Part shown: positions 1 to 64,000 of the stretch, in pieces
Layout: every line of letters begins with the position of its first letter
How positions within the stretch are numbered: position 1 is the stretch's first letter
Assembly: GCF_023276355.1 (NCBI RefSeq)
Contig: NZ_JALLPL010000001.1
Coordinates: 1,426,001-1,490,000, forward strand
Source: Haloplanus sp. XH21
Lineage (GTDB): Archaea > Halobacteriota > Halobacteria > Halobacteriales > Haloferacaceae
Direction of reading: 5' to 3'
DNA length: 64,000 nt
Position numbers and translations under genes: made by a program
The notes under the pieces: generated by a model
Seen by the model: only the letters and a program-made list of their open reading frames with translations
Database searches by the model: none
Told to the model about the DNA's origin: nothing

Positions 1-57
1 GAGTTCGTCGGGAATCAAAGTGTGTATATCGGGGACGCGGTTTAGGGACCGTATAGA

Positions 58-840
58 ATGGTTACCGTCAGCATCATCGGCTGTGGGAATATGGGCAGTG
101 CCCTCATCACGGGACTCGCTCGGGCGGGCAACCACCGAGTGACGGCGTGCGATCCGAACCAAGACGCGCTCGACGCCGTGGCGTCGCACTGCTGGAAGAC
201 GACGACCGATCCCGCCGAGGCGACCGGTCCGGAGGTGGACGTGGTCGTCGTCGCGGTGAAACCCGACGTGGTCGGCGCGGTCCTGGAGGAGATCGATCTC
301 GATCCGTCACAGACGCTGGTCACCATCGCGGCGGGCGTCCCGCGATCCTTCGTCGCCGAGCGGACCGACGCCTCGGTCGTCCGCGTCATGCCCAACCTCG
401 CCGCCGAGACGGGGGATATGGCGGCGGCCGTCGTCTGGGACGACCCCGACGAGGATGTCCGTGCCCTCCTCGAGGACCTCGGGGCGTTCGTCGTGATCGA
501 GGAGGACCTGATGCACGTGGCGACGGCGCTCAACGGGAGCGGCCCGGCCTTCGTCTTCTATTTCCTCAAGGCGATGAAACTCGCGGCGGTCGATCAGGGG
601 ATGGACCCGGACGACGCGGAGACGCTCTCCGCCCAGACGTTCAAGGGCGCCGCGGAGACGGTGCTCCGCTCCGACCGCAGCGTCGACGACCTCATCGACG
701 CCGTCTGTTCGCCCAACGGGACGACCATCGAGGGGATGGAAGTCCTCTGGGACAGCGATGTCGAAGCCGTCGTCAACGAGACGCTCGCCGCCGCGGCCGA
801 CCGCTCCCGGGAACTGGCGGGTGAGTTCGACGATGCGTGA
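58..840 (+). CDS. proC: Pyrroline-5-carboxylate reductase
   Basis: Catalyses the last step of proline synthesis, NAD(P)H-dependent reduction of pyrroline-5-carboxylate, in the cytoplasm. The 260-residue protein opens with a Rossmann beta strand and the GCGNMG dinucleotide-binding loop (residues 9-14). The C-terminal half carries the family dimerisation/active-site region with [10 protein letters not shown] and, later, [10 protein letters not shown]. Length is normal for the family. Its last codons overlap the proB start, so proC, proB and proA form one operon. The ATG at 58 gives the expected N-terminus with no upstream extension. Confidence 0.96.
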
Positions 841-1672
841 ACTCTCCGCCGTCGACGACGCCGAGGCCGACCGAGCGCGGCAGCTCGCGGCCAACGCCGA
901 CCGCGTCGTCGTCAAGGCCGGCACCAACTCCCTGACCGACGACGAGTCCAACCTCGACGACGACAAACTCGACAAACTCGTCGACGACATCGCCGACCTG
1001 CTGGAGCGAGACAAGGACATCGTCCTCGTCTCCTCGGGCGCCATCGGCGCCGGCATGGGGCGGATCGGCTACGACGACGAGACCCTCGAGGAGTCCCAGG
1101 CGCTGTCGACGGTCGGGCAGAGCCACCTCATGCGGCGCTACACCGAGAGCTTCGAGCGGTACGGCCGCAAGATTGCGCAGGTGCTGGTGACCGAACACGA
1201 CCTGGACAACCCCGAGCGGTTCACCAACTTCCGCAACACCATCGAGACGCTGCTGGACTGGGGCGTCGTGCCCATCATCAACGAGAACGACGCCGTCGCG
1301 ACCGAGGAGATCCGCATCGGCGACAACGACATGCTGTCGTCGTCGGTCGCCATCGGCATCGACGCCGACCTGTTGGTGACGCTCACCGACGTCGGTGGCG
1401 TCTACACCGGTAACCCGAAGTCGGATCCCGCCGCGGAACTGATCGAGGCAGTCGGCCGCAACTACGCCGCGGTCGAGGAGCGCATCGACGCGAGTTCCAG
1501 CGGCGAGTTCGGCGGCATTCAGACCAAAGTCCGGGGTGCCCGCGAGTCGAGCGAACACGGCATCCCGGCGATCATCGCGCGGTCGACCGAACCGGACGTG
1601 CTGGAAAAAATCGCTACTGGCAAGCCCGTGGGAACCGTATTCGTCCCCGTGAACGGAGTCATCGATGACTGA
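833..1672 (+). CDS. proB: Glutamate 5-kinase, short form without PUA domain
   Basis: Phosphorylates the gamma-carboxyl of glutamate, the first step of proline synthesis. It is an amino-acid-kinase fold protein with [10 protein letters not shown] near the N-terminus, [13 protein letters not shown], and the INENDAV / IGDNDMLSS substrate-binding segments. I chose the ATG at 833 (MRELSAVDD) because it overlaps the proC stop by 8 bases and gives 279 residues. An in-frame upstream ATG at 758 lies inside proC and adds no family sequence. Bacterial ProB usually carries a C-terminal PUA domain; this protein ends after the kinase domain. Confidence 0.96.
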
Positions 1673-3002
1673 GCAAACCACCGAAGCGAAAGTCGCGGAG
1701 GCACAGACCGCCGCGTTGGACCTGGCGAACGTGTCCGACGAGACGCGCCGCGCGGCCTTACACGACATCGCCGACGCCATCGAGGCGAACACCGAGACCA
1801 TCCTCGAGGCCAACGAGGACGACGTCGCGGAGGCCGAGGCGATGCTCGAAGCCGGCGAGTACAGCCGTGCGCTCGTCGACCGCCTCGAACTCTCGGCGTC
1901 GAAACTGGAGAGCATCGCCGAGATGGTGCGCAGCGTCGCGGCACAGGACGACCCTCTCGGGAAGACGCTCGCGTCGCGCCGTCTGGACGACGGCCTCGAA
2001 CTCTACAAGCTCTCCGTCCCCATCGGCGTCATCGGGACGGTCTTCGAGTCGCGGCCGGACGCCCTCGCCCAGATCGCCGCGCTCAGCCTCAAGTCGGGCA
2101 ACGCGGTCATCCTGAAAGGCGGGAGCGAGGCGAGCCACTCGAACCGCGTCCTCTACGACATCATCCGTGAGGCCACGGCCGACGTAGACGTGCCCGAGGG
2201 TTGGGCGCAGCTCATCGAGGCCCGCGAGGACGTGACCCGACTCCTGGAGATGGACGACTCGGTCGACCTGCTCATGCCCCGCGGAAGCTCCGAGTTCGTC
2301 AGTTACATCCAGGACAACACCAGCATCCCGGTCCTCGGTCACACGGAGGGCGTCTGTCACGTCTACGTGGACCGTGAGGCCGACCTCGGGATGGCCGCGG
2401 ACATCGCGTACGACGCGAAGGTGCAGTATCCCGCGGTGTGCAACGCCGTCGAGACGCTCCTGGTCCACGAGTCGGTGGCCGCGTCGTTCCTCCCGTCGGC
2501 CGTCGACCGCTACCGCGAGGCGGGCGTCGAACTCCGCGGCGACGCCGCCACGCGCGATATCGTTGACGTTGACCCCGCGGCCGACGCCGACTGGTCGACC
2601 GAGTACGGCGACCTCGTCCTCTCGATCAAGGTCGTCGATTCCCTGTCGGCGGCTGTCGACCACGTCAACACCTACGGCTCGAAACACACGGAGTCCATCG
2701 TCACGGAGACGCCGGACCGCGCGAGCCGATTCATGCGCAGCGTCGACGCCGCGAGCGTCTTCCACAACGCCTCGACGCGCTTCGCCGATGGCTACCGGTT
2801 CGGTCTCGGCGCCGAAGTCGGCATCAGCACCGGCAAGATCCACGCCCGCGGCCCGGTCGGTCTCGACGGCCTCACGACCTACAAGTACCACCTCGAAGGC
2901 AGCGGCCAGGTGGTCGACACCTACGCCGGCGAGGACGCGAAACCCTTCCGTCACGAGGAGTTCGAGGGCGAGTGGTCGCCCGGTCGTCTCTCCGAGGAGT
3001 GA
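1665..3002 (+). CDS. proA: Gamma-glutamyl phosphate reductase
   Basis: Reduces gamma-glutamyl phosphate to glutamate semialdehyde with NADPH, the middle step of proline synthesis. It is an aldehyde-dehydrogenase-superfamily protein of 445 residues. Visible motifs are [13 protein letters not shown], the cofactor-binding [17 protein letters not shown], and the catalytic cysteine in [12 protein letters not shown]. The start overlaps the proB stop by 8 bases, which implies coupled translation. The gene order is proC-proB-proA. Nothing appears broken. Confidence 0.96.
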
Positions 3003-3063
3003 CGGCCCGGTCACCGAAGCACGTTGGTGAAGGGTTTAACTGTAAAAGTCAGCAGGTCACAGT

Positions 3064-6000
3064 ATGTCCGACCCTCTTCTGGAGGCCGACATGGGGGTTC
3101 TCTCCGAGTTTGCATCGTTGGTTCCAGGGGGCGTTCTCGTCGTCGACGACAGGGGTGGTTTAGTGTGGGCCGACGACGACGCCACGGAGCTGTTCGATCT
3201 CGACCGAGACGATCCCTCGATACCGGACGTATCCGGTCGCGGGGGGGAGCGACTGCCCCCTGCCGAGCGGCCGTACATGCAGGTGTTCGAGACGAGCGAG
3301 CCAGTCCGGGACGTGTCGTGCCAGGCTGCACTCGCCGACGGCCCCGGCGTGGTCACCGTCGACGCCGTCCTGCTCTCGGGTGACCGGGCCGCCCTCACCG
3401 TCGACACCGAGACGCCGACGCGGGACGGCGCCGACGTTCTCGAACGGGTCGACGACGGCTTCTTCGCGCTCGATCGCGACTGGCGATTCACGTACGTGAA
3501 CGGCCGTGCCGAGTCGCTCCTCGAACGGAGCGAGGCGGCTCTCCTCGGCGAAAACATCTGGGACGCGTTCCCCGCGGCGGTCGACTCGCGGTTTCCAGCG
3601 GAGTACGAACGCGCGATGGAGACCCAGGAGCCGGTCGCGTTCGACGCGTATTTCCCCCCGCTCGAGGAGTGGTTCGAGGTGCGCGCTTACCCCTCCGAGA
3701 CGGGGCTGTCGGTGTATTTCAAGGGCGTCACCGAGCGCAAGGAGCGCGAACGGGAACTGGAGCAGTACGAGACCATCCTCGAGACCATCGACGACGGCGT
3801 CTACATCGTCGACCAGGACGGGGAATTCAGACTCGTCAACGAGGCGTACGCCGAGATGGTCGGCCGCGAACCGGAAGACCTCGTCGGCACCGCGGCCAGC
3901 ACGCTGGTCAGCGACGAGACGGCCGAGCGCGCACAGGAGATCCACCGCGAATTGTGCGAAACTGACACCGAGCAGGCACGCCTCGAAACCGACTTGGAGA
4001 CGGTGGATGGCGATCCCCTCACCGCCGAGGCGACGTTCACGCTCATCGATCAGGGCGACGAGACGTGGCGCGTGGGCGTCGTCCGTGACATCACCGAGCG
4101 CAAGGAACGCGAACGGGAACTGGCCGCCCAGTCGCGCCAGCAACGGGCCGTCGCGGAGCTCGGCAAGCACGCGCTCGGCGACACTGACCTCGACGCGTTC
4201 CTCGACCGGGCCGCGAGCGTCGTCGCCGCTGTCCTCGACAACGACTACTGCAAGGTGCTGGACCTCGACGCCGACGCCGGCGAACTGACGCTCCGACAGG
4301 GCGTCGGCTGGGATCCAGGTATCGTCGGCGCGGCCACCGTCTCCGCCACCGGCGACGACTCCCAGGCGGCGTACACGCTCGGCCAACAGGAGCCAGTCGT
4401 CGTCGAGGATCTGGCCGAGGACGCGCGGTTCTCGGGACCGGACCTCCTGACGGATCACGACGTGACGAGCGGGATCAGCGTCATCATCGGCTCGCTGGAG
4501 GATCCGTGGGGGATCCTCGGCACCCACGACACGGACCGAAAGGCGTTCGACGAACACGACGTGGACTTCGTTCGGAGCGTCGCCACCCTCGTCGCCGCCA
4601 CCATCGACAACCACGACCGTCGGCGCTCGCTCGAAGACGCCACCGCGGCGTTCCGGAGCGCCAGCCAGATATCCGTCCGCGACGAACCCGTCGAGGAGCG
4701 GGCCCGGGATCTGCTCGCCCTCGGCAGCGACTTCCTCGGTCTCGACACCGGGTTCCTGACCCGTATCGACGCCGGGACGCAGACGATCGAACTCGTGGCC
4801 GGCGACACGGGAGTGATCGAGGAGGGCGTCGAATGCCCGATCGAACAGGCGTACTGCCGAACCGCGCTCGACGAACGGGGACTCGTCGCGACCCACGACG
4901 CCAGCGGATCGGAGTGGGTGAGTGACCTGGCGTACGGCACGTGGGACAGCGACGCCTACGTCGGCCACGTGATCTCCGTCGACGGCGAGCCGTACGGCAC
5001 AATCGGCTTCGCGGGCGACGAGACGTGCGACGCGTTCGACGACATCGAACTGGCCTTCGTCGAACAGATCGCGCAGTGGATGCGCTACGAACTCTCGCGG
5101 CGGGACCGCGAGCGGAAACTCACCGAGCGCCGCCGCCGCTACCGGACGCTCATCGACAACCTCCCCAACGGCGCGGTGGTGCTGTTCGATCACGACCTCC
5201 GCTACACCACCTTCGGTGGCTCGCTGCCCGGGAACCTCGACGGGGAGTCCGACGTGGAGACCGAACGCATCGACGAAACCTTGCCGGAGCCGCTGGCCGC
5301 GCAGGTGCTGCCCAACTACCGGGCCACGCTGAACGGCGAGGAGCGGCAGTTCGTGATGACCCACGACGACGAGCTGCGGACGGTTCACACGACGCCGATC
5401 ACGGCCGAAGACGGCACCGTCGTCGCCGGGATGGCCATCTCACAGGACATCACCGAACGGCGGGAGCGAGAGCGGAAACTCCGGCGCCAGCGCGAGCAGC
5501 TCTCCGTCCTCAACGACATCAACTCCCTCGTACAGGACATCTCCGAGACGGTGATCGAACAGTCCGACCCGGCGGCCGTCCAGTCGGCCATCCGCACGCA
5601 TCTCCAGGAGTCGGCGTTCTACCGGACGGCCTGGGTCGGCACCGTCGGCCCGCACCGCGAGACCATCATGCGGGCGACGGGCTCCGACGCCGAAGATCTC
5701 CCCGTCGACCCCCCGATCGATATCGAGGGCGACTCCGTGACCGCCGAGGCAGTTCGCACCGGCGACATGTGCGTCGAGCAGGCGGTCGCGGCCGACAGTG
5801 TCGAGGCGATGGCAGCGATCCCGCTCACGTTCGAGGGGGCGCTGTACGGCGTCCTGACCGTCTTCACGTCGCGGACGGACGCGTTCGGCGACGCCGAGCG
5901 GACCACGCTCGACCGCCTCGGAACGATCGTCGCCCACGCCATGCTGTCGATCGACCGCGAGGCCCGCCTCCACCGGAGCGAACGCCTCTATCGCCGCCTC

Positions 6001-7017
6001 GCGGAGAACATCCCCAACGGGTCGGTGACGATGGTCGACACCGACCTCCGGTATCAGGTCGCCGCGGGAGAACTCCTCGAGTGGGTCGACATCGACGGCC
6101 GGGATCTACACGGCAAGCGACCGACCGAGGCCGACGCCCTCCCGGAAGAGGGCGGGCGGAAGGTCGAACGGGCCTGCGGTGCCGCCCTCGAGGGCGAAAC
6201 CGTCTCCTACCGACTGGCGTACGGCGACCACGTCATCGACGCCCAGACGTTGCCGATCTGGGACGAGGCCGAAGAGTCGGTCGTCGGCGCGATGACGCTC
6301 GCCCGAGACATCACCGAACGCGTCGAGCAACAGCAGGAACTCGAACACGAACGCGAGCGTCTCGAACTCCTGATCCGACTGATCCGACACAACTTCCTCA
6401 ACAGCCTCAACGTCGTCGACGCGCGGCTGAATCTCATCGAGGGACGCGTCGATTACGAGGTGTCGGACCATCTCGATACGGCCCAGCGGCGAACGGGCGA
6501 GATGATCGATCTGGTCGAGACGATCCGAAACCTGACCGACGCCACCATCGACAGCGACCAGCACGAACTCGAACCCGTGCGAGTCGACCGCGTCCTCGTC
6601 GACGAAACGGAGTCGGTGGCCGCCACCTACCCCGGCGCGGCGTTCACCGTCGGCGACCTTCCGCCCGTCTCGGTGGCGGCCGACTCCCTGCTCGGCGAGG
6701 CGTTCGGAAACGTCCTCCACAACGCCGTCCAGCACAACGACAAGGAGACGCCGCAAGTCACCGTCGACGCGACGGCGACCGACGAGACGGTCACGGTGTC
6801 CGTCGCCGACAACGGCCCCGGGATCCCCGCGGATCTCAAAGAGAGCATCTTCGAGAAGGGCATCCAGGGCTTCCAGAACCCGGGCACCGGATTCGGTCTG
6901 CATATCGTCCGCGAGATCGTCGACACGTACGGCGGCGAGGTGGCTGCCCTCGACGACGACCCCGAGGGGACGATCTTCCGGATCACGCTGGATCGGGCCG
7001 ACATGGCGGAGACGTAG
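3064..7017 (+). CDS. Large multi-PAS/multi-GAF sensor histidine kinase
   Basis: A 1317-residue soluble sensor kinase. By eye the order is: divergent PAS-like N-terminus (about 1-115), PAS (120-225) and PAS (235-345), each ending in TERKERERE linkers, GAF (about 355-510), GAF (535-680), PAS (690-800), GAF (815-965), PAS (970-1085), an H-box with RHNFLNSLNVV near 1095, then an HATPase_c domain with NVLHNAVQHND, DNGPGIP and GTGFGLHI. No transmembrane segment is visible, so it probably senses internal signals such as redox, light or ligands. It starts about 27 nt after a TTTAA box (3035-3039), suggesting a leaderless mRNA. No response regulator adjoins it. The signal is unknown. Confidence 0.9.
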   Translation: MSDPLLEADMGVLSEFASLVPGGVLVVDDRGGLVWADDDATELFDLDRDDPSIPDVSGRGGERLPPAERPYMQVFETSEPVRDVSCQAALADGPGVVTVDAVLLSGDRAALTVDTETPTRDGADVLERVDDGFFALDRDWRFTYVNGRAESLLERSEAALLGENIWDAFPAAVDSRFPAEYERAMETQEPVAFDAYFPPLEEWFEVRAYPSETGLSVYFKGVTERKERERELEQYETILETIDDGVYIVDQDGEFRLVNEAYAEMVGREPEDLVGTAASTLVSDETAERAQEIHRELCETDTEQARLETDLETVDGDPLTAEATFTLIDQGDETWRVGVVRDITERKERERELAAQSRQQRAVAELGKHALGDTDLDAFLDRAASVVAAVLDNDYCKVLDLDADAGELTLRQGVGWDPGIVGAATVSATGDDSQAAYTLGQQEPVVVEDLAEDARFSGPDLLTDHDVTSGISVIIGSLEDPWGILGTHDTDRKAFDEHDVDFVRSVATLVAATIDNHDRRRSLEDATAAFRSASQISVRDEPVEERARDLLALGSDFLGLDTGFLTRIDAGTQTIELVAGDTGVIEEGVECPIEQAYCRTALDERGLVATHDASGSEWVSDLAYGTWDSDAYVGHVISVDGEPYGTIGFAGDETCDAFDDIELAFVEQIAQWMRYELSRRDRERKLTERRRRYRTLIDNLPNGAVVLFDHDLRYTTFGGSLPGNLDGESDVETERIDETLPEPLAAQVLPNYRATLNGEERQFVMTHDDELRTVHTTPITAEDGTVVAGMAISQDITERRERERKLRRQREQLSVLNDINSLVQDISETVIEQSDPAAVQSAIRTHLQESAFYRTAWVGTVGPHRETIMRATGSDAEDLPVDPPIDIEGDSVTAEAVRTGDMCVEQAVAADSVEAMAAIPLTFEGALYGVLTVFTSRTDAFGDAERTTLDRLGTIVAHAMLSIDREARLHRSERLYRRLAENIPNGSVTMVDTDLRYQVAAGELLEWVDIDGRDLHGKRPTEADALPEEGGRKVERACGAALEGETVSYRLAYGDHVIDAQTLPIWDEAEESVVGAMTLARDITERVEQQQELEHERERLELLIRLIRHNFLNSLNVVDARLNLIEGRVDYEVSDHLDTAQRRTGEMIDLVETIRNLTDATIDSDQHELEPVRVDRVLVDETESVAATYPGAAFTVGDLPPVSVAADSLLGEAFGNVLHNAVQHNDKETPQVTVDATATDETVTVSVADNGPGIPADLKESIFEKGIQGFQNPGTGFGLHIVREIVDTYGGEVAALDDDPEGTIFRITLDRADMAET

Positions 7018-7066
7018 CGGATTTGGCGGGCGATTTATGCCGGTGTCGCCGCGCTACGGAGACGAG

Positions 7067-7498
7067 ATGTACGACTCGATACTGGTGCCGATCGACGGAA
7101 GCGGTCCGAGCGACGCCGCCCTGGATCACGCTCGAGGGCTGGCGACACAGTGGAACGCGACGGTACACGTGATCCACGCCATCGCACTCCCCGAACCGTC
7201 GATGCCGGGGGGTGACGTCCCGCCGACGGTCATCGAGGATATCGAAGCGGAGAGCGAGCAGCTGGTCGAGGACGCAATCGACGACCTCGAAGCCGACGGG
7301 ATCGACGCCGAGGGGGGCGCCTTCGACGGCGTCGCCGAGGAGGTCATCCGCGACTACGTCGCAGACCACGACATCGACCTCGTCGTGATGGGGACCCACG
7401 GCCGAACGGGCGTCAAGCGACTGCTCCTCGGGAGCACGACCGAGCGAACTCTCCGGACGGTCGACGTGCCGATCCTCACGGTCGAGTCGCCGCCCTGA
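7067..7498 (+). CDS. Universal stress protein, single UspA domain
   Basis: UspA-fold nucleotide-binding protein. The N-terminal strand MYDSILVPIDGSGPSD and the C-terminal ATP-binding motif VVMGTHGRTGVKRLLLGST followed by TERTLRTVDVPILTV are both intact. I place the start at 7067 (143 residues) because MYDSILVP is the family N-terminus; an in-frame ATG at 7037 would add ten unrelated residues. The exact role of UspA proteins in haloarchaea is not settled; ATP binding is inferred from the motif. The stop codon TGA is the first part of a hairpin repeat. Three further UspA loci or remnants follow within 7 kb. Confidence 0.93.
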   Translation: MYDSILVPIDGSGPSDAALDHARGLATQWNATVHVIHAIALPEPSMPGGDVPPTVIEDIEAESEQLVEDAIDDLEADGIDAEGGAFDGVAEEVIRDYVADHDIDLVVMGTHGRTGVKRLLLGSTTERTLRTVDVPILTVESPP

Positions 7499-7579
7499 TA
7501 CGGATTATTGTAACTGTTTACCGGTGGGTCGCTGGGACGGTCAAGCGAACCACCGGTACTGACTTCTAATAAACCGTAT
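7498..7579 (+). repeat. Palindromic stop-codon-overlapping element, copy 1
   Basis: Imperfect hairpin with about 35-nt arms. The outer stem pairs ATACGGATTATT with AATAAACCGTAT (11 of 12), a bulged middle holds GTAACTGTT, and the inner stem pairs TACCGGTGG and TCGC with GCGA and CCACCGGTA. The loop is about a dozen bases. The first A is the last base of the preceding uspA stop codon (TGATACGG). Its right inner arm, 22 nt at 7545-7566, recurs exactly at 8577-8598. It may act as a 3'-end RNA hairpin or be a mobile palindrome. Confidence 0.75.
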
Positions 7580-7661
7580 GACCCCCGGCGATTGGCCCAC
7601 GAATTAACTCCGTCCGGGTGGACACTCGATCTACTGCGAGCGAGTGCGACTGACCCACACC

Positions 7662-8540
7662 ATGTACGACACGATCTATCTACCGAACGACGGGAGCGAT
7701 CCCGCCGAGGCGGCGACGACCTGTGGCATCGAGTTGGCGCGGCGTTTCGACGCCGCGGTATCGGTGGTACACGTCCTCGAGGCGGACGTGCCGCCGATGA
7801 TCGACGTCGAACCCCCCGAGGACCCGGGACGAGAGGCGCTCGACGAGGAGCCGCGTCAGGCGCTGGAGCGCGCCGAAACCCAGGCGGCGGACGCCGACGT
7901 GCCCTGCCGGACGGCCGTCGAACCGGGCCGCCCTCACGAACGGATCGTGGAGCGGGCCGCCGAGTCAGACGCGGACCTGATCGTGATGGGTACCCACGGC
8001 CGGACGGGACTGGAGCGGCTCCTGATCGGCAGCGTCACCGAACGTGTCCTCCGCACGAGCGACGTGCCGGTTCTGACCACCCGGGCGGACGGCACGAGCG
8101 CGTTCGACGCGGTGCTGGTCCCGACCGACGGGAGCGACTGCGCGGCGCGTGCCACCGACCACGCGCTCGCCATCGCGGATCGGTACGACGCGACGGTTCA
8201 CGCGCTGTCGGTCGTCGATGTCCAGTCCATCGCCGGCGCCTACCACGGCGGGACGGTCAGCGCCGAGTTCATCGACTCCCTCTCCCGCGAGCGCCAGGAG
8301 GCGGCCGACGCCGTCGCCGAGCAGGCGCGTGAGCGCGGTGTCGATGTCGAAACGACGGTCCTCGAAGGATCGCCGGGCCGGACCATCACCGACTACGCCG
8401 ACGAGCACGGAATCGACCTCGTCTCGATGGGGACTCACGGACGGAGCGGCGTCAGCCGTTATCTGCTCGGCAGCGTCACCGAGCGCGTTCTTCGGACGTT
8501 CCCGGGGCCGGTGCTGACGGCGCCCCCTGATACGGATTGA
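7662..8540 (+). CDS. Tandem-domain universal stress protein
   Basis: 292 residues made of two complete UspA domains. The first begins MYDTIYLPNDGSDPAE and ends VMGTHGRTGLERLLIGSV-TERVLRTSDVPVLT. The second begins FDAVLVPTDGSDCAAR and ends SMGTHGRSGVSRYLLGSV-TERVLRTF. Both keep the glycine-rich ATP-binding loop. I chose the ATG at 7662 over 7644 because it gives the family start. The last three residues (DTD) and the stop codon are encoded inside the adjoining hairpin element, so the element appears to have set the C-terminus. It may form an internal dimer. Confidence 0.92.
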   Translation: MYDTIYLPNDGSDPAEAATTCGIELARRFDAAVSVVHVLEADVPPMIDVEPPEDPGREALDEEPRQALERAETQAADADVPCRTAVEPGRPHERIVERAAESDADLIVMGTHGRTGLERLLIGSVTERVLRTSDVPVLTTRADGTSAFDAVLVPTDGSDCAARATDHALAIADRYDATVHALSVVDVQSIAGAYHGGTVSAEFIDSLSRERQEAADAVAEQARERGVDVETTVLEGSPGRTITDYADEHGIDLVSMGTHGRSGVSRYLLGSVTERVLRTFPGPVLTAPPDTD

Positions 8541-8607
8541 GGTAGCTGCTCACCGGCGGTTCGCGGTAACCGTTCGGCGAACCACCGGTACTGACTTCCA
8601 CCCGCCT
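8528..8607 (+). repeat. Palindromic stop-codon-overlapping element, copy 2 (partly decayed)
   Basis: Begins TGATACGGATTGA, where the final TGA is the stop of the tandem Usp gene. The inner stem ACCGGCGGTTCGC pairs with GCGAACCACCGGT (12 of 13), and the 22-nt right inner arm is identical to copy 1. The outer stem no longer pairs well, so this copy looks degraded. It lies just before the promoter region of the cation exchanger. Confidence 0.65.
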
Positions 8608-8660
8608 GAGTGAGGGGATTATTTATCTGCGCCGGCAAACCGGTAGCGCGTACGCGCTCC

Positions 8661-9572
8661 ATGTTCGTCGAGATACTGTTCTTGCTCGCCGGGCTCGCGG
8701 CGCTCGTCTACGGCGGCGAACTCGTGGTGGGCGGCGCGAGTGGTCTCGCCCACGGCTTCGGCCTCCCGAAACTGTTCGTCGGCGTCACCGTCGTCGCCAT
8801 CGGGAGTTCGGTCCCCGAAATCGCCACCTCGATCTACGCCGGCGCCTATCAGGCCCCGCAGTTCGCCGTCGGTCACATCGTCGGCTCCGCCACCGCACAG
8901 ATCACCGTGGGCGTCGGCGTCGTCGCGCTCCTCTCGCCGCTCACGCTCGACCGCTCGAAGGTCAGACTCTACGGCGGTGGGATGCTCGTTGCGATGGCGC
9001 TCATGCTCGCGACTGTCTGGTCGGGTGAGGCGACGCGCGTCGAAGGGGCCGCGCTGGCGACGATATACCTCCTCTTTCTCGCGCTCCGGTACGAGGACCT
9101 CGACTTTCACGACGCCGTCGACACCCGGGCGACGGAGTCGACGTGGCGGTCCGTCGCCAGCCTCGGCCTCGGCCTCGCGCTCGTGGTCATCGGCGGACAC
9201 TTCTTGGTCGTCAACAGCCGGAACGTCGCGCTCGCCGCCGGCGTTCCACACCTCGTCGTCGGGCTGTTGACCGGCCTCGGCACCACCCTCCCCGAGATCG
9301 CCATCGCCGCCATCGCCGTCTCGAAGGATCGGAGCGGTATCGCCATCGGCACGCTGCTGGGGAGCAACATCACCGATCCGCTGTTCTCGTTCGGCGTCGG
9401 CGCCGCCGTCGGCGGCTTCACGTTCGCGGACGTCGGCGCCGTCCTCGGCGCCGGCGGCTACATGCTGCTGGCCTCGACCGTCGTCGTCGCGGTGCTGTTC
9501 GTCCGCGGGCGGGTGAGCCGTCTCGGCGCCATCGGCTGTATCTCGCTCTACGCGCCCACCTTTCTGGTCTGA
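8661..9572 (+). CDS. Sodium/calcium exchanger family membrane protein (CaxA/YrbG type)
   Basis: 303-residue polytopic membrane protein of the Ca2+/cation antiporter superfamily. Two inverted halves each carry the alpha-repeat signature: VAIGSSVPEIATSI in the first and LGTTLPEIAIAAIA followed by GTLLGSNITDPLFSFG in the second. About ten hydrophobic segments are visible. The start at 8661 is preferred because a TATA-like TTATTTA lies around 8618-8625 and would fall inside the longer reading frame that begins at 8610. It probably exports Ca2+ in exchange for Na+ across the cytoplasmic membrane; ion specificity is inferred. Confidence 0.9.
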   Translation: MFVEILFLLAGLAALVYGGELVVGGASGLAHGFGLPKLFVGVTVVAIGSSVPEIATSIYAGAYQAPQFAVGHIVGSATAQITVGVGVVALLSPLTLDRSKVRLYGGGMLVAMALMLATVWSGEATRVEGAALATIYLLFLALRYEDLDFHDAVDTRATESTWRSVASLGLGLALVVIGGHFLVVNSRNVALAAGVPHLVVGLLTGLGTTLPEIAIAAIAVSKDRSGIAIGTLLGSNITDPLFSFGVGAAVGGFTFADVGAVLGAGGYMLLASTVVVAVLFVRGRVSRLGAIGCISLYAPTFLV

Positions 9573-9576
9573 TCAC

Positions 9577-9725
9577 ACGGACAAGACGGGGTCCGCAACA
9601 CGCGGTCGGTCACCGATCCCACGCGCGTCTCGCTGTCGCCCGCGCCCGTCCGTCCCATCACGATCAGGTCCCGCCCGCGCGGCGGGGTCGCTTCCATCGG
9701 TCGGCAGACAGATGTCGTCGTACAC
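9577..9725 (-). pseudogene. Broken universal stress protein gene (internal deletion)
   Basis: On the minus strand a GTG at 9725 begins VYDDICLPTDGSDPAARA, a clear UspA N-terminus. The frame then slips and the next readable frame gives DLIVMGRTGAG followed by GSVTDRVLRT, the UspA C-terminal ATP-binding end. Everything between is missing, so about two thirds of the domain was lost in one deletion that also shifted the frame. It lies between the exchanger and the F420 enzyme, in an area rich in intact usp genes. Confidence 0.75.
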
Positions 9726-9817
9726 GGCCGATGATCGGTGGCCTCGCGCTTGACTCTTCGGCCAAAGGCCCGGCGTTAGGGAGTCCATTTTTTCGACCGG
9801 ACCTGTATCCCTCGTAC

Positions 9818-10795
9818 ATGGACGTGGGTTTGTTCGCGGCACACGAGCAGTATCCGCCCAGTCGGCTGCTGGAGTTCGCCGATGTCGCCGAGGCGGCGGG
9901 GTTCGATCGGGTGTGGACCAGCGACCACTTCCACCCCTGGTGGCACACCGATGCCCACTGTGGCGCGGCGTGGCCGTGGCTCGGCGCCGCGCTGGAGCGC
10001 ACCGAGACCATCGGCTTCGGGACGGGCGTGACCCCCCCGATCGGCCGGTATCACCCCGCGCTCATCGCCCAGGCGTTCGCCACACTCGGCGCGATGTACC
10101 CCGGTCGTGTCCACTGCACGCTCGCCACGGGCGAGGCGCTCAACGAGGTGCCACTCGGCTTCGAGTGGCCCGAGTACGCGGAGCGCCGGCGGCGCCTCGT
10201 CGACGCCTGTGAGATCATCCACTCGCTCTGGGACGGCGACACCTGCGAATACGACGGCCACTACTGGGAGACGAACGACGCACGCCTCTACACACTCCCC
10301 GACGAACGGGTGCCGCTGTACGTCGCCGGCAACGGTCCCCACACCGCCCGCGTCGCGGGACGATACGCCGACGGCTTCCTCACGCTCGCCGACTGTGACA
10401 CCTACGAGGAGACGCTCGTCCCCGCGCTCCGCGACGGCGCCGCGGACGCCGGCCGCGACCCCGACGAGATCAAACGGATCCGCCAGTTCGGCCTCTCCTA
10501 CGCCGACGACTACGACGACGCCCTCGACGCCGTCGAGTTCTGGACGGGATCGATGGCCGTCGACTTCGACGACGAGGTGGCCGACCCTCGAGAAATCGAG
10601 CGCCGGGCGGCCGACATCGACCGCGAGGACTGGGACGAGTGGGGGCTGGTGACGGCCGATATCGCCGACGTCGATGCCGTGATCGACCGCCACCGCGACG
10701 CCGGCTTCGACGAGATCGAGTTCCTCTCGACCAGCCCCGACCAGGAGGCGTTCATCGAGGCGGCGGGGACGCTCCCCGATGTCGGGGGTCGGTGA
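9818..10795 (+). CDS. F420-dependent LLM-class oxidoreductase (TIGR03557-like)
   Basis: 325-residue luciferase-like (TIM-barrel) flavin/F420 enzyme. The N-terminus MDVGLFAAHEQYPPSRLLEF and the segments TSDHFHPWW, IGFGTGVTPP and CTLATGEALNE are typical of the F420-dependent glucose-6-phosphate-dehydrogenase-like group. Haloarchaea make F420, so hydride transfer from or to F420 is likely, but the substrate is not predictable. I chose the ATG at 9818; the frame is open further upstream but that sequence is not family-like. It stands alone, with no obvious operon partner. Confidence 0.88.
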   Translation: MDVGLFAAHEQYPPSRLLEFADVAEAAGFDRVWTSDHFHPWWHTDAHCGAAWPWLGAALERTETIGFGTGVTPPIGRYHPALIAQAFATLGAMYPGRVHCTLATGEALNEVPLGFEWPEYAERRRRLVDACEIIHSLWDGDTCEYDGHYWETNDARLYTLPDERVPLYVAGNGPHTARVAGRYADGFLTLADCDTYEETLVPALRDGAADAGRDPDEIKRIRQFGLSYADDYDDALDAVEFWTGSMAVDFDDEVADPREIERRAADIDREDWDEWGLVTADIADVDAVIDRHRDAGFDEIEFLSTSPDQEAFIEAAGTLPDVGGR

Positions 10796-10881
10796 CGGGA
10801 TGTTGTTCTGACGCGGGTGAAATCTATTAGCCCACCGTTTGACATACGGCGCCGGCCGACTCACAGCCGGGTGACACCCGT

Positions 10882-11061
10882 ATGACGACCCATCCGCCCT
10901 TCGAGATGGAATCGCTGTTCGACGAACTGGCCGGGCCGACGCGACGACGCGCGGTCGACACCACCGAAGCGGACGACCACACACTCCACATCGAGGCCGA
11001 GCACGAAGCGGAGCCAGAAGAAGGGGCAGAAGAGATCCACACGATTCCGATCAGCGACTGA
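10882..11061 (+). CDS. Small acidic protein of unknown function (59 aa)
   Basis: Short reading frame starting MTTHPPFEMESLFDEL and ending in an acidic tail rich in Glu (AEHEAEPEEGAEEIH). It has strongly haloarchaeal codon and residue use and no recognisable domain or Cys motif. Its TGA stop is formed by the first bases of the perfect hairpin that follows. It is supported only by composition and start/stop context; it could be a DUF-type haloarchaeal peptide. Confidence 0.55.
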   Translation: MTTHPPFEMESLFDELAGPTRRRAVDTTEADDHTLHIEAEHEAEPEEGAEEIHTIPISD

Positions 11062-11104
11062 TACTGTCGGCTGTAACTGAATCAAGAGCTACAGCCGACA
11101 GTAT
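11059..11104 (+). repeat. Perfect hairpin overlapping a stop codon
   Basis: An 18-nt left arm (11061-11078, starting ATACTGTCGGC) and an 18-nt right arm (11087-11104) are reverse complements with one mismatch, separated by 8 nt. The left arm includes GTAACT, close to the GTAACTG motif of the other elements, and the stop codon of the 59-aa gene again overlaps the first base (TGATAC). It may act as a 3'-end hairpin or terminator, or be a simpler relative of the palindromic family. Confidence 0.7.
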
Positions 11105-11212
11105 GAGAACGACCCGCCGATTCGCGGGCTTCGGCCGCTCGTGGCGCGACCGTCCGGCGTTGACAGCCCATTAGGTTCGACGTTTTTGCCTGCACAGCGT
11201 CGTATCGGACGT

Positions 11213-11851
11213 ATGTTCCAGGATCGGATGGAGGCCGGTGACCGCCTGGCCGAACTCCTCGATCAGCGCGATATCGCGGCCGACCTCGTGCTCGGCATTC
11301 CACGGGGTGGCCTGCCGGTCGCGCGCCCCGTCGCCGACCGACTCGATGCGCCGCTCGACATCGTCGCGGCGAAGAAGATGGGGGTGCCCGGCAACCCCGA
11401 GTTCGCCATCGGCGCCGCGGCCGGTGACGGGAGCGCGTGGCTCAACGAGAGCGTCATCGAGCGGTACGGCATCGACGAGGACTACCTCAACGAGGAACGC
11501 GAACGCGCCGCCGAGACGGCACGGCAGAAGATCGAACGGTACCGCGGCGACCGCGACCCGCCGGAGATGGAGGACAAGGCGGTGGTCGTCGTCGACGACG
11601 GCGTCGCCACCGGGGCGACCGCCCGAGCGTGTCTCCGACAGGTGGAGGGCGCGGGGGCGGCACGCACCGTTCTCGCCGTGCCGGTCGCGCCCCCGGATTC
11701 GGTCGCCGAACTCGAAGCGGAGGCCGACGAAGTGATCGTCGTCGAGAGCCCGCCGAACTTCACGGCCGTCGGCGCCTGCTACCGCGAGTTCGAACAGGTA
11801 ACCGACGAGGAAGCGATGGCGTATCTGGGCTGGGATCTCCCCGTGGAGTAA
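11213..11851 (+). CDS. Phosphoribosyltransferase-family protein
   Basis: 212 residues. It carries the type I phosphoribosyltransferase PRPP-binding motif VVVVDDGVATGATARA and the upstream LGIPRGGLPVARPVADRL loop, plus a conserved KKMGVPGNPEFAIGA segment. This is the Rv0571c-like group rather than a defined purine or pyrimidine salvage enzyme. I chose the ATG at 11213, which follows a TTTTTGCC tract; the longer frame from 11141 adds non-family residues. The substrate is unknown. Confidence 0.85.
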   Translation: MFQDRMEAGDRLAELLDQRDIAADLVLGIPRGGLPVARPVADRLDAPLDIVAAKKMGVPGNPEFAIGAAAGDGSAWLNESVIERYGIDEDYLNEERERAAETARQKIERYRGDRDPPEMEDKAVVVVDDGVATGATARACLRQVEGAGAARTVLAVPVAPPDSVAELEAEADEVIVVESPPNFTAVGACYREFEQVTDEEAMAYLGWDLPVE

Positions 11852-11877
11852 GACCGAGCGGCGACTGCGGAAAACGG

Positions 11878-12156
11878 TTACAACGACCCGTCTCGGGGAT
11901 CCTCGACGAACGCCACCCGCCCGAGTTCGGTCCAGTCGCCCTCCGGAAGCCGCCGGCGTTCGAGCGCCAGTGGCTCGTCCGAGTGTGGCGGGCGGTCGAT
12001 ACGGTACGCGTACTCGTCCTCGCGGTCGGTCCCCGAGGCGTGGAAGCCCTCGACATCCACCTCGTCGAAGGCAATCTCGTACTCGCGGCCGTCTTCGAGT
12101 TCGACGACCGCCGGTCCTTCGCCCCGTTCGGCCAGAATGGTCGCGGCCGGATTCAT
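11878..12156 (-). CDS. Conserved small haloarchaeal protein, function unknown
   Basis: 92 residues from the ATG at 12156 (MNPAATILAERGEGPAVVEL). The predicted secondary structure is mostly beta strand, acidic, and without Cys or membrane segments. A GTG at 12168 is a less likely start. It converges with the phosphoribosyltransferase gene with a short gap. I do not recognise the family. Confidence 0.6.
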   Translation of the reverse strand: MNPAATILAERGEGPAVVELEDGREYEIAFDEVDVEGFHASGTDREDEYAYRIDRPPHSDEPLALERRRLPEGDWTELGRVAFVEDPRDGSL

Positions 12157-12218
12157 GGGTCGTCCCACGAGAAGGAGGTACTAAGGCGAGCGACCAAATC
12201 ACCGGGCGAGACGGCGGT

Positions 12219-12377
12219 TCACGCCTTACCCCCTTCGGAAAGCGCGTCTCGGACGCGTTCGAGCGCCGCGCGGTCGATGTCGTCGATATCGAACCCCTCC
12301 TCGAGGCAGACGTCGAGGACGGTTCTGAGCTGTGCGGCTTCGGTTTCGGTGACGGTGAGTGTCAGTTCGTCGGTCAT
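12219..12377 (-). CDS. Small acidic helical protein (52 aa)
   Basis: Reads MTDELTLTVTETEAAQLRTV and continues with a second acidic helix containing one Cys (LDVCLEEGF). The composition and a good ATG at 12377 support a real small gene. It belongs to the general class of short haloarchaeal proteins with no assigned role. It lies upstream of, and on the same strand as, the 92-aa gene and may share its transcript. Confidence 0.6.
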   Translation of the reverse strand: MTDELTLTVTETEAAQLRTVLDVCLEEGFDIDDIDRAALERVRDALSEGGKA

Positions 12378-12531
12378 GGTCGTACGCCGTGTCGCGGCGT
12401 CTCGCTGCTCGTCAGCGACGCCTCGGCGCGCGGCATCCTCATAACCCGTCCCTAATCGGAGCACGCGCTGTCGACGGCCGCCGACACACGTAGGAACCGC
12501 GGTTAACTGCCGCAGTGTCGAACCGCTGCGT

Positions 12532-13548
12532 ATGTCCGAGGCCGTCCCGGTCGACGAGTCGACGATCGGCGAGACGCCGCTGGTGAAGCTTCCCCTGGAC
12601 GCGCCGCCCACGGTGTACGCCAAAGTCGAGTGGTTCAACCTGTACGAACAGCCCTACGGCGGTGGCTCGGTCAAGACGCGCATCGGCAAGTCAATGCTCG
12701 ATGCGGCGGCCGACGCGGGCCATCTCGACGATGTCCCGACGATCATCGAACCCTCCTCCGGCAACACCGGCACGGCGATCGCCCGTCTCGGCGGGCACCG
12801 CGGCTACGACGTCGAAATCTATCTGCCGCCCCGCCCCAGCGAGGCGAAGGTCCTCGCCATCGAGGACGCGGGCGGGGAGGTGACTCGGTCGCGGACGTAC
12901 GAACGGATGATCGAGGACTGCGCCGAGCGAGTCGCCGAAGCGACGGACGACGCGTGTTACAACCCGAACCAGTACGAGAATCCGGCGAACCCCGCCGTTC
13001 ACGAACGGGAGACGGGACGCGAGATCTGGGAGCAGACCGACGGCGAGGTGACCCACTTCGTCGGCGGTGTCGGCACCGGCGGAACGGTGACGGGCGTCGG
13101 CCGCGCGCTCCACGACCGCGGCGACGTGTCGGTGATCGGCTACGAACCCGCGCGGCCGTCGCACACCATCTCCGGCCTCCGATACGCCCGCGGCCCCGCC
13201 TTCGACTACCCCGGCACGTTCGACCCGTCCGTGGTCGACCGGCGGCGGGTCGTCACCAGCAGCGCCGCGCGACGCTGGGCGCGACGCCTGCGCCAGCGGG
13301 TCGCGGATGTCTCTCTCGATATCCGGGACCCCGGACAACACGACGCGGCGACCGTCAGGAACCACCTCCGGGTCGACGACCAGTTTCTCGTCGGTCCGTC
13401 GACGGGCGGCGTCCTCGCCGCTTTCTACGAGCACGCGATGGACGGCGGCTTCGCGGACGACGACGTGGTCGTCCTCATGGCTGCCGACCGGGGCGACCGG
13501 TACACGTCCTTCCCCGACTGGGCCGACCACTCGGGGTCGACCGCGTAA
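12532..13548 (+). CDS. PLP-dependent cysteine synthase-like enzyme
   Basis: 338-residue fold-type II PLP enzyme. The Schiff-base lysine sits in GGSVKTRIGKSM, the substrate loop is EPSSGNTGTAIA, and the cofactor phosphate loop is GVGTGGTVTGVG. The C-terminal FLVGPSTGGVLAAF supplies the serine that contacts the pyridine nitrogen. It probably makes cysteine from O-acetyl- or O-phospho-serine and sulfide, or acts as a cystathionine beta-synthase catalytic core without CBS domains. No serine acetyltransferase gene is nearby to decide. Confidence 0.85.
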   Translation: MSEAVPVDESTIGETPLVKLPLDAPPTVYAKVEWFNLYEQPYGGGSVKTRIGKSMLDAAADAGHLDDVPTIIEPSSGNTGTAIARLGGHRGYDVEIYLPPRPSEAKVLAIEDAGGEVTRSRTYERMIEDCAERVAEATDDACYNPNQYENPANPAVHERETGREIWEQTDGEVTHFVGGVGTGGTVTGVGRALHDRGDVSVIGYEPARPSHTISGLRYARGPAFDYPGTFDPSVVDRRRVVTSSAARRWARRLRQRVADVSLDIRDPGQHDAATVRNHLRVDDQFLVGPSTGGVLAAFYEHAMDGGFADDDVVVLMAADRGDRYTSFPDWADHSGSTA

Positions 13549-13968
13549 TCACGCCGCCGCTCGCCGCCGCACGCCGAGGACGGGCGCGACGGCTCCCTCG
13601 GCGATACGTTCGGTCGTCTCGCCGAGGATCGTCGTCAGCAGCGTCGACTCGCCCTCGCCCATGACGATGACGTCGAACTCGGTCGAGCGGTCGACGATGG
13701 CCTGCGTCGGCCGTTCGACCGATGTCGACTCGGTGTGAATACGTTCGGTCGGCAGCCCTCGCTCGATCAGCGTCCCGACGCCGACGGCGAGGCCGCCGAC
13801 CAGTCCGATCGACCGTTCGAGTTCCGACCCCTCTTCCGTGACGGTCGTTTCCGCGGTGGCCGCCGTCGGCACCGCCACCGTCGCCGGCGTTTCCCCCGAT
13901 CGGTTCGTGGCGTCGCTCTCGTGGTCGTACGCCGTACCCCTGTCTGCGAGCGCGGCACGCACGGGCAA
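13549..13968 (-). CDS. Truncated UspA-like protein, start uncertain
   Basis: The C-terminal half is UspA-like: FDVIVMGEGESTLLTTILGE followed by TTERIAEGAVAPVLGVR. The N-terminal half has no recognisable VLVPVDGS strand and no ATG; only TTG (13968) or a nearby GTG could start it. It lies just downstream of the sensor kinase on the same strand. It may be a diverged domain translated from that mRNA, or a decaying copy. The first 50 residues are low-complexity and Thr/Ala-rich. I regard it as possibly non-functional. Confidence 0.5.
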   Translation of the reverse strand: MPVRAALADRGTAYDHESDATNRSGETPATVAVPTAATAETTVTEEGSELERSIGLVGGLAVGVGTLIERGLPTERIHTESTSVERPTQAIVDRSTEFDVIVMGEGESTLLTTILGETTERIAEGAVAPVLGVRRRAAA

Positions 13969-13993
13969 AAAGACCGCGTCCTAACCCACCGCG

Positions 13994-16486
13994 TCACCGG
14001 GCCAGCACCCGGATCGACGCGTCGTCTCCGTCCTCCGTCGTGGCCGTGAGGAAGGTCAGGTCGACGACGGTGCCCGACGGATCGTTGTCTCGGATGTCGA
14101 TGTCGCCGAGGTAGGTGTCCATCATCTCCTTGACGAGGAAGAGCCCGAAGCCGTTCCCGGGTTCGCTCAGCCGGGAAATGCCTTTCTCCAGGACGGCCGA
14201 TTTCTCGTCGTCCGGGATGCCGGGGCCGTTGTCGGCGACGTGGACGGTGATCGCCGGGTGGCTGATGACCTCCGCGTGTGCCGATGGTTGGCTGTCGTCT
14301 GCCCGTCCCAGAATCGCCCCGGATTCGTCGGCGGCGACCTCGACCGTCGCGTCGCTGACGGAGATGTCGACCCGCGGGGCGTCGCTGTCGTTGTGGATCA
14401 GGGCGTTCGCGACGACGTTCTCGATCACCGCACCGAGCAACGGATCGGCGAGCACGCTCGGGCCGTCGTCGGGGAGGACGGTCTGAATCGTCGCCGAGTC
14501 GTGGGTTTCGGCGAGCATCTCGGTCTTGCTCTCGATCACGTCGTCGAGCGCCATCGGCCGGAGTTCGTGGTCCTCGTCGTCGATGATGGCGTCGGTGAAG
14601 GTCCGCATCCGCTCGATGTGGTCGATCATCCCCTCGACGCGGCTTCGCGCGGTGTTGACGTGGTCGTCGAAGGCGATGTCGTCCGGCTCGTTGTCGTCGA
14701 CGAGGGCGATGCGTCCCCGGACCACGTTGAGGCTGTTCAGCAGGTTGTGTCTGAGCACGCGATTCAGGAACTCGAGGCGCTCGCGCTCGGTTTCGATGGT
14801 GCGTTCGTACTCCCGTTCGTCGGTGGTGTCGCGGACGATGACGACGAACTCGGTGTCGCCGTCGCCGATGGTCTGTGCCGAGATGGTCACGTCCGCCCAG
14901 AAGGTCCGGCCGTCGCGGCGCTCCCACCACCCCTGGTACGTGACTTGCCCCTGTTCGGCCGCGCGCTCGAACAGTTGCGTCGGCGACTCGGACTCCGTGT
15001 CGACGAACACGTCGAGCCGTTCGTCGAGAATCTCCGCCCGTTCGTAGCCGGTGATCGCCTCGGCGCCCCGGTTCCACGAGGTGATCCGGTGGGTGTCGTC
15101 GACCCGGAAGATGGCGTACTCGTCGACGGCGTCGACGAACGAGGCGAGTTTCGCCTCCCGGTCTGCCACCCGTCGTCTGAGTTCTTCCTGCAGGGAGGTG
15201 CGCTGGAGTTCGTAGCCGATCCAGTCGCCGATCAGTTCGACCATCGTCAACTGCCAGTCGCTGAACGTGGCGTCCTCGCGAGCCAGGAAACAGAGCGCGC
15301 CGTAGAGACTGTCGTCCTCCTGTATCGGCGTGCCGACGTAGCGCTCGAACTCGTCGTCCGGCCCGGCGGACCCGGTCTCGAACTGGATGGTTTCGCCTTC
15401 GGCGATCATCCGCCGGCACCACGTCTCGGAGTACGGAATGGTGTCGCCCGCGCCGATATCGGCGTCGTCCGTCTGGATGGCCTCGACGTGGTACGCGTCG
15501 TCGTCCGGGTCGATCCGCGCGAAGGCGCCGTAGTCGACGCCGAGCAAGTCCCGACAGATGTCGATGACGGCGCCGACCTTCTCCTCGAGCGGCGTCGACT
15601 CCGCGGAGATGACGTCGTACATCTCCCGGAGCGTCCGTTCACGCGCGGCGAGACGCTCTTGGGCCTGCTTCTGTTCGGTGATGTTGGTGAAGTACTCGAT
15701 GCGTCCGCCCTCGTAGCGGCCGGTTTCGATGGACTGAGAGCGGTGTTCGAGCCACTGCGCCGTGTCGGGGCCGCCGTCGGTGGGCGGCACGCGACACTCC
15801 AGACGGTCGGTGTCGTCGGTGCCGTAGAGCGACGTGACGTGAGTCTCGAACGTCTCCGGGTCGTCGAGCGTCGCGGCGATGTCGTCCGCGATCAGAGCGT
15901 CGACATCGCGGCCGCGGATGGTGGTGGGATCGATGCCGAAATACGTGTCGACGGCGCGGTTCGCCCAGGCGACGCGCCCGTCGTCGTTGACGACGAACAT
16001 CGCGACGTCGGACGTATCGAGGACGTCCTCGGTGAGCGAGCGGTGGATCTCCTCTCGGCGTTCGAGCTCCAACTGATACTGTTCTCCTTCGGCGTTGTAG
16101 ATGCCAACCCCGAGCGCGACGACGCCGCTGAACAACACGCCGTCCAGCGCCAGCACCCACGGTTTGAGGCTGTGCATCGCCCAGAGTTGCAGGAGGATCA
16201 CCCACGCATAGAGGAGTCCCACGACGGCGACGACGCCGACGTTCCACTTCGCGACGGTCGTGACGTACTCCGTGTCTGCGTCACAGATGACGAGCCAGTA
16301 CCCCGCACCCATCAATCCGATCGAGAGGAGCAACATGGGGCTGTTCTCGATCAGGGTGGTGACGAGGCTCCAGGAGAGGTCACTCACGTCGTCCCACATG
16401 TCCCAGAGAGGGATGGCCAGCGTACAGAGGCCGAGCGTGGACACGGCCGCCGCGGAGAGATACCGTCGCCGGTCGTGGTGACTCAA
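13994..16486 (-). CDS. Membrane-bound PAS-GAF-PAS sensor histidine kinase
   Basis: 830 residues. Four hydrophobic segments lie within about residues 10-130, followed by a PAS domain (about 150-270), a GAF domain (about 300-450), a second PAS (about 460-575), an H-box with RHNLLNSLNVV and an HATPase domain with DNGPGIP and GNGFGLFLVKEMM. No ATG fits; a TTG at 16486 lies about 28 nt after a TTTATA box (around 16512-16518), consistent with a leaderless TTG start. A HalX response regulator lies immediately upstream on the same strand and is the likely partner. Confidence 0.88.
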   Translation of the reverse strand: MSHHDRRRYLSAAAVSTLGLCTLAIPLWDMWDDVSDLSWSLVTTLIENSPMLLLSIGLMGAGYWLVICDADTEYVTTVAKWNVGVVAVVGLLYAWVILLQLWAMHSLKPWVLALDGVLFSGVVALGVGIYNAEGEQYQLELERREEIHRSLTEDVLDTSDVAMFVVNDDGRVAWANRAVDTYFGIDPTTIRGRDVDALIADDIAATLDDPETFETHVTSLYGTDDTDRLECRVPPTDGGPDTAQWLEHRSQSIETGRYEGGRIEYFTNITEQKQAQERLAARERTLREMYDVISAESTPLEEKVGAVIDICRDLLGVDYGAFARIDPDDDAYHVEAIQTDDADIGAGDTIPYSETWCRRMIAEGETIQFETGSAGPDDEFERYVGTPIQEDDSLYGALCFLAREDATFSDWQLTMVELIGDWIGYELQRTSLQEELRRRVADREAKLASFVDAVDEYAIFRVDDTHRITSWNRGAEAITGYERAEILDERLDVFVDTESESPTQLFERAAEQGQVTYQGWWERRDGRTFWADVTISAQTIGDGDTEFVVIVRDTTDEREYERTIETERERLEFLNRVLRHNLLNSLNVVRGRIALVDDNEPDDIAFDDHVNTARSRVEGMIDHIERMRTFTDAIIDDEDHELRPMALDDVIESKTEMLAETHDSATIQTVLPDDGPSVLADPLLGAVIENVVANALIHNDSDAPRVDISVSDATVEVAADESGAILGRADDSQPSAHAEVISHPAITVHVADNGPGIPDDEKSAVLEKGISRLSEPGNGFGLFLVKEMMDTYLGDIDIRDNDPSGTVVDLTFLTATTEDGDDASIRVLAR

Positions 16487-16567
16487 AGTGTACGGATGGC
16501 TGCAACTGCCATCGTATAAATAACGGCCCTAATCGCACGGGGTGTTACCGATTCGAGGGCGGCACGA

Positions 16568-17152
16568 TCAGGGGGCGTCGTGGCTGTCGTAAGTCGCCGG
16601 CGGCTCTTCGATCACCGAGAAGTAGTCCTCGGGGTCGTCGAGCCGCTGGATCTTCGACTGGATCGTCTCGTGCTGGTCCTGAATCTCCTCCTGGATCTTT
16701 CGCTGTGTCCGTTCGATATCGTCGTTCGACTGGGTTGCGAGCGTGCTGTGTTTCGACGCCAACTGGAACAGTTCGTTGAGGTCGTCTTCGATCGAGTCGC
16801 GGACCACCAGCCGCTCGACCGCGTCGAGCACCTCCGTCCGGGTGACGGGTTTGGTGAGGTACTCGTCGAAGGGGAGGTCGAAGATGTCGGCGTTGGGTTC
16901 GACCGCCGTCAGCATGGATATCTGGTAGGCCCCTTCCCGTTCGCGGGCTTTCTTCAGGACGACATCGCCCGGGATGTTCGGCATCCGCCGGTCGAGGAGG
17001 ATCACGTCGATGGCTGGCTCGAGTTTGCTGAGGGCCTCGTCGCCGCTGTAGGCCGTCCAGACCTCGTACTCCTCCTGTTCCAGCCAGATGGCGTACGTAT
17101 CGGCGAGGTCCGTCTCATCCTCGACGATCAACACCGTCACGGTGTCCGTCAT
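16568..17152 (-). CDS. HalX-domain response regulator
   Basis: 194 residues. A receiver domain (residues 5-120) carries the acidic pocket EDE, the phospho-acceptor Asp in VILLDRRMPN, Thr in MLTAVEP and Lys in YLTKPVT. It is followed by a HalX domain (about 130-194) with predicted coiled helices. It has no DNA-binding domain. It lies 81 bp upstream of the membrane kinase on the same strand, so a cognate pair is likely. The receiver closely resembles the one in the divergent gene at 17430. Confidence 0.88.
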   Translation of the reverse strand: MTDTVTVLIVEDETDLADTYAIWLEQEEYEVWTAYSGDEALSKLEPAIDVILLDRRMPNIPGDVVLKKAREREGAYQISMLTAVEPNADIFDLPFDEYLTKPVTRTEVLDAVERLVVRDSIEDDLNELFQLASKHSTLATQSNDDIERTQRKIQEEIQDQHETIQSKIQRLDDPEDYFSVIEEPPATYDSHDAP

Positions 17153-17429
17153 CGGTGGGAATGCACGTGGGCGGGATGGTTCGGCGGCGCGAGCCGCCGG
17201 TTCCGCGCTGGCGTCTCAGACCGGACACGGGGTGTAAGAGTGATCACGACGGATGACGCTTCGCCGTCTCACTGGATGTAACGGTACCCTACGAGATTAG
17301 GTGGACGGCGACTGCCTCGCGGTTCGGAACGGTGGGGAGGTCGACCAGAAAAACCACTCTCGGTCGACGGGAGAAACCTTATAGAGTGTGACTCGGAAGT
17401 GGGTGATATACTGCCGAGAGGATGCCACG

Positions 17430-19172
17430 ATGAACAACAAACCACAGGTCGGGGGTGACGTCGAAACCAGGACCGGACAACCGTCCGTGCTGATCGTCGA
17501 CGACGACGAAGACGTCGCGGACACGTACGCGCTCTGGTTACGAGACGACCACGACGTACACATCGCGTACAGTGGGGAGGAGGCGCTTGAAACGATCGAT
17601 GACGACATCGACATCGTCCTGCTCGACCGGCGGATGCCGAACATGCCGGGCGACGAAGTACTCGAACGAATTCGCGAGCAGGATGTCGACTGCCAGGTGT
17701 CGATGCTGACGGCAGTCAAGCCCGAGCAGACGATCCTCGACCTCCCCTTCGACGAGTATCTGGTGAAGCCGGTCACCAAGTCCGAACTCAGCGGCGTCGT
17801 CGAGGAGCTCCAGCTCCGCGAGCAGATGGGCGAGGACACTCAGGAGTATCTCGCCTTGCAGTCCACGGCCGAGACCATCGAGGGCCACGAGAACGACGGC
17901 TCGATCGAATCGAGCGACGTCGAGCGACTCAAAGAGGAGATCGAGGCCGCCGGCACCGACCAGACGGTCCAGGAAGAGGCGGCGGAACTGGAACAGCTCA
18001 AGACGCTCAACGAGTTGATCCGCTCGGTCAACCAGACCGTCGTCGATGTCAGCACTGAAGTGGAACTCAGCCGCGAAATCTGCGATCGGTTCGTCGAGAA
18101 CACGCCGTACGACCTGGCCATCGTCGGGGAGTACGTCGAAACATATGACGAGTTCCTCCCGAACGCGGTCAGCGGCCGATCCGACGCCGACATCGACCCG
18201 GTGACGTGTCCCGAGGGCGGCGCGATACGGGAGGCCATCGACACCGAGGACATCCGTGTCGTGGACCTGGACGCAGCGTCCGACCGACCGATCGATCGGT
18301 TACAGGCGGCCCTCGGCACCGACTGGACGCCCCAGACCGCCGTCGTGATCCCCATCAACTACCGCCAGACGATCCGGGGTGCGATGGTGGCCTGGTCGAG
18401 CGAGCCCATGCCGCTGAGCGACCGCTACCGGTCGACCCTCCACGATGTCGGCACCACGCTCGGCAACGCCATCGACTCGATCCAGACGCGACAGCTGGTC
18501 GACACCGACACCGTCGTCGAACTGGAACTCCAGATCACCGCCCGATCCGACGTGTTCGTCGACCTGTCGGCCGAGTACGACTGCCGCATCGACCTCGACG
18601 GCATCCACCTGAGTTCCGACGGGGGCATCACCTGCTATCTCACCGTGGCCGGCCGGTCGGCCAGCGAAGTGACGCCACGCCTCGTCGAGTCGGACGGCGT
18701 CGACGATTGTCGCGTCATCGACGACCGGGGCGCGGACTGCCTCCTCGAATGCACCCTCCACGACGCCTCCATCGCGCTGACGCTCTCGGAAACCAGCGGG
18801 AGTATCACGAAGTTCTTCGTCGACGGCGGCGAGGGGTACGTCCGCCTCGAGTTCGCCCCCGACGTCAACCTCCGGAGCGTGCTGAAAGCGATCCAGGACG
18901 AGTTCGACGACGTCGACCTCGTGAGCAAGCGCAACACCGACCGATCGTATCAGTCCGTCGAGGGGTTCCGCGGTTCGCTCGCGGAGAAGCTCACCGAACG
19001 CCAGGACACGGTCATCAGCGCCGCGTTCAACGCGGGCTATTTCGACTGGCCCCGTGACAGTACCGCCGAAGAGGTGGCCGAGGGACTGGGCCTGGCGCCG
19101 CCGACGTTCCACGAACACCTCCGGGAAGCCGAGCGGAAACTGGTCGAAGTCTACTTGGAGGAGACGGAGTAG
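17430..19172 (+). CDS. HalX response regulator fused to GAF and Bat-type HTH
   Basis: 580 residues: receiver (about 20-135, Asp in VLLDRRMPN, Lys in YLVKPVT), HalX helix region (about 135-195), GAF (about 200-355), a bacterioopsin-activator-type linker domain, and a C-terminal HTH_10 with FNAGYFDWPRDSTAEEVAEG and FHEHLREAERKL. It is probably a DNA-binding transcription regulator whose receiver and GAF integrate phosphorylation and a ligand or redox signal. The ATG at 17430 is preferred to the longer frame at 17388. A TTATAG box lies about 50 nt upstream. It is divergent from the HalX/kinase pair. Confidence 0.88.
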   Translation: MNNKPQVGGDVETRTGQPSVLIVDDDEDVADTYALWLRDDHDVHIAYSGEEALETIDDDIDIVLLDRRMPNMPGDEVLERIREQDVDCQVSMLTAVKPEQTILDLPFDEYLVKPVTKSELSGVVEELQLREQMGEDTQEYLALQSTAETIEGHENDGSIESSDVERLKEEIEAAGTDQTVQEEAAELEQLKTLNELIRSVNQTVVDVSTEVELSREICDRFVENTPYDLAIVGEYVETYDEFLPNAVSGRSDADIDPVTCPEGGAIREAIDTEDIRVVDLDAASDRPIDRLQAALGTDWTPQTAVVIPINYRQTIRGAMVAWSSEPMPLSDRYRSTLHDVGTTLGNAIDSIQTRQLVDTDTVVELELQITARSDVFVDLSAEYDCRIDLDGIHLSSDGGITCYLTVAGRSASEVTPRLVESDGVDDCRVIDDRGADCLLECTLHDASIALTLSETSGSITKFFVDGGEGYVRLEFAPDVNLRSVLKAIQDEFDDVDLVSKRNTDRSYQSVEGFRGSLAEKLTERQDTVISAAFNAGYFDWPRDSTAEEVAEGLGLAPPTFHEHLREAERKLVEVYLEETE

Positions 19173-19265
19173 AGGCCACGGGGTCCCTACCCATGTAGGA
19201 ACTCCCACTATAACCCTCGCTCTCGCAGCGTGGTGTATGGATCGCCGAACTGAGGTGACCCTCCG

Positions 19266-19421
19266 ATGGTGAAGTGCCAGAACTGTGAGTCGTTCGTCAC
19301 GGAACGCTACGCGCGCGTGTTCACGCCGCGAGACACCGAGAAACCGCGAGTCTGTCCCCACTGTCCGGACAAGATTCGCGACGGCGGGGACGTGCGCGAA
19401 GCCCACGCCAACAGGCGCTAA
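19266..19421 (+). CDS. Small zinc-ribbon protein (51 aa)
   Basis: MVKCQNCESFVTERYARVF is followed by a second CPHC knuckle, giving a two-knuckle CxxC...CxxC zinc ribbon. It belongs to the DUF7563-type haloarchaeal small zinc fingers by my reading. It is probably a zinc-binding protein of unknown partner; small zinc fingers of this sort are frequent in haloarchaea. It ends two bases before the carbamate kinase start, so the two are probably cotranscribed. Confidence 0.8.
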   Translation: MVKCQNCESFVTERYARVFTPRDTEKPRVCPHCPDKIRDGGDVREAHANRR

Positions 19422-19423
19422 CC

Positions 19424-20326
19424 GTGGCCGAGCGGACCGTCCTCGCCCTCGGCGGCCACTGTTTGCTCGAGGGTGAGGACGCGGATCACGCGTCACAACC
19501 GGCGACGATCCGACGGACGGTCCGCCGGCTCGGCCCCCTCCAGTCGGCCGACCGGACCGTCGTCTGGACGCACGGCAACGGCCCCCAGGTCGGAAACCGA
19601 CTGCTCGAACAGGCGGCCGCCGACACGCCCGCCCATCCCCTCGACGTTCTCGTCGCGGAGACGCAGGGTCACCTCGGCTATCTGCTGGCGCGCGTCCTCG
19701 ACTCGCAGTGGAACGAGACGGCGCTTCCGGTCACGACCCAGGCCGTCGTCGACGCCGACGACCCCGCCTTCGAGTCGCCGTCGAAACCGGTGGGTCCGCG
19801 CTACACCGCCGCGGAAGCCGAGCGCAAACCCTTCGAGACGGCGCCCGTCGAGGGTGGCAACGCGCACCGGCGCGTCGTCCCCTCGCCACGACCGCAACGG
19901 ATCGTCGAGGCCGACGCCATCGAATCCCTCGTCGACCGCGGCCAGTCCGTGATCTGTGGCGGCGGGGGCGGTGTGCCCATCGTCGAAACCGACGACGGCC
20001 TCGAGGGCCGGGAGGCCGTCATCGACAAGGACCACACCAGCGCGCTTCTGGGCCGACGCCTCGACGCCCGCGAACTCGTCTTTCTGACCGATGTTCCGTA
20101 CGCGTATCTCGACTACGGCACCGACGAGCAGCGACCCATCGAGGACGCCGATCCGGCGACGCTCCGGGAGTATCTGGACCGCGGCGAGTTCGGAACCGGA
20201 TCGATGCGGCCGAAAGTCGACGCCTGTGCCCGGTTCGTGGCGGAAGGCGGCGAGCGCGCGATCATCACGACGCCCGAATCGGTCGACGCGGCGCTCGCGG
20301 GCGACGCGGGCACGCAGATTCGCTAG
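19424..20326 (+). CDS. arcC: Carbamate kinase family protein
   Basis: 300-residue amino-acid-kinase fold. Visible motifs are VLALGGHCLL, VVWTHGNGPQVGNRL, VICGGGGGVPIV, VIDKDHTSALL and GSMRPKVDA, all typical of carbamate kinase. It would interconvert carbamoyl phosphate plus ADP with carbamate plus ATP, generating ATP in fermentative arginine breakdown. It starts at GTG 19424. No arginine deiminase or ornithine carbamoyltransferase gene lies in the window, so the pathway context is open. The TAG stop is immediately followed by a palindromic element. Confidence 0.88.
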   Translation: MAERTVLALGGHCLLEGEDADHASQPATIRRTVRRLGPLQSADRTVVWTHGNGPQVGNRLLEQAAADTPAHPLDVLVAETQGHLGYLLARVLDSQWNETALPVTTQAVVDADDPAFESPSKPVGPRYTAAEAERKPFETAPVEGGNAHRRVVPSPRPQRIVEADAIESLVDRGQSVICGGGGGVPIVETDDGLEGREAVIDKDHTSALLGRRLDARELVFLTDVPYAYLDYGTDEQRPIEDADPATLREYLDRGEFGTGSMRPKVDACARFVAEGGERAIITTPESVDAALAGDAGTQIR

Positions 20327-20404
20327 TAGGGATCATCGAACGTCACGATAGATTCGCACCGGGACGATCCGGCGCGAATCTATCAACAGTTACGGTACTC
20401 CCTA
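20327..20404 (-). repeat. Palindromic stop-codon-overlapping element, inverted copy
   Basis: Read on the minus strand it begins TAGGGAGTACCGTAACTGTT, has an inner stem GATAGATTCGC pairing with GCGAATCTATC (11 of 11) plus CCGG/CCGG, and closes with an outer TAGGGA/TCCCTA stem. Its 36-nt arms, bulged GTAACTGTT segment and short loop match the layout of copies 1 and 3, with a wholly different stem sequence. The TAG stop of the minus-strand cyclic-DPG-synthetase-like gene overlaps its first bases. It fills the gap between two convergent genes. Confidence 0.7.
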
Positions 20405-21733
20405 GAGGTCGAGCGCGTCCGCGTAGCGGTCGAGCAGCGCGTCGAACGAGGTGTCGTAGGGGTCGACTCGGTACCGGACCGGTTCGATCGGCACGCCGAC
20501 ATCGACCTGTCGCGACAGGTCGTGGGGCGTCCCCGCGAGGACGAGATCACAGTCCACCGCGCGAATCGTCGCTTCGAGGTCCCGAATCTGCTGGTCGCTG
20601 TACCCCATCGCCGGGAGACAGCGCCCGAGATGCGGCTGCTCCTCGAACACCTCGCTGATGCGTCCGACGGCCGCGCCGCGGGGGTCGACGAGTTCGGCCG
20701 CGCCGAAGCGCTCGGCGGCGACCACGCCCGCGCCGTACGCCGCGTCGCCGTGAGTCAGCGTCGGACCGTCCTCGACGGCGAGGACGCGGGCGCCCCGCAC
20801 GCGGTCCGGATGGTCGACGGTGACGACCGAATCCGCGTGGACGACGTTGGCGTCGGGGTTCAGGTCGGTCACGTTGTCGACGACGGTGTCGATGGCGTCG
20901 GCGTCTGCGCTGTCCTCCTTGGTGATGCACACGCAGTCGGCGAGACGGAGGTTCGCCTCGCCCGGATGGTAGCGGCGTTCGTCGCCCGCCCGCAGCGGAT
21001 CCGCGAGGACGACGTGCACGTCCGGCCGAAAGAAGGGGAGTTCGTTGTTGCCGCCGTCCCAGAGGAGCAGGTCGGCCTCCGCGACGGCGGCGTCGCCCAC
21101 GTCACGGTAATCGACGCCCGCGAAGACGACGTGCCCGTCTCGAACGTGCATCTCGTACTCCTCGCGTTCCTCGATGGTCGCCGCGGCGTCGAGATCGGAT
21201 TCGTCTTCGAATCGGCAGACGCGCTGGGCTTCGAGGTCGCCATACGGCATCGGCTCCCGCACGATGCGGACCGTCACGTCCCGGTCGTCGAGCGCGTTGG
21301 CGAACGCCCGGGTCACCGCCGACTTACCACACCCGGTCCGCACCGCGTCGACGGCCAGGACCGGCACGTCGAGGTCGAGCATCATTTCGTCGGGGCCGAC
21401 GAGGCGGAAATCCGCGCCGGCGGCGAGCGCACGCGACGCGGCGTGCATGACGTGTGCGTGCGAAACGTCGGAGTACGAGAACACCACTTGGTCGACGTCG
21501 TGGGCGTCGATCAGCCGTTCCAGCGACGCCTCGGGTTCGATCGGGATGCCGTCCGGATACCCTTCGCCGGCGAGCGAGGGCGGATACCGGCGGTCGGTCG
21601 AATCCGCCGTCTCGCCCAGATTCTGTCCCGGCGCGCGGGTGAACGCGACGACATCGACGTCCGCCCGTCCCCGAAACACCGTGTTGAAGTCGTGAAAGTC
21701 GCGGCCGGCCGCCCCCATGATGAGCACGCGCAT
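20402..21733 (-). CDS. Cyclic 2,3-diphosphoglycerate synthetase-like P-loop protein
   Basis: 443 residues. An N-terminal Rossmann-like segment (MRVLIMGAAGRDFHDFNTVF) is followed by a nucleotide-binding loop VRTGCGKSAVTRAFANAL near residue 155 and a C-terminal domain. The layout matches proteins related to the methanogen cyclic 2,3-diphosphoglycerate synthetase. Whether haloarchaea make cyclic DPG is doubtful, so the substrate is uncertain; an NTP-dependent small-molecule ligase or GTPase is the safe reading. It is convergent with carbamate kinase and is 38 bp from the ligA stop on the same strand. Confidence 0.8.
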   Translation of the reverse strand: MRVLIMGAAGRDFHDFNTVFRGRADVDVVAFTRAPGQNLGETADSTDRRYPPSLAGEGYPDGIPIEPEASLERLIDAHDVDQVVFSYSDVSHAHVMHAASRALAAGADFRLVGPDEMMLDLDVPVLAVDAVRTGCGKSAVTRAFANALDDRDVTVRIVREPMPYGDLEAQRVCRFEDESDLDAAATIEEREEYEMHVRDGHVVFAGVDYRDVGDAAVAEADLLLWDGGNNELPFFRPDVHVVLADPLRAGDERRYHPGEANLRLADCVCITKEDSADADAIDTVVDNVTDLNPDANVVHADSVVTVDHPDRVRGARVLAVEDGPTLTHGDAAYGAGVVAAERFGAAELVDPRGAAVGRISEVFEEQPHLGRCLPAMGYSDQQIRDLEATIRAVDCDLVLAGTPHDLSRQVDVGVPIEPVRYRVDPYDTSFDALLDRYADALDL

Positions 21734-21771
21734 GGCGTCACGTTTCGGCGACGGTGTGGAGTCACCGCGCC

Positions 21772-23814
21772 CTAATTGTCTTCGATGCGGTCGAGGATCC
21801 GGTCGCGGAACGCCTCGGCGTCGATCCGTTCGACGCCGTGTTCGGCCGCCGACTCGCGTTTGGTGGTTCCGGGGGTCTCCCCGACGACTAAGAAGTCAGT
21901 TCGCCCGCTGACCGACGACGTGACCGTCGCGCCGTGGCGTTCCAGCAGGTCGGTCAGTTCCTCGCGGGTGTAGCCCTCGATGGATCCCGTGATGGCGAGC
22001 GTGAGGCCGTCGAGTTCGTCGCTGACGCCGGTACGGGTCGGGCTGACGCCCGCTTCGAGCAGACGGTCGATTTCGGTCTGGTTGCGTTCGTTGTCGAAAA
22101 ACGAGCGGATGCTCTCGGCGACTTCGGGGCCGATGTCCGCGACGGATCGCAGGGCGTCGCGGTCGGCGTCTCGAAGGGCATCGAGGTCGAACGCGTCGGC
22201 GAGGCGGCGCGCGCGCTCCTTGCCCACGTGGCGGATTCCGAGCGCATGGAGGAAACTCGCCAGGTCGACGTCCTTGCTCGCCTCGATCTCGTCGATGAGT
22301 TTCCGAGCCGACCGGTCGCCGAACCCCTCGAGCGACGCCAGTTCGTCCTGCTCGAGCGCGTAGAGGTCGGCCACCGAATCGACCAGTCCCTCCTCGACCA
22401 GCAGTTCGGCGACCTCCTCGCCGACGCCCTCGATGTCCATCGCGCTCTTCGAGCAGAAATGTTCGAGGCTCCGCCGGAGTTGGGCCGGACACGACACGTT
22501 CGTACAGTAGTGGTTCGGCCCCTCCTGGACGACCGACCCGCCACACGCCGGACAGGTGTCCGGCATCTCGAAGACGCTCTCGCCGGGTTCGAGCACCTCG
22601 CCCACCTGCGGGATGACGTCGCCCGCGCGTTCGATCTCCACGCGGGCGCCGGCGCCGACGCCGAGCTGTTGGGCCTGGCGCTCGTTGTGTAGCGTTGCTC
22701 GCGTGATGGTCACGCCCTTCACGTCGACCGGATCGAGCAGGGCAACGGGGGTGAGTTTCCCCGTCCGCCCCACCTGGACGACGATCCGGCGGACGACCGT
22801 CTCGCCCGTCTTGGGCGGGAACTTGTACGCGAACGCCCAGCGCGGATGCGTGGCCGTCGTCCCTAGTTGCTCGCGTTTCGCGTAGTCGTTCACCTTCACG
22901 ACGACGCCGTCGATTTCGTATTCGAGGTCGGCCCGGCGCTCCAGCATCTCCTCGCGGTAGTCGATGGCCGCCTCGATGTCGTCCACTACGCGGTTGTACT
23001 CGTTGACGGGGAGACCGATCGACTCCATGCGGTCGAACGCGTCCCGCTGGCTCTCGACCGGCGCCGACGTCTCCATGATGTCGTAGAAGTAGGCGTCGAG
23101 CGGCCGGTCCGCGACCGTGTTCGGATCCAGCAGGCGGACGGTCCCGGCGGCGGCGTTGCGGGGATTGGCGAAGGGGTCCTCCCCGCGTTGGATGCGGCGC
23201 TCGTTGCAGTCCTGAAACCCCGAGCGCGGCATGTATATCTCGCCTCTGACCACGAGCAGGTCGGGACCGTTGCCGAGCGTCAGCGGGATCGATCGGATCG
23301 TGCGCACGTTCCGCGAGACGTCCTCGCCCACCTCGCCGTCGCCCCGGGTGACCGCACGGTCGAACTCGCCGTCCTCGTAGACGACTTCGACCGAGAAGCC
23401 GTCGAATTTGGGTTCGAGCGCGTACGCCACGTCGCCGACCACCTCGCGCACCCGCTCGTCGAACTCGCGTACGTCGGCCGCCTCTTCGGCGGAGTCGAGG
23501 CTGAGCATCTCGGTGACGTGTTCGACCGTCTCTAGCTCATCCAGGGGTTCGCCCCCGACCCGCTGGGTCGGCGAGTTGGGGTCGTGCAGGTCGAACGCCG
23601 CTTCCAGCGTTTCGAGGCGGTCGAAGAGGATGTCGTAGGCGCGGTCGGAGATGACCGGATCGCTCTCGACGTAGTAGCGGTAGTCGTGGTAGTTGACGGC
23701 CTCGCGCAGGCGTTCGACCTGTTCGCGGACCTCGTCTTCCGAGAGTGCCGACGGCTCCTCGAACTCGAGGTCCGGAGCCGTGACGTAGGGGTTGTCGGCC
23801 GGTCGCTCAACCAT
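21772..23814 (-). CDS. ligA: NAD-dependent DNA ligase
   Basis: 680 residues, normal length. The adenylated lysine is in LEPKFDGFSVEV near residue 120. An OB fold and a four-cysteine zinc finger (CPACGGSV then CTNVSCPAQL) follow, then helix-hairpin-helix motifs and a C-terminal BRCT domain (ITGSIEGYTREELTDLLE). It seals nicks using NAD+. It overlaps the end of the upstream polX gene by 8 bases on the same strand, forming a repair pair. Haloarchaea normally also carry an ATP-dependent ligase, so LigA is an additional, bacterial-type enzyme. Confidence 0.95.
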   Translation of the reverse strand: MVERPADNPYVTAPDLEFEEPSALSEDEVREQVERLREAVNYHDYRYYVESDPVISDRAYDILFDRLETLEAAFDLHDPNSPTQRVGGEPLDELETVEHVTEMLSLDSAEEAADVREFDERVREVVGDVAYALEPKFDGFSVEVVYEDGEFDRAVTRGDGEVGEDVSRNVRTIRSIPLTLGNGPDLLVVRGEIYMPRSGFQDCNERRIQRGEDPFANPRNAAAGTVRLLDPNTVADRPLDAYFYDIMETSAPVESQRDAFDRMESIGLPVNEYNRVVDDIEAAIDYREEMLERRADLEYEIDGVVVKVNDYAKREQLGTTATHPRWAFAYKFPPKTGETVVRRIVVQVGRTGKLTPVALLDPVDVKGVTITRATLHNERQAQQLGVGAGARVEIERAGDVIPQVGEVLEPGESVFEMPDTCPACGGSVVQEGPNHYCTNVSCPAQLRRSLEHFCSKSAMDIEGVGEEVAELLVEEGLVDSVADLYALEQDELASLEGFGDRSARKLIDEIEASKDVDLASFLHALGIRHVGKERARRLADAFDLDALRDADRDALRSVADIGPEVAESIRSFFDNERNQTEIDRLLEAGVSPTRTGVSDELDGLTLAITGSIEGYTREELTDLLERHGATVTSSVSGRTDFLVVGETPGTTKRESAAEHGVERIDAEAFRDRILDRIEDN

Positions 23815-25525
23815 CGATGGGGAGTGTATCGAGCGGCTCGGTGTTCAACACATCGCTCGCCTCACACCAGCCCCGGCGGGCCTGGGCGACGCCGAGATGC
23901 AGGTAATCCAGTTCCTCGGTGGCGTGAGCGTCGGTCGAGACGACGAAGTCGACGGCGTCGCGGTGGCGCTTGACCGCGCGCCAGTCCAGATCCAGCCGTT
24001 CGGGTTGGGCGTTGATCTCCAGCGCAACATCGTTGGCCGCGGCGGCGTCGACGACCCGGTCGAGGTCGTAATCGATCCCGCCGCGCTCCATCAGGAGGCG
24101 GTTCGTCGGATGCGCCAGGACGTCGATCGGTGCCGACTCGACCGCCTCGACCAGGCGGTCGGTCGGGTCGTCGGGCGGCGTATGCACCCCGGCGACGACG
24201 AGGTCGAGGCGCTCTAGCCAGTCGTCGTCGATGTCGAGACCGTCGGCCGTCACGTTGGCCTCGACGCCGTGAAGCACGGTCACGTCGATGGCGTCGTCGT
24301 CGTTGACGGCGGCGATGTCCGCCTGCTGGTCCGCGAGCGCGTCGCCGTCGACGCCGCCCGCGACCGTCTCCGGGCCGTGATCCGTGATGACGACGTACTC
24401 CAGTCCGCGGTCGTCGGCGGCCTGGGCCATCTCGCGGACGGTGTGTGAGCCGTCGCTGTAGTCGGTGTGGACCTGCAGGTCGCCGCGAAGCTCGTCGGTT
24501 TCGACCAACGCCGGGAGCCGACCCTCGGCGGCGGCAGCCACCTCGCCGGTGTCCTCGCGGAGTTCCGGCGGGATCCACGCCAAACCCAGCGCGTCGTACA
24601 CCGCTTCCTCCGTCTCGCTGGCGAGGACCTCGCCCGCGCGCTTGCCGCCCTCGTCCTTCACGTCGCTCACGTCGAACAGGCCGTACTCGTTGAGCTTCCA
24701 GTCGCGGTCCAGCGCCCGGTCCCGGAGGGTGATGTTGTGATCTTTCGACCCCGTGAAGTAGACGAGGGCGGCGCCCCAGGACCGGTCCTCGACGACGCGG
24801 AGGTCGACCTGCAAGTCGTCGGGTGGGACGGTGATCGAGGACTTCGTCTCGCCGCGAGAACGCACCTCGGCGACGTCTTCGAACCCACAGAACGTCTCCA
24901 TCGCCGCTTCCGCGTCGCTCGCCGTGGCGAGGATGTCGATGTCGCCGACGGTGGGCCGTCGTCGTCGAAAGGAGCCGACGATCTGCACGCGGTCGAACGC
25001 CTCGGCGTCGTCGAGGCGATCGTGGAGTTCCTCCGCCCGCGAGAACGCCCGCCCGATGAGCGTCCGCTCCTGCCCGCGCTTCGCGCGCTCGATGTGGTCG
25101 AGGATGTTCGCCTCCGTCTGCGCGCCGAACCCCTCTATTTCGCCGATTCTGCCCTCGCGCGCGGCCTGTTCGAGGTCTTCTAGATCAGTGATTCCGGCCT
25201 CGCGGTAGAGGGTCCGCGCCGTCTTGGGGCCGACGCCCCGGACCGCGGTCAGTGCCTCGATATCGAGGTCGAGATCACCCCGAAGCTGCTGCAGGTAGTC
25301 GAGTTCGCCGGTTTCGAGATACTCGGCGATCTTGCTCGCGATGGACTCGCCGACGCCGTCGATGTCGTCGAGTTCACCGCGCTCGTGGATCGCTTCGATG
25401 TCCGCCGAGAGCGACTGGACGTTGCGAGCGGCCTGCCGGTAGGCCCGCGGTTTGTACTCGACGTCCTGCATCTCCAGGAGATCGGCGATTTCGAAGAGGA
25501 GTTGCGCGACGTCCTCGTTTTTCAT
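23807..25525 (-). CDS. polX: Family X DNA polymerase with PHP domain (PolX)
   Basis: 572 residues. An N-terminal helix-hairpin-helix region (IDGVGESIASKIAEYLETG and VRGVGPKTARTLYREAGI) leads to a Pol-beta-type nucleotidyltransferase palm with GSFRRRRPTVGDIDIL supplying catalytic aspartates. A C-terminal PHP domain follows, with DLQVHTDYSDGSH and VVITDHGP. Such PolX proteins fill short gaps and can carry 3'-5' exonuclease and AP-site activities. The ligA start lies within its last codons, so translation is probably coupled. Confidence 0.94.
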   Translation of the reverse strand: MKNEDVAQLLFEIADLLEMQDVEYKPRAYRQAARNVQSLSADIEAIHERGELDDIDGVGESIASKIAEYLETGELDYLQQLRGDLDLDIEALTAVRGVGPKTARTLYREAGITDLEDLEQAAREGRIGEIEGFGAQTEANILDHIERAKRGQERTLIGRAFSRAEELHDRLDDAEAFDRVQIVGSFRRRRPTVGDIDILATASDAEAAMETFCGFEDVAEVRSRGETKSSITVPPDDLQVDLRVVEDRSWGAALVYFTGSKDHNITLRDRALDRDWKLNEYGLFDVSDVKDEGGKRAGEVLASETEEAVYDALGLAWIPPELREDTGEVAAAAEGRLPALVETDELRGDLQVHTDYSDGSHTVREMAQAADDRGLEYVVITDHGPETVAGGVDGDALADQQADIAAVNDDDAIDVTVLHGVEANVTADGLDIDDDWLERLDLVVAGVHTPPDDPTDRLVEAVESAPIDVLAHPTNRLLMERGGIDYDLDRVVDAAAANDVALEINAQPERLDLDWRAVKRHRDAVDFVVSTDAHATEELDYLHLGVAQARRGWCEASDVLNTEPLDTLPIDG

Positions 25526-25648
25526 CGCCGGAAGGTGCGCCTGCGCGGAGAAAAAATCCTCCCCTCATTCGCTGGTTCGGGCGGCCGCTCGGTCCCGCGC
25601 AAACACGTAGGGTCCGTATTTTTCACCGATACAGCGAGCTATGCCAGC

Positions 25649-26029
25649 ATGGGCAACGACTCCGACGACCGCGACCCGGACCCGGACGAGAGGCGCCAAC
25701 ACGAACTCTCCGAACACGTGGAGTCCATCCTCGAAGAGACGGAGTGCATCGCCGAGGCGGAACACAAGTTCCCGGTGCGGCGGGAGGAACTCGCCGCGGA
25801 CTACGCCGACCACATGATGGACCTCCCCAACGAGACGGAGTCGCTGGGGAGCGTCTTCGACCGTCTCACCGCCCGGCGATACGAGACGCCCGCGGAGGCG
25901 CGGGAGGCGGTCATTAACCAGCTCACCGGCGAGGAGGGTGGGATGGGCGAGTACAACGATCAGCGTTCGATCGAACAGTTGGCGCGGGACGTGGAGGCGG
26001 TCGGTGCGCTCGAAAACGACGGTGAGTGA
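25649..26029 (+). CDS. Small conserved haloarchaeal protein (DUF5789-like)
   Basis: 126 residues from the ATG at 25649. The N-terminus is very acidic (MGNDSDDRDPDPDERRQHEL). The core includes EHKFPVRREELAADYADHMM and a C-terminal part with SVFDRLTARRYETPAEAREA, which resembles DUF5789 proteins. Soluble, with no cysteine cluster beyond one Cys. Its stop overlaps the start area of the next gene, so the two are probably cotranscribed. Confidence 0.7.
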   Translation: MGNDSDDRDPDPDERRQHELSEHVESILEETECIAEAEHKFPVRREELAADYADHMMDLPNETESLGSVFDRLTARRYETPAEAREAVINQLTGEEGGMGEYNDQRSIEQLARDVEAVGALENDGE

Positions 26030-26031
26030 GC

Positions 26032-27372
26032 ATGGCGGAACTCGAACCCCGCGGGGTGTTTCAGAGCGGGGCCGAGATCGCTCCCGCCGTCGACGCCGTG
26101 AACCGCTACGGCCACGCCGTCGACGGCCCGGGAGACCTCGGCGGCCTCGTCGACCGACTGTCGGACGCCGACTGCGTCCTGATCGGCGAGGCCTCGCACG
26201 GTACCTCCGACTACTACCGCTGGCGCGCCCACCTCACCGCGCGCCTCCTCCGCGACCACGACTTCTCGTTCGTGGCCGTCGAGGGCGACTGGACCAGTTG
26301 TTACGGCATCAACCGGTACGTCAAGGACTTCCCCGACGCCCATCCGACCGCGTACGGAGCGCTGACCGCCTTCGACCGCTGGCCGACGTGGATGTGGGCC
26401 AACTGGGAGGTCGACGGCTTCCTGTCCTGGCTCCACGAGCTGAACCAAGATCGGGAGATGGGCGACCGGGCGGGCTTCTACGGCCTCGACGTCTACGGCC
26501 TCTACGAGTCGCTCCAGGCGGTCATCGACTACCTGGAAACGGTCGACCCCGAGGCGGCGGCCGACGCCCGCGATGCCTACCGCTGTTTCGAACCCTACGG
26601 TGAGGACGCCCGGGAGTACGCCCAGGCCGTCCAGTTCGTCCCCGACTCCTGCCGGGACGAGGTGATCGAGGTGCTCGAAGACCTCCGGGAGCGGACGGAG
26701 GCGTACCCCGAGGAGATGCCGGACGACCGGTTCGCCGCCGAGCAGAACGCGCTCGTGGCCGCCAACGCGGAGGCGTACTACCGAGCCATGTTCGGCGGCG
26801 ACGACGACTCCTGGAACGTCCGCGACCGACATATGATGCAGACCCTCTCTCGCCTGTTCGATCACCACGGCTCGGACGCCAAAGGCATCGTCTGGGCGCA
26901 CAACACCCACGTCGGCGACGCGCGGGCGACGGACATGCCCCGGCACGGCCGGATCAATATCGGCCAACTCGCCCGCGAGGACCGATCGATCGGTGAGACG
27001 TACACCGTCGGCTTCGGCTCGCGGCGCGGGTCGGTCATCGCCAGCGACGCCTGGGGCGACCCACTGCAGACCATGACCGTGCCGGAGGCCCAGCGAGACA
27101 GTTACGAACACGTGTTTCACGCCGCCACCGCGGACAACGCGCTGCTGTACAGCGACGACCTCCCCGAGGGGAGCGCCCTCGACGACCCGCGGGGACACCG
27201 CGCCATCGGCGTCGTCTACCATCCGGCCCGCGAGTCGGGCAACTACGTCCCGACGGTCCTCCCCGACCGCTACGATGCCTTCGTTCACTTCGAGCAGTCG
27301 AACGCGCTCCATCCGATCGAACGCCATCCGGAGCGAGAACGGGTCCCGGAGCTGTACCCCTTCGGACTCTGA
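26032..27372 (+). CDS. Erythromycin-esterase-like protein
   Basis: 446 residues of the erythromycin esterase / succinoglycan-biosynthesis-regulator superfamily. Conserved segments are LIGEASHGTSDYYRWRAHL, FVAVEGDW, GFYGLDVYGLYESLQAV and VWAHNTHVGDAR, which hold the family His and Glu residues. True resistance esterases are a small subset; here the substrate is unknown and the role may be housekeeping hydrolysis. The ATG at 26032 is favoured; a GTG at 26026 overlaps the previous stop. Confidence 0.85.
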   Translation: MAELEPRGVFQSGAEIAPAVDAVNRYGHAVDGPGDLGGLVDRLSDADCVLIGEASHGTSDYYRWRAHLTARLLRDHDFSFVAVEGDWTSCYGINRYVKDFPDAHPTAYGALTAFDRWPTWMWANWEVDGFLSWLHELNQDREMGDRAGFYGLDVYGLYESLQAVIDYLETVDPEAAADARDAYRCFEPYGEDAREYAQAVQFVPDSCRDEVIEVLEDLRERTEAYPEEMPDDRFAAEQNALVAANAEAYYRAMFGGDDDSWNVRDRHMMQTLSRLFDHHGSDAKGIVWAHNTHVGDARATDMPRHGRINIGQLAREDRSIGETYTVGFGSRRGSVIASDAWGDPLQTMTVPEAQRDSYEHVFHAATADNALLYSDDLPEGSALDDPRGHRAIGVVYHPARESGNYVPTVLPDRYDAFVHFEQSNALHPIERHPERERVPELYPFGL

Positions 27373-27469
27373 GTCCGCGCCGTCATCGAAGCACGTTGGC
27401 CCCTCCTATATCCGTTCGTGAGCGGACGTTGAGAGTGGCGATGGTCGCCATCTGGGCGACTCGCACACC

Positions 27470-27880
27470 ATGGAGGCTCAACGGATGAAATACGACGCGT
27501 TCCTTGGCGAAGTCCAGCACCGCCTCGAACTAGCGACGGAAGGCGATGCGGCCCGTGCGGCGCGCATCGTCCTCGAAACGCTCGGCCAACGGATCGGTGA
27601 GGGCGAGGCGTCCGACCTCGCGTCACAGCTCCCCCGTGAGATCGGTCGCCACCTCACCAAAGTCGAGGGCGGCGAGCAGTTCTCCTACCAGGTGTTCATC
27701 GAGCGGATCGCGGAGCGAGCCGAGATCGACGAGTCGGACGCCAACTACTACGCGCAGGCGATTGCGGCGCTCGTCGCCGACTGCGTCCAAGGTGGGGAGC
27801 TAGCACAGGTCCGAGCGCAACTCCCTGACGACTACGACGACCTGTTCGAACTCGTCGACGCGAAAGCGACGCCCTGGTAA
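27470..27880 (+). CDS. DUF2267 family protein
   Basis: 136 residues, two helical repeats. The core FLGEVQHRLELATEGDAARAA with LETLGQRIGEGEASDLASQLP and a second part with FSYQVFIERIAERAEIDES matches DUF2267. The function of the family is unknown; in bacteria and haloarchaea it is often seen among stress genes. An in-frame ATG at 27485 (MKYDAFLGEV) is an alternative start. A short TGGCGA-TGG-TCGCCA hairpin lies in its leader at 27436-27450. Confidence 0.82.
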   Translation: MEAQRMKYDAFLGEVQHRLELATEGDAARAARIVLETLGQRIGEGEASDLASQLPREIGRHLTKVEGGEQFSYQVFIERIAERAEIDESDANYYAQAIAALVADCVQGGELAQVRAQLPDDYDDLFELVDAKATPW

Positions 27881-28014
27881 CCCGCCCTCGCTGTCGTTTC
27901 GGCCGTTCGCAACGACGTATCGACGCCGACCGCTTCTCGGGCCGTTCGGGGTCGCTCACCGACCGAAGAGCCTTGGCCCCCTCACTATGGCGCGACGGCG
28001 TAATTCTCCAGCGG

Positions 28015-28647
28015 ATGCTCGTAGCCTTCGACTTCGAGGGAGGGATCGCCGAATCCGACCCCTTCGTCAGACTCGCTGAACAGCACGGCACTGGCGACGA
28101 GATGGCTGCAGTACTCGAACGGCTATGGAACGGCGATCTCGACCCCGAAACGGGGATTCGATCGGCCACGGACCACCTCAGCGGGATGCCCTTTTCGGAG
28201 GCCGAGGACGTGTTCGAACGCCTCCAGATCAGGCCTGAAGCCTCGTCGCTGCTCTCCCGGCTCCACGCGGCGAACCACCACGTCGCCATCGTCACCGACG
28301 CGCCGGAGTTGGCCGTCCGGTACTGTCTGGATCCGGCCGAGTTGGATGTCGACACCGTGATCGCGAACGACCTTCCGGCCGAGAACGGCGCCTTCACGGG
28401 CGACATCGAGGGGCCGCTCGTCGGGCGGAGCAAAGCGGACGCCCTCGACGAACTGGCGACCGGCGCGGGGTACGCCATGGCCGACACCGTCGCCGTCGGC
28501 GACGACCGGCGTGATCTCCCGATGTTGCAGGCCGCAGGGCTCGGCGTCGGAATCGATCCGGTCCCCGTGGTCGACGCGCAGGCCGACCTCTCCGTCCCGT
28601 CGTTGAACCGCCTCGAACTGACGTTCGAGGAGCGCGGTGTGCTCTGA
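28015..28647 (+). CDS. HAD-superfamily hydrolase, phosphoserine-phosphatase-like, altered motif I
   Basis: 210 residues with HAD topology. Motif I reads FDFEGGIAESDP instead of the usual DxDGT, so the second acid is Glu and the following Thr is Gly. Motif II VTD, motif III lysine in RSKADALDEL and motif IV GDDRRDLPML are present. The ATG at 28015 gives the family start. With the altered acid/base residue, phosphatase activity may be weak or changed; a regulatory or different phosphotransfer role is possible. Convergent with the UPF0058 gene, with no gap. Confidence 0.82.
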   Translation: MLVAFDFEGGIAESDPFVRLAEQHGTGDEMAAVLERLWNGDLDPETGIRSATDHLSGMPFSEAEDVFERLQIRPEASSLLSRLHAANHHVAIVTDAPELAVRYCLDPAELDVDTVIANDLPAENGAFTGDIEGPLVGRSKADALDELATGAGYAMADTVAVGDDRRDLPMLQAAGLGVGIDPVPVVDAQADLSVPSLNRLELTFEERGVL

Positions 28648-28887
28648 TCACTCCACGACGCGTGGCGTGGACTGCTCCGTGCCGGCGTCGACTGTCTCCG
28701 CGAGCGTCGACGCCAGCTCCGCCACTGCTTCGGCGTGGTGCTGCTTCGACCGGTGGGCGGACGACGGCTTCACGTGCCGGTCGCGGTAGCGCTCGAACGC
28801 CGACCGCGGCACGTCGTTCTGCTCGTAGGCGTGTTCGAGAACGAGCACGAGCAGGCGGTGCAGATGCATGCACTCGTTTTTCTGCAT
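28648..28887 (-). CDS. UPF0058 family small protein
   Basis: 79 residues starting MQKNECMHLHRLLVLVLEHA. The N-terminal HLH-type helix and the later VKPSSAHRSKQHHAEAV match archaeal UPF0058 proteins. The ATG at 28887 is chosen; longer alternatives lack ATG and family sequence. Role unknown; the His-rich central part could bind metal. It ends directly at the stop of the HAD gene. Confidence 0.78.
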   Translation of the reverse strand: MQKNECMHLHRLLVLVLEHAYEQNDVPRSAFERYRDRHVKPSSAHRSKQHHAEAVAELASTLAETVDAGTEQSTPRVVE

Positions 28888-28975
28888 TTTCCCTGCCAAT
28901 GCCAACCGTGGGCGTGAAAAACACGCGCCTAATCACGGCCCGTACCTTTGTCAGTCAGCGCCACGAACACGGCGT

Positions 28976-29752
28976 ATGGCCGATATCGACGTCGCTGCCG
29001 CCGTCGAGACGATGTCCGACTTCCTGGCGTCGTATCTCACCCAGGCCGGTGCCGAGGGGTACGTCCTCGGCGTGAGCGGCGGCCTCGATTCGACGGTCGC
29101 ACTGGCGCTGGCGGTCGACGCCGTGGGCGCCGACCGCGTTATGGGCCTCGTCATGCCGGGCGACCCGAGTGCCGACCGGCACATGCGCGACGCGCGTCAG
29201 GCGTGTGTGACCCGAGATGTTCCCGTGATCGAACTGGACATCGCCCCGACGGTCGACGCCGTTCGGGCGAGCGCAGGGTTCGCCCCGGAGACCGTCGCCC
29301 TCGGCAACGTCCGCGCCCGCACCCGGATGGTGTTCGAATACCTGTTTGCCAACCAGTGTGCGGGGCTCGTCCTGGGTGCGGCGAACAAGAGCGAACACTC
29401 GCTCGGCTACTTCACGAAATACGGCGACGGCGCCGTCGACGTGGCGCCGATGGGCGAACTCTACAAGACGGAAGTTGCCGACGTCGCCCGTCATCTCGAT
29501 GTCGACGAGCGGTTCGTCGAGAAGACACCCACGGCCGAACTCTGGAAGGGACAGACCGACGAGGGCGAACTCGGTGCGACCTACGACACCATCGACGACA
29601 TCCTGAAGCGGCTCCTCGAACGCGACCACGCCCCGGAGCGCATCGCCGCGGAGACGGCCTACGACCGCGAGATGATCGATCGGTTCGTCACGATGCACGA
29701 GCGGTCACAGCACAAGCGCTCGCGTCCGCCAACGGCCGATATCGATCGCTGA
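28976..29752 (+). CDS. nadE: NAD synthetase, ammonia-dependent
   Basis: 258 residues. The PP-loop ATP-binding motif is GVSGGLDSTVALAL, and downstream segments GAANKSEHSLGYFTKYGDGA and KTPTAELWKGQTDEGELG match the NadE family. It amidates deamido-NAD to NAD+. There is no N-terminal nitrilase domain, so ammonia is the direct donor. The start at 28976 (MADIDVAAAV) follows by about 30 nt a CCGTACCTTTG promoter-like stretch. It is convergent with the large surface protein gene. Confidence 0.94.
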   Translation: MADIDVAAAVETMSDFLASYLTQAGAEGYVLGVSGGLDSTVALALAVDAVGADRVMGLVMPGDPSADRHMRDARQACVTRDVPVIELDIAPTVDAVRASAGFAPETVALGNVRARTRMVFEYLFANQCAGLVLGAANKSEHSLGYFTKYGDGAVDVAPMGELYKTEVADVARHLDVDERFVEKTPTAELWKGQTDEGELGATYDTIDDILKRLLERDHAPERIAAETAYDREMIDRFVTMHERSQHKRSRPPTADIDR

Positions 29753-29774
29753 GCGCGAAAAGAAGAGTGGGGCG

Positions 29775-32700
29775 TTAGTCGACGCGGCGACGGACGCCGA
29801 GCAGTGCAGCCCCGAGCAGGGCGATGAGAGCCGTGAGGAGTCCGAAACCGGGTGCGGTCCCCTCGGCCGGCGTCTCGGTGCCGGTCGCCGTTGCCGTCGC
29901 GTCCGCGTCGCCGACGGCGGTGACCGCGAACAGCGACGTTCGCGGCGTGGTGGCCTCCAGCGTCACCGTATTGTCGGATTGGCTGCCCACGGTAGTGTCG
30001 AGTCGCTGCCACTGTTCCGCGTTCGCGTCGTAGCGAGCGAGCGTGAGGCGTTCCCCGCTGGCATCGACGGCGTCGGCGGAGAGCGTGAGTCGAACCGTCG
30101 CCTGCGAGTCCGCGATCGGATCGGGTCGGGTGATACGCAGCGGACTGACGACCGATCCCGGCGCGTCGGCGACGGCGGCCGACTCCTCGGGAACCGTCAC
30201 GCGAACGCTGCCGGTCGCGCTCTCGCTGGAGTCGATGGTGACGGCGTCGAGGGCGTCGGATCCGGCGAGTTCGACGGATGCGGCCCCGTCACCGGGCTGG
30301 ACGAACGCAGTGCCGATGGCGGTGACGGCCGACTGGGCCCGGATGGCGACGTTCGTGGTCACGCCACCGGTGTGGCCCGTCGCCGTGTGGAGCGTGACGC
30401 CCGTCTCGTAGCGACCCGCCGTGTCGGGATTGGTCACCGGTTGAATCCGAACGATCACCCGGTCACCGCTCGCGAGCGTCGGCTTGCGCGCGCTGTCCAC
30501 GTCGGAGAGGTCGAGCTGCACGGCGCCGTCGTCGACGTTGACCGAGACGGCGTCAGTCCCGCCCAGCGACGACTTGGCGGTGCCGTCGGCCGAGATGACT
30601 TGCAGGGTGACGACGTTCTGATCGTCGCTGACGGATGTGACGCTCCCCCCGTCCGACTGGAAGGCGTCGCTGTAACCGATCACGACGCCGTCGAGCGTCT
30701 CACCGGCGAGGTCGGAGTCCGCCCCGACCGGCACGGTGAACGTGTGCGTGCTGGAACCGGCGCCGGCCCACGGCGACCCGGTGACTGCGTCGGCGGCCGC
30801 GTCCGTTCGCAGTCGTTCCACGGTGAGCGTATCGGCGATGGGTGTAGACGCGCTGGTGCCCTCGGTCGCTTGACCGAGAGTAACTTCGTACTCACCGGGT
30901 TCGCCGCTCGCCACGTCGGCCGTGTAGACGTGGGCTCCGGCCGCAGTCCGTCGGTGAGTGAAGTCGTCCCGAGTGAGTTCGGTTTCGACGGGACCGGAGA
31001 CATCGGCCGTGAACGCGTCGAGTTGCGTATCGGACGTGAGGGTCACGTCGATATCGAGCCCATCGGCGGTCAGGTCGACCGCTGCCATCGAGTCACTACT
31101 TGCCTCCGCGGTGTCGGTTTCGTCGTCCAGGAAGTCGTCGTCGCGGTCGTACCAGTCGTCACTGCCGCCGCCATCGTAACCGCCGCCGTCACCGCCGTCA
31201 CTACTGCTTTCGGCCTGGATGGTGACGACGTCGCTCCGAGTCACCGCTCCGTGACACGGGCAGCTATCGTCGACGCGGATGTCGATGCCGTAGGTCGCGT
31301 CGGTATCAGGGTAGTCGACGGCGGTGTCGACCGAGACGTTCAGCGGGATGGCGCCGCCGCCCGTCGCGCTGGTCGCAAAGGTGAGCGTATCGTCGACGCC
31401 GTCACCGTCGTAGCCGTCGACGAGCTGGACGCTCGAGGTGATGCTCGTGTCGTTGGCGGTCGCGTAGTTGGGCGAGAGCCCCGAGGCGAGCTCGTTCGGG
31501 AACTCGACGTAGAAGGTGTCGGTGTCGCCGTCGGCACTGACGTTGGCGATGTTCACGTACACCTTCTGGTTGTTGACGGTGTTGCCCGGACTCACCTGGG
31601 CGGGTTCAGCGCTCCCGTCGAGAACCGACAGCGGATGGACGGGGAGGCTGACGGTCCCGCTCTGGTCGCGGGCGCCGTCGATGCCGCTCGTGTTCTTGGC
31701 CTCGGTGAGGGTTGCGGTGAAGCTCCCACCGTGGCTCGCGGTGTAGGTCGCGTCGTACGTCCAGTTACTGCCCTGGCTGGATTCGGCGAAGTCACTCTCC
31801 GTGAGGGTCGCGGCCGTGTTTCCGTCGCCGTCGGTGACATCAACCGTGATCGTCGCCAGTTCGTCGCTGGAATCGAACGCGATGTCGATATTCCGGTCTG
31901 CGGGATTTGACACCGAGTAGTTGGAGATGGTCGGACTCGATCCGGCGGTGATCGTCGCCACGCCGGACTGGTTGGCGGCGTCACCGTCGCTGTCCTCGAC
32001 GCGGAAGTCGATGTCGTAGCTGGTCTGCGTGTCGGGGTAATCAACGGCGGTGTCAACCGAGACGTTCAGCGGAATCGTCCCGCCGCCATCCGCGCTGGTC
32101 GAGAACTTGAGCGTGTCGTCGACGCCGTCCGTATCGTAGCCGTCGACGAGCTGGACGCTCGAGGTGATGCTCGTGTCGTTGGCGGTCGCGTAGTTGGGCG
32201 AGAGCCCATTCGCGAGGGTGTCCGGGAACTCGACGTAGAAGGTGTCGGTGTCGCCGTCGGCGCTGACGTTGGCGACATCGACGTACACCTTCTGGTTGTC
32301 GACGGTGTTGCCGGCGGCCACCTGGGCGGGGTCGGCGGTGCCACCGAGGACGGACACCGAGGCCGTCGTGATCGAGACGGTCCCGCTCTCGCCGCTCGAC
32401 CCGTCGATACCGTTACTGTCCGTCGCCTCGGTGAGCGTGACGGTGTAGTCGTCGTCCTGGCTGGCGGTGTACGTCGCGTTGTAGTGCCAGACACTCCCCT
32501 GGTCGGTCTCCGTGAAGTCCGTCTCGGTGAGCGTCGCGACTGTGGTTCCGCTCGTGTCGGTGACATCGGCGGTGATGTTGGTCAGTTGCTCGCTGGAGTT
32601 GAACGAGACGTTTATCTGCTTTCCGGAGGGGTTCGTCACCTGGTAATCGGTGATCGAGGGCGGGGTACCGGCGACGATGGTCGCCACGCCGACTCGGCTG

Positions 32701-33197
32701 TCCGATCCGTGGCTACTGTCGTTGACCGTGGCGTTAATGGCGTAGCTCGTCTCCGTGTTGGGATAGGAGTCGATGGCGACGTCGACGGTGGCGTATACGT
32801 CAACGTCGCCGCCACCATCCGGTGATGTCGCGAATCTGACCGTGTCGTCGACGCTGTCGTTGTCCGGTCCGTCCACAAGATTGGCACTACTGGTGATGCC
32901 GGCGGAGATGTTGACACTCGCCTGGTTCACCGACAAATTCGGTGCCAGTTCGTCCGGGAACGTGACGTAGAACCAGTCTGTGTTGCCGTCGGCGCTCACG
33001 TTGTACACGTCGACGTGAACGAGCTGATTGTTCTCCGTGGAACCCGGCGAGACCTGGGACGGCTCCGCCGACCCGTCGCCGACTTCGACGTGATTCGTCG
33101 CCGCCGCCGGCGCCGAGAGCGCGACCGTCCCGACGGCGACGGACGACATCATCATCGCGGCGAGCAGCACCGCCCGCACGCGGTCGCCGTCGGTCAT
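29775..33197 (-). CDS. Secreted PGF-CTERM surface protein with internal repeats
   Basis: 1140 residues from the ATG at 33197. An N-terminal signal peptide ends near SAPAAATNH. Three homologous units follow (about residues 45-275, 280-510 and 525-655), each with the pattern NVSADGDTDTFYVEFPDELA and NATANDTSITSSVQLVDGYD. A Gly/Asp-rich spacer with DWYDRDDDF comes next, then further beta domains, and a C-terminal PGF signal with a hydrophobic helix and RRRVD tail. In haloarchaea PGF-CTERM proteins are processed by archaeosortase and lipid-anchored. It is likely glycosylated (many NxT/S) and acidic. Ligand unknown. Confidence 0.85.
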   Translation of the reverse strand: MTDGDRVRAVLLAAMMMSSVAVGTVALSAPAAATNHVEVGDGSAEPSQVSPGSTENNQLVHVDVYNVSADGNTDWFYVTFPDELAPNLSVNQASVNISAGITSSANLVDGPDNDSVDDTVRFATSPDGGGDVDVYATVDVAIDSYPNTETSYAINATVNDSSHGSDSRVGVATIVAGTPPSITDYQVTNPSGKQINVSFNSSEQLTNITADVTDTSGTTVATLTETDFTETDQGSVWHYNATYTASQDDDYTVTLTEATDSNGIDGSSGESGTVSITTASVSVLGGTADPAQVAAGNTVDNQKVYVDVANVSADGDTDTFYVEFPDTLANGLSPNYATANDTSITSSVQLVDGYDTDGVDDTLKFSTSADGGGTIPLNVSVDTAVDYPDTQTSYDIDFRVEDSDGDAANQSGVATITAGSSPTISNYSVSNPADRNIDIAFDSSDELATITVDVTDGDGNTAATLTESDFAESSQGSNWTYDATYTASHGGSFTATLTEAKNTSGIDGARDQSGTVSLPVHPLSVLDGSAEPAQVSPGNTVNNQKVYVNIANVSADGDTDTFYVEFPNELASGLSPNYATANDTSITSSVQLVDGYDGDGVDDTLTFATSATGGGAIPLNVSVDTAVDYPDTDATYGIDIRVDDSCPCHGAVTRSDVVTIQAESSSDGGDGGGYDGGGSDDWYDRDDDFLDDETDTAEASSDSMAAVDLTADGLDIDVTLTSDTQLDAFTADVSGPVETELTRDDFTHRRTAAGAHVYTADVASGEPGEYEVTLGQATEGTSASTPIADTLTVERLRTDAAADAVTGSPWAGAGSSTHTFTVPVGADSDLAGETLDGVVIGYSDAFQSDGGSVTSVSDDQNVVTLQVISADGTAKSSLGGTDAVSVNVDDGAVQLDLSDVDSARKPTLASGDRVIVRIQPVTNPDTAGRYETGVTLHTATGHTGGVTTNVAIRAQSAVTAIGTAFVQPGDGAASVELAGSDALDAVTIDSSESATGSVRVTVPEESAAVADAPGSVVSPLRITRPDPIADSQATVRLTLSADAVDASGERLTLARYDANAEQWQRLDTTVGSQSDNTVTLEATTPRTSLFAVTAVGDADATATATGTETPAEGTAPGFGLLTALIALLGAALLGVRRRVD
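31408..31481 (-). repeat. Near-identical intragenic repeat, unit 3 copy
   Basis: About 74 bases identical to 32134-32207, encoding the conserved NDTSITSSVQLVDGYD region of the surface protein repeats. High DNA identity inside otherwise diverged units suggests recent duplication or gene conversion between units 2 and 3. Confidence 0.8.
32134..32207 (-). repeat. Near-identical intragenic repeat, unit 2 copy
   Basis: The partner of 31408-31481, 726 bases away in the same orientation. The flanking sequences diverge but continue to align at the protein level. The corresponding part of unit 1 is more diverged. Confidence 0.8.
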
Positions 33198-33203
33198 GTC
33201 CAC

Positions 33204-33910
33204 ACTCCCCTGGCCGATCGCGAGTGCTTGGAGTGGGGCGTGGTCGGCGGCCGATGGCTCGCCACGAAGCGATACGATTCGGAGCGTCGACTGGGCGTCG
33301 GGAGACTCGTGCGTGCGGTCGAGTCCCCGGCACCAGTCGAGCGGCTGGACGCGTTCCTACGTTCGAGCATAGTTGATGTCACCGGGCGCAACCGTGCGAC
33401 CGGCTCTACTATCGTGTAACACAACGCACCGAATCAGCAACCGTCCTACAGAGTTAGGACAAGTTCCACCGTGTGTGTGCCTGTCCCCGTATATCCCCGG
33501 CCGATTCGCCTACATGATTAGGTGTCGGCGAGAGATGGATGGCGTTCTCGGGGGACCGTGACCGGAAAACGGGTGATCGTCGGGAACGCGGGATGTGCCC
33601 CTCGGAATCCGCGGGATAGGCCGCTGTATTATATCCGTCGCTCTCGTAGCTTCGAGTGCCGGCGGAGAACACAACGCCAGCGTCGGTCTCTCGCGTACCG
33701 ACACGCGTGAGGTGAGAACCCTTCCGCCGACTCATCCCGTCTCCCCTCAGTGGCGGTGGTGGCCGGAGCACCCCAGTCCGGCGCGACCGCCACGACCAGC
33801 CCCATACCACCGCGCCGTCCCTCCCCGGACGGCTTTCGTTCTCGGCACGCGACGGTATTCAGTCGCGATACGCGTCGCTTCTCACCCGCGGATCCCGGAA
33901 AACGAGGACG
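33204..33910 (+). other. Long stretch without a convincing gene
   Basis: About 700 bases between the surface protein gene and the tiny ORF at 33911. The reading frames here have no domain-like sequence. It holds a TATTATAT stretch near 33625, a short GTCCTA/TAGGAC hairpin near 33446, and a GC-rich hairpin at 33750-33793. An unannotated small RNA or a long 5' regulatory region is possible, but I see nothing I can name. Confidence 0.4.
33750..33793 (+). other. GC-rich hairpin in non-coding region
   Basis: GTGGCGGT at 33750 pairs with ACCGCCAC ending at 33793. After an internal loop, GCCGG pairs with CCGGC, and the loop is AGCACCCCAGT. It could be a structured RNA element, a terminator-like fold, or chance in a GC-rich region. 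Confidence 0.35.
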
Positions 33911-34036
33911 TTACTTCAGGACGTAGCGGCAGGCGTCTTCTCGGCCGTTCTCGCACAGCCGTTCGAGCGTGTGGCAGGCGCGTTCGTTTCCATCGCTGCA
34001 CTCGTTTCGGAGTAGTACGAAGTCTTCCTGTTGCAT
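33911..34036 (-). CDS. 41-residue Cys-rich microprotein
   Basis: Reads MQQEDFVLLRNECSDGNERA and then a segment with ACHTLERLCENGREDACRYV. Four cysteines lie in a pattern resembling two short helical repeats (ACxxLxxLCExGxxxAC), somewhat like Sel1/TPR-type units. The start at 34036 is supported by a GAGG ribosome-binding stretch (34047-34050) and a TATA box (34072-34081) on the same strand. The role is unknown; zinc or redox binding through the cysteines is a guess. Confidence 0.65.
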   Translation of the reverse strand: MQQEDFVLLRNECSDGNERACHTLERLCENGREDACRYVLK

Positions 34037-34071
34037 GGTGTGTTTCCTCTACCCATGCTAACGACTACCAC

Positions 34072-34081
34072 TATATTTATA
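34072..34081 (-). promoter_or_regulatory. TATA box for the 41-aa ORF
   Basis: TATAAATATA on the minus strand, in a locally AT-rich patch of an otherwise GC-rich region, 36-45 nt upstream of the ATG. Transcription would begin around 34047-34050. Confidence 0.6.
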
Positions 34082-34179
34082 CTTGTCGATGCGGCAAGGC
34101 TAGCCACCGTCGTTGACGGCGAGCGGCGTGCCGAGCGGTGACTAACGACCGTCGCAACTCGGCGATGAGAACGGTATGA

Positions 34180-34490
34180 ATGTGGACGGCGGGATTGCCC
34201 GGCGTTCCGGCCCGGGGAGTCTCGGTCGCCTCCTCCACCCCGCGATCCGTCGAGCGACGGGCGTCCGGTGATGGGCTGCTCGCTTCCGCGCCTGACCCGG
34301 TATCACCGACGAACCGCGGCGGAGCGTCCCTGCAGACGCACGCCGCGGACCGCTGTCCCCGAAGGACGAGGCTTCCACGTTGGCTCCCGAGGCCCGAACC
34401 GGTCTGACCGGACGCCCCCGAGTTCGGTCCCCGCTAAAGACCATATTGCGGGCGGCGGAGCAGGGCCTAACTGCCCGACCTAGTCCACTC
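34180..34490 (-). ncRNA. ffs: Signal recognition particle (7S) RNA
   Basis: Read on the minus strand, the helix 8 signature GTCAGG-CGC-GGAA-GCG-AGCAGC is at 34275-34295, the universally conserved SRP54-binding core with a GGAA tetraloop. The 5' end (GTGGAC, from 34488) pairs with the 3' end (GTCCAC, down to 34182), forming the archaeal terminal helix 1. The length of about 305-310 nt is right for haloarchaeal 7S RNA. It works with SRP54 and SRP19 to target nascent membrane and secreted proteins. Ends are estimated from the pairing. Confidence 0.92.
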
Positions 34491-34505
34491 ACTCCTATGC
34501 CGCTA

Positions 34506-34514
34506 CCTCTTAAG
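34506..34514 (-). promoter_or_regulatory. Promoter box of the SRP RNA
   Basis: CTTAAGAGG on the minus strand, about 23 nt before the predicted RNA 5' end, matches the TTTAAG-like boxes seen before haloarchaeal stable RNA genes. Confidence 0.55.
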
Positions 34515-34548
34515 GGCCTTTCGACTCCCAGTCCGTCACGGCGGGCGA

Positions 34549-34965
34549 TCAGGCTCCGGATTCGAGCACTGCACGGGTGTAGAGCCCGGCCGCGACGGGG
34601 ACGACGGCCGTGAGGGCGACGACGATCCAGCGGTGGTCGGTGATCCAGGACGCCGGGAAGCCAAAGAGCGGATCGAGCGACGCCGACAGCGCCCACGACA
34701 GCGTGACGAGGAGTGCGACGACGCCGAGGGTAAGCGCGATTCCGGCCGCAGTCGTCGGATCGGCGCGGCCACGGGTTCCCGCCAGGAAGACGACGATGTC
34801 GACGAGGACGAAAAAGAGGGCGGCACCGACACCGAGCGGTCCCGCGGCGTAATACTGCCCGAGTTCCGCGCCCCAGGCCGGGAAGAGCGCGTACGGGAGG
34901 CCGAGGACGACCACGACGGCGAGACAGCCGGCGATACCCAGGGCGGCGGCGACCTGCTCACGCAT
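34549..34965 (-). CDS. Small membrane protein, four TM segments (DUF7548-like)
   Basis: 138 residues from the ATG at 34965 (MREQVAAALGIAGCLAVVVV). Four hydrophobic segments are visible, near residues 5-25, 40-60, 70-95 and 110-135. It has no catalytic motif. The extended frame upstream to 35055 has no membrane-protein character. Its role is unknown. It is divergent from the NYN-domain gene. Confidence 0.7.
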   Translation of the reverse strand: MREQVAAALGIAGCLAVVVVLGLPYALFPAWGAELGQYYAAGPLGVGAALFFVLVDIVVFLAGTRGRADPTTAAGIALTLGVVALLVTLSWALSASLDPLFGFPASWITDHRWIVVALTAVVPVAAGLYTRAVLESGA

Positions 34966-35056
34966 ACCCGTCTCTGTCCTCGCCGGCGGGTTAAATCGCT
35001 CGCGTCGCGGTCGGATGAGCAAGGAATTTAGTCGCGCACCGCCATGTTCGGCCAAC

Positions 35057-35554
35057 GTGACAGATATCCATTCGAACCAGCGCGTCGCGATTCTCGCGGA
35101 CGCGCAGAACCTCTATCACTCCGCACAGAGTCTCTATTCGCGGAACATCGACTACTCGTCGTTGCTCTCGAAGGGCGTCTCCGAGCGCGAACTCGTGCGC
35201 GCCATCGCCTACGTCATCCGCGCCGACTCACCCGAAGAGGAGCGCTTTTTCGAGGCGCTACAGGAGATTGGCTTCGAGACGAAGATCAAGGACATCAAGA
35301 CCTTCGGCGACGGCAGCAAGAAGGCCGACTGGGACGTTGGCATCAGCCTCGACGCCGTGACGCTCGCTAACCACGTCGATGTCGTGGTGTTGTGTACCGG
35401 CGACGGCGACTTCTCGCGGCTCTGTTCGCATCTCCGCCACGAGGGCGTGCGGGTCGAGGTGATGGCCTTCGGCTCCTCGACGGCCGACGAACTCGTCGAG
35501 GCTGCCGACTCGTTTCTCGACCTCTCGGAACGCGAAGAAACGTTCCTGCTATAG
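35057..35554 (+). CDS. NYN-domain (LabA-type PIN-like) protein
   Basis: 165 residues. The PIN-like acidic residues are visible in VAILADAQNLYHSAQSLY, KADWDVGISLDAV and VVLCTGDGDFSRL, typical of LabA/NYN ribonuclease-fold proteins. It is probably a metal-dependent RNase or an RNA-binding regulator. It starts at GTG 35057 (VTDIHSNQRV), within 100 bases of the divergent membrane gene start. It ends 4 bases into the convergent membrane gene. Confidence 0.88.
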   Translation: MTDIHSNQRVAILADAQNLYHSAQSLYSRNIDYSSLLSKGVSERELVRAIAYVIRADSPEEERFFEALQEIGFETKIKDIKTFGDGSKKADWDVGISLDAVTLANHVDVVVLCTGDGDFSRLCSHLRHEGVRVEVMAFGSSTADELVEAADSFLDLSEREETFLL

Positions 35555-36433
35555 GTCTTCGCCGAGGACGCGCTCCTCGACGGTCCGGCCGTTACGCTCG
35601 TAGAACGCCGTGGCGTAGGTCTGTCGGAAGGCGAAAAACAGCGCCGTCGTCACGAGGGAGACGAGCGAGAGCACGACGATTTCCGGCGTGGAGAGACCGA
35701 GGCTCAGCCCCCCGGCGAGGGCGTCGAGCGTCTCCGGTGGCGGTGCGTTGCCCCCGCCCCCCACCGGCGGTTCGCCATCCATCGATCCGAGACCGCTGGT
35801 GACCGACCGGTAGGCGACGAAGCCCGTGACGGGAAGCGATGCGAGACCACCCAGAACGACGGTGACCAGCGTGTAGCCGAGCGTGCTGAGGACGTTCGAC
35901 CGGACGAAGCCGACGCTCTCCGTGATGCCGTCGACCGGGCCCACGTCGTCGGCGACGATGGCGACCGGGTAAAACTGGATGGCAAAGAGCACGATCAGAT
36001 AGCCGAGTGTCAGGAGCGCGATGAGCGCTATGCCGACGAGGACGGCGGGACCGGCGGTTCCCGCGGCGGCGCCACCGAGTGCGACGACCAGGGCGAGTAT
36101 CACGATGCCGATGCCGAAGACCAACTGGATGGCGAACTCGACGAGCGTGCCGAGCAGGAGGTCGACGTACCGCGTCTTACCAACCCTCGTCAACGAGTCG
36201 AGCGACGCGTCGCCGTCGAGCGCTTCCCGCGCCATGCCGATGACGCCCGCGAGGACGAACGGGGTCACGAAGAAGGTCAGGAGTTGCAGCAGGGTGGGCG
36301 CAAGGGGAACGCCCGCCAACTGGAGCGCACGCTGGGGGAGGAGCACCAGCGCGTAGACGAGACCGCCCACGAGGAGGACGGTGTTGCGCGAGAGCGCATC
36401 GATCGCCGTCCGGAGGGACTGAATGGCCGACAT
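35549..36433 (-). CDS. Polytopic membrane protein, function unknown (DUF7847-like)
   Basis: 294 residues, start MSAIQSLRTAIDALSRNTVL. About six hydrophobic segments are visible, including LVGGLVYALVLLPQRALQLAG and GIGIVILALVVALGG, with a Gly/Pro-rich loop (GEPPVGGGGNAPPP) between residues 215 and 235. This is the architecture of uncharacterised haloarchaeal membrane proteins. No transport or catalytic motif is visible. Confidence 0.75.
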   Translation of the reverse strand: MSAIQSLRTAIDALSRNTVLLVGGLVYALVLLPQRALQLAGVPLAPTLLQLLTFFVTPFVLAGVIGMAREALDGDASLDSLTRVGKTRYVDLLLGTLVEFAIQLVFGIGIVILALVVALGGAAAGTAGPAVLVGIALIALLTLGYLIVLFAIQFYPVAIVADDVGPVDGITESVGFVRSNVLSTLGYTLVTVVLGGLASLPVTGFVAYRSVTSGLGSMDGEPPVGGGGNAPPPETLDALAGGLSLGLSTPEIVVLSLVSLVTTALFFAFRQTYATAFYERNGRTVEERVLGEDL

Positions 36434-36523
36434 ACCCGTCTACGCGGAGAGACGCCGTATAAAGGTGGTGTGTCGCCGGCGTAGGGTCCAAACGTATATC
36501 ACGCCGACCGGTGACCCTCGACC

Positions 36524-36964
36524 ATGCGCGTCAGCGTCGTCGGCAGTGGCACGGCCACGGCAACGGAGCGGGAGCGAGCGCGGAATCTCGGCCGCCTGCT
36601 CGCCCGCCGAGACCACGTCGTCGTCTGCGGTGGTCTCGGTGGCGTCATGGAGGCGGTCTGTCGCGGCGCGGACGCGGCGGGCGGCGAGACGATCGGCATC
36701 CTGCCGACGGCCGATCCTGACGACGCCAACCCGTACGTCGATACCGCCATCGCGACGGGGATGGCCCACGCTCGCAACGCGATGGTCGTGATGAACGGCG
36801 ACGCCGTCGTGGCCGTCGGCGGCAGCGCGGGCACGCTCTCGGAACTCGGCTTCGCCGGCGTCTTCGACCGGCCGGTGGCCGGCCTCGACACCCACGACGT
36901 GCCTGGCGTCGAACCGGTCGCAACGCCCGAGGCAGCGGTCGATTACGTCGAATCCCCGCACTGA
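36524..36964 (+). CDS. SLOG/TIGR00725-family nucleotide-binding protein
   Basis: 146 residues. The Rossmann-like start VSVVGSGTATATERERARNL, then VVCGGLGGVMEAVCRGA and VVAVGGSAGTLSELGF, match the TIGR00725 branch of lysine-decarboxylase-like (LOG-related) proteins. The PGGxGTxxE motif of true LOG enzymes is GGSAGTLSE here. It probably binds a nucleotide or nucleotide derivative; the reaction is unknown. Confidence 0.85.
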   Translation: MRVSVVGSGTATATERERARNLGRLLARRDHVVVCGGLGGVMEAVCRGADAAGGETIGILPTADPDDANPYVDTAIATGMAHARNAMVVMNGDAVVAVGGSAGTLSELGFAGVFDRPVAGLDTHDVPGVEPVATPEAAVDYVESPH

Positions 36965-37033
36965 AGGTTCCGATCGGGTCACACTGCACACCGGCACGAC
37001 GGCATCGGCGCGCAAAAAGCTACTCGCGATCGC

Positions 37034-38068
37034 TCACCAGGTGCCGTGGAAGGTGTCGAAGGAGAGGGAGTCAAGGGGTTCGTCGCCGACGGCGATGCGG
37101 TACTCGCCCGGCGTGAGCATCGGCTTGTGGAACTGCGGGCCGTCGTCGGTGGTGATGCGCGGGCATCCCGTGTTGACGAAGGCGTCCATGTCGAAGTTGC
37201 GCAGGCGGTCCGGCGTCACCTCGTCCATCGTGATGAGGTAGGCGTCGTCGTTGTCCTCGACGATCTGCTCGGCCATGTCCCAGCGGCCCTGCCCGATCTT
37301 GGTGCAGAAGATGACGCCCCACTTCTCGGCGTCCATCGCTTTGTGGACCGAGGCGTAGCGCTGTTTCATGAACTGCTCCGTGTCGGCGACGGTGACGACG
37401 TTGTTGACGGGGTCGGCGATGACCACCGTCTTGTCGGGATGTTCCATCGCCAGGCCGAGCGGGTGGAACTTCCCGCCGCCGACGTAGAGCACCTGATCGG
37501 CGTCGATGTCGGCGGAAGCGTAGTTACACCCGAGCACCTGCCCTTCGTGAGTGAGTCGGTCGTCGCCGCGGCGCGTGTGGACGGTAAAGCCCTCGTCTTC
37601 CAGCCATTCGCGCATCTCGTCGAAACGGTTCATATGCTGGGCCGTGGTGACGAGGCCTACGTCGCCCACGTCGAGTTCGTCGAGGGAGTCCTCCATGATC
37701 GGGAAGGGGTCGACGTTCGAAAACAGGGGGACGTAGATGATCTTGTCCGACTCCTTCATCGGCGAGTGGCCGAAGTGGACGAACACGTCCGTCCGGCGCA
37801 TCAGATAGGTGTCGAGGTCACAGGCGCCGTAACAGGGCTGTCCGGAGAGCATGTAGGTCACGTCGTCGTCGGTGAGCGCCCGCAGGTCGTCGGCGACGGC
37901 CGGGCCGCGGCGCTTGAGTCCCTCGGGGAACTGGAGACCGACCTTTTTGGCGTCCCGTTCCTCGACGGCCTCGACGATGCGCTCGAGTTCGTAGTCCCAC
38001 TCCCGGTCGTGTTTGAGCGACATCCCCGTGTTTCGGAGGTCGCCCTCTGTCGCGGCGTCCTGGCTCAT
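37034..38068 (-). CDS. dph2: Diphthamide biosynthesis enzyme Dph2
   Basis: 344 residues. This radical-SAM-like [4Fe-4S] enzyme transfers the 3-amino-3-carboxypropyl group of SAM to a histidine of elongation factor 2, the first step of diphthamide formation. Three cluster cysteines are visible in SGQPCYGACD, VLGCNYASADI and NTGCPRITTDD. The start at 38068 (MSQDAATEGDL) fits the family; the frame is open upstream but with no domain sequence. It stands alone on this strand. Confidence 0.93.
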   Translation of the reverse strand: MSQDAATEGDLRNTGMSLKHDREWDYELERIVEAVEERDAKKVGLQFPEGLKRRGPAVADDLRALTDDDVTYMLSGQPCYGACDLDTYLMRRTDVFVHFGHSPMKESDKIIYVPLFSNVDPFPIMEDSLDELDVGDVGLVTTAQHMNRFDEMREWLEDEGFTVHTRRGDDRLTHEGQVLGCNYASADIDADQVLYVGGGKFHPLGLAMEHPDKTVVIADPVNNVVTVADTEQFMKQRYASVHKAMDAEKWGVIFCTKIGQGRWDMAEQIVEDNDDAYLITMDEVTPDRLRNFDMDAFVNTGCPRITTDDGPQFHKPMLTPGEYRIAVGDEPLDSLSFDTFHGTW

Positions 38069-38144
38069 TACTGCCCAATTGCCGGCGCGGCCGTTTAACG
38101 TCCGCGCTTCGCGGGGGACCGCACCGTTTCGGCGGTGATGGGGC

Positions 38145-38960
38145 TCAGGCGGTCGGTTCGGTCGTTCGTGCGGGCTGTACGGTTCGTTCGACGCTCGTGA
38201 GGCCGTCGTCGCCGGGGTAGTGCACGGTGAGCGTTCCCCCGCCCTGGTTCTCGAGATAGAGCAGGATGTCGCCGGGCCGCCCGGTGTACGTCCGTGACTC
38301 GCCCGCCGGAACGGGGAGTTCGACGATGTGCCCGCCACTGAACCCCTCCAACGACACGCGCGCCGCAAAGGCGCCGTCGCGGGCTCCCTCGTTGGCGACG
38401 GTCATGTCCAGCACGAGTCGTCCGTCGCGGTCCAGAACGCGGATATCCGAGACGACGAAGGCGGGTTCGAGGGCGAGCGTCTCCAGGATGGTCGTGGGAA
38501 GGTCCCAGGAGACGCGAGACCCGTCGGTCAGGCGGAGAATCGCCGCCGTCTCGTGGCGTTCCGCGGGGAAGGAGAACGCGTACGACGCCGTCCCGTCGAC
38601 GCTCGGCAGCGGATCGCTCCCGGGCAGGTACTCGCCGTCCACGACCGAACGGAAGTCGAGCGCCGCCGTTCTGTCCGGTGGCTCGCCGTCGATCAGGATG
38701 TCCGCGACGACGAACTGCCCCGCGTGGGCCACGACGCGCGTGTGGGTCATGCCGCGGGACACGGCGGCTTTCCTGACGCGCGGATTCTCGACGGTCAGGC
38801 GTGTCCCGTCGACGGTCACCGTCCGACCCATCGGAACGTGGCGGTCGGGGGCGGCTGACGGGGTGGACATCGGGGTCGGCGTGTTCGGGGAGCGACCGCT
38901 ACAGCCAGCCAGCGCCGCGAGGCCGAATCCGGACAGGGCGAGTACGTCGCGTCGCCGCAT
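38145..38960 (-). CDS. Tat-type lipoprotein, function unknown
   Basis: 271 residues from the ATG at 38960. The N-terminus MRRRDVLALSGFGLAALAGC has a twin-arginine motif and a lipobox ending in LAGC, so it is exported folded and lipid-anchored at Cys20. The rest is beta-rich and Ser/Thr-rich, with a FTTx-like CARDB-type stretch (LVLDMTVANEGARDGAFAAR). It resembles haloarchaeal lipoproteins of unknown function. Confidence 0.8.
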   Translation of the reverse strand: MRRRDVLALSGFGLAALAGCSGRSPNTPTPMSTPSAAPDRHVPMGRTVTVDGTRLTVENPRVRKAAVSRGMTHTRVVAHAGQFVVADILIDGEPPDRTAALDFRSVVDGEYLPGSDPLPSVDGTASYAFSFPAERHETAAILRLTDGSRVSWDLPTTILETLALEPAFVVSDIRVLDRDGRLVLDMTVANEGARDGAFAARVSLEGFSGGHIVELPVPAGESRTYTGRPGDILLYLENQGGGTLTVHYPGDDGLTSVERTVQPARTTEPTA

Positions 38961-39155
38961 AGGCCAGGATTGCGCCGCGGGCGGGAAGTGTGTTTCCGTC
39001 GCATCACCGGTCAGTACAGTCGGCATACCGGAGTACGTGTGCCGATCCCCGTTGCGAGTTCCCCCTTCGATAACCGGGTAAGAGAGGCATACAGACTTTC
39101 GATTCGAAGGGTGTCTCGGCGTGGTGCTTTAGTCGATAGCAAGCGTTGTTTCACC

Positions 39156-39755
39156 ATGCACGATCTCGACGAAACCGACCTCGAAATCCTCCAGCTACTG
39201 CTGTCGAACGCTCGCCGACCGTACAGTGGCATCGCGGATGCCGTCGGTCTCTCGGCCCCGGCCGTGTCGGACCGAGTAACGAAACTGCAGGAGATGGGCG
39301 TCATCAACCGGTTCACGATCGATGTCGATCGGTCGCAACTCCGGGACGGGATTCCGGTGCTGATCACACTCGACATCGCCTCAACGGGGTCCGACGTTGC
39401 GTCGATCAAAGAGCACCTCTTGGGCGACGGCGCCGTCGAGCACGTGTTCACCACGGCCGAAGCCGATCTGGTCATCTACGCCAGGGTCCGGGATAACGAC
39501 ATCGCCAGCTGGCTTACGGACGCCCTCGACGACGACGCGTTCGACGACTTCGAGGTGACGCTCTTGGCAGGGGCTGACTGGTCTCCTGACCTGGGCGAAA
39601 CGGAGTTTGCCCTCACCTGTGCCCAGTGCGGGAATACGGTCGACAGCGAGGGAACGGCGACCCGCATCGACGGTGAGTTGTACCAGTTCTGTTGCCCGTC
39701 GTGTGAGACCCGATTTATGGAGAAGTACGACCGGCTTCAACGAGAGGCGGATTAA
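39156..39755 (+). CDS. Lrp/AsnC-type HTH regulator with TRASH metal domain
   Basis: 199 residues. An N-terminal winged HTH (DLDETDLEILQLLLSNARRP; recognition part SGIADAVGLSAPAVSDRVTK), a RAM-like alpha-beta domain, and a C-terminal TRASH domain with cysteines in LTCAQCGNTV and FCCPSCETRF that would bind Cu(I) or a similar metal. It sits immediately upstream of copA on the same strand, so it is the probable copper-responsive regulator. Start at 39156; the longer frame upstream has no homologous residues. Confidence 0.9.
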   Translation: MHDLDETDLEILQLLLSNARRPYSGIADAVGLSAPAVSDRVTKLQEMGVINRFTIDVDRSQLRDGIPVLITLDIASTGSDVASIKEHLLGDGAVEHVFTTAEADLVIYARVRDNDIASWLTDALDDDAFDDFEVTLLAGADWSPDLGETEFALTCAQCGNTVDSEGTATRIDGELYQFCCPSCETRFMEKYDRLQREAD

Positions 39756-39852
39756 GCGACGCCACGTTGTGATTTGCATTCGAAAGGTTTGGTCCGTGAG
39801 AGCTGAATACCTGAAAGGGAAACTCCACTATATGTGGGGCCCGTATGTATAG
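39756..39852 (+). promoter_or_regulatory. Likely copA control region
   Basis: Between the regulator and copA. It holds an ACTATATG TATA-like box around 39826-39833 and two GAAAGG sites at 39782-39787 and 39813-39818, 31 nt apart (about three helical turns), which could be operator half-sites for the TRASH regulator. Operator function is inferred. Confidence 0.45.
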
Positions 39853-42471
39853 ATGATGAGTCACCGAAAAAGCCAACTCAATATTCAGGGGATGAGTTGT
39901 GCAAACTGTTCGCAAACCATCTCCGACGCAGTCAACTCACTCGACGGCGTCTCGGAGGCGAACATCAACTTCGCCACCGACGAGGGGTCGGTCGCGTACG
40001 ACCCCGAAGCGGTCTCGCTCGGTGAGATATACGACGCCATCGAGGAGGCGGGCTACACGCCGGTGAGCGACTCGGTCACGATCGCGGTCACCGATATGTC
40101 GTGTGCGAACTGCTCGGAGACCATCCAGGACGCACTCGAACGGACTCCGGGCGTCGTCGCCGCCGACGCCAACTTCGCGACCGACGAGGTACAGGTCACG
40201 TACAACCCCGCCGAGGCAAATCTGCAGGATTTCTACGACGCCATCGAAGACGCTGGCTACTCGCCCGTCCGGGAGGACGCCGAGACCGACGATGACGCAG
40301 AGGGCGACGCCCGAGAGGCCGCCCGGCAAGAGGAGATCCGTCGGCAACGCCGGCTGACGCTGTTCGGCGCCGTCCTGTCCCTGCCTCTGCTGGTGTTCAT
40401 GGCCGACCACCTGCTGGGACTCGGGCTCGTCGGTGACGAGCTCTTCGGCCTCCCGTCCGGCTGGGTTGCGTTCGCGCTGGCGACGCCCGTCCAGCTAGTG
40501 CTCGGGAAGCCGTTCTACGAGAACTCCTACAAGGCGCTCGTCACGAACGGCCGCGCCAACATGGACGTGCTGATCGCGCTGGGCTCGACGACCGCGTACG
40601 TCTACTCCGTGGCGGTCCTGCTGGGGCTGATCGCCGGCGGACTGTACTTCGACACCGCGGCGTTCATCCTCGTGTTCATCACGCTCGGCAACTACCTCGA
40701 GGCTCGATCGAAGGGGCAGGCCGGCGAGGCGCTCCGGAAACTCCTCGAGATGGAGGCGGACACCGCCACCGTCATCGACGAGGAGGGGAACGAGGAAGAG
40801 ATCCCACTCGAAGATGTCGCTGTCGGCGATCGGATGAAGGTCCGCCCCGGCGAGCAGATCCCCACCGACGGCGTCGTCGTCGACGGCCAGTCGGCAGTCG
40901 ACGAGTCGATGGTGACCGGCGAATCCGTCCCGGTCGAGAAGAGCGAGGGCGACGAGGTGGTCGGGTCGACCATCAACGAGAACGGCGTGCTCGTCGTCGA
41001 GGCGACGAAAGTCGGGAAGGATACGGCACTCCAGCAGATCGTGCAGACGGTGAAGGAAGCGCAGTCCCGCCAGCCGGACATCCAGAACCTCGCCGACCGC
41101 ATCTCCGCGTACTTCGTCCCCGCCGTCATCGCGAACGCCGTCCTTTGGGGTGTCGTCTGGTCTCTCTTCCCCGCGACGCTCGCGGGCTTCGTCGAGGCAC
41201 TCCCACTATGGGGTCTCGTCGCGGGTGGTCCCGTCGCCGCTGGCGGCGTCTCGGTCTTCGAGTTCGCGGTCATCGTCTTCGCCTCGGCGGTGCTGATCGC
41301 CTGTCCCTGCGCGCTGGGCCTCGCGACGCCCGCGGCGACGATGGTCGGGACGACCCTCGGTGCACAGAACGGCGTCCTGTTCAAAGGCGGCGACGTGCTC
41401 GAACGGGCGAAGGACGTCGACACCGTCGTCTTCGACAAGACCGGGACGCTCACGAAAGGCGAAATGGAGCTGACTGATGTCGTCGTCGTTGATCACGACG
41501 GTCACCCCGCCACAGCCGATGGAACCCCCGCCACCGATGGCGGGCAACTCACCACACGTGAGCGTCTCAGCGAGGACGACGTGCTTCGGCTCGCGGCGAT
41601 CGCCGAGAGTGGGAGCGAACACCCCCTCGCCCGGGCGATCGTGGCAGGGGCCAAAGACCGCGGCATCGACGTGCCCGCCCCCGACGACTTCGAGAACGTC
41701 CCCGGGCACGGCGTCAAAGCGACCGTTGATGGCCGTGAGGTGCTGGTCGGCAACCGGAAGCTCCTCCGTGACAACGGGATCGACCCCGCGCCCGCACAGG
41801 AGACGATGGAGCGCCTCGAGAACGAGGGCAAAACGGCGATGCTGGTGGCCCGCGTGCCCGCCGGCACGGACGAGGGTGAACTCGTTGGCGTGGTCGCCGA
41901 CGCCGATTCGGTCAAGGAGAGCGCGAAAGACGCCGTGAGCCAGCTGCAGGAGCGCGGAGTCGACGTGATGATGATCACCGGCGACAACGAGCGTACCGCA
42001 CGCGCCGTCGCCGAGCAGGTCGGTATCGCCCCCGAGAACGTCCGCGCGGAGGTGCTTCCCGAGGACAAGTCGGACGCTGTGGAATCCATTCAGGATGCGG
42101 GCCGGAAGGCGATGATGGTCGGCGACGGCGTCAACGACGCGCCAGCCCTGGCAGTCGCCTCCGTCGGTACGGCTATCGGCTCGGGCACGGATGTCGCCAT
42201 CGAGGCCGCCGACATCACTCTGATGCGTGACGACCCGGTGGATGTCGTGAAGGCGATCCGTATCTCGGACGCGACGCTCCGGAAGATCAAGCAGAACCTC
42301 GTGTGGGCGCTGGGATACAACACGGCGATGATCCCGCTGGCCTCGCTCGGCCTGCTCCAGCCCGTACTCGCCGCCGGCGCGATGGCGTTCTCGAGCGTGT
42401 CGGTGCTGTCGAACAGTCTGCTGTTCCGCCGGTACACGCCGGACGAGGATTACCGCCTGTTGTGGCGGTAG
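39853..42471 (+). CDS. copA: Copper-exporting P1B-type ATPase
   Basis: 872 residues. Two N-terminal HMA domains each have a CxxC metal site (GMSCANCSQ and DMSCANCSE). The membrane core contains [11 protein letters not shown] with the CPC copper site, the phosphorylation loop DKTGTLT, the TGES motif and [10 protein letters not shown]. It pumps Cu(I) out of the cell. The ATG at 39853 is followed by a second ATG. The gene is complete, with no frameshift. Confidence 0.96.
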
Positions 42472-42769
42472 TCGAGGCGGCGTGTGCACCGTCTGACGAG
42501 TCGGGGGTAGTACATCCAACCGCGACTACAAACTCTCGGCCGTCTTCACTGCACGTCTCTGATGGTGCGCTCTGTCCCGACAGGCGGGACACGCGCGTCT
42601 CGCCGAGACGACGAGCGCTGAGCCGAGCGTGTCGCCCGATCGACCCCGGCGAAGCGTCACCACTCATCGAGTGGGAGTCGGTGATGTTTTTGCGAGGGAA
42701 GAGCGCTCCGAGAGCGGTCTTCCGCATCTGAGGTGGTGGTGGGCCACCCGTCGGGCGTGTGCCCTGCGA
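42472..42769 (+). other. Intergenic stretch before tRNA-Leu
   Basis: About 300 bases between copA and the minus-strand tRNA. On the minus strand a short frame contains ARRACPACRDRAHHQRR, a single CxxC knuckle, ending in a stop near 42549. It is too short and lacks a good start to call. A GTTTTTGCG stretch lies near 42690. Otherwise nothing recognisable. Confidence 0.35.
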
Positions 42770-42853
42770 TGCGAGGGATGCGATTTGAACGCATGGACCT
42801 CTACAGGAGCGGATCTTGAGTCCGCCGCCGTTTCCGGGCTTGGCTACCCTCGC
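42770..42853 (-). tRNA. tRNA-Leu, anticodon CAA
   Basis: 84 nt on the minus strand. The acceptor stem GCGAGGG pairs with CCCTCGC, discriminator A, no encoded CCA. The D arm contains TAGCCAAGCCCGG; the anticodon stem GCGGA/TCCGC closes the loop CTCAAGA with anticodon CAA. A long variable arm (class II) follows, and the T arm is ATGCGTTCAAATCGCAT. It reads UUG leucine codons. Confidence 0.95.
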
Positions 42854-42972
42854 ACGCGGTCGAGTCGTAGGCGTTCGGAGAGGTTCAAGCCACCGATTTC
42901 ACTGCACGGAGTCGTCTCGTTCCCTCGCCGAAGCCGAGGGCTTATAGCGGTCGTACCCCAAGCGCGGGGGAA

Positions 42973-43458
42973 ATGTTCGAGGACGCTGGCCGACGACGGT
43001 TTCTTCAACTCGCCGGGACGGGCACCGCGCTGTCGCTATCGGGCTGTAGCGCGCTCTCGAATCACGACGGCGGAGCCACGGAACCCGCGACGGCGACGCT
43101 CGCGGTCCAACCCGACGAGGAGTCCCTGCAGGAACTACAGGCGGAGATCAGATCACAGGTCGAATCGGGCGAACTCGACCGGATGCAGGCCCAGTCGGCG
43201 TTCCGGCGCCGTCGGATCGAACTGACCCAGGAGGCCGTCGGTCGGTTCCAGAACCGGACGGGAAACACGTCGGTCACCGTCGACGACACGATCAGCGAGT
43301 TCGGCGTGATGCGGGTCACCGGAAGCCCGGCCGCACTCCTCGAGACGCTCGGCTACGAGGAAGTGAGCGGGATCTTCCCCACGTCGGCGTTCGAGGAGGC
43401 GCGCAGTCAGGCCGGTGGCGGGACGAGCGGGTCGGCCACGTCGACGCCGACGGAGTGA
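42973..43458 (+). CDS. Predicted Tat lipoprotein, function unknown
   Basis: 161 residues. An RRRF twin-arginine start is followed by a hydrophobic segment and LSGCSA, a lipobox-like site, so it is probably exported and lipid-anchored. The body has a coiled helix (SLQELQAEIRSQVESGELDR) and a C-terminal Ser/Thr-rich tail. No known domain is visible. It is convergent with the amidase gene by a short gap. Confidence 0.75.
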   Translation: MFEDAGRRRFLQLAGTGTALSLSGCSALSNHDGGATEPATATLAVQPDEESLQELQAEIRSQVESGELDRMQAQSAFRRRRIELTQEAVGRFQNRTGNTSVTVDDTISEFGVMRVTGSPAALLETLGYEEVSGIFPTSAFEEARSQAGGGTSGSATSTPTE

Positions 43459-43474
43459 GGGCGGCCCGTCGCTC

Positions 43475-44788
43475 TCAGTCTTCCGTCACGTCCCCCACGT
43501 CGGCGACGGCGTCGGCGATGTCGTCTCCCCACGCGAGCAGGGATTCGTCGGTGCCGAACGGCGCGACACACTGGAGGCCGAGGGGGAGGTCCCCGACCCG
43601 GCCACAGGGGACGGTCAGCGCGGGCACGCCGCCGTGGGTCCAGGGAAGGTTCATCACGGGATCACCGGTGTCGTCGATCCCTTCGGGCGCAGGGCCGGGC
43701 GCCGACGGCGAGAGCAACAGATCGACGCCGGCTTCGCTGATGCGGTCACCGACACGTTCTCGGAACTCACGGGTGGCGACCCGTGCGTCCACGACGGCTT
43801 CGATGCCGACGTCCTGGCCTTCTTCGATCAGCGCGGTCGTCTCCTCGGCGAACCGGTCGCCGTAGGCGGCGTATCGCTCCGCGTGCGACAGCGCCAGTTC
43901 GGCCGCCGTGAGACGGTCGTGTCGGTCGTTGATGTCGTCGATGTCGTCGAGCATCGACACCCGGCGAACGTCGTAGCCCGCCGACTGCAACGCCTCCGCG
44001 CCCGCCTCGACGCCCGCCTTGCCAGCGTCGGTCGCCTGTTCGAGATAGGGACCGTCGACGACGCCGAGTACGGGCCGTTCGTCGGGATCGGTCGGTTCCC
44101 ACCCGTCACAGAGAATCGCTGCGGCCCGGCGCGCGCCCGCCACGTCCGCGGTGAACGTGCCGACGTGATCGACGGTGGGCGAGAAGGGGACGACGCCGTC
44201 GGTCGGGATGCGGCCGTAACTCGGCTTGAAGCCGACGACGCCACAGAACGCCGCGGGGCGGATCACCGACCCGACGGTCTGGGTGCCGAGCGCGAGCGGA
44301 CAGAGGCCGGCGGCGACGGCGGCCGCCGAACCACTCGACGACCCGCCCGGCGTGTGGCCGAGCGCGTTCGGATTTCGCGTCGGCGGCGGGGCGAAATACG
44401 CGAACTCGGTCGTATGGGTCTTGCCGAAGTGGAGCGCGCCGGCGTCGCGGAGGCGGCGAACGGCCGTCGACTCGGGGCCGGTGATGGCCGTCGTCGGCAC
44501 CGCCGACCCGGCCGCCGTGGCGTAGCCGTCGACGTGGAAGATGTCCTTGACGCCGACGGGGACGCCGAACAGGGACGGCCGCGTTGCGGGCGTATCGTGA
44601 CGGTCCACGAGCGCCGCGGCTTCGCGGGTCAGGCGAGGGCGCCGTCCTGCCTCCGGGAGGACGGCCCGAACGTCGCCGTCGACGGCGTCGAGACGGTCAC
44701 ACAGGGTATCGACCAGTGCCGTGGGCGACTGGTCGCCGCTCCGGAGCGTGCGAACGAGCGGGTCGAGTGGGTCGGGATCGTACGGCAT
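43475..44788 (-). CDS. Amidase-signature family hydrolase
   Basis: 437 residues from the ATG at 44788 (MPYDPDPLDPLV). The Ser-cisSer-Lys catalytic triad is visible: Lys in VGVKDIFHVDGY, the cis-Ser and nucleophile in GGSSSGSAAAVAAG with GTQTVGSVIRPA. It is related to GatA but shorter and not next to GatB/C genes, so it is probably a general amidase rather than the tRNA amidotransferase. An upstream in-frame ATG at 44809 is possible. Confidence 0.85.
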   Translation of the reverse strand: MPYDPDPLDPLVRTLRSGDQSPTALVDTLCDRLDAVDGDVRAVLPEAGRRPRLTREAAALVDRHDTPATRPSLFGVPVGVKDIFHVDGYATAAGSAVPTTAITGPESTAVRRLRDAGALHFGKTHTTEFAYFAPPPTRNPNALGHTPGGSSSGSAAAVAAGLCPLALGTQTVGSVIRPAAFCGVVGFKPSYGRIPTDGVVPFSPTVDHVGTFTADVAGARRAAAILCDGWEPTDPDERPVLGVVDGPYLEQATDAGKAGVEAGAEALQSAGYDVRRVSMLDDIDDINDRHDRLTAAELALSHAERYAAYGDRFAEETTALIEEGQDVGIEAVVDARVATREFRERVGDRISEAGVDLLLSPSAPGPAPEGIDDTGDPVMNLPWTHGGVPALTVPCGRVGDLPLGLQCVAPFGTDESLLAWGDDIADAVADVGDVTED

Positions 44789-44893
44789 CGTCTGTCGACG
44801 CGGTCCCATGACGGATAATCTTTTGGAGTGGGGTTTTCGTCCGTTGTCTTAAACTGGATTTTTCTGTGATTTCTAAACTATTATGTGAGGTAG

Positions 44894-45088
44894 TTCAAAA
44901 ACCAACTGCCAGACTGTGCTGGTGGGCAGCGAACTCTCCAGAGACGGACAGTCACGCTCGACACCCGGCTCAGCGGGGACACGACCCACCTCAACGCTGT
45001 CTTCGGTCCCATCTTCCTGGCGGACCTCTCCGTTGGCTACCTCCGCGACACGGACGCGGAACGCGCTGACGGCGCCCACGTCCACTGA
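44894..45088 (+). pseudogene. Possible remnant of a coding gene, no start codon
   Basis: The frame is open from just after a TAG at 44891 to the TGA at 45086-45088 and uses G/C-rich third positions. It reads RTVTLDTRLSGDTTHLNAVF and continues to GAHVH. There is no ATG, GTG or TTG near the beginning that gives a sensible protein. It looks like the 3' end of a decayed gene, or a chance frame; the family is unknown. The preceding 80 bases are unusually AT-rich. Confidence 0.3.
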
Positions 45089-45200
45089 GCGGGGCAGATC
45101 TCTCGATCGACGTCCCGCTGGCAGTGTGCACAGCGGCTGACAACCCCCGGGTCCGTCGGCACCGCGAAAGCGATTTCCCGGCGGCTCTCCCACGAACGGT

Positions 45201-45653
45201 ATGCTCGACGTTGGCGACGATGCTCCCGATTTCGAACTGCCCGATCAACACGGCGAAACGGTGTCGCTCGCGGATTTCCGCGGCCAGCGCGTCGTCGTCT
45301 ACTTCTATCCCCGCGCGAACACGCCCGGCTGCACGACCGAGGCGTGTGGCTTCCAGGCGCGCGTCGACGCCTTCCGTGACCGCGACGCCGAAATCGTCGG
45401 CATCAGCGACGACCCGGTCGACGATCTCGCGGCGTTCGCGGAACAGGAGGATCTCACCTTCTCCTTGCTCTCGGACGAATCCGGCGAGGTCGCCGCCGCG
45501 TACGACTCGTACGGCGAGAAGCAGATGTTCGGCAAGACGTTCGACGGCGTGTTCCGGAACACGTACGTCGTCGGTCCCGACGGCCACATTGAGCACGTCT
45601 ACGAGGGCGTCTCGCCGGAGGGACACGCCGAAGAGATCCTTTCCGATCTCTGA
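45201..45653 (+). CDS. bcp: Peroxiredoxin of the Bcp/PrxQ type
   Basis: 150 residues, thioredoxin-like fold. The peroxidatic Cys is in NTPGCTTEACGFQARVDAF, and the second Cys five residues later (TEAC) is the usual resolving residue of PrxQ proteins. It reduces hydroperoxides with electrons from thioredoxin. Start at 45201 (MLDVGDDAPDFELPDQHGE). Soluble, cytoplasmic. Confidence 0.93.
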   Translation: MLDVGDDAPDFELPDQHGETVSLADFRGQRVVVYFYPRANTPGCTTEACGFQARVDAFRDRDAEIVGISDDPVDDLAAFAEQEDLTFSLLSDESGEVAAAYDSYGEKQMFGKTFDGVFRNTYVVGPDGHIEHVYEGVSPEGHAEEILSDL

Positions 45654-45690
45654 TCGGAACCAACATGATTCTTGGCCGTCACGCTCCGGC

Positions 45691-46185
45691 ATGGTCGACC
45701 GGCCTGCCCTCCCCACCCTGCTCGTCGCCGCCGGCGTCGTCTGCGTGCTCGCCTCGGCCGCTCCGATCGGCGGTGGGCCGTCGGACGTCGACTACGTCCA
45801 CCACGTCGAACCGGCCGAGAACGGCACGCTCGCGTACGGCATCGAGTACGAAGAGTCGGACGTGCTAGCCTACGAGAACCTCTCGGACCGCGGACAGCGC
45901 GCCGTCGCTCGCGGGGTCGCCGACTCGCCGTACGTCGTCGAGAACGAATCGGCGACGGCGCCCGAGTTCCAGTACACGAGCGACCACGTCGCCCTCGGTG
46001 AGGGGCTCTCCCCCGTCCGGGACGAGGGCGAGGTGTACTCCGTGCGGACCGAGCAGCGGAGTTCGGGGTTCAACGTCGCGGCGTTGCTCCTCGGCCTCGC
46101 GCTCTCGGCGGCGCGTGGCGTCGGTCTCGTCCTCATCGTCGCGGGCCTCGCGCTCGCGGGATGGCGCCGGTATCAGCGCAGTTGA
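45691..46185 (+). CDS. Membrane protein with two TM helices, function unknown
   Basis: 164 residues from the ATG at 45691. An N-terminal helix (LLVAAGVVCVLASAAP), an acidic extracytoplasmic region of about 100 residues with N-glycosylation sites, and a C-terminal helix (GVGLVLIVAGLALAGW) with a basic tail. It resembles haloarchaeal two-helix envelope proteins. No catalytic motif. The frame upstream to 45124 is a shadow of bcp. Confidence 0.7.
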   Translation: MVDRPALPTLLVAAGVVCVLASAAPIGGGPSDVDYVHHVEPAENGTLAYGIEYEESDVLAYENLSDRGQRAVARGVADSPYVVENESATAPEFQYTSDHVALGEGLSPVRDEGEVYSVRTEQRSSGFNVAALLLGLALSAARGVGLVLIVAGLALAGWRRYQRS

Positions 46186-46189
46186 CCCG

Positions 46190-47494
46190 TCACGCGTCCG
46201 TCTCGACTCGCTGTGGACCCCCTCCGACCTCGCGGTGGTGGAGCCACCACGCGACGAGCGTCGCGACGAGCCCCGCGAGCGCGGCGATGCCGAAGGCGAC
46301 GCGGTAGCCGGCGACGGTGTAGACCCGCGCGCCGTTGATGATGTCGCCGGTCCAGTAGGCGTCGAGGACCGCGCCCATCAGACTCGGGAGCACCGCCGCC
46401 CCGAAGTAGCCGAAGCTGTTGACGACGCCCGTGATGGTGCCGGCGACAGCCGGCCGGTGGCGTTCCTTGCCGATCGTGAACACGAGCGCGACGCCACCGT
46501 TGGCGAGCAGTGCGGTGAAGAAGACGGCGCCGACGACGGGGAGCGGCGGGATGAGCAACAGCGTGCCGTACGACAGCGCGAACAGCACGGCCGTCGCGAC
46601 GACGAGTTCGGTTCGCCGGCCGAGCCGATCCGAGAGCGCGCCGATGACGGGCGAGCCGAGGACGAAGCCGACGTTGCCGACGAGGACGTATATCGACGCG
46701 TTCGCGATGGAGACGCCGTAGGTGTCGACGAGGAAGGGAACTCCCCAGAGACCGAGGACGGTGAAGTTCACGCCGAGGACACAGAACAGCACCACTCCCA
46801 TTAGCCACGTTTCGAACTCCGCGAGAACCGTCCGCGTGTTGGCGACCATCTCGGAGAGCGACGCGACGTGCGTACTCGACGTGCCGACGCCGAACTCGCT
46901 GGCGTCGAGACCGGCCCGTTCCGGCGTGTCACGGACGCCGAGCGCGATGCCGACGCTCAGCACGCCGGTCGTCACGGCGGTGACGAGGATCGCCATCCGC
47001 CAGCCGAACTCACCCGTGGCGAGCGCCAGCGGCGTCGTCGCGAGGATGCCCCCGACGCCCGCCGCGGCGACGGTGTAGCCCGTCATCGTCGCGTACTCGT
47101 CCGGCTGGAACCAGTTGGCACAGAAGCGAAGCGTGGCGATGTAGAGCACGCTCCCGCCGAGGCCGATGCTGGCGCGGGCGACGAAGGCCGCGCCGAGCGT
47201 CCCGCTGAACGCGAACCAGCCCACGCCGGCGGACATCAGGGCGAGGCCGACCGCGCCCACGCGTCGCGGCCCGTAGCGGTCGACGATTAGCCCGGCCGGA
47301 AGCTGGAGTGCGGCGTAGACGTAGAAAAACGACGCGTGGAGCAAGCCCAGTTCGGCGGCCGTGGCGTCGAACGCGCGGGCGAGCGGATCGGCGAGAACCG
47401 CCGTCGCCGTCCGGTGGAAGTTGACGAACAGGAAGCCGGCCGCCAGTAACGCCCACAGGCCAAGCCGCCGCTGGCGTACGGAGAGTGTCGGCAC
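46190..47494 (-). CDS. Major facilitator superfamily transporter
   Basis: 434 residues with about 12 hydrophobic segments and MFS loop signatures such as LIVDRYGPRRVGAVGLALMS and SDRLGRRTELVVATAV. Twelve-helix uniporter, symporter or antiporter; substrate not predictable. It starts at GTG 47494 (VPTLSVRQRRLGLWAL). It ends just after the stop of the convergent two-helix gene. Confidence 0.86.
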   Translation of the reverse strand: MPTLSVRQRRLGLWALLAAGFLFVNFHRTATAVLADPLARAFDATAAELGLLHASFFYVYAALQLPAGLIVDRYGPRRVGAVGLALMSAGVGWFAFSGTLGAAFVARASIGLGGSVLYIATLRFCANWFQPDEYATMTGYTVAAAGVGGILATTPLALATGEFGWRMAILVTAVTTGVLSVGIALGVRDTPERAGLDASEFGVGTSSTHVASLSEMVANTRTVLAEFETWLMGVVLFCVLGVNFTVLGLWGVPFLVDTYGVSIANASIYVLVGNVGFVLGSPVIGALSDRLGRRTELVVATAVLFALSYGTLLLIPPLPVVGAVFFTALLANGGVALVFTIGKERHRPAVAGTITGVVNSFGYFGAAVLPSLMGAVLDAYWTGDIINGARVYTVAGYRVAFGIAALAGLVATLVAWWLHHREVGGGPQRVETDA

Positions 47495-47593
47495 GACGCC
47501 TACTCCTCACCCGGCGGTGAAATAGCGTCTGGTTTCGGCCATCCGCGAGGCTCTTGGGGTGATCGAACAAAAAATCGCTGCGTCGCCGCGACG

Positions 47594-49858
47594 TTAGTGG
47601 AACGTCCGGCTGGTTTCCTGCGGCCCTTCGATCTCCTCGTTCGTGAACCGCTGTTCGATCTCGCGGTAGCGCTCCTGGGTCTCTTCGGTGACGCTCGGCG
47701 TCACTTCCTGGAGCGCCCGCTCGAAGTGGTCCATCGTGATGCGGACGTTGCCGAGCGACTCGCCGATTTCCTCGGGCGAGACGCTGTTGATGAACTCCCG
47801 GCTGGCGGCCATCGAGGCCTCGCGGCAGAGCGCCTCGATGTCGGCGCCGACGTAGTTCTCGGTCCGGCGGGCGAGACTGTCGAGGTCGACGTCGTCGGCG
47901 AGCGGCTTGTCGCGGGTGTGGACCTCGAGGATCGCCCGGCGGGCCTCCTCGTCGGGGACGGGCACGTGGATGTGGCGGTCCAGACGACCCGGGCGCAGGA
48001 GCGCCGAGTCGATGAGGTCGGGCCGGTTCGAGGTGGCGATGACGACCACGTCCTCTAAGGTTTCCAGGCCGTCGAGCTCCGTCAACAGCTGGGAGACGAC
48101 GCGCTCGGAGACGCCCGAGTCACCGCTGTTGCGGCCGCGCTCGGTCGCGATGGCGTCGATCTCGTCGAAGAAGATGACGGTCGGGGCGTTCTCGCGAGCC
48201 TTGCTGAAGATCTCGCGCACGCCCTTCTCGCTCTCCCCGACGTACTTGTCGAGCAGTTCCGGCCCCTTCACGGAGATGAAGTTGGATTCGGCCTCGTTGG
48301 CGACGGCCTTCGCGAGCAGGGTCTTTCCCGTGCCCGGCGGGCCGTACATGAGCACGCCCTTCGCGGACTCCATGTCCATGGCTTCGAACACTTCGGGGTA
48401 GTCCAGCGGCCACTGGATGGTCTCGCGGAGGCGCTCTTTGGTGTCTTCGAGGCCACCGACGTCGTTCCAGGTGATGTCGGGCACTTCCACGAACACCTCG
48501 CGGAGCGCCGAGGGCTCGATGCCTTTCAGCGCCTCCTGGAAGTCGTCCTTGTCCACCTCGAGCGATTCGAGGATTTCCGCGTCGATTTCGTCCTCCTCGA
48601 GGTCGATTTCGGGGCGGATGCGCCGGAGCGCGTTCATCGCGGCCTCCTTCGCGAGGCTTTCGATGTCGGCACCGACGTAGCCGTGGGTGGACTCCGCGAA
48701 CGAGTCGACATCGACGTCGTCCGCGAGCGGCATGTTGCGGGTGTGGACCTGCAGGATCTCGCGGCGGCCGTCGCGGTCCGGGACGCCGATTTCGATTTCG
48801 CGGTCGAACCGGCCGCCACGACGGAGCGCGGGGTCGATGGCGTCGACGCGGTTGGTCGCGCCGATGACCACGACTTCGCCACGCTCTTCGAGGCCGTCCA
48901 TCAGGCTGAGCAGTTGGGCGACCACGCGGCGTTCGACGTCGCCGCCGGCTTCACCGCGCTTGGGCGCGATGGAGTCGATTTCGTCGATGAAGACGATAGC
49001 GGGTGCGTTCTCCTCGGCCTCCTCGAACACCTCGCGGAGCTGCTCCTCGCTCTCGCCGTAGTATTTCGACATGATCTCCGGCCCACTGATGTTGTGGAAG
49101 GAGGCGTCGATCTCGTTGGCGACGGCTTTGGCGATAAGCGTCTTCCCCGTGCCCGGCGGGCCGTGCAGGAGCACGCCCTTCGGCGGGTCGATGCCGAGCC
49201 GCCGGAACAGTTCGGGGTGGCGCATCGGCAGTTCGATCATCTCGCGAACCTGTTCGAGTTCGCGGTCGAGGCCGCCGATGTCCTCGTAGGTCACGTCGGG
49301 ACCTTCGGTCCCCGCCTCGCCGCCGGCGGATTCGCGGATCTGCTCCGCGGGCTTCTCGCTGATCTCGATTTCGGTCGAATCGGTGACGACGACCGTGCCC
49401 GAGGGCTCGGTGTCGGCGACCTTCAGCGGGAGCGCCTTGCTCTGGCGACCGCCCATGAAGCCGAAGCCGAAGGGGACCCGGAGGGTCTGACCCTTGGTCA
49501 GGGGCTTGTCGGTGAGCTTATCGCGGAGGTAGTGGCCGACGTCGCCGCGAATACCGATCTGCTGGGGGAGCGCGAGCGTGACGCTCGCGGCCTGTTTCAC
49601 GTCCGCTTTCTCGACCTCGACGCGGTCGTCGATGCCAACGTTGGCCTGCTGGCGAAGCTGGCCGTCGATGCGGATGACGTTGGAGCCCTGGTCCTCGGGG
49701 AGGCCGGGCCAGACGCGGGCGATGGCGGTGCCGTCCGAGCCCTCGATGCGGATGTAATCACCGACTTCGAGACCCATCTCGGCGGCGGCCGCGCGGTCGA
49801 TGGCGGCCAGGCCGCGACCGGCGTCTTTCTGCTGAAGGGGTTTGACGACGAGTTTCAT
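47594..49858 (-). CDS. Cdc48/VCP-type AAA+ ATPase
   Basis: 754 residues. An N-terminal double-psi-barrel-type domain is followed by two AAA modules, each with a Walker A ([17 protein letters not shown] near residue 230 and [17 protein letters not shown] near 500) and a Walker B ([10 protein letters not shown] and [10 protein letters not shown]). Both modules have SRH arginines and GGLD/GGLE starts. It unfolds or extracts proteins, working with proteasome-linked quality control. It overlaps the upstream Hsp20-like gene by 4 bases (ATGA), so the two are cotranscribed. Confidence 0.95.
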
Positions 49859-50094
49859 CGGTCACCCTCCACGACGAGGATGCCGTGGTTCGTGTCGACG
49901 CTCTCGGCCGAGCCAGGGAGGTCGAACTCCGCCTCGGTCTCCCCGTTGACGACGACGATCGCCGTCTCGTCGACGATGTCGATGTCCAGGCGGTCGTCGT
50001 CGACACCGATGTCGGCCGCGATCAGCCACTGATCTTCGTAGTCGTACCGACGAACGAACTGCCCGTCCTTACCGGTGTATTGCTGTCTAACCAT
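49855..50094 (-). CDS. Small Hsp20-like protein (DUF7127-like)
   Basis: 79 residues from the ATG at 50094 ([20 protein letters not shown]). Beta-rich sequence with [20 protein letters not shown] and a DLPGSAESV stretch suggests an alpha-crystallin-like fold shorter than standard sHSPs. It sits directly upstream of cdc48 with a 4-base overlap, so it may be a partner or adaptor of the AAA ATPase. The function is not established. Confidence 0.7.
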
Positions 50095-50126
50095 GATACT
50101 TCTTAACCACACGTTAGGTACCTATC

Positions 50127-50135
50127 TATATAAAT
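50127..50135 (-). promoter_or_regulatory. TATA box of the Hsp20-like/cdc48 operon
   Basis: ATTTATATA on the minus strand, in an AT-rich patch 33-41 nt upstream of the first ATG at 50094. Transcription would start about 10 nt before the ATG. Confidence 0.65.
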
Positions 50136-50308
50136 CTTTCTCCGATTAATCGACCGACGGTGGTGGGATAGATATCTCAAATGGACTCGCGGTTCAAGGA
50201 ACCCTGTGTGGCGGTCAGCGGTCTCGCTGCTCGGCGTCGGGAGTGTGATCTGCACGTCAACGACGCCCGGTGGTCGGGTTTATGCCCTTCCCGGCGCTAC
50301 CATCCGGT

Positions 50309-51079
50309 ATGGAGACGGTCACACACCACGGCCGGGAGACGGCGTTCCGACGACATCAGGGCGGGGACGCCGCTCCGATCCTGTTCGTCCACGGGAGCGG
50401 CGGTTCGCACGCAGTCTGGAAGTCACAGGCTCGGCTCGCGACGGACCGGCCGGTGGTCGCCCTGGATCTGAGCGGTCACGGCGAGAGCGACGACATCGAC
50501 GCAGCGCCGGGGTACGAGACGCTTTCGGCGCACGTCGACGACGTGGTCGCCGTCGCCCGGGAGACCGGCGCGCGGGTGCTGTGTGGCAACTCGCTCGGCG
50601 GGGCGGTCGTGTTGATGCTACTGCTCGAACGGGACGTGACTCTCGATCTCTCGGGGGCCGTCCTCGCCGGAACCGGGGCGCGACTGGCGGTCCTCGACGA
50701 CTTGCTCCGGTGGCTGCGGACCGACTTCGAGCGCGCCGTGGAGTTTCTGCACGGCTCGGACCGGCTCTTTCACGACCCCGACGAGCAACTCGTGGCGGTG
50801 TCGCGCGAGGCGCTGCAGGCGGCCGGACAGCCGGTGACACGCCGGGATTTCCAGACCTGTCACCGCTTCGATGTACGTGATCGCCTCGGCGACATCGATG
50901 TGCCCGTCCTGGCCGTCGTCGGCGAACACGACGCGCTCACGCCGCCGTGGTACCACGAATCGCTCGCGGAGTCGATCCCCGGCGCCGAGTGGACGACCAT
51001 CGACGGCGCGGCACACCTCGCCATGCTGGAACAGCCGGACGCGTTCAACGACGCGGTGACGACGTTTCTCGACGGCTAA
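50309..51079 (+). CDS. Alpha/beta-hydrolase
   Basis: 256 residues from the ATG at 50309 (METVTHHGRETAF). The HGSGGSHAVW oxyanion-type segment, the nucleophile elbow GNSLGG, the acid Asp in GEHDALTPP and the catalytic His in DGAAHLAMLEQP give a complete triad. The substrate is unknown; esterase, lipase or C-C hydrolase are possible. Confidence 0.87.
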   Translation: METVTHHGRETAFRRHQGGDAAPILFVHGSGGSHAVWKSQARLATDRPVVALDLSGHGESDDIDAAPGYETLSAHVDDVVAVARETGARVLCGNSLGGAVVLMLLLERDVTLDLSGAVLAGTGARLAVLDDLLRWLRTDFERAVEFLHGSDRLFHDPDEQLVAVSREALQAAGQPVTRRDFQTCHRFDVRDRLGDIDVPVLAVVGEHDALTPPWYHESLAESIPGAEWTTIDGAAHLAMLEQPDAFNDAVTTFLDG

Positions 51080-51085
51080 CCCAGT

Positions 51086-52015
51086 CTACCAGCTCTGGAC
51101 GCCCGGCTCGAAGACGAACACGACCAGCCGGTTCGCGAGCAACAGCGTCGCGTACGCGAACGCTGGCGGCAGGAGCGACCCCGTCCGGTCGGAGGTGACG
51201 GCCGCGATCCCAAGCACCGCGAGTTGCGTGACTGCGAACAGGCCGCCGGCGATGGAGTCGACGCTGGCGACGCCCGCGACGACGACGAACGCGACGAAGA
51301 GCGCGGCCGGGACGTAACCCAGTGCGCGCAGCCGCTCGCCGTCGGCGTAGTCGGCGGCGTACACGCCGGCACAGAGGAGGCCGGCGAACAGCGCCGTCCC
51401 GGCGAGTTTCCCCCGGTCGGGGACCGTCGCCAACCCACCGGCGGTGCTCGTCATCGCGAACCCCGTCACGAGCGTCGTCAGGACGACGGCCTCGGTTCCG
51501 TCGACCACCTGCGCGAACGTGCCCTGCACGAGCACCTGACAGACGAGACACAGCGTCGGCACGCTGATCAGGAGTCCGAGCCCTGCGAGGAGCGCCACTG
51601 GCCGTACCGACGCGCCCGCGGCGACCGCCGTCTTGGTGAGGGAGTTGTACGGCACGTCGGTGAGAACACCGACGAGTTTGGTGGCGGCGACGAACGCGAG
51701 CGGGACGACGACCGCCAGGCCGACGGCGGGCAGACCGGTTCGATCCGGGAGCGCCACCCCTCGATCGATGCCGAGGGCGCTCGTGTACGCGCCCGTGAGT
51801 AGCACCAAGCCGGCGAGAAAGACACTCCCCGTGAGGAGGCCACCGACGAGAACGGAGCCGAACAGCGGGTCCGGGCCGGCGGCGACCGACACTGTCCGCC
51901 ACAGGAGGCGTCGCCACAGAAAGACGCCGATCAGGAGGGCGGTGACGAGGGCGACTGACACCGCGACTGGATGCCGATAGCGATCGAATGGAGCGCGCTT
52001 GGTCCGGAGGGACAC
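51086..52015 (-). CDS. Polytopic membrane protein, function unknown
   Basis: 309 residues from GTG 52015 (VSLRTKRAPFDRYRHPVAVS). About eight hydrophobic segments are visible, including LVTALLIGVFLWRRLLW and LVCQVLVQGTFAQV. It has no recognised transporter signature. The frame continues upstream past 52015 but loses membrane character; a TATA-like CTTATACTC at 52039-52047 supports the nearby start. Confidence 0.65.
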   Translation of the reverse strand: MSLRTKRAPFDRYRHPVAVSVALVTALLIGVFLWRRLLWRTVSVAAGPDPLFGSVLVGGLLTGSVFLAGLVLLTGAYTSALGIDRGVALPDRTGLPAVGLAVVVPLAFVAATKLVGVLTDVPYNSLTKTAVAAGASVRPVALLAGLGLLISVPTLCLVCQVLVQGTFAQVVDGTEAVVLTTLVTGFAMTSTAGGLATVPDRGKLAGTALFAGLLCAGVYAADYADGERLRALGYVPAALFVAFVVVAGVASVDSIAGGLFAVTQLAVLGIAAVTSDRTGSLLPPAFAYATLLLANRLVVFVFEPGVQSW

Positions 52016-52186
52016 GGGGATTGCGTACTCCGCCCGGTCACTTATACTCCGGACCTGAGGGGATTCGACCCCCGAGGCGGTGCATCCGCCCGCCCGACAA
52101 CCGGCCGTCGGCCGACGCGTTCCGCTCATCGCTGTAGCGAAACGTGAACCACCACGCCTTAGCGCCTCGGCCCGCAACGGGAACGC

Positions 52187-52429
52187 GTGCCACACCGCGT
52201 TGAGCGCACCGACCCCGACGGCGTCGACTTCGGGTGGGTGATGCAGGTCACCTTCATCACCACAATCGTGGCGGGGTCGCCCCTGGTGGCGTTGCTCTCG
52301 CTGGGGCAGTCGCTCCCGACCTGGGGCGCCCGCGTCGCCTTCGCCGTCCGCGTCGGTGCCGTCGTCTGGTTCGTCACCGCGCTGCTCGTCTACGCGTACG
52401 CCCGCCGGGCGGCCAGTGACCGCCCGTGA
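52187..52429 (+). CDS. Small two-helix membrane protein (DUF5822-like)
   Basis: 80 residues from GTG 52187 (VPHRVERTDPDGVDFGWVMQ). Two hydrophobic helices, near residues 20-40 and 52-72, and a basic C-terminus. The DFGWVMQVTFITTIVAGSPL region matches my memory of the haloarchaeal DUF5822 family. Function unknown. Confidence 0.72.
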   Translation: MPHRVERTDPDGVDFGWVMQVTFITTIVAGSPLVALLSLGQSLPTWGARVAFAVRVGAVVWFVTALLVYAYARRAASDRP

Positions 52430-52487
52430 CCAGTTACCGGTCTGACGCATCCGGAAGGCCTTTGCCCCGAACCCGCCACCTCATCGT

Positions 52488-53336
52488 ATGATCGACGAGA
52501 CGATCGAGGAGATCCGCCGGATGCAGACCCACAGTTCGTCGGTGGTCGCGGTCAAGGCGACCGAGGCCCTGCGCGACCTGCTCGATCGCGACTACCAGAA
52601 CGTCGAGGCGTACGAACGCGACCTCGAACGCAACGCGGGGGCGCTCCGGCGAGCCAACCCCTCGCACGCGTCGCTTCACAAGGCGATGCGAGAGGTCGTC
52701 GAAGACGTCGTCGGCGTGGCCGACACCGTCGAGGAGGCGAAAGCCCAGACGGATCGCGTCATCGATCGCATCGCCGAGGAGATAGAGATGGGCAAGCGGC
52801 GGTCGGCCGACCGCGCGGCCGACACCTTCGACGACGGTGAGAGCTTCCTCACCCACGACTTCTCCACGACCGTCCTGGAAGCCATCGAGACGGCGGCCAC
52901 GGGTGGCACCCACCTCACCGCGTACGTCACCGAGGCCCGCCCGCGGTATCTCGGCCGCAAGACAGCCCGGCGACTCGCGGAGATGGACCGCGTCGACCCT
53001 CACCTCGTCGTCGACAGCGCGGCCGGGTACTTCCTCGATCAGTGTGACCGCGTGATCGTCGGCATGGACTGCATCGTCGAGGACACGCTCTACAACCGCG
53101 TGGGCACGTTCCCCCTCGCCGCCGCGGCCGACGTGGCCGACGTCCCCGTCACCGTCGTCGGCTCCCAGTCGAAGGTCATCGACGACGACTTCGTGTTCGA
53201 AAACGAGTCCCGGCCGCCCGCGGAAGTGATCCGTGAACCGGTCGAGGGGGTCACCGTCGAGAACCCCGCCTACGACGCGACGCCGATGGACCTGATCGAC
53301 AGCGTGGTCACCGATCAGGGGCAGTTCGAGCCCTAA
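52488..53336 (+). CDS. eIF-2B alpha/beta/delta-like protein
   Basis: 282 residues. The N-terminal helical region (IDETIEEIRRMQTHSSSVVA) and the C-terminal NagB/RpiA/CoA-transferase-like Rossmann domain with VIVGMDCIVEDTLYNRVGTF and VVGSQSKV are those of the eIF2B-related/ribose-1,5-bisphosphate-isomerase superfamily. In archaea the branches include aIF2B-like proteins and R15P isomerase (AMP pathway). No partner such as AMP phosphorylase or RuBisCO is nearby, so I cannot choose. The stop overlaps the convergent GNAT gene. Confidence 0.84.
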   Translation: MIDETIEEIRRMQTHSSSVVAVKATEALRDLLDRDYQNVEAYERDLERNAGALRRANPSHASLHKAMREVVEDVVGVADTVEEAKAQTDRVIDRIAEEIEMGKRRSADRAADTFDDGESFLTHDFSTTVLEAIETAATGGTHLTAYVTEARPRYLGRKTARRLAEMDRVDPHLVVDSAAGYFLDQCDRVIVGMDCIVEDTLYNRVGTFPLAAAADVADVPVTVVGSQSKVIDDDFVFENESRPPAEVIREPVEGVTVENPAYDATPMDLIDSVVTDQGQFEP

Positions 53337-53809
53337 CGTCCGATCAACTCCGACAGCCGATCGCGCAGTCGCTCGTCGGGACCGAGGCGGAGGTAGTACG
53401 CGTCGCCGCCGTCCTCGTAGTAGTTCTCGATGTGCCGCTTGATCTCGAAGCCGACCGATTTGTAGAATTCGAGGGCCTGTTCGTTGGTCGTCCGGGCGTG
53501 GCAGGTGACCGTGCGGTGATCTTCGGCGACTTCGGCGACGAGGCGGCGGCCAAACCCCTCGCCGCGACGCTCGGGAGCGACGGCGAGAAAGAGAATGTAG
53601 CCGTCGCGGCGGACCGTCGCGAAGCCGACCAGGTCGTCGTCCAGATAGAGCAGGTGCGTCGTCGCCCGCCGGTAGGCATCCATGAAGAAATGCTTTCGCT
53701 GTTTGAGGACCCCTTCGGTCCGACGGATGCGCTCTTTCAGGTTCCAGGCCTCGTCGGCGTACTCGGTTACGCCGGGACCATCGACGCGCTTCTCGACGGT
53801 GACGCTCAC
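53333..53809 (-). CDS. GNAT-family N-acetyltransferase
   Basis: 158 residues from GTG 53809. The acetyl-CoA-binding motif A is visible in VAPERRGEGFGRRLVAEVA and motif B in NEQALEFYKSVGFEIKRHI. It may acetylate a small molecule or a protein N-terminus (RimI-like); the family shape does not decide. Soluble. Confidence 0.84.
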   Translation of the reverse strand: MSVTVEKRVDGPGVTEYADEAWNLKERIRRTEGVLKQRKHFFMDAYRRATTHLLYLDDDLVGFATVRRDGYILFLAVAPERRGEGFGRRLVAEVAEDHRTVTCHARTTNEQALEFYKSVGFEIKRHIENYYEDGGDAYYLRLGPDERLRDRLSELIGR

Positions 53810-53902
53810 TATTACACCGCTAGCGGCGGCGGCCAATATAACTTCATCGTCGCCGTCCAGCGTCGCCGGCTTCGTCGCCGCGCTCGGGAGGCGTTCCGTC
53901 GC

Positions 53903-55258
53903 TCAGAAGGCCCGATCGAGATAGTCCGACGACCACTCGCCTTCCTCGTCGGTCGACTGTTCCCACTCGCTCCGCTTGACTTCGAGATAGGCACCCAGCA
54001 GGTCGTCGCCCATCGCCGAGACGATGGTGTCGTCGGATTCGAGGGCGTCCAGCGCCTCGTCGAGCGTCGCTGGCAGCCGTTCGATACCCCGCTCCGCCAG
54101 TGCCGACTCGTCGAGCGTTCCGGGGTCGCGGTTCAACGGGTCGCCGGGGTCGAGACGGCGCTCGATGCCGTCCATTCCCGCCGCGAGCAACGCCAACTGT
54201 GCGAGGTAGGGGTTGGCCGTGTTGTCCGCGGGTTTGAACTCGACGCGCGTCGTCGCTTCGGGTGCGCTTCGGTCGACGGACGGCACGCGCACGGCCGCTT
54301 CGCGGTTGTCTTCGCCCCAGCAGGTGTAGGCCGACGACCACATCCCCGGCGCGAGACGGTCGTAGGACTCGACGGTCGGCGCCGTCACCGCGACCAGCGC
54401 CGGCGCGTGTTCGAGGAGGCCGCCGACGAAAAACCGCCCCTCCTCGGAGAGCGGATACGGTCCGTCGGCGGCGGCGTCGTGGAAGACGTTCTCGCTCCCC
54501 TCCCACAGCGAGAGGTGGATATGACACCCCGACCCCGGCAGTTCGGGGAAGGGTTTCGGCCGGAAGGTGGCGTCGAGGCCGTGGTCGGCAGCCACCGCGC
54601 GAACCGTCTCGGCGAACCGGACGTGGTTGTCGGCGGCGGCGACGCCGGTGTCGTGGTCGACGACGAGTTCCTGTTGGCCGGGGCCGTACTCGGGGTAGTA
54701 GGCCGCCAGCCCCATCCCCTGGGCCTTGAGCGCGTCGACGGTGTCGAGCACGACGTCGTGGGCGCTTCGCATGCCGTCGGTCGAGAAACAGGTGCTGTCG
54801 TCCAGCGGGACTGCCTCGCCGTCGTCGTCCGTTCGGGTGTAGTAGAACTCGCTCTCGTAGGCCAGTTCGGGCGCGTAGCCCGCGGCCGCCAGGTCCTCCA
54901 GATACTGCCGGAGTTGCGCGCGCGGTCCGGCGGCCCACGGATCGCCGTTCAGGTCGTGGAGTTCCGCGAGCAGGAGGGCGGCCCGGTCGTCGTACGGCAG
55001 GACGGTGAACGTCTCCGGGTCGGGCACCACGCGCACCTCGCCGGCGGGACCGTACCGCCCGTCCGGCGCCAGTCGGTCGAGGGCGTTGAACGACTGCATC
55101 GCGTGCGTGACGTTCGCCCCCTCCTCCAGGACGCCCGGTAGCGACGCCGCGTCGACGACCCGCCCCCGCGGCACGCCGCTGTTGTTGACGAAGACGATGC
55201 GAACCAGCTCCACGTCCTCGGCGTCCGCCCGCTGGAGGACGTCCGCGTTCGTTGCCAT
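53903..55258 (-). CDS. Glutamine-synthetase-family enzyme
   Basis: 451 residues from the ATG at 55258 (MATNADVLQRADAEDVEL). GS motifs are visible but varied: AYESEFYY and EYGPGQQEL for metal binding, SGCHIHLSLW in the His site, NREAAVRVP for phosphate binding, and VEFKPADNTANPYLA. There is no adenylylation loop. The changes from standard GlnA (such as SGMHVHQS to SGCHIHLS) suggest a paralogue, perhaps a gamma-glutamylpolyamine or other gamma-glutamylamide synthetase, rather than the main GlnA. Confidence 0.82.
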   Translation of the reverse strand: MATNADVLQRADAEDVELVRIVFVNNSGVPRGRVVDAASLPGVLEEGANVTHAMQSFNALDRLAPDGRYGPAGEVRVVPDPETFTVLPYDDRAALLLAELHDLNGDPWAAGPRAQLRQYLEDLAAAGYAPELAYESEFYYTRTDDDGEAVPLDDSTCFSTDGMRSAHDVVLDTVDALKAQGMGLAAYYPEYGPGQQELVVDHDTGVAAADNHVRFAETVRAVAADHGLDATFRPKPFPELPGSGCHIHLSLWEGSENVFHDAAADGPYPLSEEGRFFVGGLLEHAPALVAVTAPTVESYDRLAPGMWSSAYTCWGEDNREAAVRVPSVDRSAPEATTRVEFKPADNTANPYLAQLALLAAGMDGIERRLDPGDPLNRDPGTLDESALAERGIERLPATLDEALDALESDDTIVSAMGDDLLGAYLEVKRSEWEQSTDEEGEWSSDYLDRAF

Positions 55259-55334
55259 ACGTTGACACGACACGGGTGCCGCTCATATTCCGGCGTGTCC
55301 CGGCAAATAATTCTTGTTCTCGCGGGCGAACCGC

Positions 55335-56321
55335 TCAGTCGGCGTCGGGCGTCTCCGCCTGTGGAACCGTCACGTCCGGCAGTCCGGCTTCGATCCGCTC
55401 GCGTCGGCTCTCGAACTCCCCTGGTAACACGAGTCGGCCGCCGAGGTCGGCGAGCGGTTCGTCGCTGGTGTAGCCCGGACCGCTGGTGGCGAGTTCGAAC
55501 AGGACGCCGTTGAACTCGCGGACGTACACGGATCGGAACCAGTGGCGGTCGATCTGTGGCGTCGGATTCAGCCCCGCCGACCGGACGGCGTCGCGCATCG
55601 CCTCCTGGTCCGCGTCGGTCGGCGTCTGGAAGGCGACGTGGTGAACCGTCCCGTGCCCTTGCCGACCGCTCTCGATGGTCGGGAGGATGTCGACGTACGT
55701 CCCGACCGGTCCGTCCGCGGCGAAGCGGGTCCGCTCGTCGCCCGGGAAATCGCCGGCGGCCTGTTCGGTGCCGACCTTGTCGAGACCCATCGTCCGAAGC
55801 AAGTCCTGCGTGGGCGTGGGATCGGCCAGCCAGAGCGTCACCGAATGGAACCCGCGGATGGCGTGTTCCGCGGGGACGAACGCCGTCCACGGGGTGGTGG
55901 GGTCGGTCTCGGGGATTTCGACTTCGACCAGTTCGACCGGGAGACCGTCCGGGTCGCGGAAGGGCAGGACCGGCTCGCCGAACCGCTCGAGGCGGTCGTC
56001 GTAGTCGACGCCGTGTCGGTCGAAGCGCTCCTCCCAGTAGTCGAGGCTCCCCTCGGGGACGCGAAACGCCGTCCGGGACACCTGCCCGGAGCCGACCTTG
56101 CCGCGGGACATCCCCGACCACGGGAAGAAGGTCATGCTCGTTCCCGGCGTCCCCTCCGCGTCCGCGAAGAAGAAGTGGTAGGTGCTGGTGTCGTCCTGGT
56201 TGATCGAGCGCTTGACGAGTCGTAGGCCGAGCGTCTCGACCCAGAAGTCGAGATTTCGCTGGGGGTCGCCCGCGATGCACGTGACGTGGTGAATGCCTGG
56301 TGTGGGAGTGATGTCTGCCAT
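55335..56321 (-). CDS. VOC-family ring-cleaving dioxygenase-like protein
   Basis: 328 residues with two glyoxalase/VOC domains: GIHHVTCIAGDPQRNLDFWV at the start and GFHSVTLWLADPTPTQDLL in the second half. Metal-binding residues are His in the first strand and Glu near FELATSGPG. Possible extradiol dioxygenase or glyoxalase-like enzyme; substrate unknown. Same strand as the GS-like gene, about 80 bp away. Confidence 0.83.
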   Translation of the reverse strand: MADITPTPGIHHVTCIAGDPQRNLDFWVETLGLRLVKRSINQDDTSTYHFFFADAEGTPGTSMTFFPWSGMSRGKVGSGQVSRTAFRVPEGSLDYWEERFDRHGVDYDDRLERFGEPVLPFRDPDGLPVELVEVEIPETDPTTPWTAFVPAEHAIRGFHSVTLWLADPTPTQDLLRTMGLDKVGTEQAAGDFPGDERTRFAADGPVGTYVDILPTIESGRQGHGTVHHVAFQTPTDADQEAMRDAVRSAGLNPTPQIDRHWFRSVYVREFNGVLFELATSGPGYTSDEPLADLGGRLVLPGEFESRRERIEAGLPDVTVPQAETPDAD

Positions 56322-56448
56322 TACTGGATATACGGGGCGGGAGGTCTTGAATTCGCGCTGACACCGATGTCACCGGGTGCAGTCGACGCTACTGCGCGGG
56401 CGCCGCCACCGAGAAACCGTTTTGACGCCGCCCGCCCTCGCTCCGACG

Positions 56449-56859
56449 ATGCCCTACGAACTCCGCCCCCACACCGCCGACGTGGCCGTCGAAGCGACCG
56501 GCGACACCCTCGGCGACACCTTCGCCGCGGCCGCCGACGGCCTCGCGGCCGCCACCTGCGACGACATTCCGGACACTGGCGAGCGGTTCACGCTCACCGT
56601 CCGCGCCGAGGGACTGGAGGCCTTACTCTTCGATTATCTCGATCAACTCATCTACGAACGCGACGTGCGGGGCGTCCTCCCGGTCGACAACGAGGCGCGC
56701 GTTCGGGAGACGGACGACGAGTGGGTCGTCGAGGGGAGCGCCCGTGGCGTCCCGTTCGAGGATGTCGACGCGCGCGATGTCAAGGCGGTGACCTACTCCG
56801 AGATGCGTATCGAACGCGTCGACGACGGGTGGGAGGCGTACGTGGTGTTGGATGTCTGA
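56449..56859 (+). CDS. Archease
   Basis: 136 residues from the ATG at 56449 (MPYELRPHTADVAVEATGDT). The family DHTADIGI-like start, EGLEALLFDYLDQLIYER and the C-terminal VKAVTYSEMRIERVDDGW segment are present, with the Asp residues used for metal binding. Archease stimulates and broadens the activity of the RtcB RNA ligase. It lies just upstream of rtcB on the same strand, the classic pairing. Confidence 0.92.
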   Translation: MPYELRPHTADVAVEATGDTLGDTFAAAADGLAAATCDDIPDTGERFTLTVRAEGLEALLFDYLDQLIYERDVRGVLPVDNEARVRETDDEWVVEGSARGVPFEDVDARDVKAVTYSEMRIERVDDGWEAYVVLDV

Positions 56860-56920
56860 CCGCGACCCGCCCGCCACCGAGAGAGTAACGTATTCCCGCG
56901 TCGGCCACGTCGCCCCATCC

Positions 56921-59857
56921 ATGACCACACGCGAGTTCGACGGCGTCCGCCTCGAACGAGTTCGGGAGTTCGTCTGGGAGATCCCGCGGGAGGGCGACAT
57001 GCGCGTCCCCGCCCGCGTCCTGGCGAGCGAGGCGTTGCTCGAACAGATCGGCGACGACAAGACGCTCCAGCAGTTGAAGAACGCGACCCACCTGCCGGGG
57101 ATGACCGGACAGGCCATCTGTATGCCCGACGGTCACCAGGGGTACGGCTTCCCCGTCGGCGGCGTCGGGGCGACGGACGCCGATCACGGCTGTATTTCGC
57201 CGGGAGCGGTCGGCTATGACATCAACTGCTTGCCGGGGGATACCGATGTCAGGCTCTCGTTCGGGCGGCGGCTACCGCTCGAAACGCTCCGAGATCGGTT
57301 CGAGAACGAGGAGGCGGCCGTCGCGACGGGCGAGGAGGTGCTCTCGTCGGATATTCGACTGTTCACCGAATCCGGCGAGAAACCAGTGTACGAACTCGAA
57401 ACGGCGACCGGACGTCAGATCGAAGCGACTGGTGATCATCAGTTCGAGACGCCGGACGGGATGGTTCGCGTCGAGGACCTCTCGCCGAGCGATACGGTGT
57501 ATACTCATCCGTTCGGGGGGCTGGAGCATGAGGATCCCGAGGCGTTCACCGTCCTTTCCGAGGCGGATTTCGCCGACGAGAACCCGCAGATACGCCGGGT
57601 ACTGAAAGACCGCGGGCTGCTCCCGTTGCGGTCGACCGACGACGAGTTCAATCGCCTGCTCAAAATCATCGGATTCCTCCTCGGAGATGGGTCCTACGGC
57701 GGTGAGGGTCAGACGTGGTTCTACGGCGACCCCGAGGAACTAGAGGAGATTCGAGACGACGTTCGAGCCATCGGGTTCACGCCGTCGAAAATCTACGAAC
57801 GCGACCGGTCTCACGACATCGATGGCAACACGTTCGACCGCACGGCGTACAGTTTCAAGACGACCTCGAGGGCCCTTCGGCGCGTGTTCGTCGAATTGGG
57901 CGTTCCGGAAGGGCCGAAGGTGTCGTCTGGGTTCTCAACCCCGGAGTATCTCGGCCAACTCACGGACTGGCAACGGGCGCTCTTCTACTCGGCGTACTTC
58001 GGCGCCGAGATGAACGCGCCGGCCGCCCAGCACGACAAGACCCTGTACTGTCCGAAAGTGTCCCAGACTCGGACCGTCGACACGGAAGCGGCGGGGCGTG
58101 CGTTCTTCGAGGATATGGCGGCGTTCCTCGATGGAATCGGTATCGAGACCAACGAGATCGAGGCGTTCGAGACCGACTCGAACAGTTCGGAACCGACCGT
58201 TCGCCTCAGACTGGGGATCAAAAACGGCTCCGAGAACTTGATTCGGTTCTTCAGCCGTGTCGGCTACCGCTACCACCCCGAAAAGCAGCGGCAGGCGATG
58301 GTGGCCATTCAGTATCTCCGAGCGAAGGAACGAGAGATTTCACGGCGAGAAGCTATCGCTGCCGAGGCGAAGGCACTCGCCGATGGAGGAACTGACGTCT
58401 CCGAAATCGCGGAGCGATTCGGCATCAACGACCGGTTCGTCGAACGGAGCGTCTGGAGCGGTCGAGATAGCCGGCCACGACCGGGGGGCGATTTCCCCGG
58501 CTTCGACGAGTTCCGCGCCGAAACTGACGTGCGGCCCGACGGTGCGGTGGCGACCAAGCTCGAAGCGATTCGCGACGCAGGGACCAAGCCCGTGTACGAC
58601 ATCGGCGTCACCCATGACGCGCATACGTTCCTCGCGAACGGGTTCGTTGTCTCGAACTGTGGCGTCAGGATGATGAAAACAAACCTCACCTACGCCGACA
58701 TCCAGGGCCGCGAGGAGGAGCTCGTCGAGGCCCTGTTCGCGAACGTCCCCACGGGCCTCGGCGGCGGCGGCGTCGTCCAGGGCGACATGGACACCGTGGA
58801 GGCGGTCCTCGACCGCGGCGTCGACTGGGCGGTCGAGGAGGGGTGGGCCGTCCCCGCGGACCTCGAACACTGCGAGGACGAGGGGCGGCGCCCCGACGCC
58901 GATCCCAGCGCGGTGTCGAAGAAGGCGAAAGACCGGGGCAAGAATCAGCTCGGGAGCCTGGGCAGCGGCAACCACTTCCTCGAAGTCCAGCGCGTGACGG
59001 ACATCTACCGCGACGACGTGGCCGACGCGTACGGCCTCGAACCCGACCAGATCGTCGTCCTCATCCACTGCGGGAGCCGCGGCCTGGGTCACCAGACCTG
59101 CACCGACTACCTCCGTCGCATCGAGAAGCGCCATGGCGATCTGTTGGCGACGCTGCCCGACAAAGAACTCGCGGCCGCGCCCGCCGGCTCCGAACTCGCC
59201 GAGGAGTATTACGGCGCGATGTGTGCCTGCATCAACTTCGCGTGGGTGAACCGCCAACTCGTCATGCACCGCACTCGACAGGTGTTCGAGCGCGTGTTCG
59301 ACCGCTCGTGGGAGTCGATGGAGATGGACCTGCTGTACGACGTGGCCCACAACATCGCGAAAAAGGAGACCCACACCGTCGGGGTCGACCCGCAGGGGCG
59401 ACCGGTAGGAGGCGGCGAAGCCGCCGACGGCGAGGACCGCGAACTCTTCGTCCACCGCAAGGGGGCGACGCGGGCGTTCCCCGCCGGCCACCCCGAGGTG
59501 CCCGCGGCCTACCGCGACGTGGGACAACCGATCATCATCCCCGGGAGCATGGGCGCCGGGAGCTACGTCCTCCGCGGCGGCGAGGAGTCGATGAATCTCA
59601 CGTTCGGGTCGACGGCTCACGGCGCCGGGCGCCTGATGAGTCGAACGCAAGCGAAACAGGAGTTCTGGGGCGAGACGGTTCAGGAGGAACTCCGCGAGCA
59701 GGAGCACGTGTACGTCAAGGCCCAGAGTGGCGCGACCGTCGCGGAGGAGGCCCCGGGCGTCTACAAGGACGTCGACGAGGTGGTGCGCGTCTCGGACGCT
59801 CTCGGCATCGGCGACCGCGTGGCGCGCACCTACCCGGTCTGTAACATCAAGGGTTAG
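56921..59857 (+). CDS. rtcB: RtcB RNA ligase, interrupted by an intein
   Basis: 978-residue precursor of a 501-residue RNA-splicing ligase plus a 477-residue intein. The ligase joins tRNA exon halves with GTP and Mn2+. Visible residues are the metal Cys in GYDIN-CGVRMM (at the intein junction), His in LGSGNHFLEVQ, His in IHCGSRGLGHQT, His in YDVAHNIAKKE and the guanylated His in STAHGAGRLMSR. The ATG at 56921 (MTTREFDGVRLERVREFVWE) is the family start; an in-frame ATG at 56852 overlaps archease. It works with archease. Confidence 0.94.
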   Translation: MTTREFDGVRLERVREFVWEIPREGDMRVPARVLASEALLEQIGDDKTLQQLKNATHLPGMTGQAICMPDGHQGYGFPVGGVGATDADHGCISPGAVGYDINCLPGDTDVRLSFGRRLPLETLRDRFENEEAAVATGEEVLSSDIRLFTESGEKPVYELETATGRQIEATGDHQFETPDGMVRVEDLSPSDTVYTHPFGGLEHEDPEAFTVLSEADFADENPQIRRVLKDRGLLPLRSTDDEFNRLLKIIGFLLGDGSYGGEGQTWFYGDPEELEEIRDDVRAIGFTPSKIYERDRSHDIDGNTFDRTAYSFKTTSRALRRVFVELGVPEGPKVSSGFSTPEYLGQLTDWQRALFYSAYFGAEMNAPAAQHDKTLYCPKVSQTRTVDTEAAGRAFFEDMAAFLDGIGIETNEIEAFETDSNSSEPTVRLRLGIKNGSENLIRFFSRVGYRYHPEKQRQAMVAIQYLRAKEREISRREAIAAEAKALADGGTDVSEIAERFGINDRFVERSVWSGRDSRPRPGGDFPGFDEFRAETDVRPDGAVATKLEAIRDAGTKPVYDIGVTHDAHTFLANGFVVSNCGVRMMKTNLTYADIQGREEELVEALFANVPTGLGGGGVVQGDMDTVEAVLDRGVDWAVEEGWAVPADLEHCEDEGRRPDADPSAVSKKAKDRGKNQLGSLGSGNHFLEVQRVTDIYRDDVADAYGLEPDQIVVLIHCGSRGLGHQTCTDYLRRIEKRHGDLLATLPDKELAAAPAGSELAEEYYGAMCACINFAWVNRQLVMHRTRQVFERVFDRSWESMEMDLLYDVAHNIAKKETHTVGVDPQGRPVGGGEAADGEDRELFVHRKGATRAFPAGHPEVPAAYRDVGQPIIIPGSMGAGSYVLRGGEESMNLTFGSTAHGAGRLMSRTQAKQEFWGETVQEELREQEHVYVKAQSGATVAEEAPGVYKDVDEVVRVSDALGIGDRVARTYPVCNIKG
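57227..58657 (+). other. Intein with LAGLIDADG homing endonuclease, within rtcB
   Basis: Intein of 477 residues from Cys1 (CLPGDTDVRLS, 57227) to the terminal Asn (VVSN, 58655-58657), followed by the +1 Cys of the extein (58658). Block B is EATGDHQF, and block F is THDAHTFLANG. LAGLIDADG-type segments are IIGFLLGDGSYGG and FYSAYFGAEMN. A helix-turn-helix (VSEIAERFGINDRFVERSVW) lies before the C-terminal splicing part. Base composition is visibly less GC-rich than the exteins. The penultimate residue is Ser, not the usual His. Confidence 0.92.
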
Positions 59858-60162
59858 CGCGAGAGGCGGACGTATTCGCTTTCGGGCGTCGGCTCGACTT
59901 CCTCGCCGTTCTCGAATCGGACGTAACTCAGATAGAACGGCTCGCCACACCCCGACGCGTCGTCGTCGCGGAGCGTTCCGGCCTCGCCACAGATGAAGCG
60001 CACGCCGTCGGCGTCTTCGACATCCCCCTCGCCGTCGGCGTCGACGTACGTCCAGCCCTCCAGCGGGTAGGGGGTCACCGACCGGTCGGCGAGATACCCC
60101 TCCCGTTCGAGTTCGACGATGGTCTCACACCGTGGACAGTGGTAGGTGACGGAGTAGCCCAT
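59854..60162 (-). CDS. Small zinc-binding haloarchaeal protein
   Basis: 102 residues from the ATG at 60162 (MGYSVTYHCPRCETIVELER). A CPRC knuckle and a second pair of cysteines (FICG and SGCGEPFYLSYV) suggest a zinc ribbon. Acidic; no further domain. The stop overlaps that of rtcB by 4 bases on the opposite strand. Function unknown. Confidence 0.72.
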   Translation of the reverse strand: MGYSVTYHCPRCETIVELEREGYLADRSVTPYPLEGWTYVDADGEGDVEDADGVRFICGEAGTLRDDDASGCGEPFYLSYVRFENGEEVEPTPESEYVRLSR

Positions 60163-60266
60163 GCCCGTCGTAGGGCGGAGCGACACTTATAGGGACGGTC
60201 GCGCCGGTGTCGGCGCAAACGCGCCCTTCGGTACGTTTATTGTTCCGACCGCCGGCGTTTGGTACC

Positions 60267-60500
60267 ATGGGCGGACGACCCCTCGACGTGCTGGAGGCCT
60301 CGCTAGACGAAGAAGTGACCGTACACCTCAAGGACGGCCGCGCGTTTTACGGTGCCCTCGGAGGCTACGACCAGCACATGAACGTCGTGCTCGAACCGGC
60401 CGACGAGGCCGACGAGGACGTCCTCGGTGAACTGGACGTCGAGCAGATAGACAACACAACGATTATACGCGGCGACAACGTCGTGACGATACGAACATGA
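60267..60500 (+). CDS. Archaeal Sm-like (Lsm) RNA-binding protein
   Basis: 77 residues. The Sm1 motif [20 protein letters not shown] followed by HMNVVLE and Sm2 [12 protein letters not shown] are clear. It forms a heptameric RNA-binding ring. It starts at 60267, about 30 nt after a GTTTATTG TATA-like box. Its stop overlaps the L37e start by 4 bases, the conserved Lsm-L37e archaeal operon. Confidence 0.93.
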
Positions 60501-60670
60501 CGGGAGCAGGCACGCCGTCTCAGGGCAAGAAGAACAAGACGACGCACGTCAAGTGCCGACGCTGCGGCGAGAAATCCTACCATTCGCGAAAGAAGGTCTG
60601 CTCGTCGTGTGGCTTCGGCAAGTCGGCCAAACGCCGCGACTACGAGTGGCAGAGCAAGGCCGACGAATAA
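60497..60670 (+). CDS. rpl37e: Ribosomal protein L37e
   Basis: 57 residues, too short for many gene finders. [20 protein letters not shown] continues with a zinc finger of CRRC and CSSC knuckles, then [18 protein letters not shown]. It is a basic zinc-binding large-subunit protein. The ATG overlaps the Lsm stop (ATGA), so the two are cotranscribed and probably coupled. Confidence 0.95.
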
Positions 60671-60763
60671 CGCGTCACCAACCGAGTCGCCGCTTTCGGT
60701 CCCTACGACTTCTCTCGCGCGACAGGTGCTAACACGCCAGTTTATCCCGACTCGTCGACGCGC

Positions 60764-60790
60764 AGCCACGCCGTAATAGCGTGGCTTTTT
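60764..60790 (+). terminator. Hairpin with T tract after rpl37e
   Basis: AGCCACGC (60764-60771) pairs perfectly with GCGTGGCT (60779-60786) around a 7-nt loop and is followed by four more T. It resembles an intrinsic terminator for the Lsm-L37e operon. The T tract ends about 26 nt before the purF ATG, where a leaderless purF TATA box would be expected. Confidence 0.6.
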
Positions 60791-60815
60791 ACCCCGCGCC
60801 ACACTATCAACTGCT

Positions 60816-62294
60816 ATGGCACACGGGCGGGACAACCCTTCCCCGGACGGGATGACCGAGAAGTGTGGCGTCGTGGGCGTTTCCCTCACGGAGCGCGACG
60901 CCGCGCGTCCCCTCTATTACTCGCTGTATGCGTTACAGCATCGGGGACAGGAGTCGGCCGGCATCGTGACACACGACGGCTTCCAACAGCACAGTCGCGT
61001 CGAGATGGGCCTCGTCGGCGACGTGTTCGACGCCGACGACCTCTCACAGTTGAACGGGCCGACGGGCATCGGGCACGTCCGCTACCCCACCTCGGGAGGC
61101 GTCAACGCGTGTTGCGCCCAGCCCTTTTCCGTCTCCTTCAAGTCGGGGTCGCTCGGCCTGGCGCACAACGGCAATCTCGTCAACGCCGGAGAGATCCGGT
61201 CCGAACTCGAGGGGCTCGGTCACGCCTTCACCTCCAACGGCGACACCGAGGTCATCGCCCACGACCTCGCGCGCAACCTGCTGGAGGAGGATCTGGTCCG
61301 GGCGGTCAAGCGGACGATGGGACGCATCCACGGGTCGTACGCGCTGACCATCATGCACGACGAAACCGTCCTCGGCGTTCGGGATCCGGAGGGCAACCGC
61401 CCGCTCTGTATCGGGGAACTCGACGACGGCTACGTCATCGCCTCGGAGTCGGCGGCAATCGACGTCCTCGACGGCGAACTGGTTCGCGACGTGCGGCCGG
61501 GCGAACTCGTCGTCCTCGAAGACGACGGCAGCGGCTTCGAATCCTATCAACTGGTCGAACGCGACGACACCGCCCACTGCTTTTTCGAACACGTCTACTT
61601 CGCGCGCCCCGACTCCGTCATCGACGACGGCCTCGTCTACGAGGTGCGCCGAAACCTCGGGCGCGAACTCTGGGCGGAGAGCGGCATCGAGACGGACGTG
61701 GTAATGCCCGTCCCAGACTCCGGCCGCTCCTTCGCCTCGGGCTACGCCGAGGCCGCGAACGACGACGGCGCCGACGTGGAGTTCGCGGAGGGCCTGATGA
61801 AAAACCGGTACGTCGGCCGGACGTTCATCATGCCGACGCAGGACGAACGCGAACGCGCAGTGCGACTCAAACTCAACCCGATCCGGAGCACCGTCGAGGG
61901 CAAGACGGTCACTATCATCGACGACAGCATCGTGCGTGGGACGACATCGACGCAGTTGGTCGACCTCATCCGCGAGGCGGGCGCCGAGGAGGTCCACGTC
62001 CGCATCGGCGCGCCGCCCATCGTCGCGCCCTGTTACATGGGTATCGACATGGCGAGCCGTGACGAACTCATCGCCGCCGATCAGAGCGTCGACGACATCC
62101 GCGAGCACATCGGTGCCGACAGCCTCTCCTATCTCTCCATCGACGCCATCGCCGCCACCCTCGACCGCTCGCGCGGTGATCTCTGTCTCGGCTGTGTGAC
62201 CGGCGAATACCCCTACGATATCGAGGGCGAACAGACCGATCGCGACGTGACCCGCCCTGCTGTCGGCGGCGAGTCCGCGCCCGCGGACGACTGA
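60816..62294 (+). CDS. purF: Amidophosphoribosyltransferase
   Basis: 492 residues. First committed step of purine synthesis: PRPP plus glutamine to phosphoribosylamine. The N-terminal Ntn glutaminase has the nucleophile Cys in MTEKCGVVGVSL, so a short leader of 4 (ATG 60852) or 16 residues (ATG 60816) must be removed. The PRTase domain has VTIIDDSIVRGTTSTQLVDL. The C-terminal cysteines in DLCLGCVTGEYP may bind an Fe-S cluster as in bacterial PurF. Its TGA stop overlaps a palindromic element. Confidence 0.95.
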   Translation: MAHGRDNPSPDGMTEKCGVVGVSLTERDAARPLYYSLYALQHRGQESAGIVTHDGFQQHSRVEMGLVGDVFDADDLSQLNGPTGIGHVRYPTSGGVNACCAQPFSVSFKSGSLGLAHNGNLVNAGEIRSELEGLGHAFTSNGDTEVIAHDLARNLLEEDLVRAVKRTMGRIHGSYALTIMHDETVLGVRDPEGNRPLCIGELDDGYVIASESAAIDVLDGELVRDVRPGELVVLEDDGSGFESYQLVERDDTAHCFFEHVYFARPDSVIDDGLVYEVRRNLGRELWAESGIETDVVMPVPDSGRSFASGYAEAANDDGADVEFAEGLMKNRYVGRTFIMPTQDERERAVRLKLNPIRSTVEGKTVTIIDDSIVRGTTSTQLVDLIREAGAEEVHVRIGAPPIVAPCYMGIDMASRDELIAADQSVDDIREHIGADSLSYLSIDAIAATLDRSRGDLCLGCVTGEYPYDIEGEQTDRDVTRPAVGGESAPADD

Positions 62295-62375
62295 TACGGA
62301 TTGCTGTCACTGTTTACCACACCGACTGCCAGACTGCGGGCGATCGGTGTGGAAATGACTCGTAGTAATCCACAT
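62292..62375 (+). repeat. Palindromic stop-codon-overlapping element, copy 3
   Basis: Begins with the purF stop (TGATACGGATT). Left arm ATACGGATTGCTGTCACTG then TTTACCACACCGA; the right arm ends in TCGGTGTGGAAATGACT then CGTAGTAATCCACAT. The inner stem CCACACCGA pairs with TCGGTGTGG, whereas copies 1 and 2 use CCGGTGG at the same place, and the outer GGATT pairs with AATCC. Same layout as copy 1, with compensating stem differences. Confidence 0.75.
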
Positions 62376-62458
62376 GACGGATTCTCACGGGCAGAGAACG
62401 GTTCTCAACTCCCGAGAATAGCCCGCGATTTTATTGAATCTGATAGTGTTGGTCGAGT

Positions 62459-63025
62459 ATGGCTAGAAATACGCTCGAATCAACGATCCTCGGACGCGAC
62501 ATCGAGTTCGAATACGCCGAGCACTGGGTCGGTTACTCGCTGTTCTTGCTCCGCCTCGTGATGGGATGGACACTGTTCCAGGGCGGCATCACGAAAGTCG
62601 TCACGTATCTGGACGCCGATCCGTCGAACAACTGGACTGCGGCGGGCTATCTCACCAACCTCCCCGAGGGCAACCCGTTCACGACGCTGTTCGCGAGCAT
62701 GGCGGGCAACCCCCTCATCGACATGCTGAACATGTGGGGGCTGACGCTGACGGGCCTGGCGATCATCCTCGGCGCGTTCCTCCGCTGGAGCGCGTTCTGG
62801 GGCGCCGTGATGATGCTGTTCTACTGGCTGGCGTCGCTACAGGGTGGCCTGCTCGCCGGCCTCCCCATCGCCCACGGCTGGGTCGTCGACGACCATCTCG
62901 TCTACGTCATCCTCCTGTTCGGCCTCGGCGCGTTCGGGGCCGGGCGCATCCTCGGTGTCGACGCGGTGCTCGAAGACACGAGCGTCGTGCGGAACCACCC
63001 CTGGCTCAAATACCTCCTCGGGTAG
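62459..63025 (+). CDS. DoxX-family membrane protein
   Basis: 188 residues, four hydrophobic segments (VGYSLFLLRLVMGWTLFQGG; GLTLTGLAIILGAFLRW; WGAVMMLFYWLASLQGG; HLVYVILLFGLGAFGAGRIL). DoxX proteins are linked to quinone-dependent or thiosulfate-related oxidation in some archaea, but most are uncharacterised. It starts about 28 nt after a GATTTTATTG box (62426-62435), so it is probably leaderless. It follows a palindromic element. Confidence 0.85.
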   Translation: MARNTLESTILGRDIEFEYAEHWVGYSLFLLRLVMGWTLFQGGITKVVTYLDADPSNNWTAAGYLTNLPEGNPFTTLFASMAGNPLIDMLNMWGLTLTGLAIILGAFLRWSAFWGAVMMLFYWLASLQGGLLAGLPIAHGWVVDDHLVYVILLFGLGAFGAGRILGVDAVLEDTSVVRNHPWLKYLLG

Positions 63026-63066
63026 GCGCCGAAAGGGGTTTGGCCCCCATCCCCGTGGTAGTGGAC

Positions 63067-64000
63067 ATGTCCGACCTCGGCGATTTTACGGCGGTCGACC
63101 CCGACGACGCGGCGGGGGAGGGAGACGACGGTGACGACTTCGACGACCTGGAGGTCGCCCCGGCGGGGAGCGACCACGGTCTCGGTTCGATTTCCGTCTC
63201 CCAGGGCCTCCGCGTCGCGGAGGACGGCGACGACACGGCGCTCAAGGCCTTCGTCACGAGCGACAACCGCGAGTCCGTGCGCCTGGGCAAGTACGTTCTC
63301 GTGCCCTACCCCGACGACGAAGCCCTCTTCTGTCGCATCACCGCGCTGGAGTACGCCCAGGAGTTCGAGGCCGACGACGCGACGGAGATTCACGCCCGCC
63401 GGGCGATGCGTCGCGACGACTTCACCGAGCGCGACTACAAGTTCGTGGCGACGCTCGACCCCGTGGCCGTCCTGTTCGAAGACGGTGACGAGTTACAGCG
63501 GCGGATGACCGACCGCGTGCCGAAACCCGGGGCCGTCGTCGGCGAGGCGACCGACGCCGCGGAGATCAAGACGGGACTGGCCATCCCCGCCGACGGCGTC
63601 TTCCTCGGCCACCTCTCCGTCGGCGGCGAGACGGTACGCACCGCGGCGACGCCGCCGACCATCGACTACCGCCTGAAGGACGACTACGCCGACGGCGACC
63701 CCCTCGTCTTCCGGCACACCCTCGTCGCCGGCGGCACCGGGTCGGGGAAGACCCACGCCTCGAAGAACGTCCTCCGGCAGTATCTGGACTCGTCGTACGC
63801 GATGGACGACGGGCGCGAGGTACAAACGGCAGTGGTCCAGTTCGACCCCCAGGACGAGTACGCCCAGATGCACGACGACAACCCCGACCTCACCGACGAC
63901 GACCGGCGCCGCCTCGAGCGCGAGGGCATCGCCTACGGCGGCCACGACGACACCGTCGCCCTCGTGCCCGAAGTCGACGGCGCGTCCTACGGCGGTGGCG
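63067..64000 (+). CDS. HerA-like ATPase, N-terminal part (runs off the window)
   Basis: The first 311 residues from the ATG at 63067 (MSDLGDFTAVDPDD). A beta-barrel-like HAS-type region with KYVLVPYPDDEALFCRITAL leads to the Walker A AGGTGSGKTHASKNVLRQYL and VVQFDPQDEYAQM, typical of HerA/DUF87 ATPases. HerA acts in DNA end processing with NurA; the rest of this protein and any NurA gene lie outside the window. The frame remains open to base 64000. Confidence 0.85.
   Translation, partial: MSDLGDFTAVDPDDAAGEGDDGDDFDDLEVAPAGSDHGLGSISVSQGLRVAEDGDDTALKAFVTSDNRESVRLGKYVLVPYPDDEALFCRITALEYAQEFEADDATEIHARRAMRRDDFTERDYKFVATLDPVAVLFEDGDELQRRMTDRVPKPGAVVGEATDAAEIKTGLAIPADGVFLGHLSVGGETVRTAATPPTIDYRLKDDYADGDPLVFRHTLVAGGTGSGKTHASKNVLRQYLDSSYAMDDGREVQTAVVQFDPQDEYAQMHDDNPDLTDDDRRRLEREGIAYGGHDDTVALVPEVDGASYGGG

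Follow-up and report, generated by a model that had tools for sequence, protein, structure and literature searches.

A repeated 80-bp palindrome of haloarchaea with TNA target duplications, found mostly at stop codons

IS5 elements of the IS1031 group duplicate a TNA triplet, and PIF has a palindromic target, CWCTTAGWG. A 3-bp duplication, TAA or TTA, is also made by mPing, a Tourist MITE of the PIF-Harbinger type (PMC2836001). Closer to the present case, three classes of transposase-free repeats were described in Haloquadratum: MITEs, PATEs, and SMRs (PMC3119063). The SMRs, one family of which is 80 bp long, have inverted ends and no known transposase, and were reported to insert into other mobile elements without target duplication (PMC3119063). 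The pneumococcal RUP, BOX, and SPRITE are MITE-like repeats over-represented between convergent genes (PMC3049150).

The element studied here resembles MITEs in being short and non-coding, with terminal inverted repeats, a target duplication, empty sites, many intergenic copies, and bursts of near-identical copies. Unlike MITEs, it is palindromic almost to its centre, its inner stem varies between lineages with the pairing kept, three quarters of its copies lie exactly at stop codons, and no partner transposon was found in the genomes searched. With SMRs it shares the very small size, a haloarchaeal host, inverted ends, and orphan status; going by the description of SMRs only, it differs in duplicating TNA and in lying mainly at host gene ends. 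Since SMRs make no duplication and PATEs have no inverted ends, it fits neither class, and it shares its ends and duplication with MITEs and its size and orphan status with SMRs. Enterobacterial REPs and PATE/IS605 palindromes are likewise repeated extragenic palindromes near gene ends, but they make no target duplication, whereas this element is longer, duplicates TNA, and shows no linkage to a Y1 transposase. The 3-bp TNA duplication recalls Tourist/PIF-Harbinger and IS1031-like elements, and the palindromic target recalls PIF, although the ends differ and no homologous transposase was found. For RUP, BOX, and SPRITE, in turn, duplication of the stop codon itself as the target was not reported (PMC3049150). 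In the freely accessible literature, we found no description of this family or of a stop-codon habit of this kind.

The window, that is, the whole stretch of 64,000 nucleotides analysed (G000:C1:1426001-1490000), belongs to a source genome, G000, of 2.94 Mb in 3 contigs. A sequence-only reading had placed two hairpins at the 3' ends of two neighbouring usp genes, and both sequence and coordinates agree with it. The features are as follows:

7496..7498, + strand: left target duplication of copy 1; TGA, the stop codon of usp gene 1 (sequence, ORF, TNA statistics)
7499..7578, + strand: copy 1, the 80-bp palindrome (cmsearch 101.1 bits; 80-nt alignments A1 and A2; folding)
7579..7581, + strand: right target duplication of copy 1; TGA, non-coding here (sequence)
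8528..8530, + strand: left target duplication of copy 2; TGA, not in the reading frame of usp gene 2 (sequence, ORF frame)
8531..8606, + strand: copy 2, right end decayed (cmsearch 47.7 bits; sequence)
8607..8609, + strand: right target duplication of copy 2; TGA (sequence)
20327..20404, - strand: diverged member of a TAGGGA...TCCCTA subtype (cmsearch 44.6 bits; context; gene end)
62292..62377, + strand: diverged member with another inner stem, element at 62295-62374 (cmsearch 28.4 bits, E=0.0005; sequence; context)

Usp gene 1 (ORF 7037-7498; Pfam Usp, E=2.9e-31) ends, as had been proposed, on the TGA before copy 1. Judging from the sequence, copy 1 entered this TGA, and the duplicated TGA still terminates the protein. 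Usp gene 2 (ORF 7644-8540, a two-domain Usp) does take its last codons and stop from copy 2, which gives GAT ACG GAT (with the duplicated GA) and the TGA at 8538-8540. Joining the flanks of copy 2 yields ...GCG CCC CCT GAG TGA (APPE*), probably the end of the gene before insertion, in place of the present ...CCT GAT ACG GAT TGA (APPDTD*). Copy 2 thus appears to be an off-target near miss that replaced the last residues of a gene that survived, not a second case of the stop rule. The two copies are 80% identical across 74 nt and have in common the 22-nt inner arm noticed earlier (7545-7566 and 8577-8598, identical); their folding energies are -35.5 kcal/mol for copy 1 (z -5.1) and -30.3 for copy 2 (z -2.45). 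With up to 3 mismatches allowed, the window has 5 occurrences of the motif where 0.1 would be expected, a recurrence that is not due to chance. The element at 62295-62374 has TGA on both flanks, the left one being the stop of the upstream gene; the target duplication of the member at 20327-20404 is not clear. Just upstream of the usp pair lies a gene for a 1317-aa PAS/GAF sensor histidine kinase (window 3064-7017), and just downstream a Na/Ca exchanger gene (8661-9572).

The repeat unit proposed from the letters alone is real, but its extent had to be revised: it is an imperfect palindrome of 80 bp with the ends TACGG...CCGTA and a 3-bp TNA duplicated on each side, and its length was exactly 80 nt in 27 of the 31 first-extracted copies. 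A single strand folds into one long hairpin with an outer stem (1-15/66-80), an inner stem (21-34/47-60), and a variable loop. The bulged GTAACTGTT seen earlier is present; it is really one side of a conserved 5x5 internal loop between the stems, CTGTT opposite CTGAC. In the outer arms 96% of cells are paired, around a fixed A·A mismatch at 6/75. Of 120 genus copies, 97-98% retain the mismatches C16·C65 and G18·G63, as do most of those from Natrialbaceae. The inner stem has hardly any sequence in common between the genus and the Natrialbaceae, yet 95% of its cells pair. In a 20-sequence alignment, covariation was 0.313, against 0.102 (sd 0.013) when shuffled and at most 0.088 with the partners slid, and 12 pairs had been altered on both sides, counts that relatedness and the biology of the element can inflate. 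A stem swapped while two mismatches stay fixed suggests that a protein reads the fold, or its inverted symmetry, together with the asymmetric core, and this combination offers a handle for finding the mobilising enzyme.

Further copies in the genome and its relatives turned out to be neither few nor placed at random with respect to stops. With a covariance model built from 26 copies, we found at least ~95 distinct copies in G000, all on the main contig, among up to 150 scored candidates, many palindromes being listed on both strands; the window together with 486 kb of stretches taken from around copies gave 109 distinct matches at E<0.01, and all copy numbers are lower bounds. The other two contigs (C2 and C3, 0.41 Mb) had no scored copy despite many transposases; in G003 and G006, copies do occur on smaller contigs. 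All 11 other genus members sampled carry the element, with 2 to >100 candidate matches each. The same covariance-model search gave none at E<=0.01 in 12 other genera of the host's family, and 3 of 16 genomes from other families carry copies. An exact 24-base pattern also matched Natrarchaeobius, Halobiforma, and Natrialba (so that Natrialbaceae are among the carriers) and two MAGs, and relatives of the element lie on plasmids of Natronomonas, Halomicrobium, and Haloplanus. Phage records and viral contigs searched for the element gave no match. The intergenic repeats of Halovirus HF1 were set aside as a counterpart; they are AT-rich viral promoter repeats (PMC7230728), and the element is unmatched in phage and viral sequence.

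Several lines of evidence point to mobility. The 3-nt flanks were identical in 62 of 81 good copies (shuffled right flanks: mean 27, max 40), and the duplicated triplet is nearly always TNA (TGA, TCA, or TAA). The reconstructed target before insertion is a palindrome, GNC-TNA-GNC, also for insertions away from stops. Empty orthologous sites were found in three species pairs, with the gene end intact each time: G000 is without elements present in G001 and G011, and G009 without one present in G000. Recent activity is indicated by eight copies in G007 that are identical to one another and by identical pairs in G003, every one of these copies lying in a TNA duplication of its own. We conclude from the TNA duplications and from the empty sites in relatives that the element is mobile and duplicates 3 bp of its target. 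In genomes of family f7 (L298, L301, L296), other palindromic subtypes, such as TAGGGAT...ATCCCTA, are nested in TACGG elements; they sit at internal TNA triplets of these, and therefore several TNA-duplicating subtypes exist.

Placement on stop codons was counted on the stretches read around copies, with genes called by a codon-usage model trained on the fetched stretches (559 genes, 87% coding). The calls are sound, since 10 of 10 sampled genes abutting an element match Pfam domains; the last 15 codons of abutting genes also score like those of other genes. In G000, 65 of 81 copies stand directly against a stop codon; depending on the orientation of the element, either the TGA or TAA of the gene is the left flank or the reverse complement of this triplet is the right flank. 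Among the relatives, represented by their best-scoring copies, 15/20 were at stops in G003, 14/20 in G009/G002, and 22/36 in G007. Over the four species samples, 116 of 157 copies (74%) lie exactly at the stop of a neighbouring gene. The earlier wording of a repeat fixed at stop codons was therefore too strong, with 26% of copies elsewhere, while the bias itself is strong. Scattered copies taken from additional genomes are mostly at stops as well, and so are about half of the Natrialbaceae copies. At one such stop, the gene is that of the archaeal transcription termination factor FttA/aCPSF1 (L168:2683-4551, - strand).

The target motif alone was rejected as the cause of this bias. Stops account for 15% of TNA sites between genes and for 28% of CTNAG sites, and when sites were weighted by a target profile learnt only from non-stop insertions (32 sites), the predicted stop share was 27% (all intergenic sites) to 37% (divergent regions left out) vs the 74% seen (p ~1e-20). 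The excess held in convergent regions (46/56 vs 43% predicted, p 2e-9) and in tandem regions (70/93 vs 33%, p 7e-17). Copies are depleted between divergent genes, with 8 of 157 although these regions hold 22% of the weighted target, and inside called genes, which hold 64% of it and yet have 1 of 157. An early impression that element and gene always point in the same direction was dropped after the full count: orientation is random (62 same, 53 opposite, p 0.46).

Our preferred explanation, to which we give a probability of roughly 0.78, is a selfish, non-autonomous, MITE-like palindrome of 80 bp that duplicates TNA at GNC-TNA-GNC and finds safe sites in stop codons. The target would presumably be cut in trans by a DDE transposase. 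This target resembles haloarchaeal gene ends, where a GNC codon is followed by TGA, and so a good share of the non-coding targets would be stop codons. Insertion exactly at the stop would do the gene no damage, since duplication of the TGA or TAA restores the stop codon, while copies landing within genes or promoters would be purged; copies at stops would therefore accumulate and persist. We infer what type of transposase is involved and that selective retention causes the stop excess. One point against retention is that the convergent-region excess is larger than simple tolerance predicts, most positions past the stop being expected to be equally harmless there. The element illustrates a selfish way of life in a gene-dense genome: the stop triplet that it duplicates is the only site of a gene at which an insertion does not alter the protein.

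The age of the copies, judged crudely by their identity, bears on retention. In G007, young copies were at stops in 10 of 20 cases and older ones in 12 of 16 (p 0.18), and the stop share of young G007 copies differed from that of all G000 copies (p 0.0095); in G003, 8 of 9 young copies were at stops. A model in which young copies are random and old ones at stops is thus only partly supported, by G007 and not by G003.

It is improbable, although still to be taken seriously, that insertion is actively steered to stops by a sensing of gene ends or that the palindrome came to serve the host across the genome as a portable hairpin for 3' ends. In either case, a selfish palindrome would supply gene-end architecture in haloarchaea.

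The better of these two alternatives, though unlikely, is a domesticated 3'-end element, an mRNA hairpin beside the stop kept because it helps the host through transcription termination or a roadblock, exonuclease protection, or ribosome stalling. The hairpins are strong and stable on both strands, they stand at zero distance from the stop, and the replaced stem with its covariation and two-sided pair changes would fit selection on pairing, although transposition or arm-to-arm repair can also maintain it. Remnants or copies at one stop codon in different species (L244/L202, L086/L187, L094/L212) argue in the same direction. There is also precedent: in Haloferax, a hairpin gave 59% termination in vivo (PMC7237163), and in E. 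coli, REPs within 15 nt of the stop stall ribosomes (PMC12306157). Against this, the element shows no preferred orientation although its loop is asymmetric, and this lack of a fixed orientation would make it more likely that the core asymmetry serves mobility than that it acts in an mRNA signal. Nor is it required, being absent from the other sampled genera of the host's family. An intrinsic terminator pattern (GC stem, then T tract) had no match around the two window copies, and an Rfam search of the element none up to E=1. Between the two readings first offered for the hairpins, the mobile palindrome is accordingly the one that gains support, from TNA duplications above chance, empty orthologous sites, near-identical young copies, and enrichment at stops; the 3'-end RNA element has no direct support, given its random orientation and the missing Rfam and T-tract matches. 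A 3'-end role of the hairpin for the host, perhaps a secondary one in termination or mRNA stability, is possible. Many genes occur naturally both with such a hairpin immediately behind the stop codon and without one, which makes the role of archaeal 3' hairpins testable.

In two of the same-stop cases (L086/L187 and L244/L202), the elements in the two species have opposite orientations; either each was inserted independently at the same stop, or the palindrome was inverted.

Gene-end-directed transposition, in which the machinery senses gene ends as well as TNA, for example through a link to the termination of transcription or translation, seems more doubtful. The stop share is 2-2.7x the prediction from local sequence and gene avoidance, the excess extends to convergent regions, where selection should be weak, and the young G003 copies are nearly all at stops. 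However, half of the youngest G007 copies are off stops, some of them between divergent genes, and their stop share is near the 41% of stops among strict CTSAG intergenic sites there. The prediction itself comes from a profile of only 32 sites, and no mechanism is known.

Very unlikely is mobility as a single-strand hairpin, of the IS200/IS605-type REP/PATE or the integron attC kind, with strand polarity set by the fixed C·C and G·G mismatches. The imperfect palindrome, the retention of these mismatches, and the Y1 transposases present in the genomes would suit it, but the element has clear 3-bp duplications, which such systems do not make. IS605/PATE/REP was rejected on the TNA duplications and on the eight Y1 loci tested, which had no element within ~1.5 kb; integron attC was rejected because the copies are single and dispersed, with TNA duplications and no cassette arrays. 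That both hairpins are a by-product of usp genes duplicated with their 3' ends can be dismissed despite their shared usp neighbours, as ~100 other copies adjoin unrelated genes and the frame in which element and gene are joined differs between the two copies.

To return to the preferred reading of a MITE-like element, a parent was sought by end sequence with the MITE core excluded, a search that would miss a partner sharing few end bases. Neither the 12 genus genomes nor the 392 genomes sampled across the order yielded an autonomous element with the ends of the palindrome, and because of this we call the element MITE-like rather than a MITE of a named IS. Candidates for a parent transposon proved to be decayed copies, nested MITEs, or copies interrupted by an unrelated IS. 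PF13586 was absent in four genomes; DDE_Tnp_1 genes were present in 5 of 5 genomes searched, and no PF01609 locus carries the ends of the element.

Finally, the palindrome looks like a hot spot for an IS with the ends GGCYYTGTTGAAA. The same IS lies at one internal position of the 80-bp element in four independent cases (L370/L372, G000:C1:1712000; L362/L373, G007:C1:2938523; L361/L374 and L369/L375, G002:C2:969053, 2177036). It enters after TACGGATTATT or close variants, and in the G007 case the 9-bp duplication of the inserted IS, CGGATTATT, is visible.
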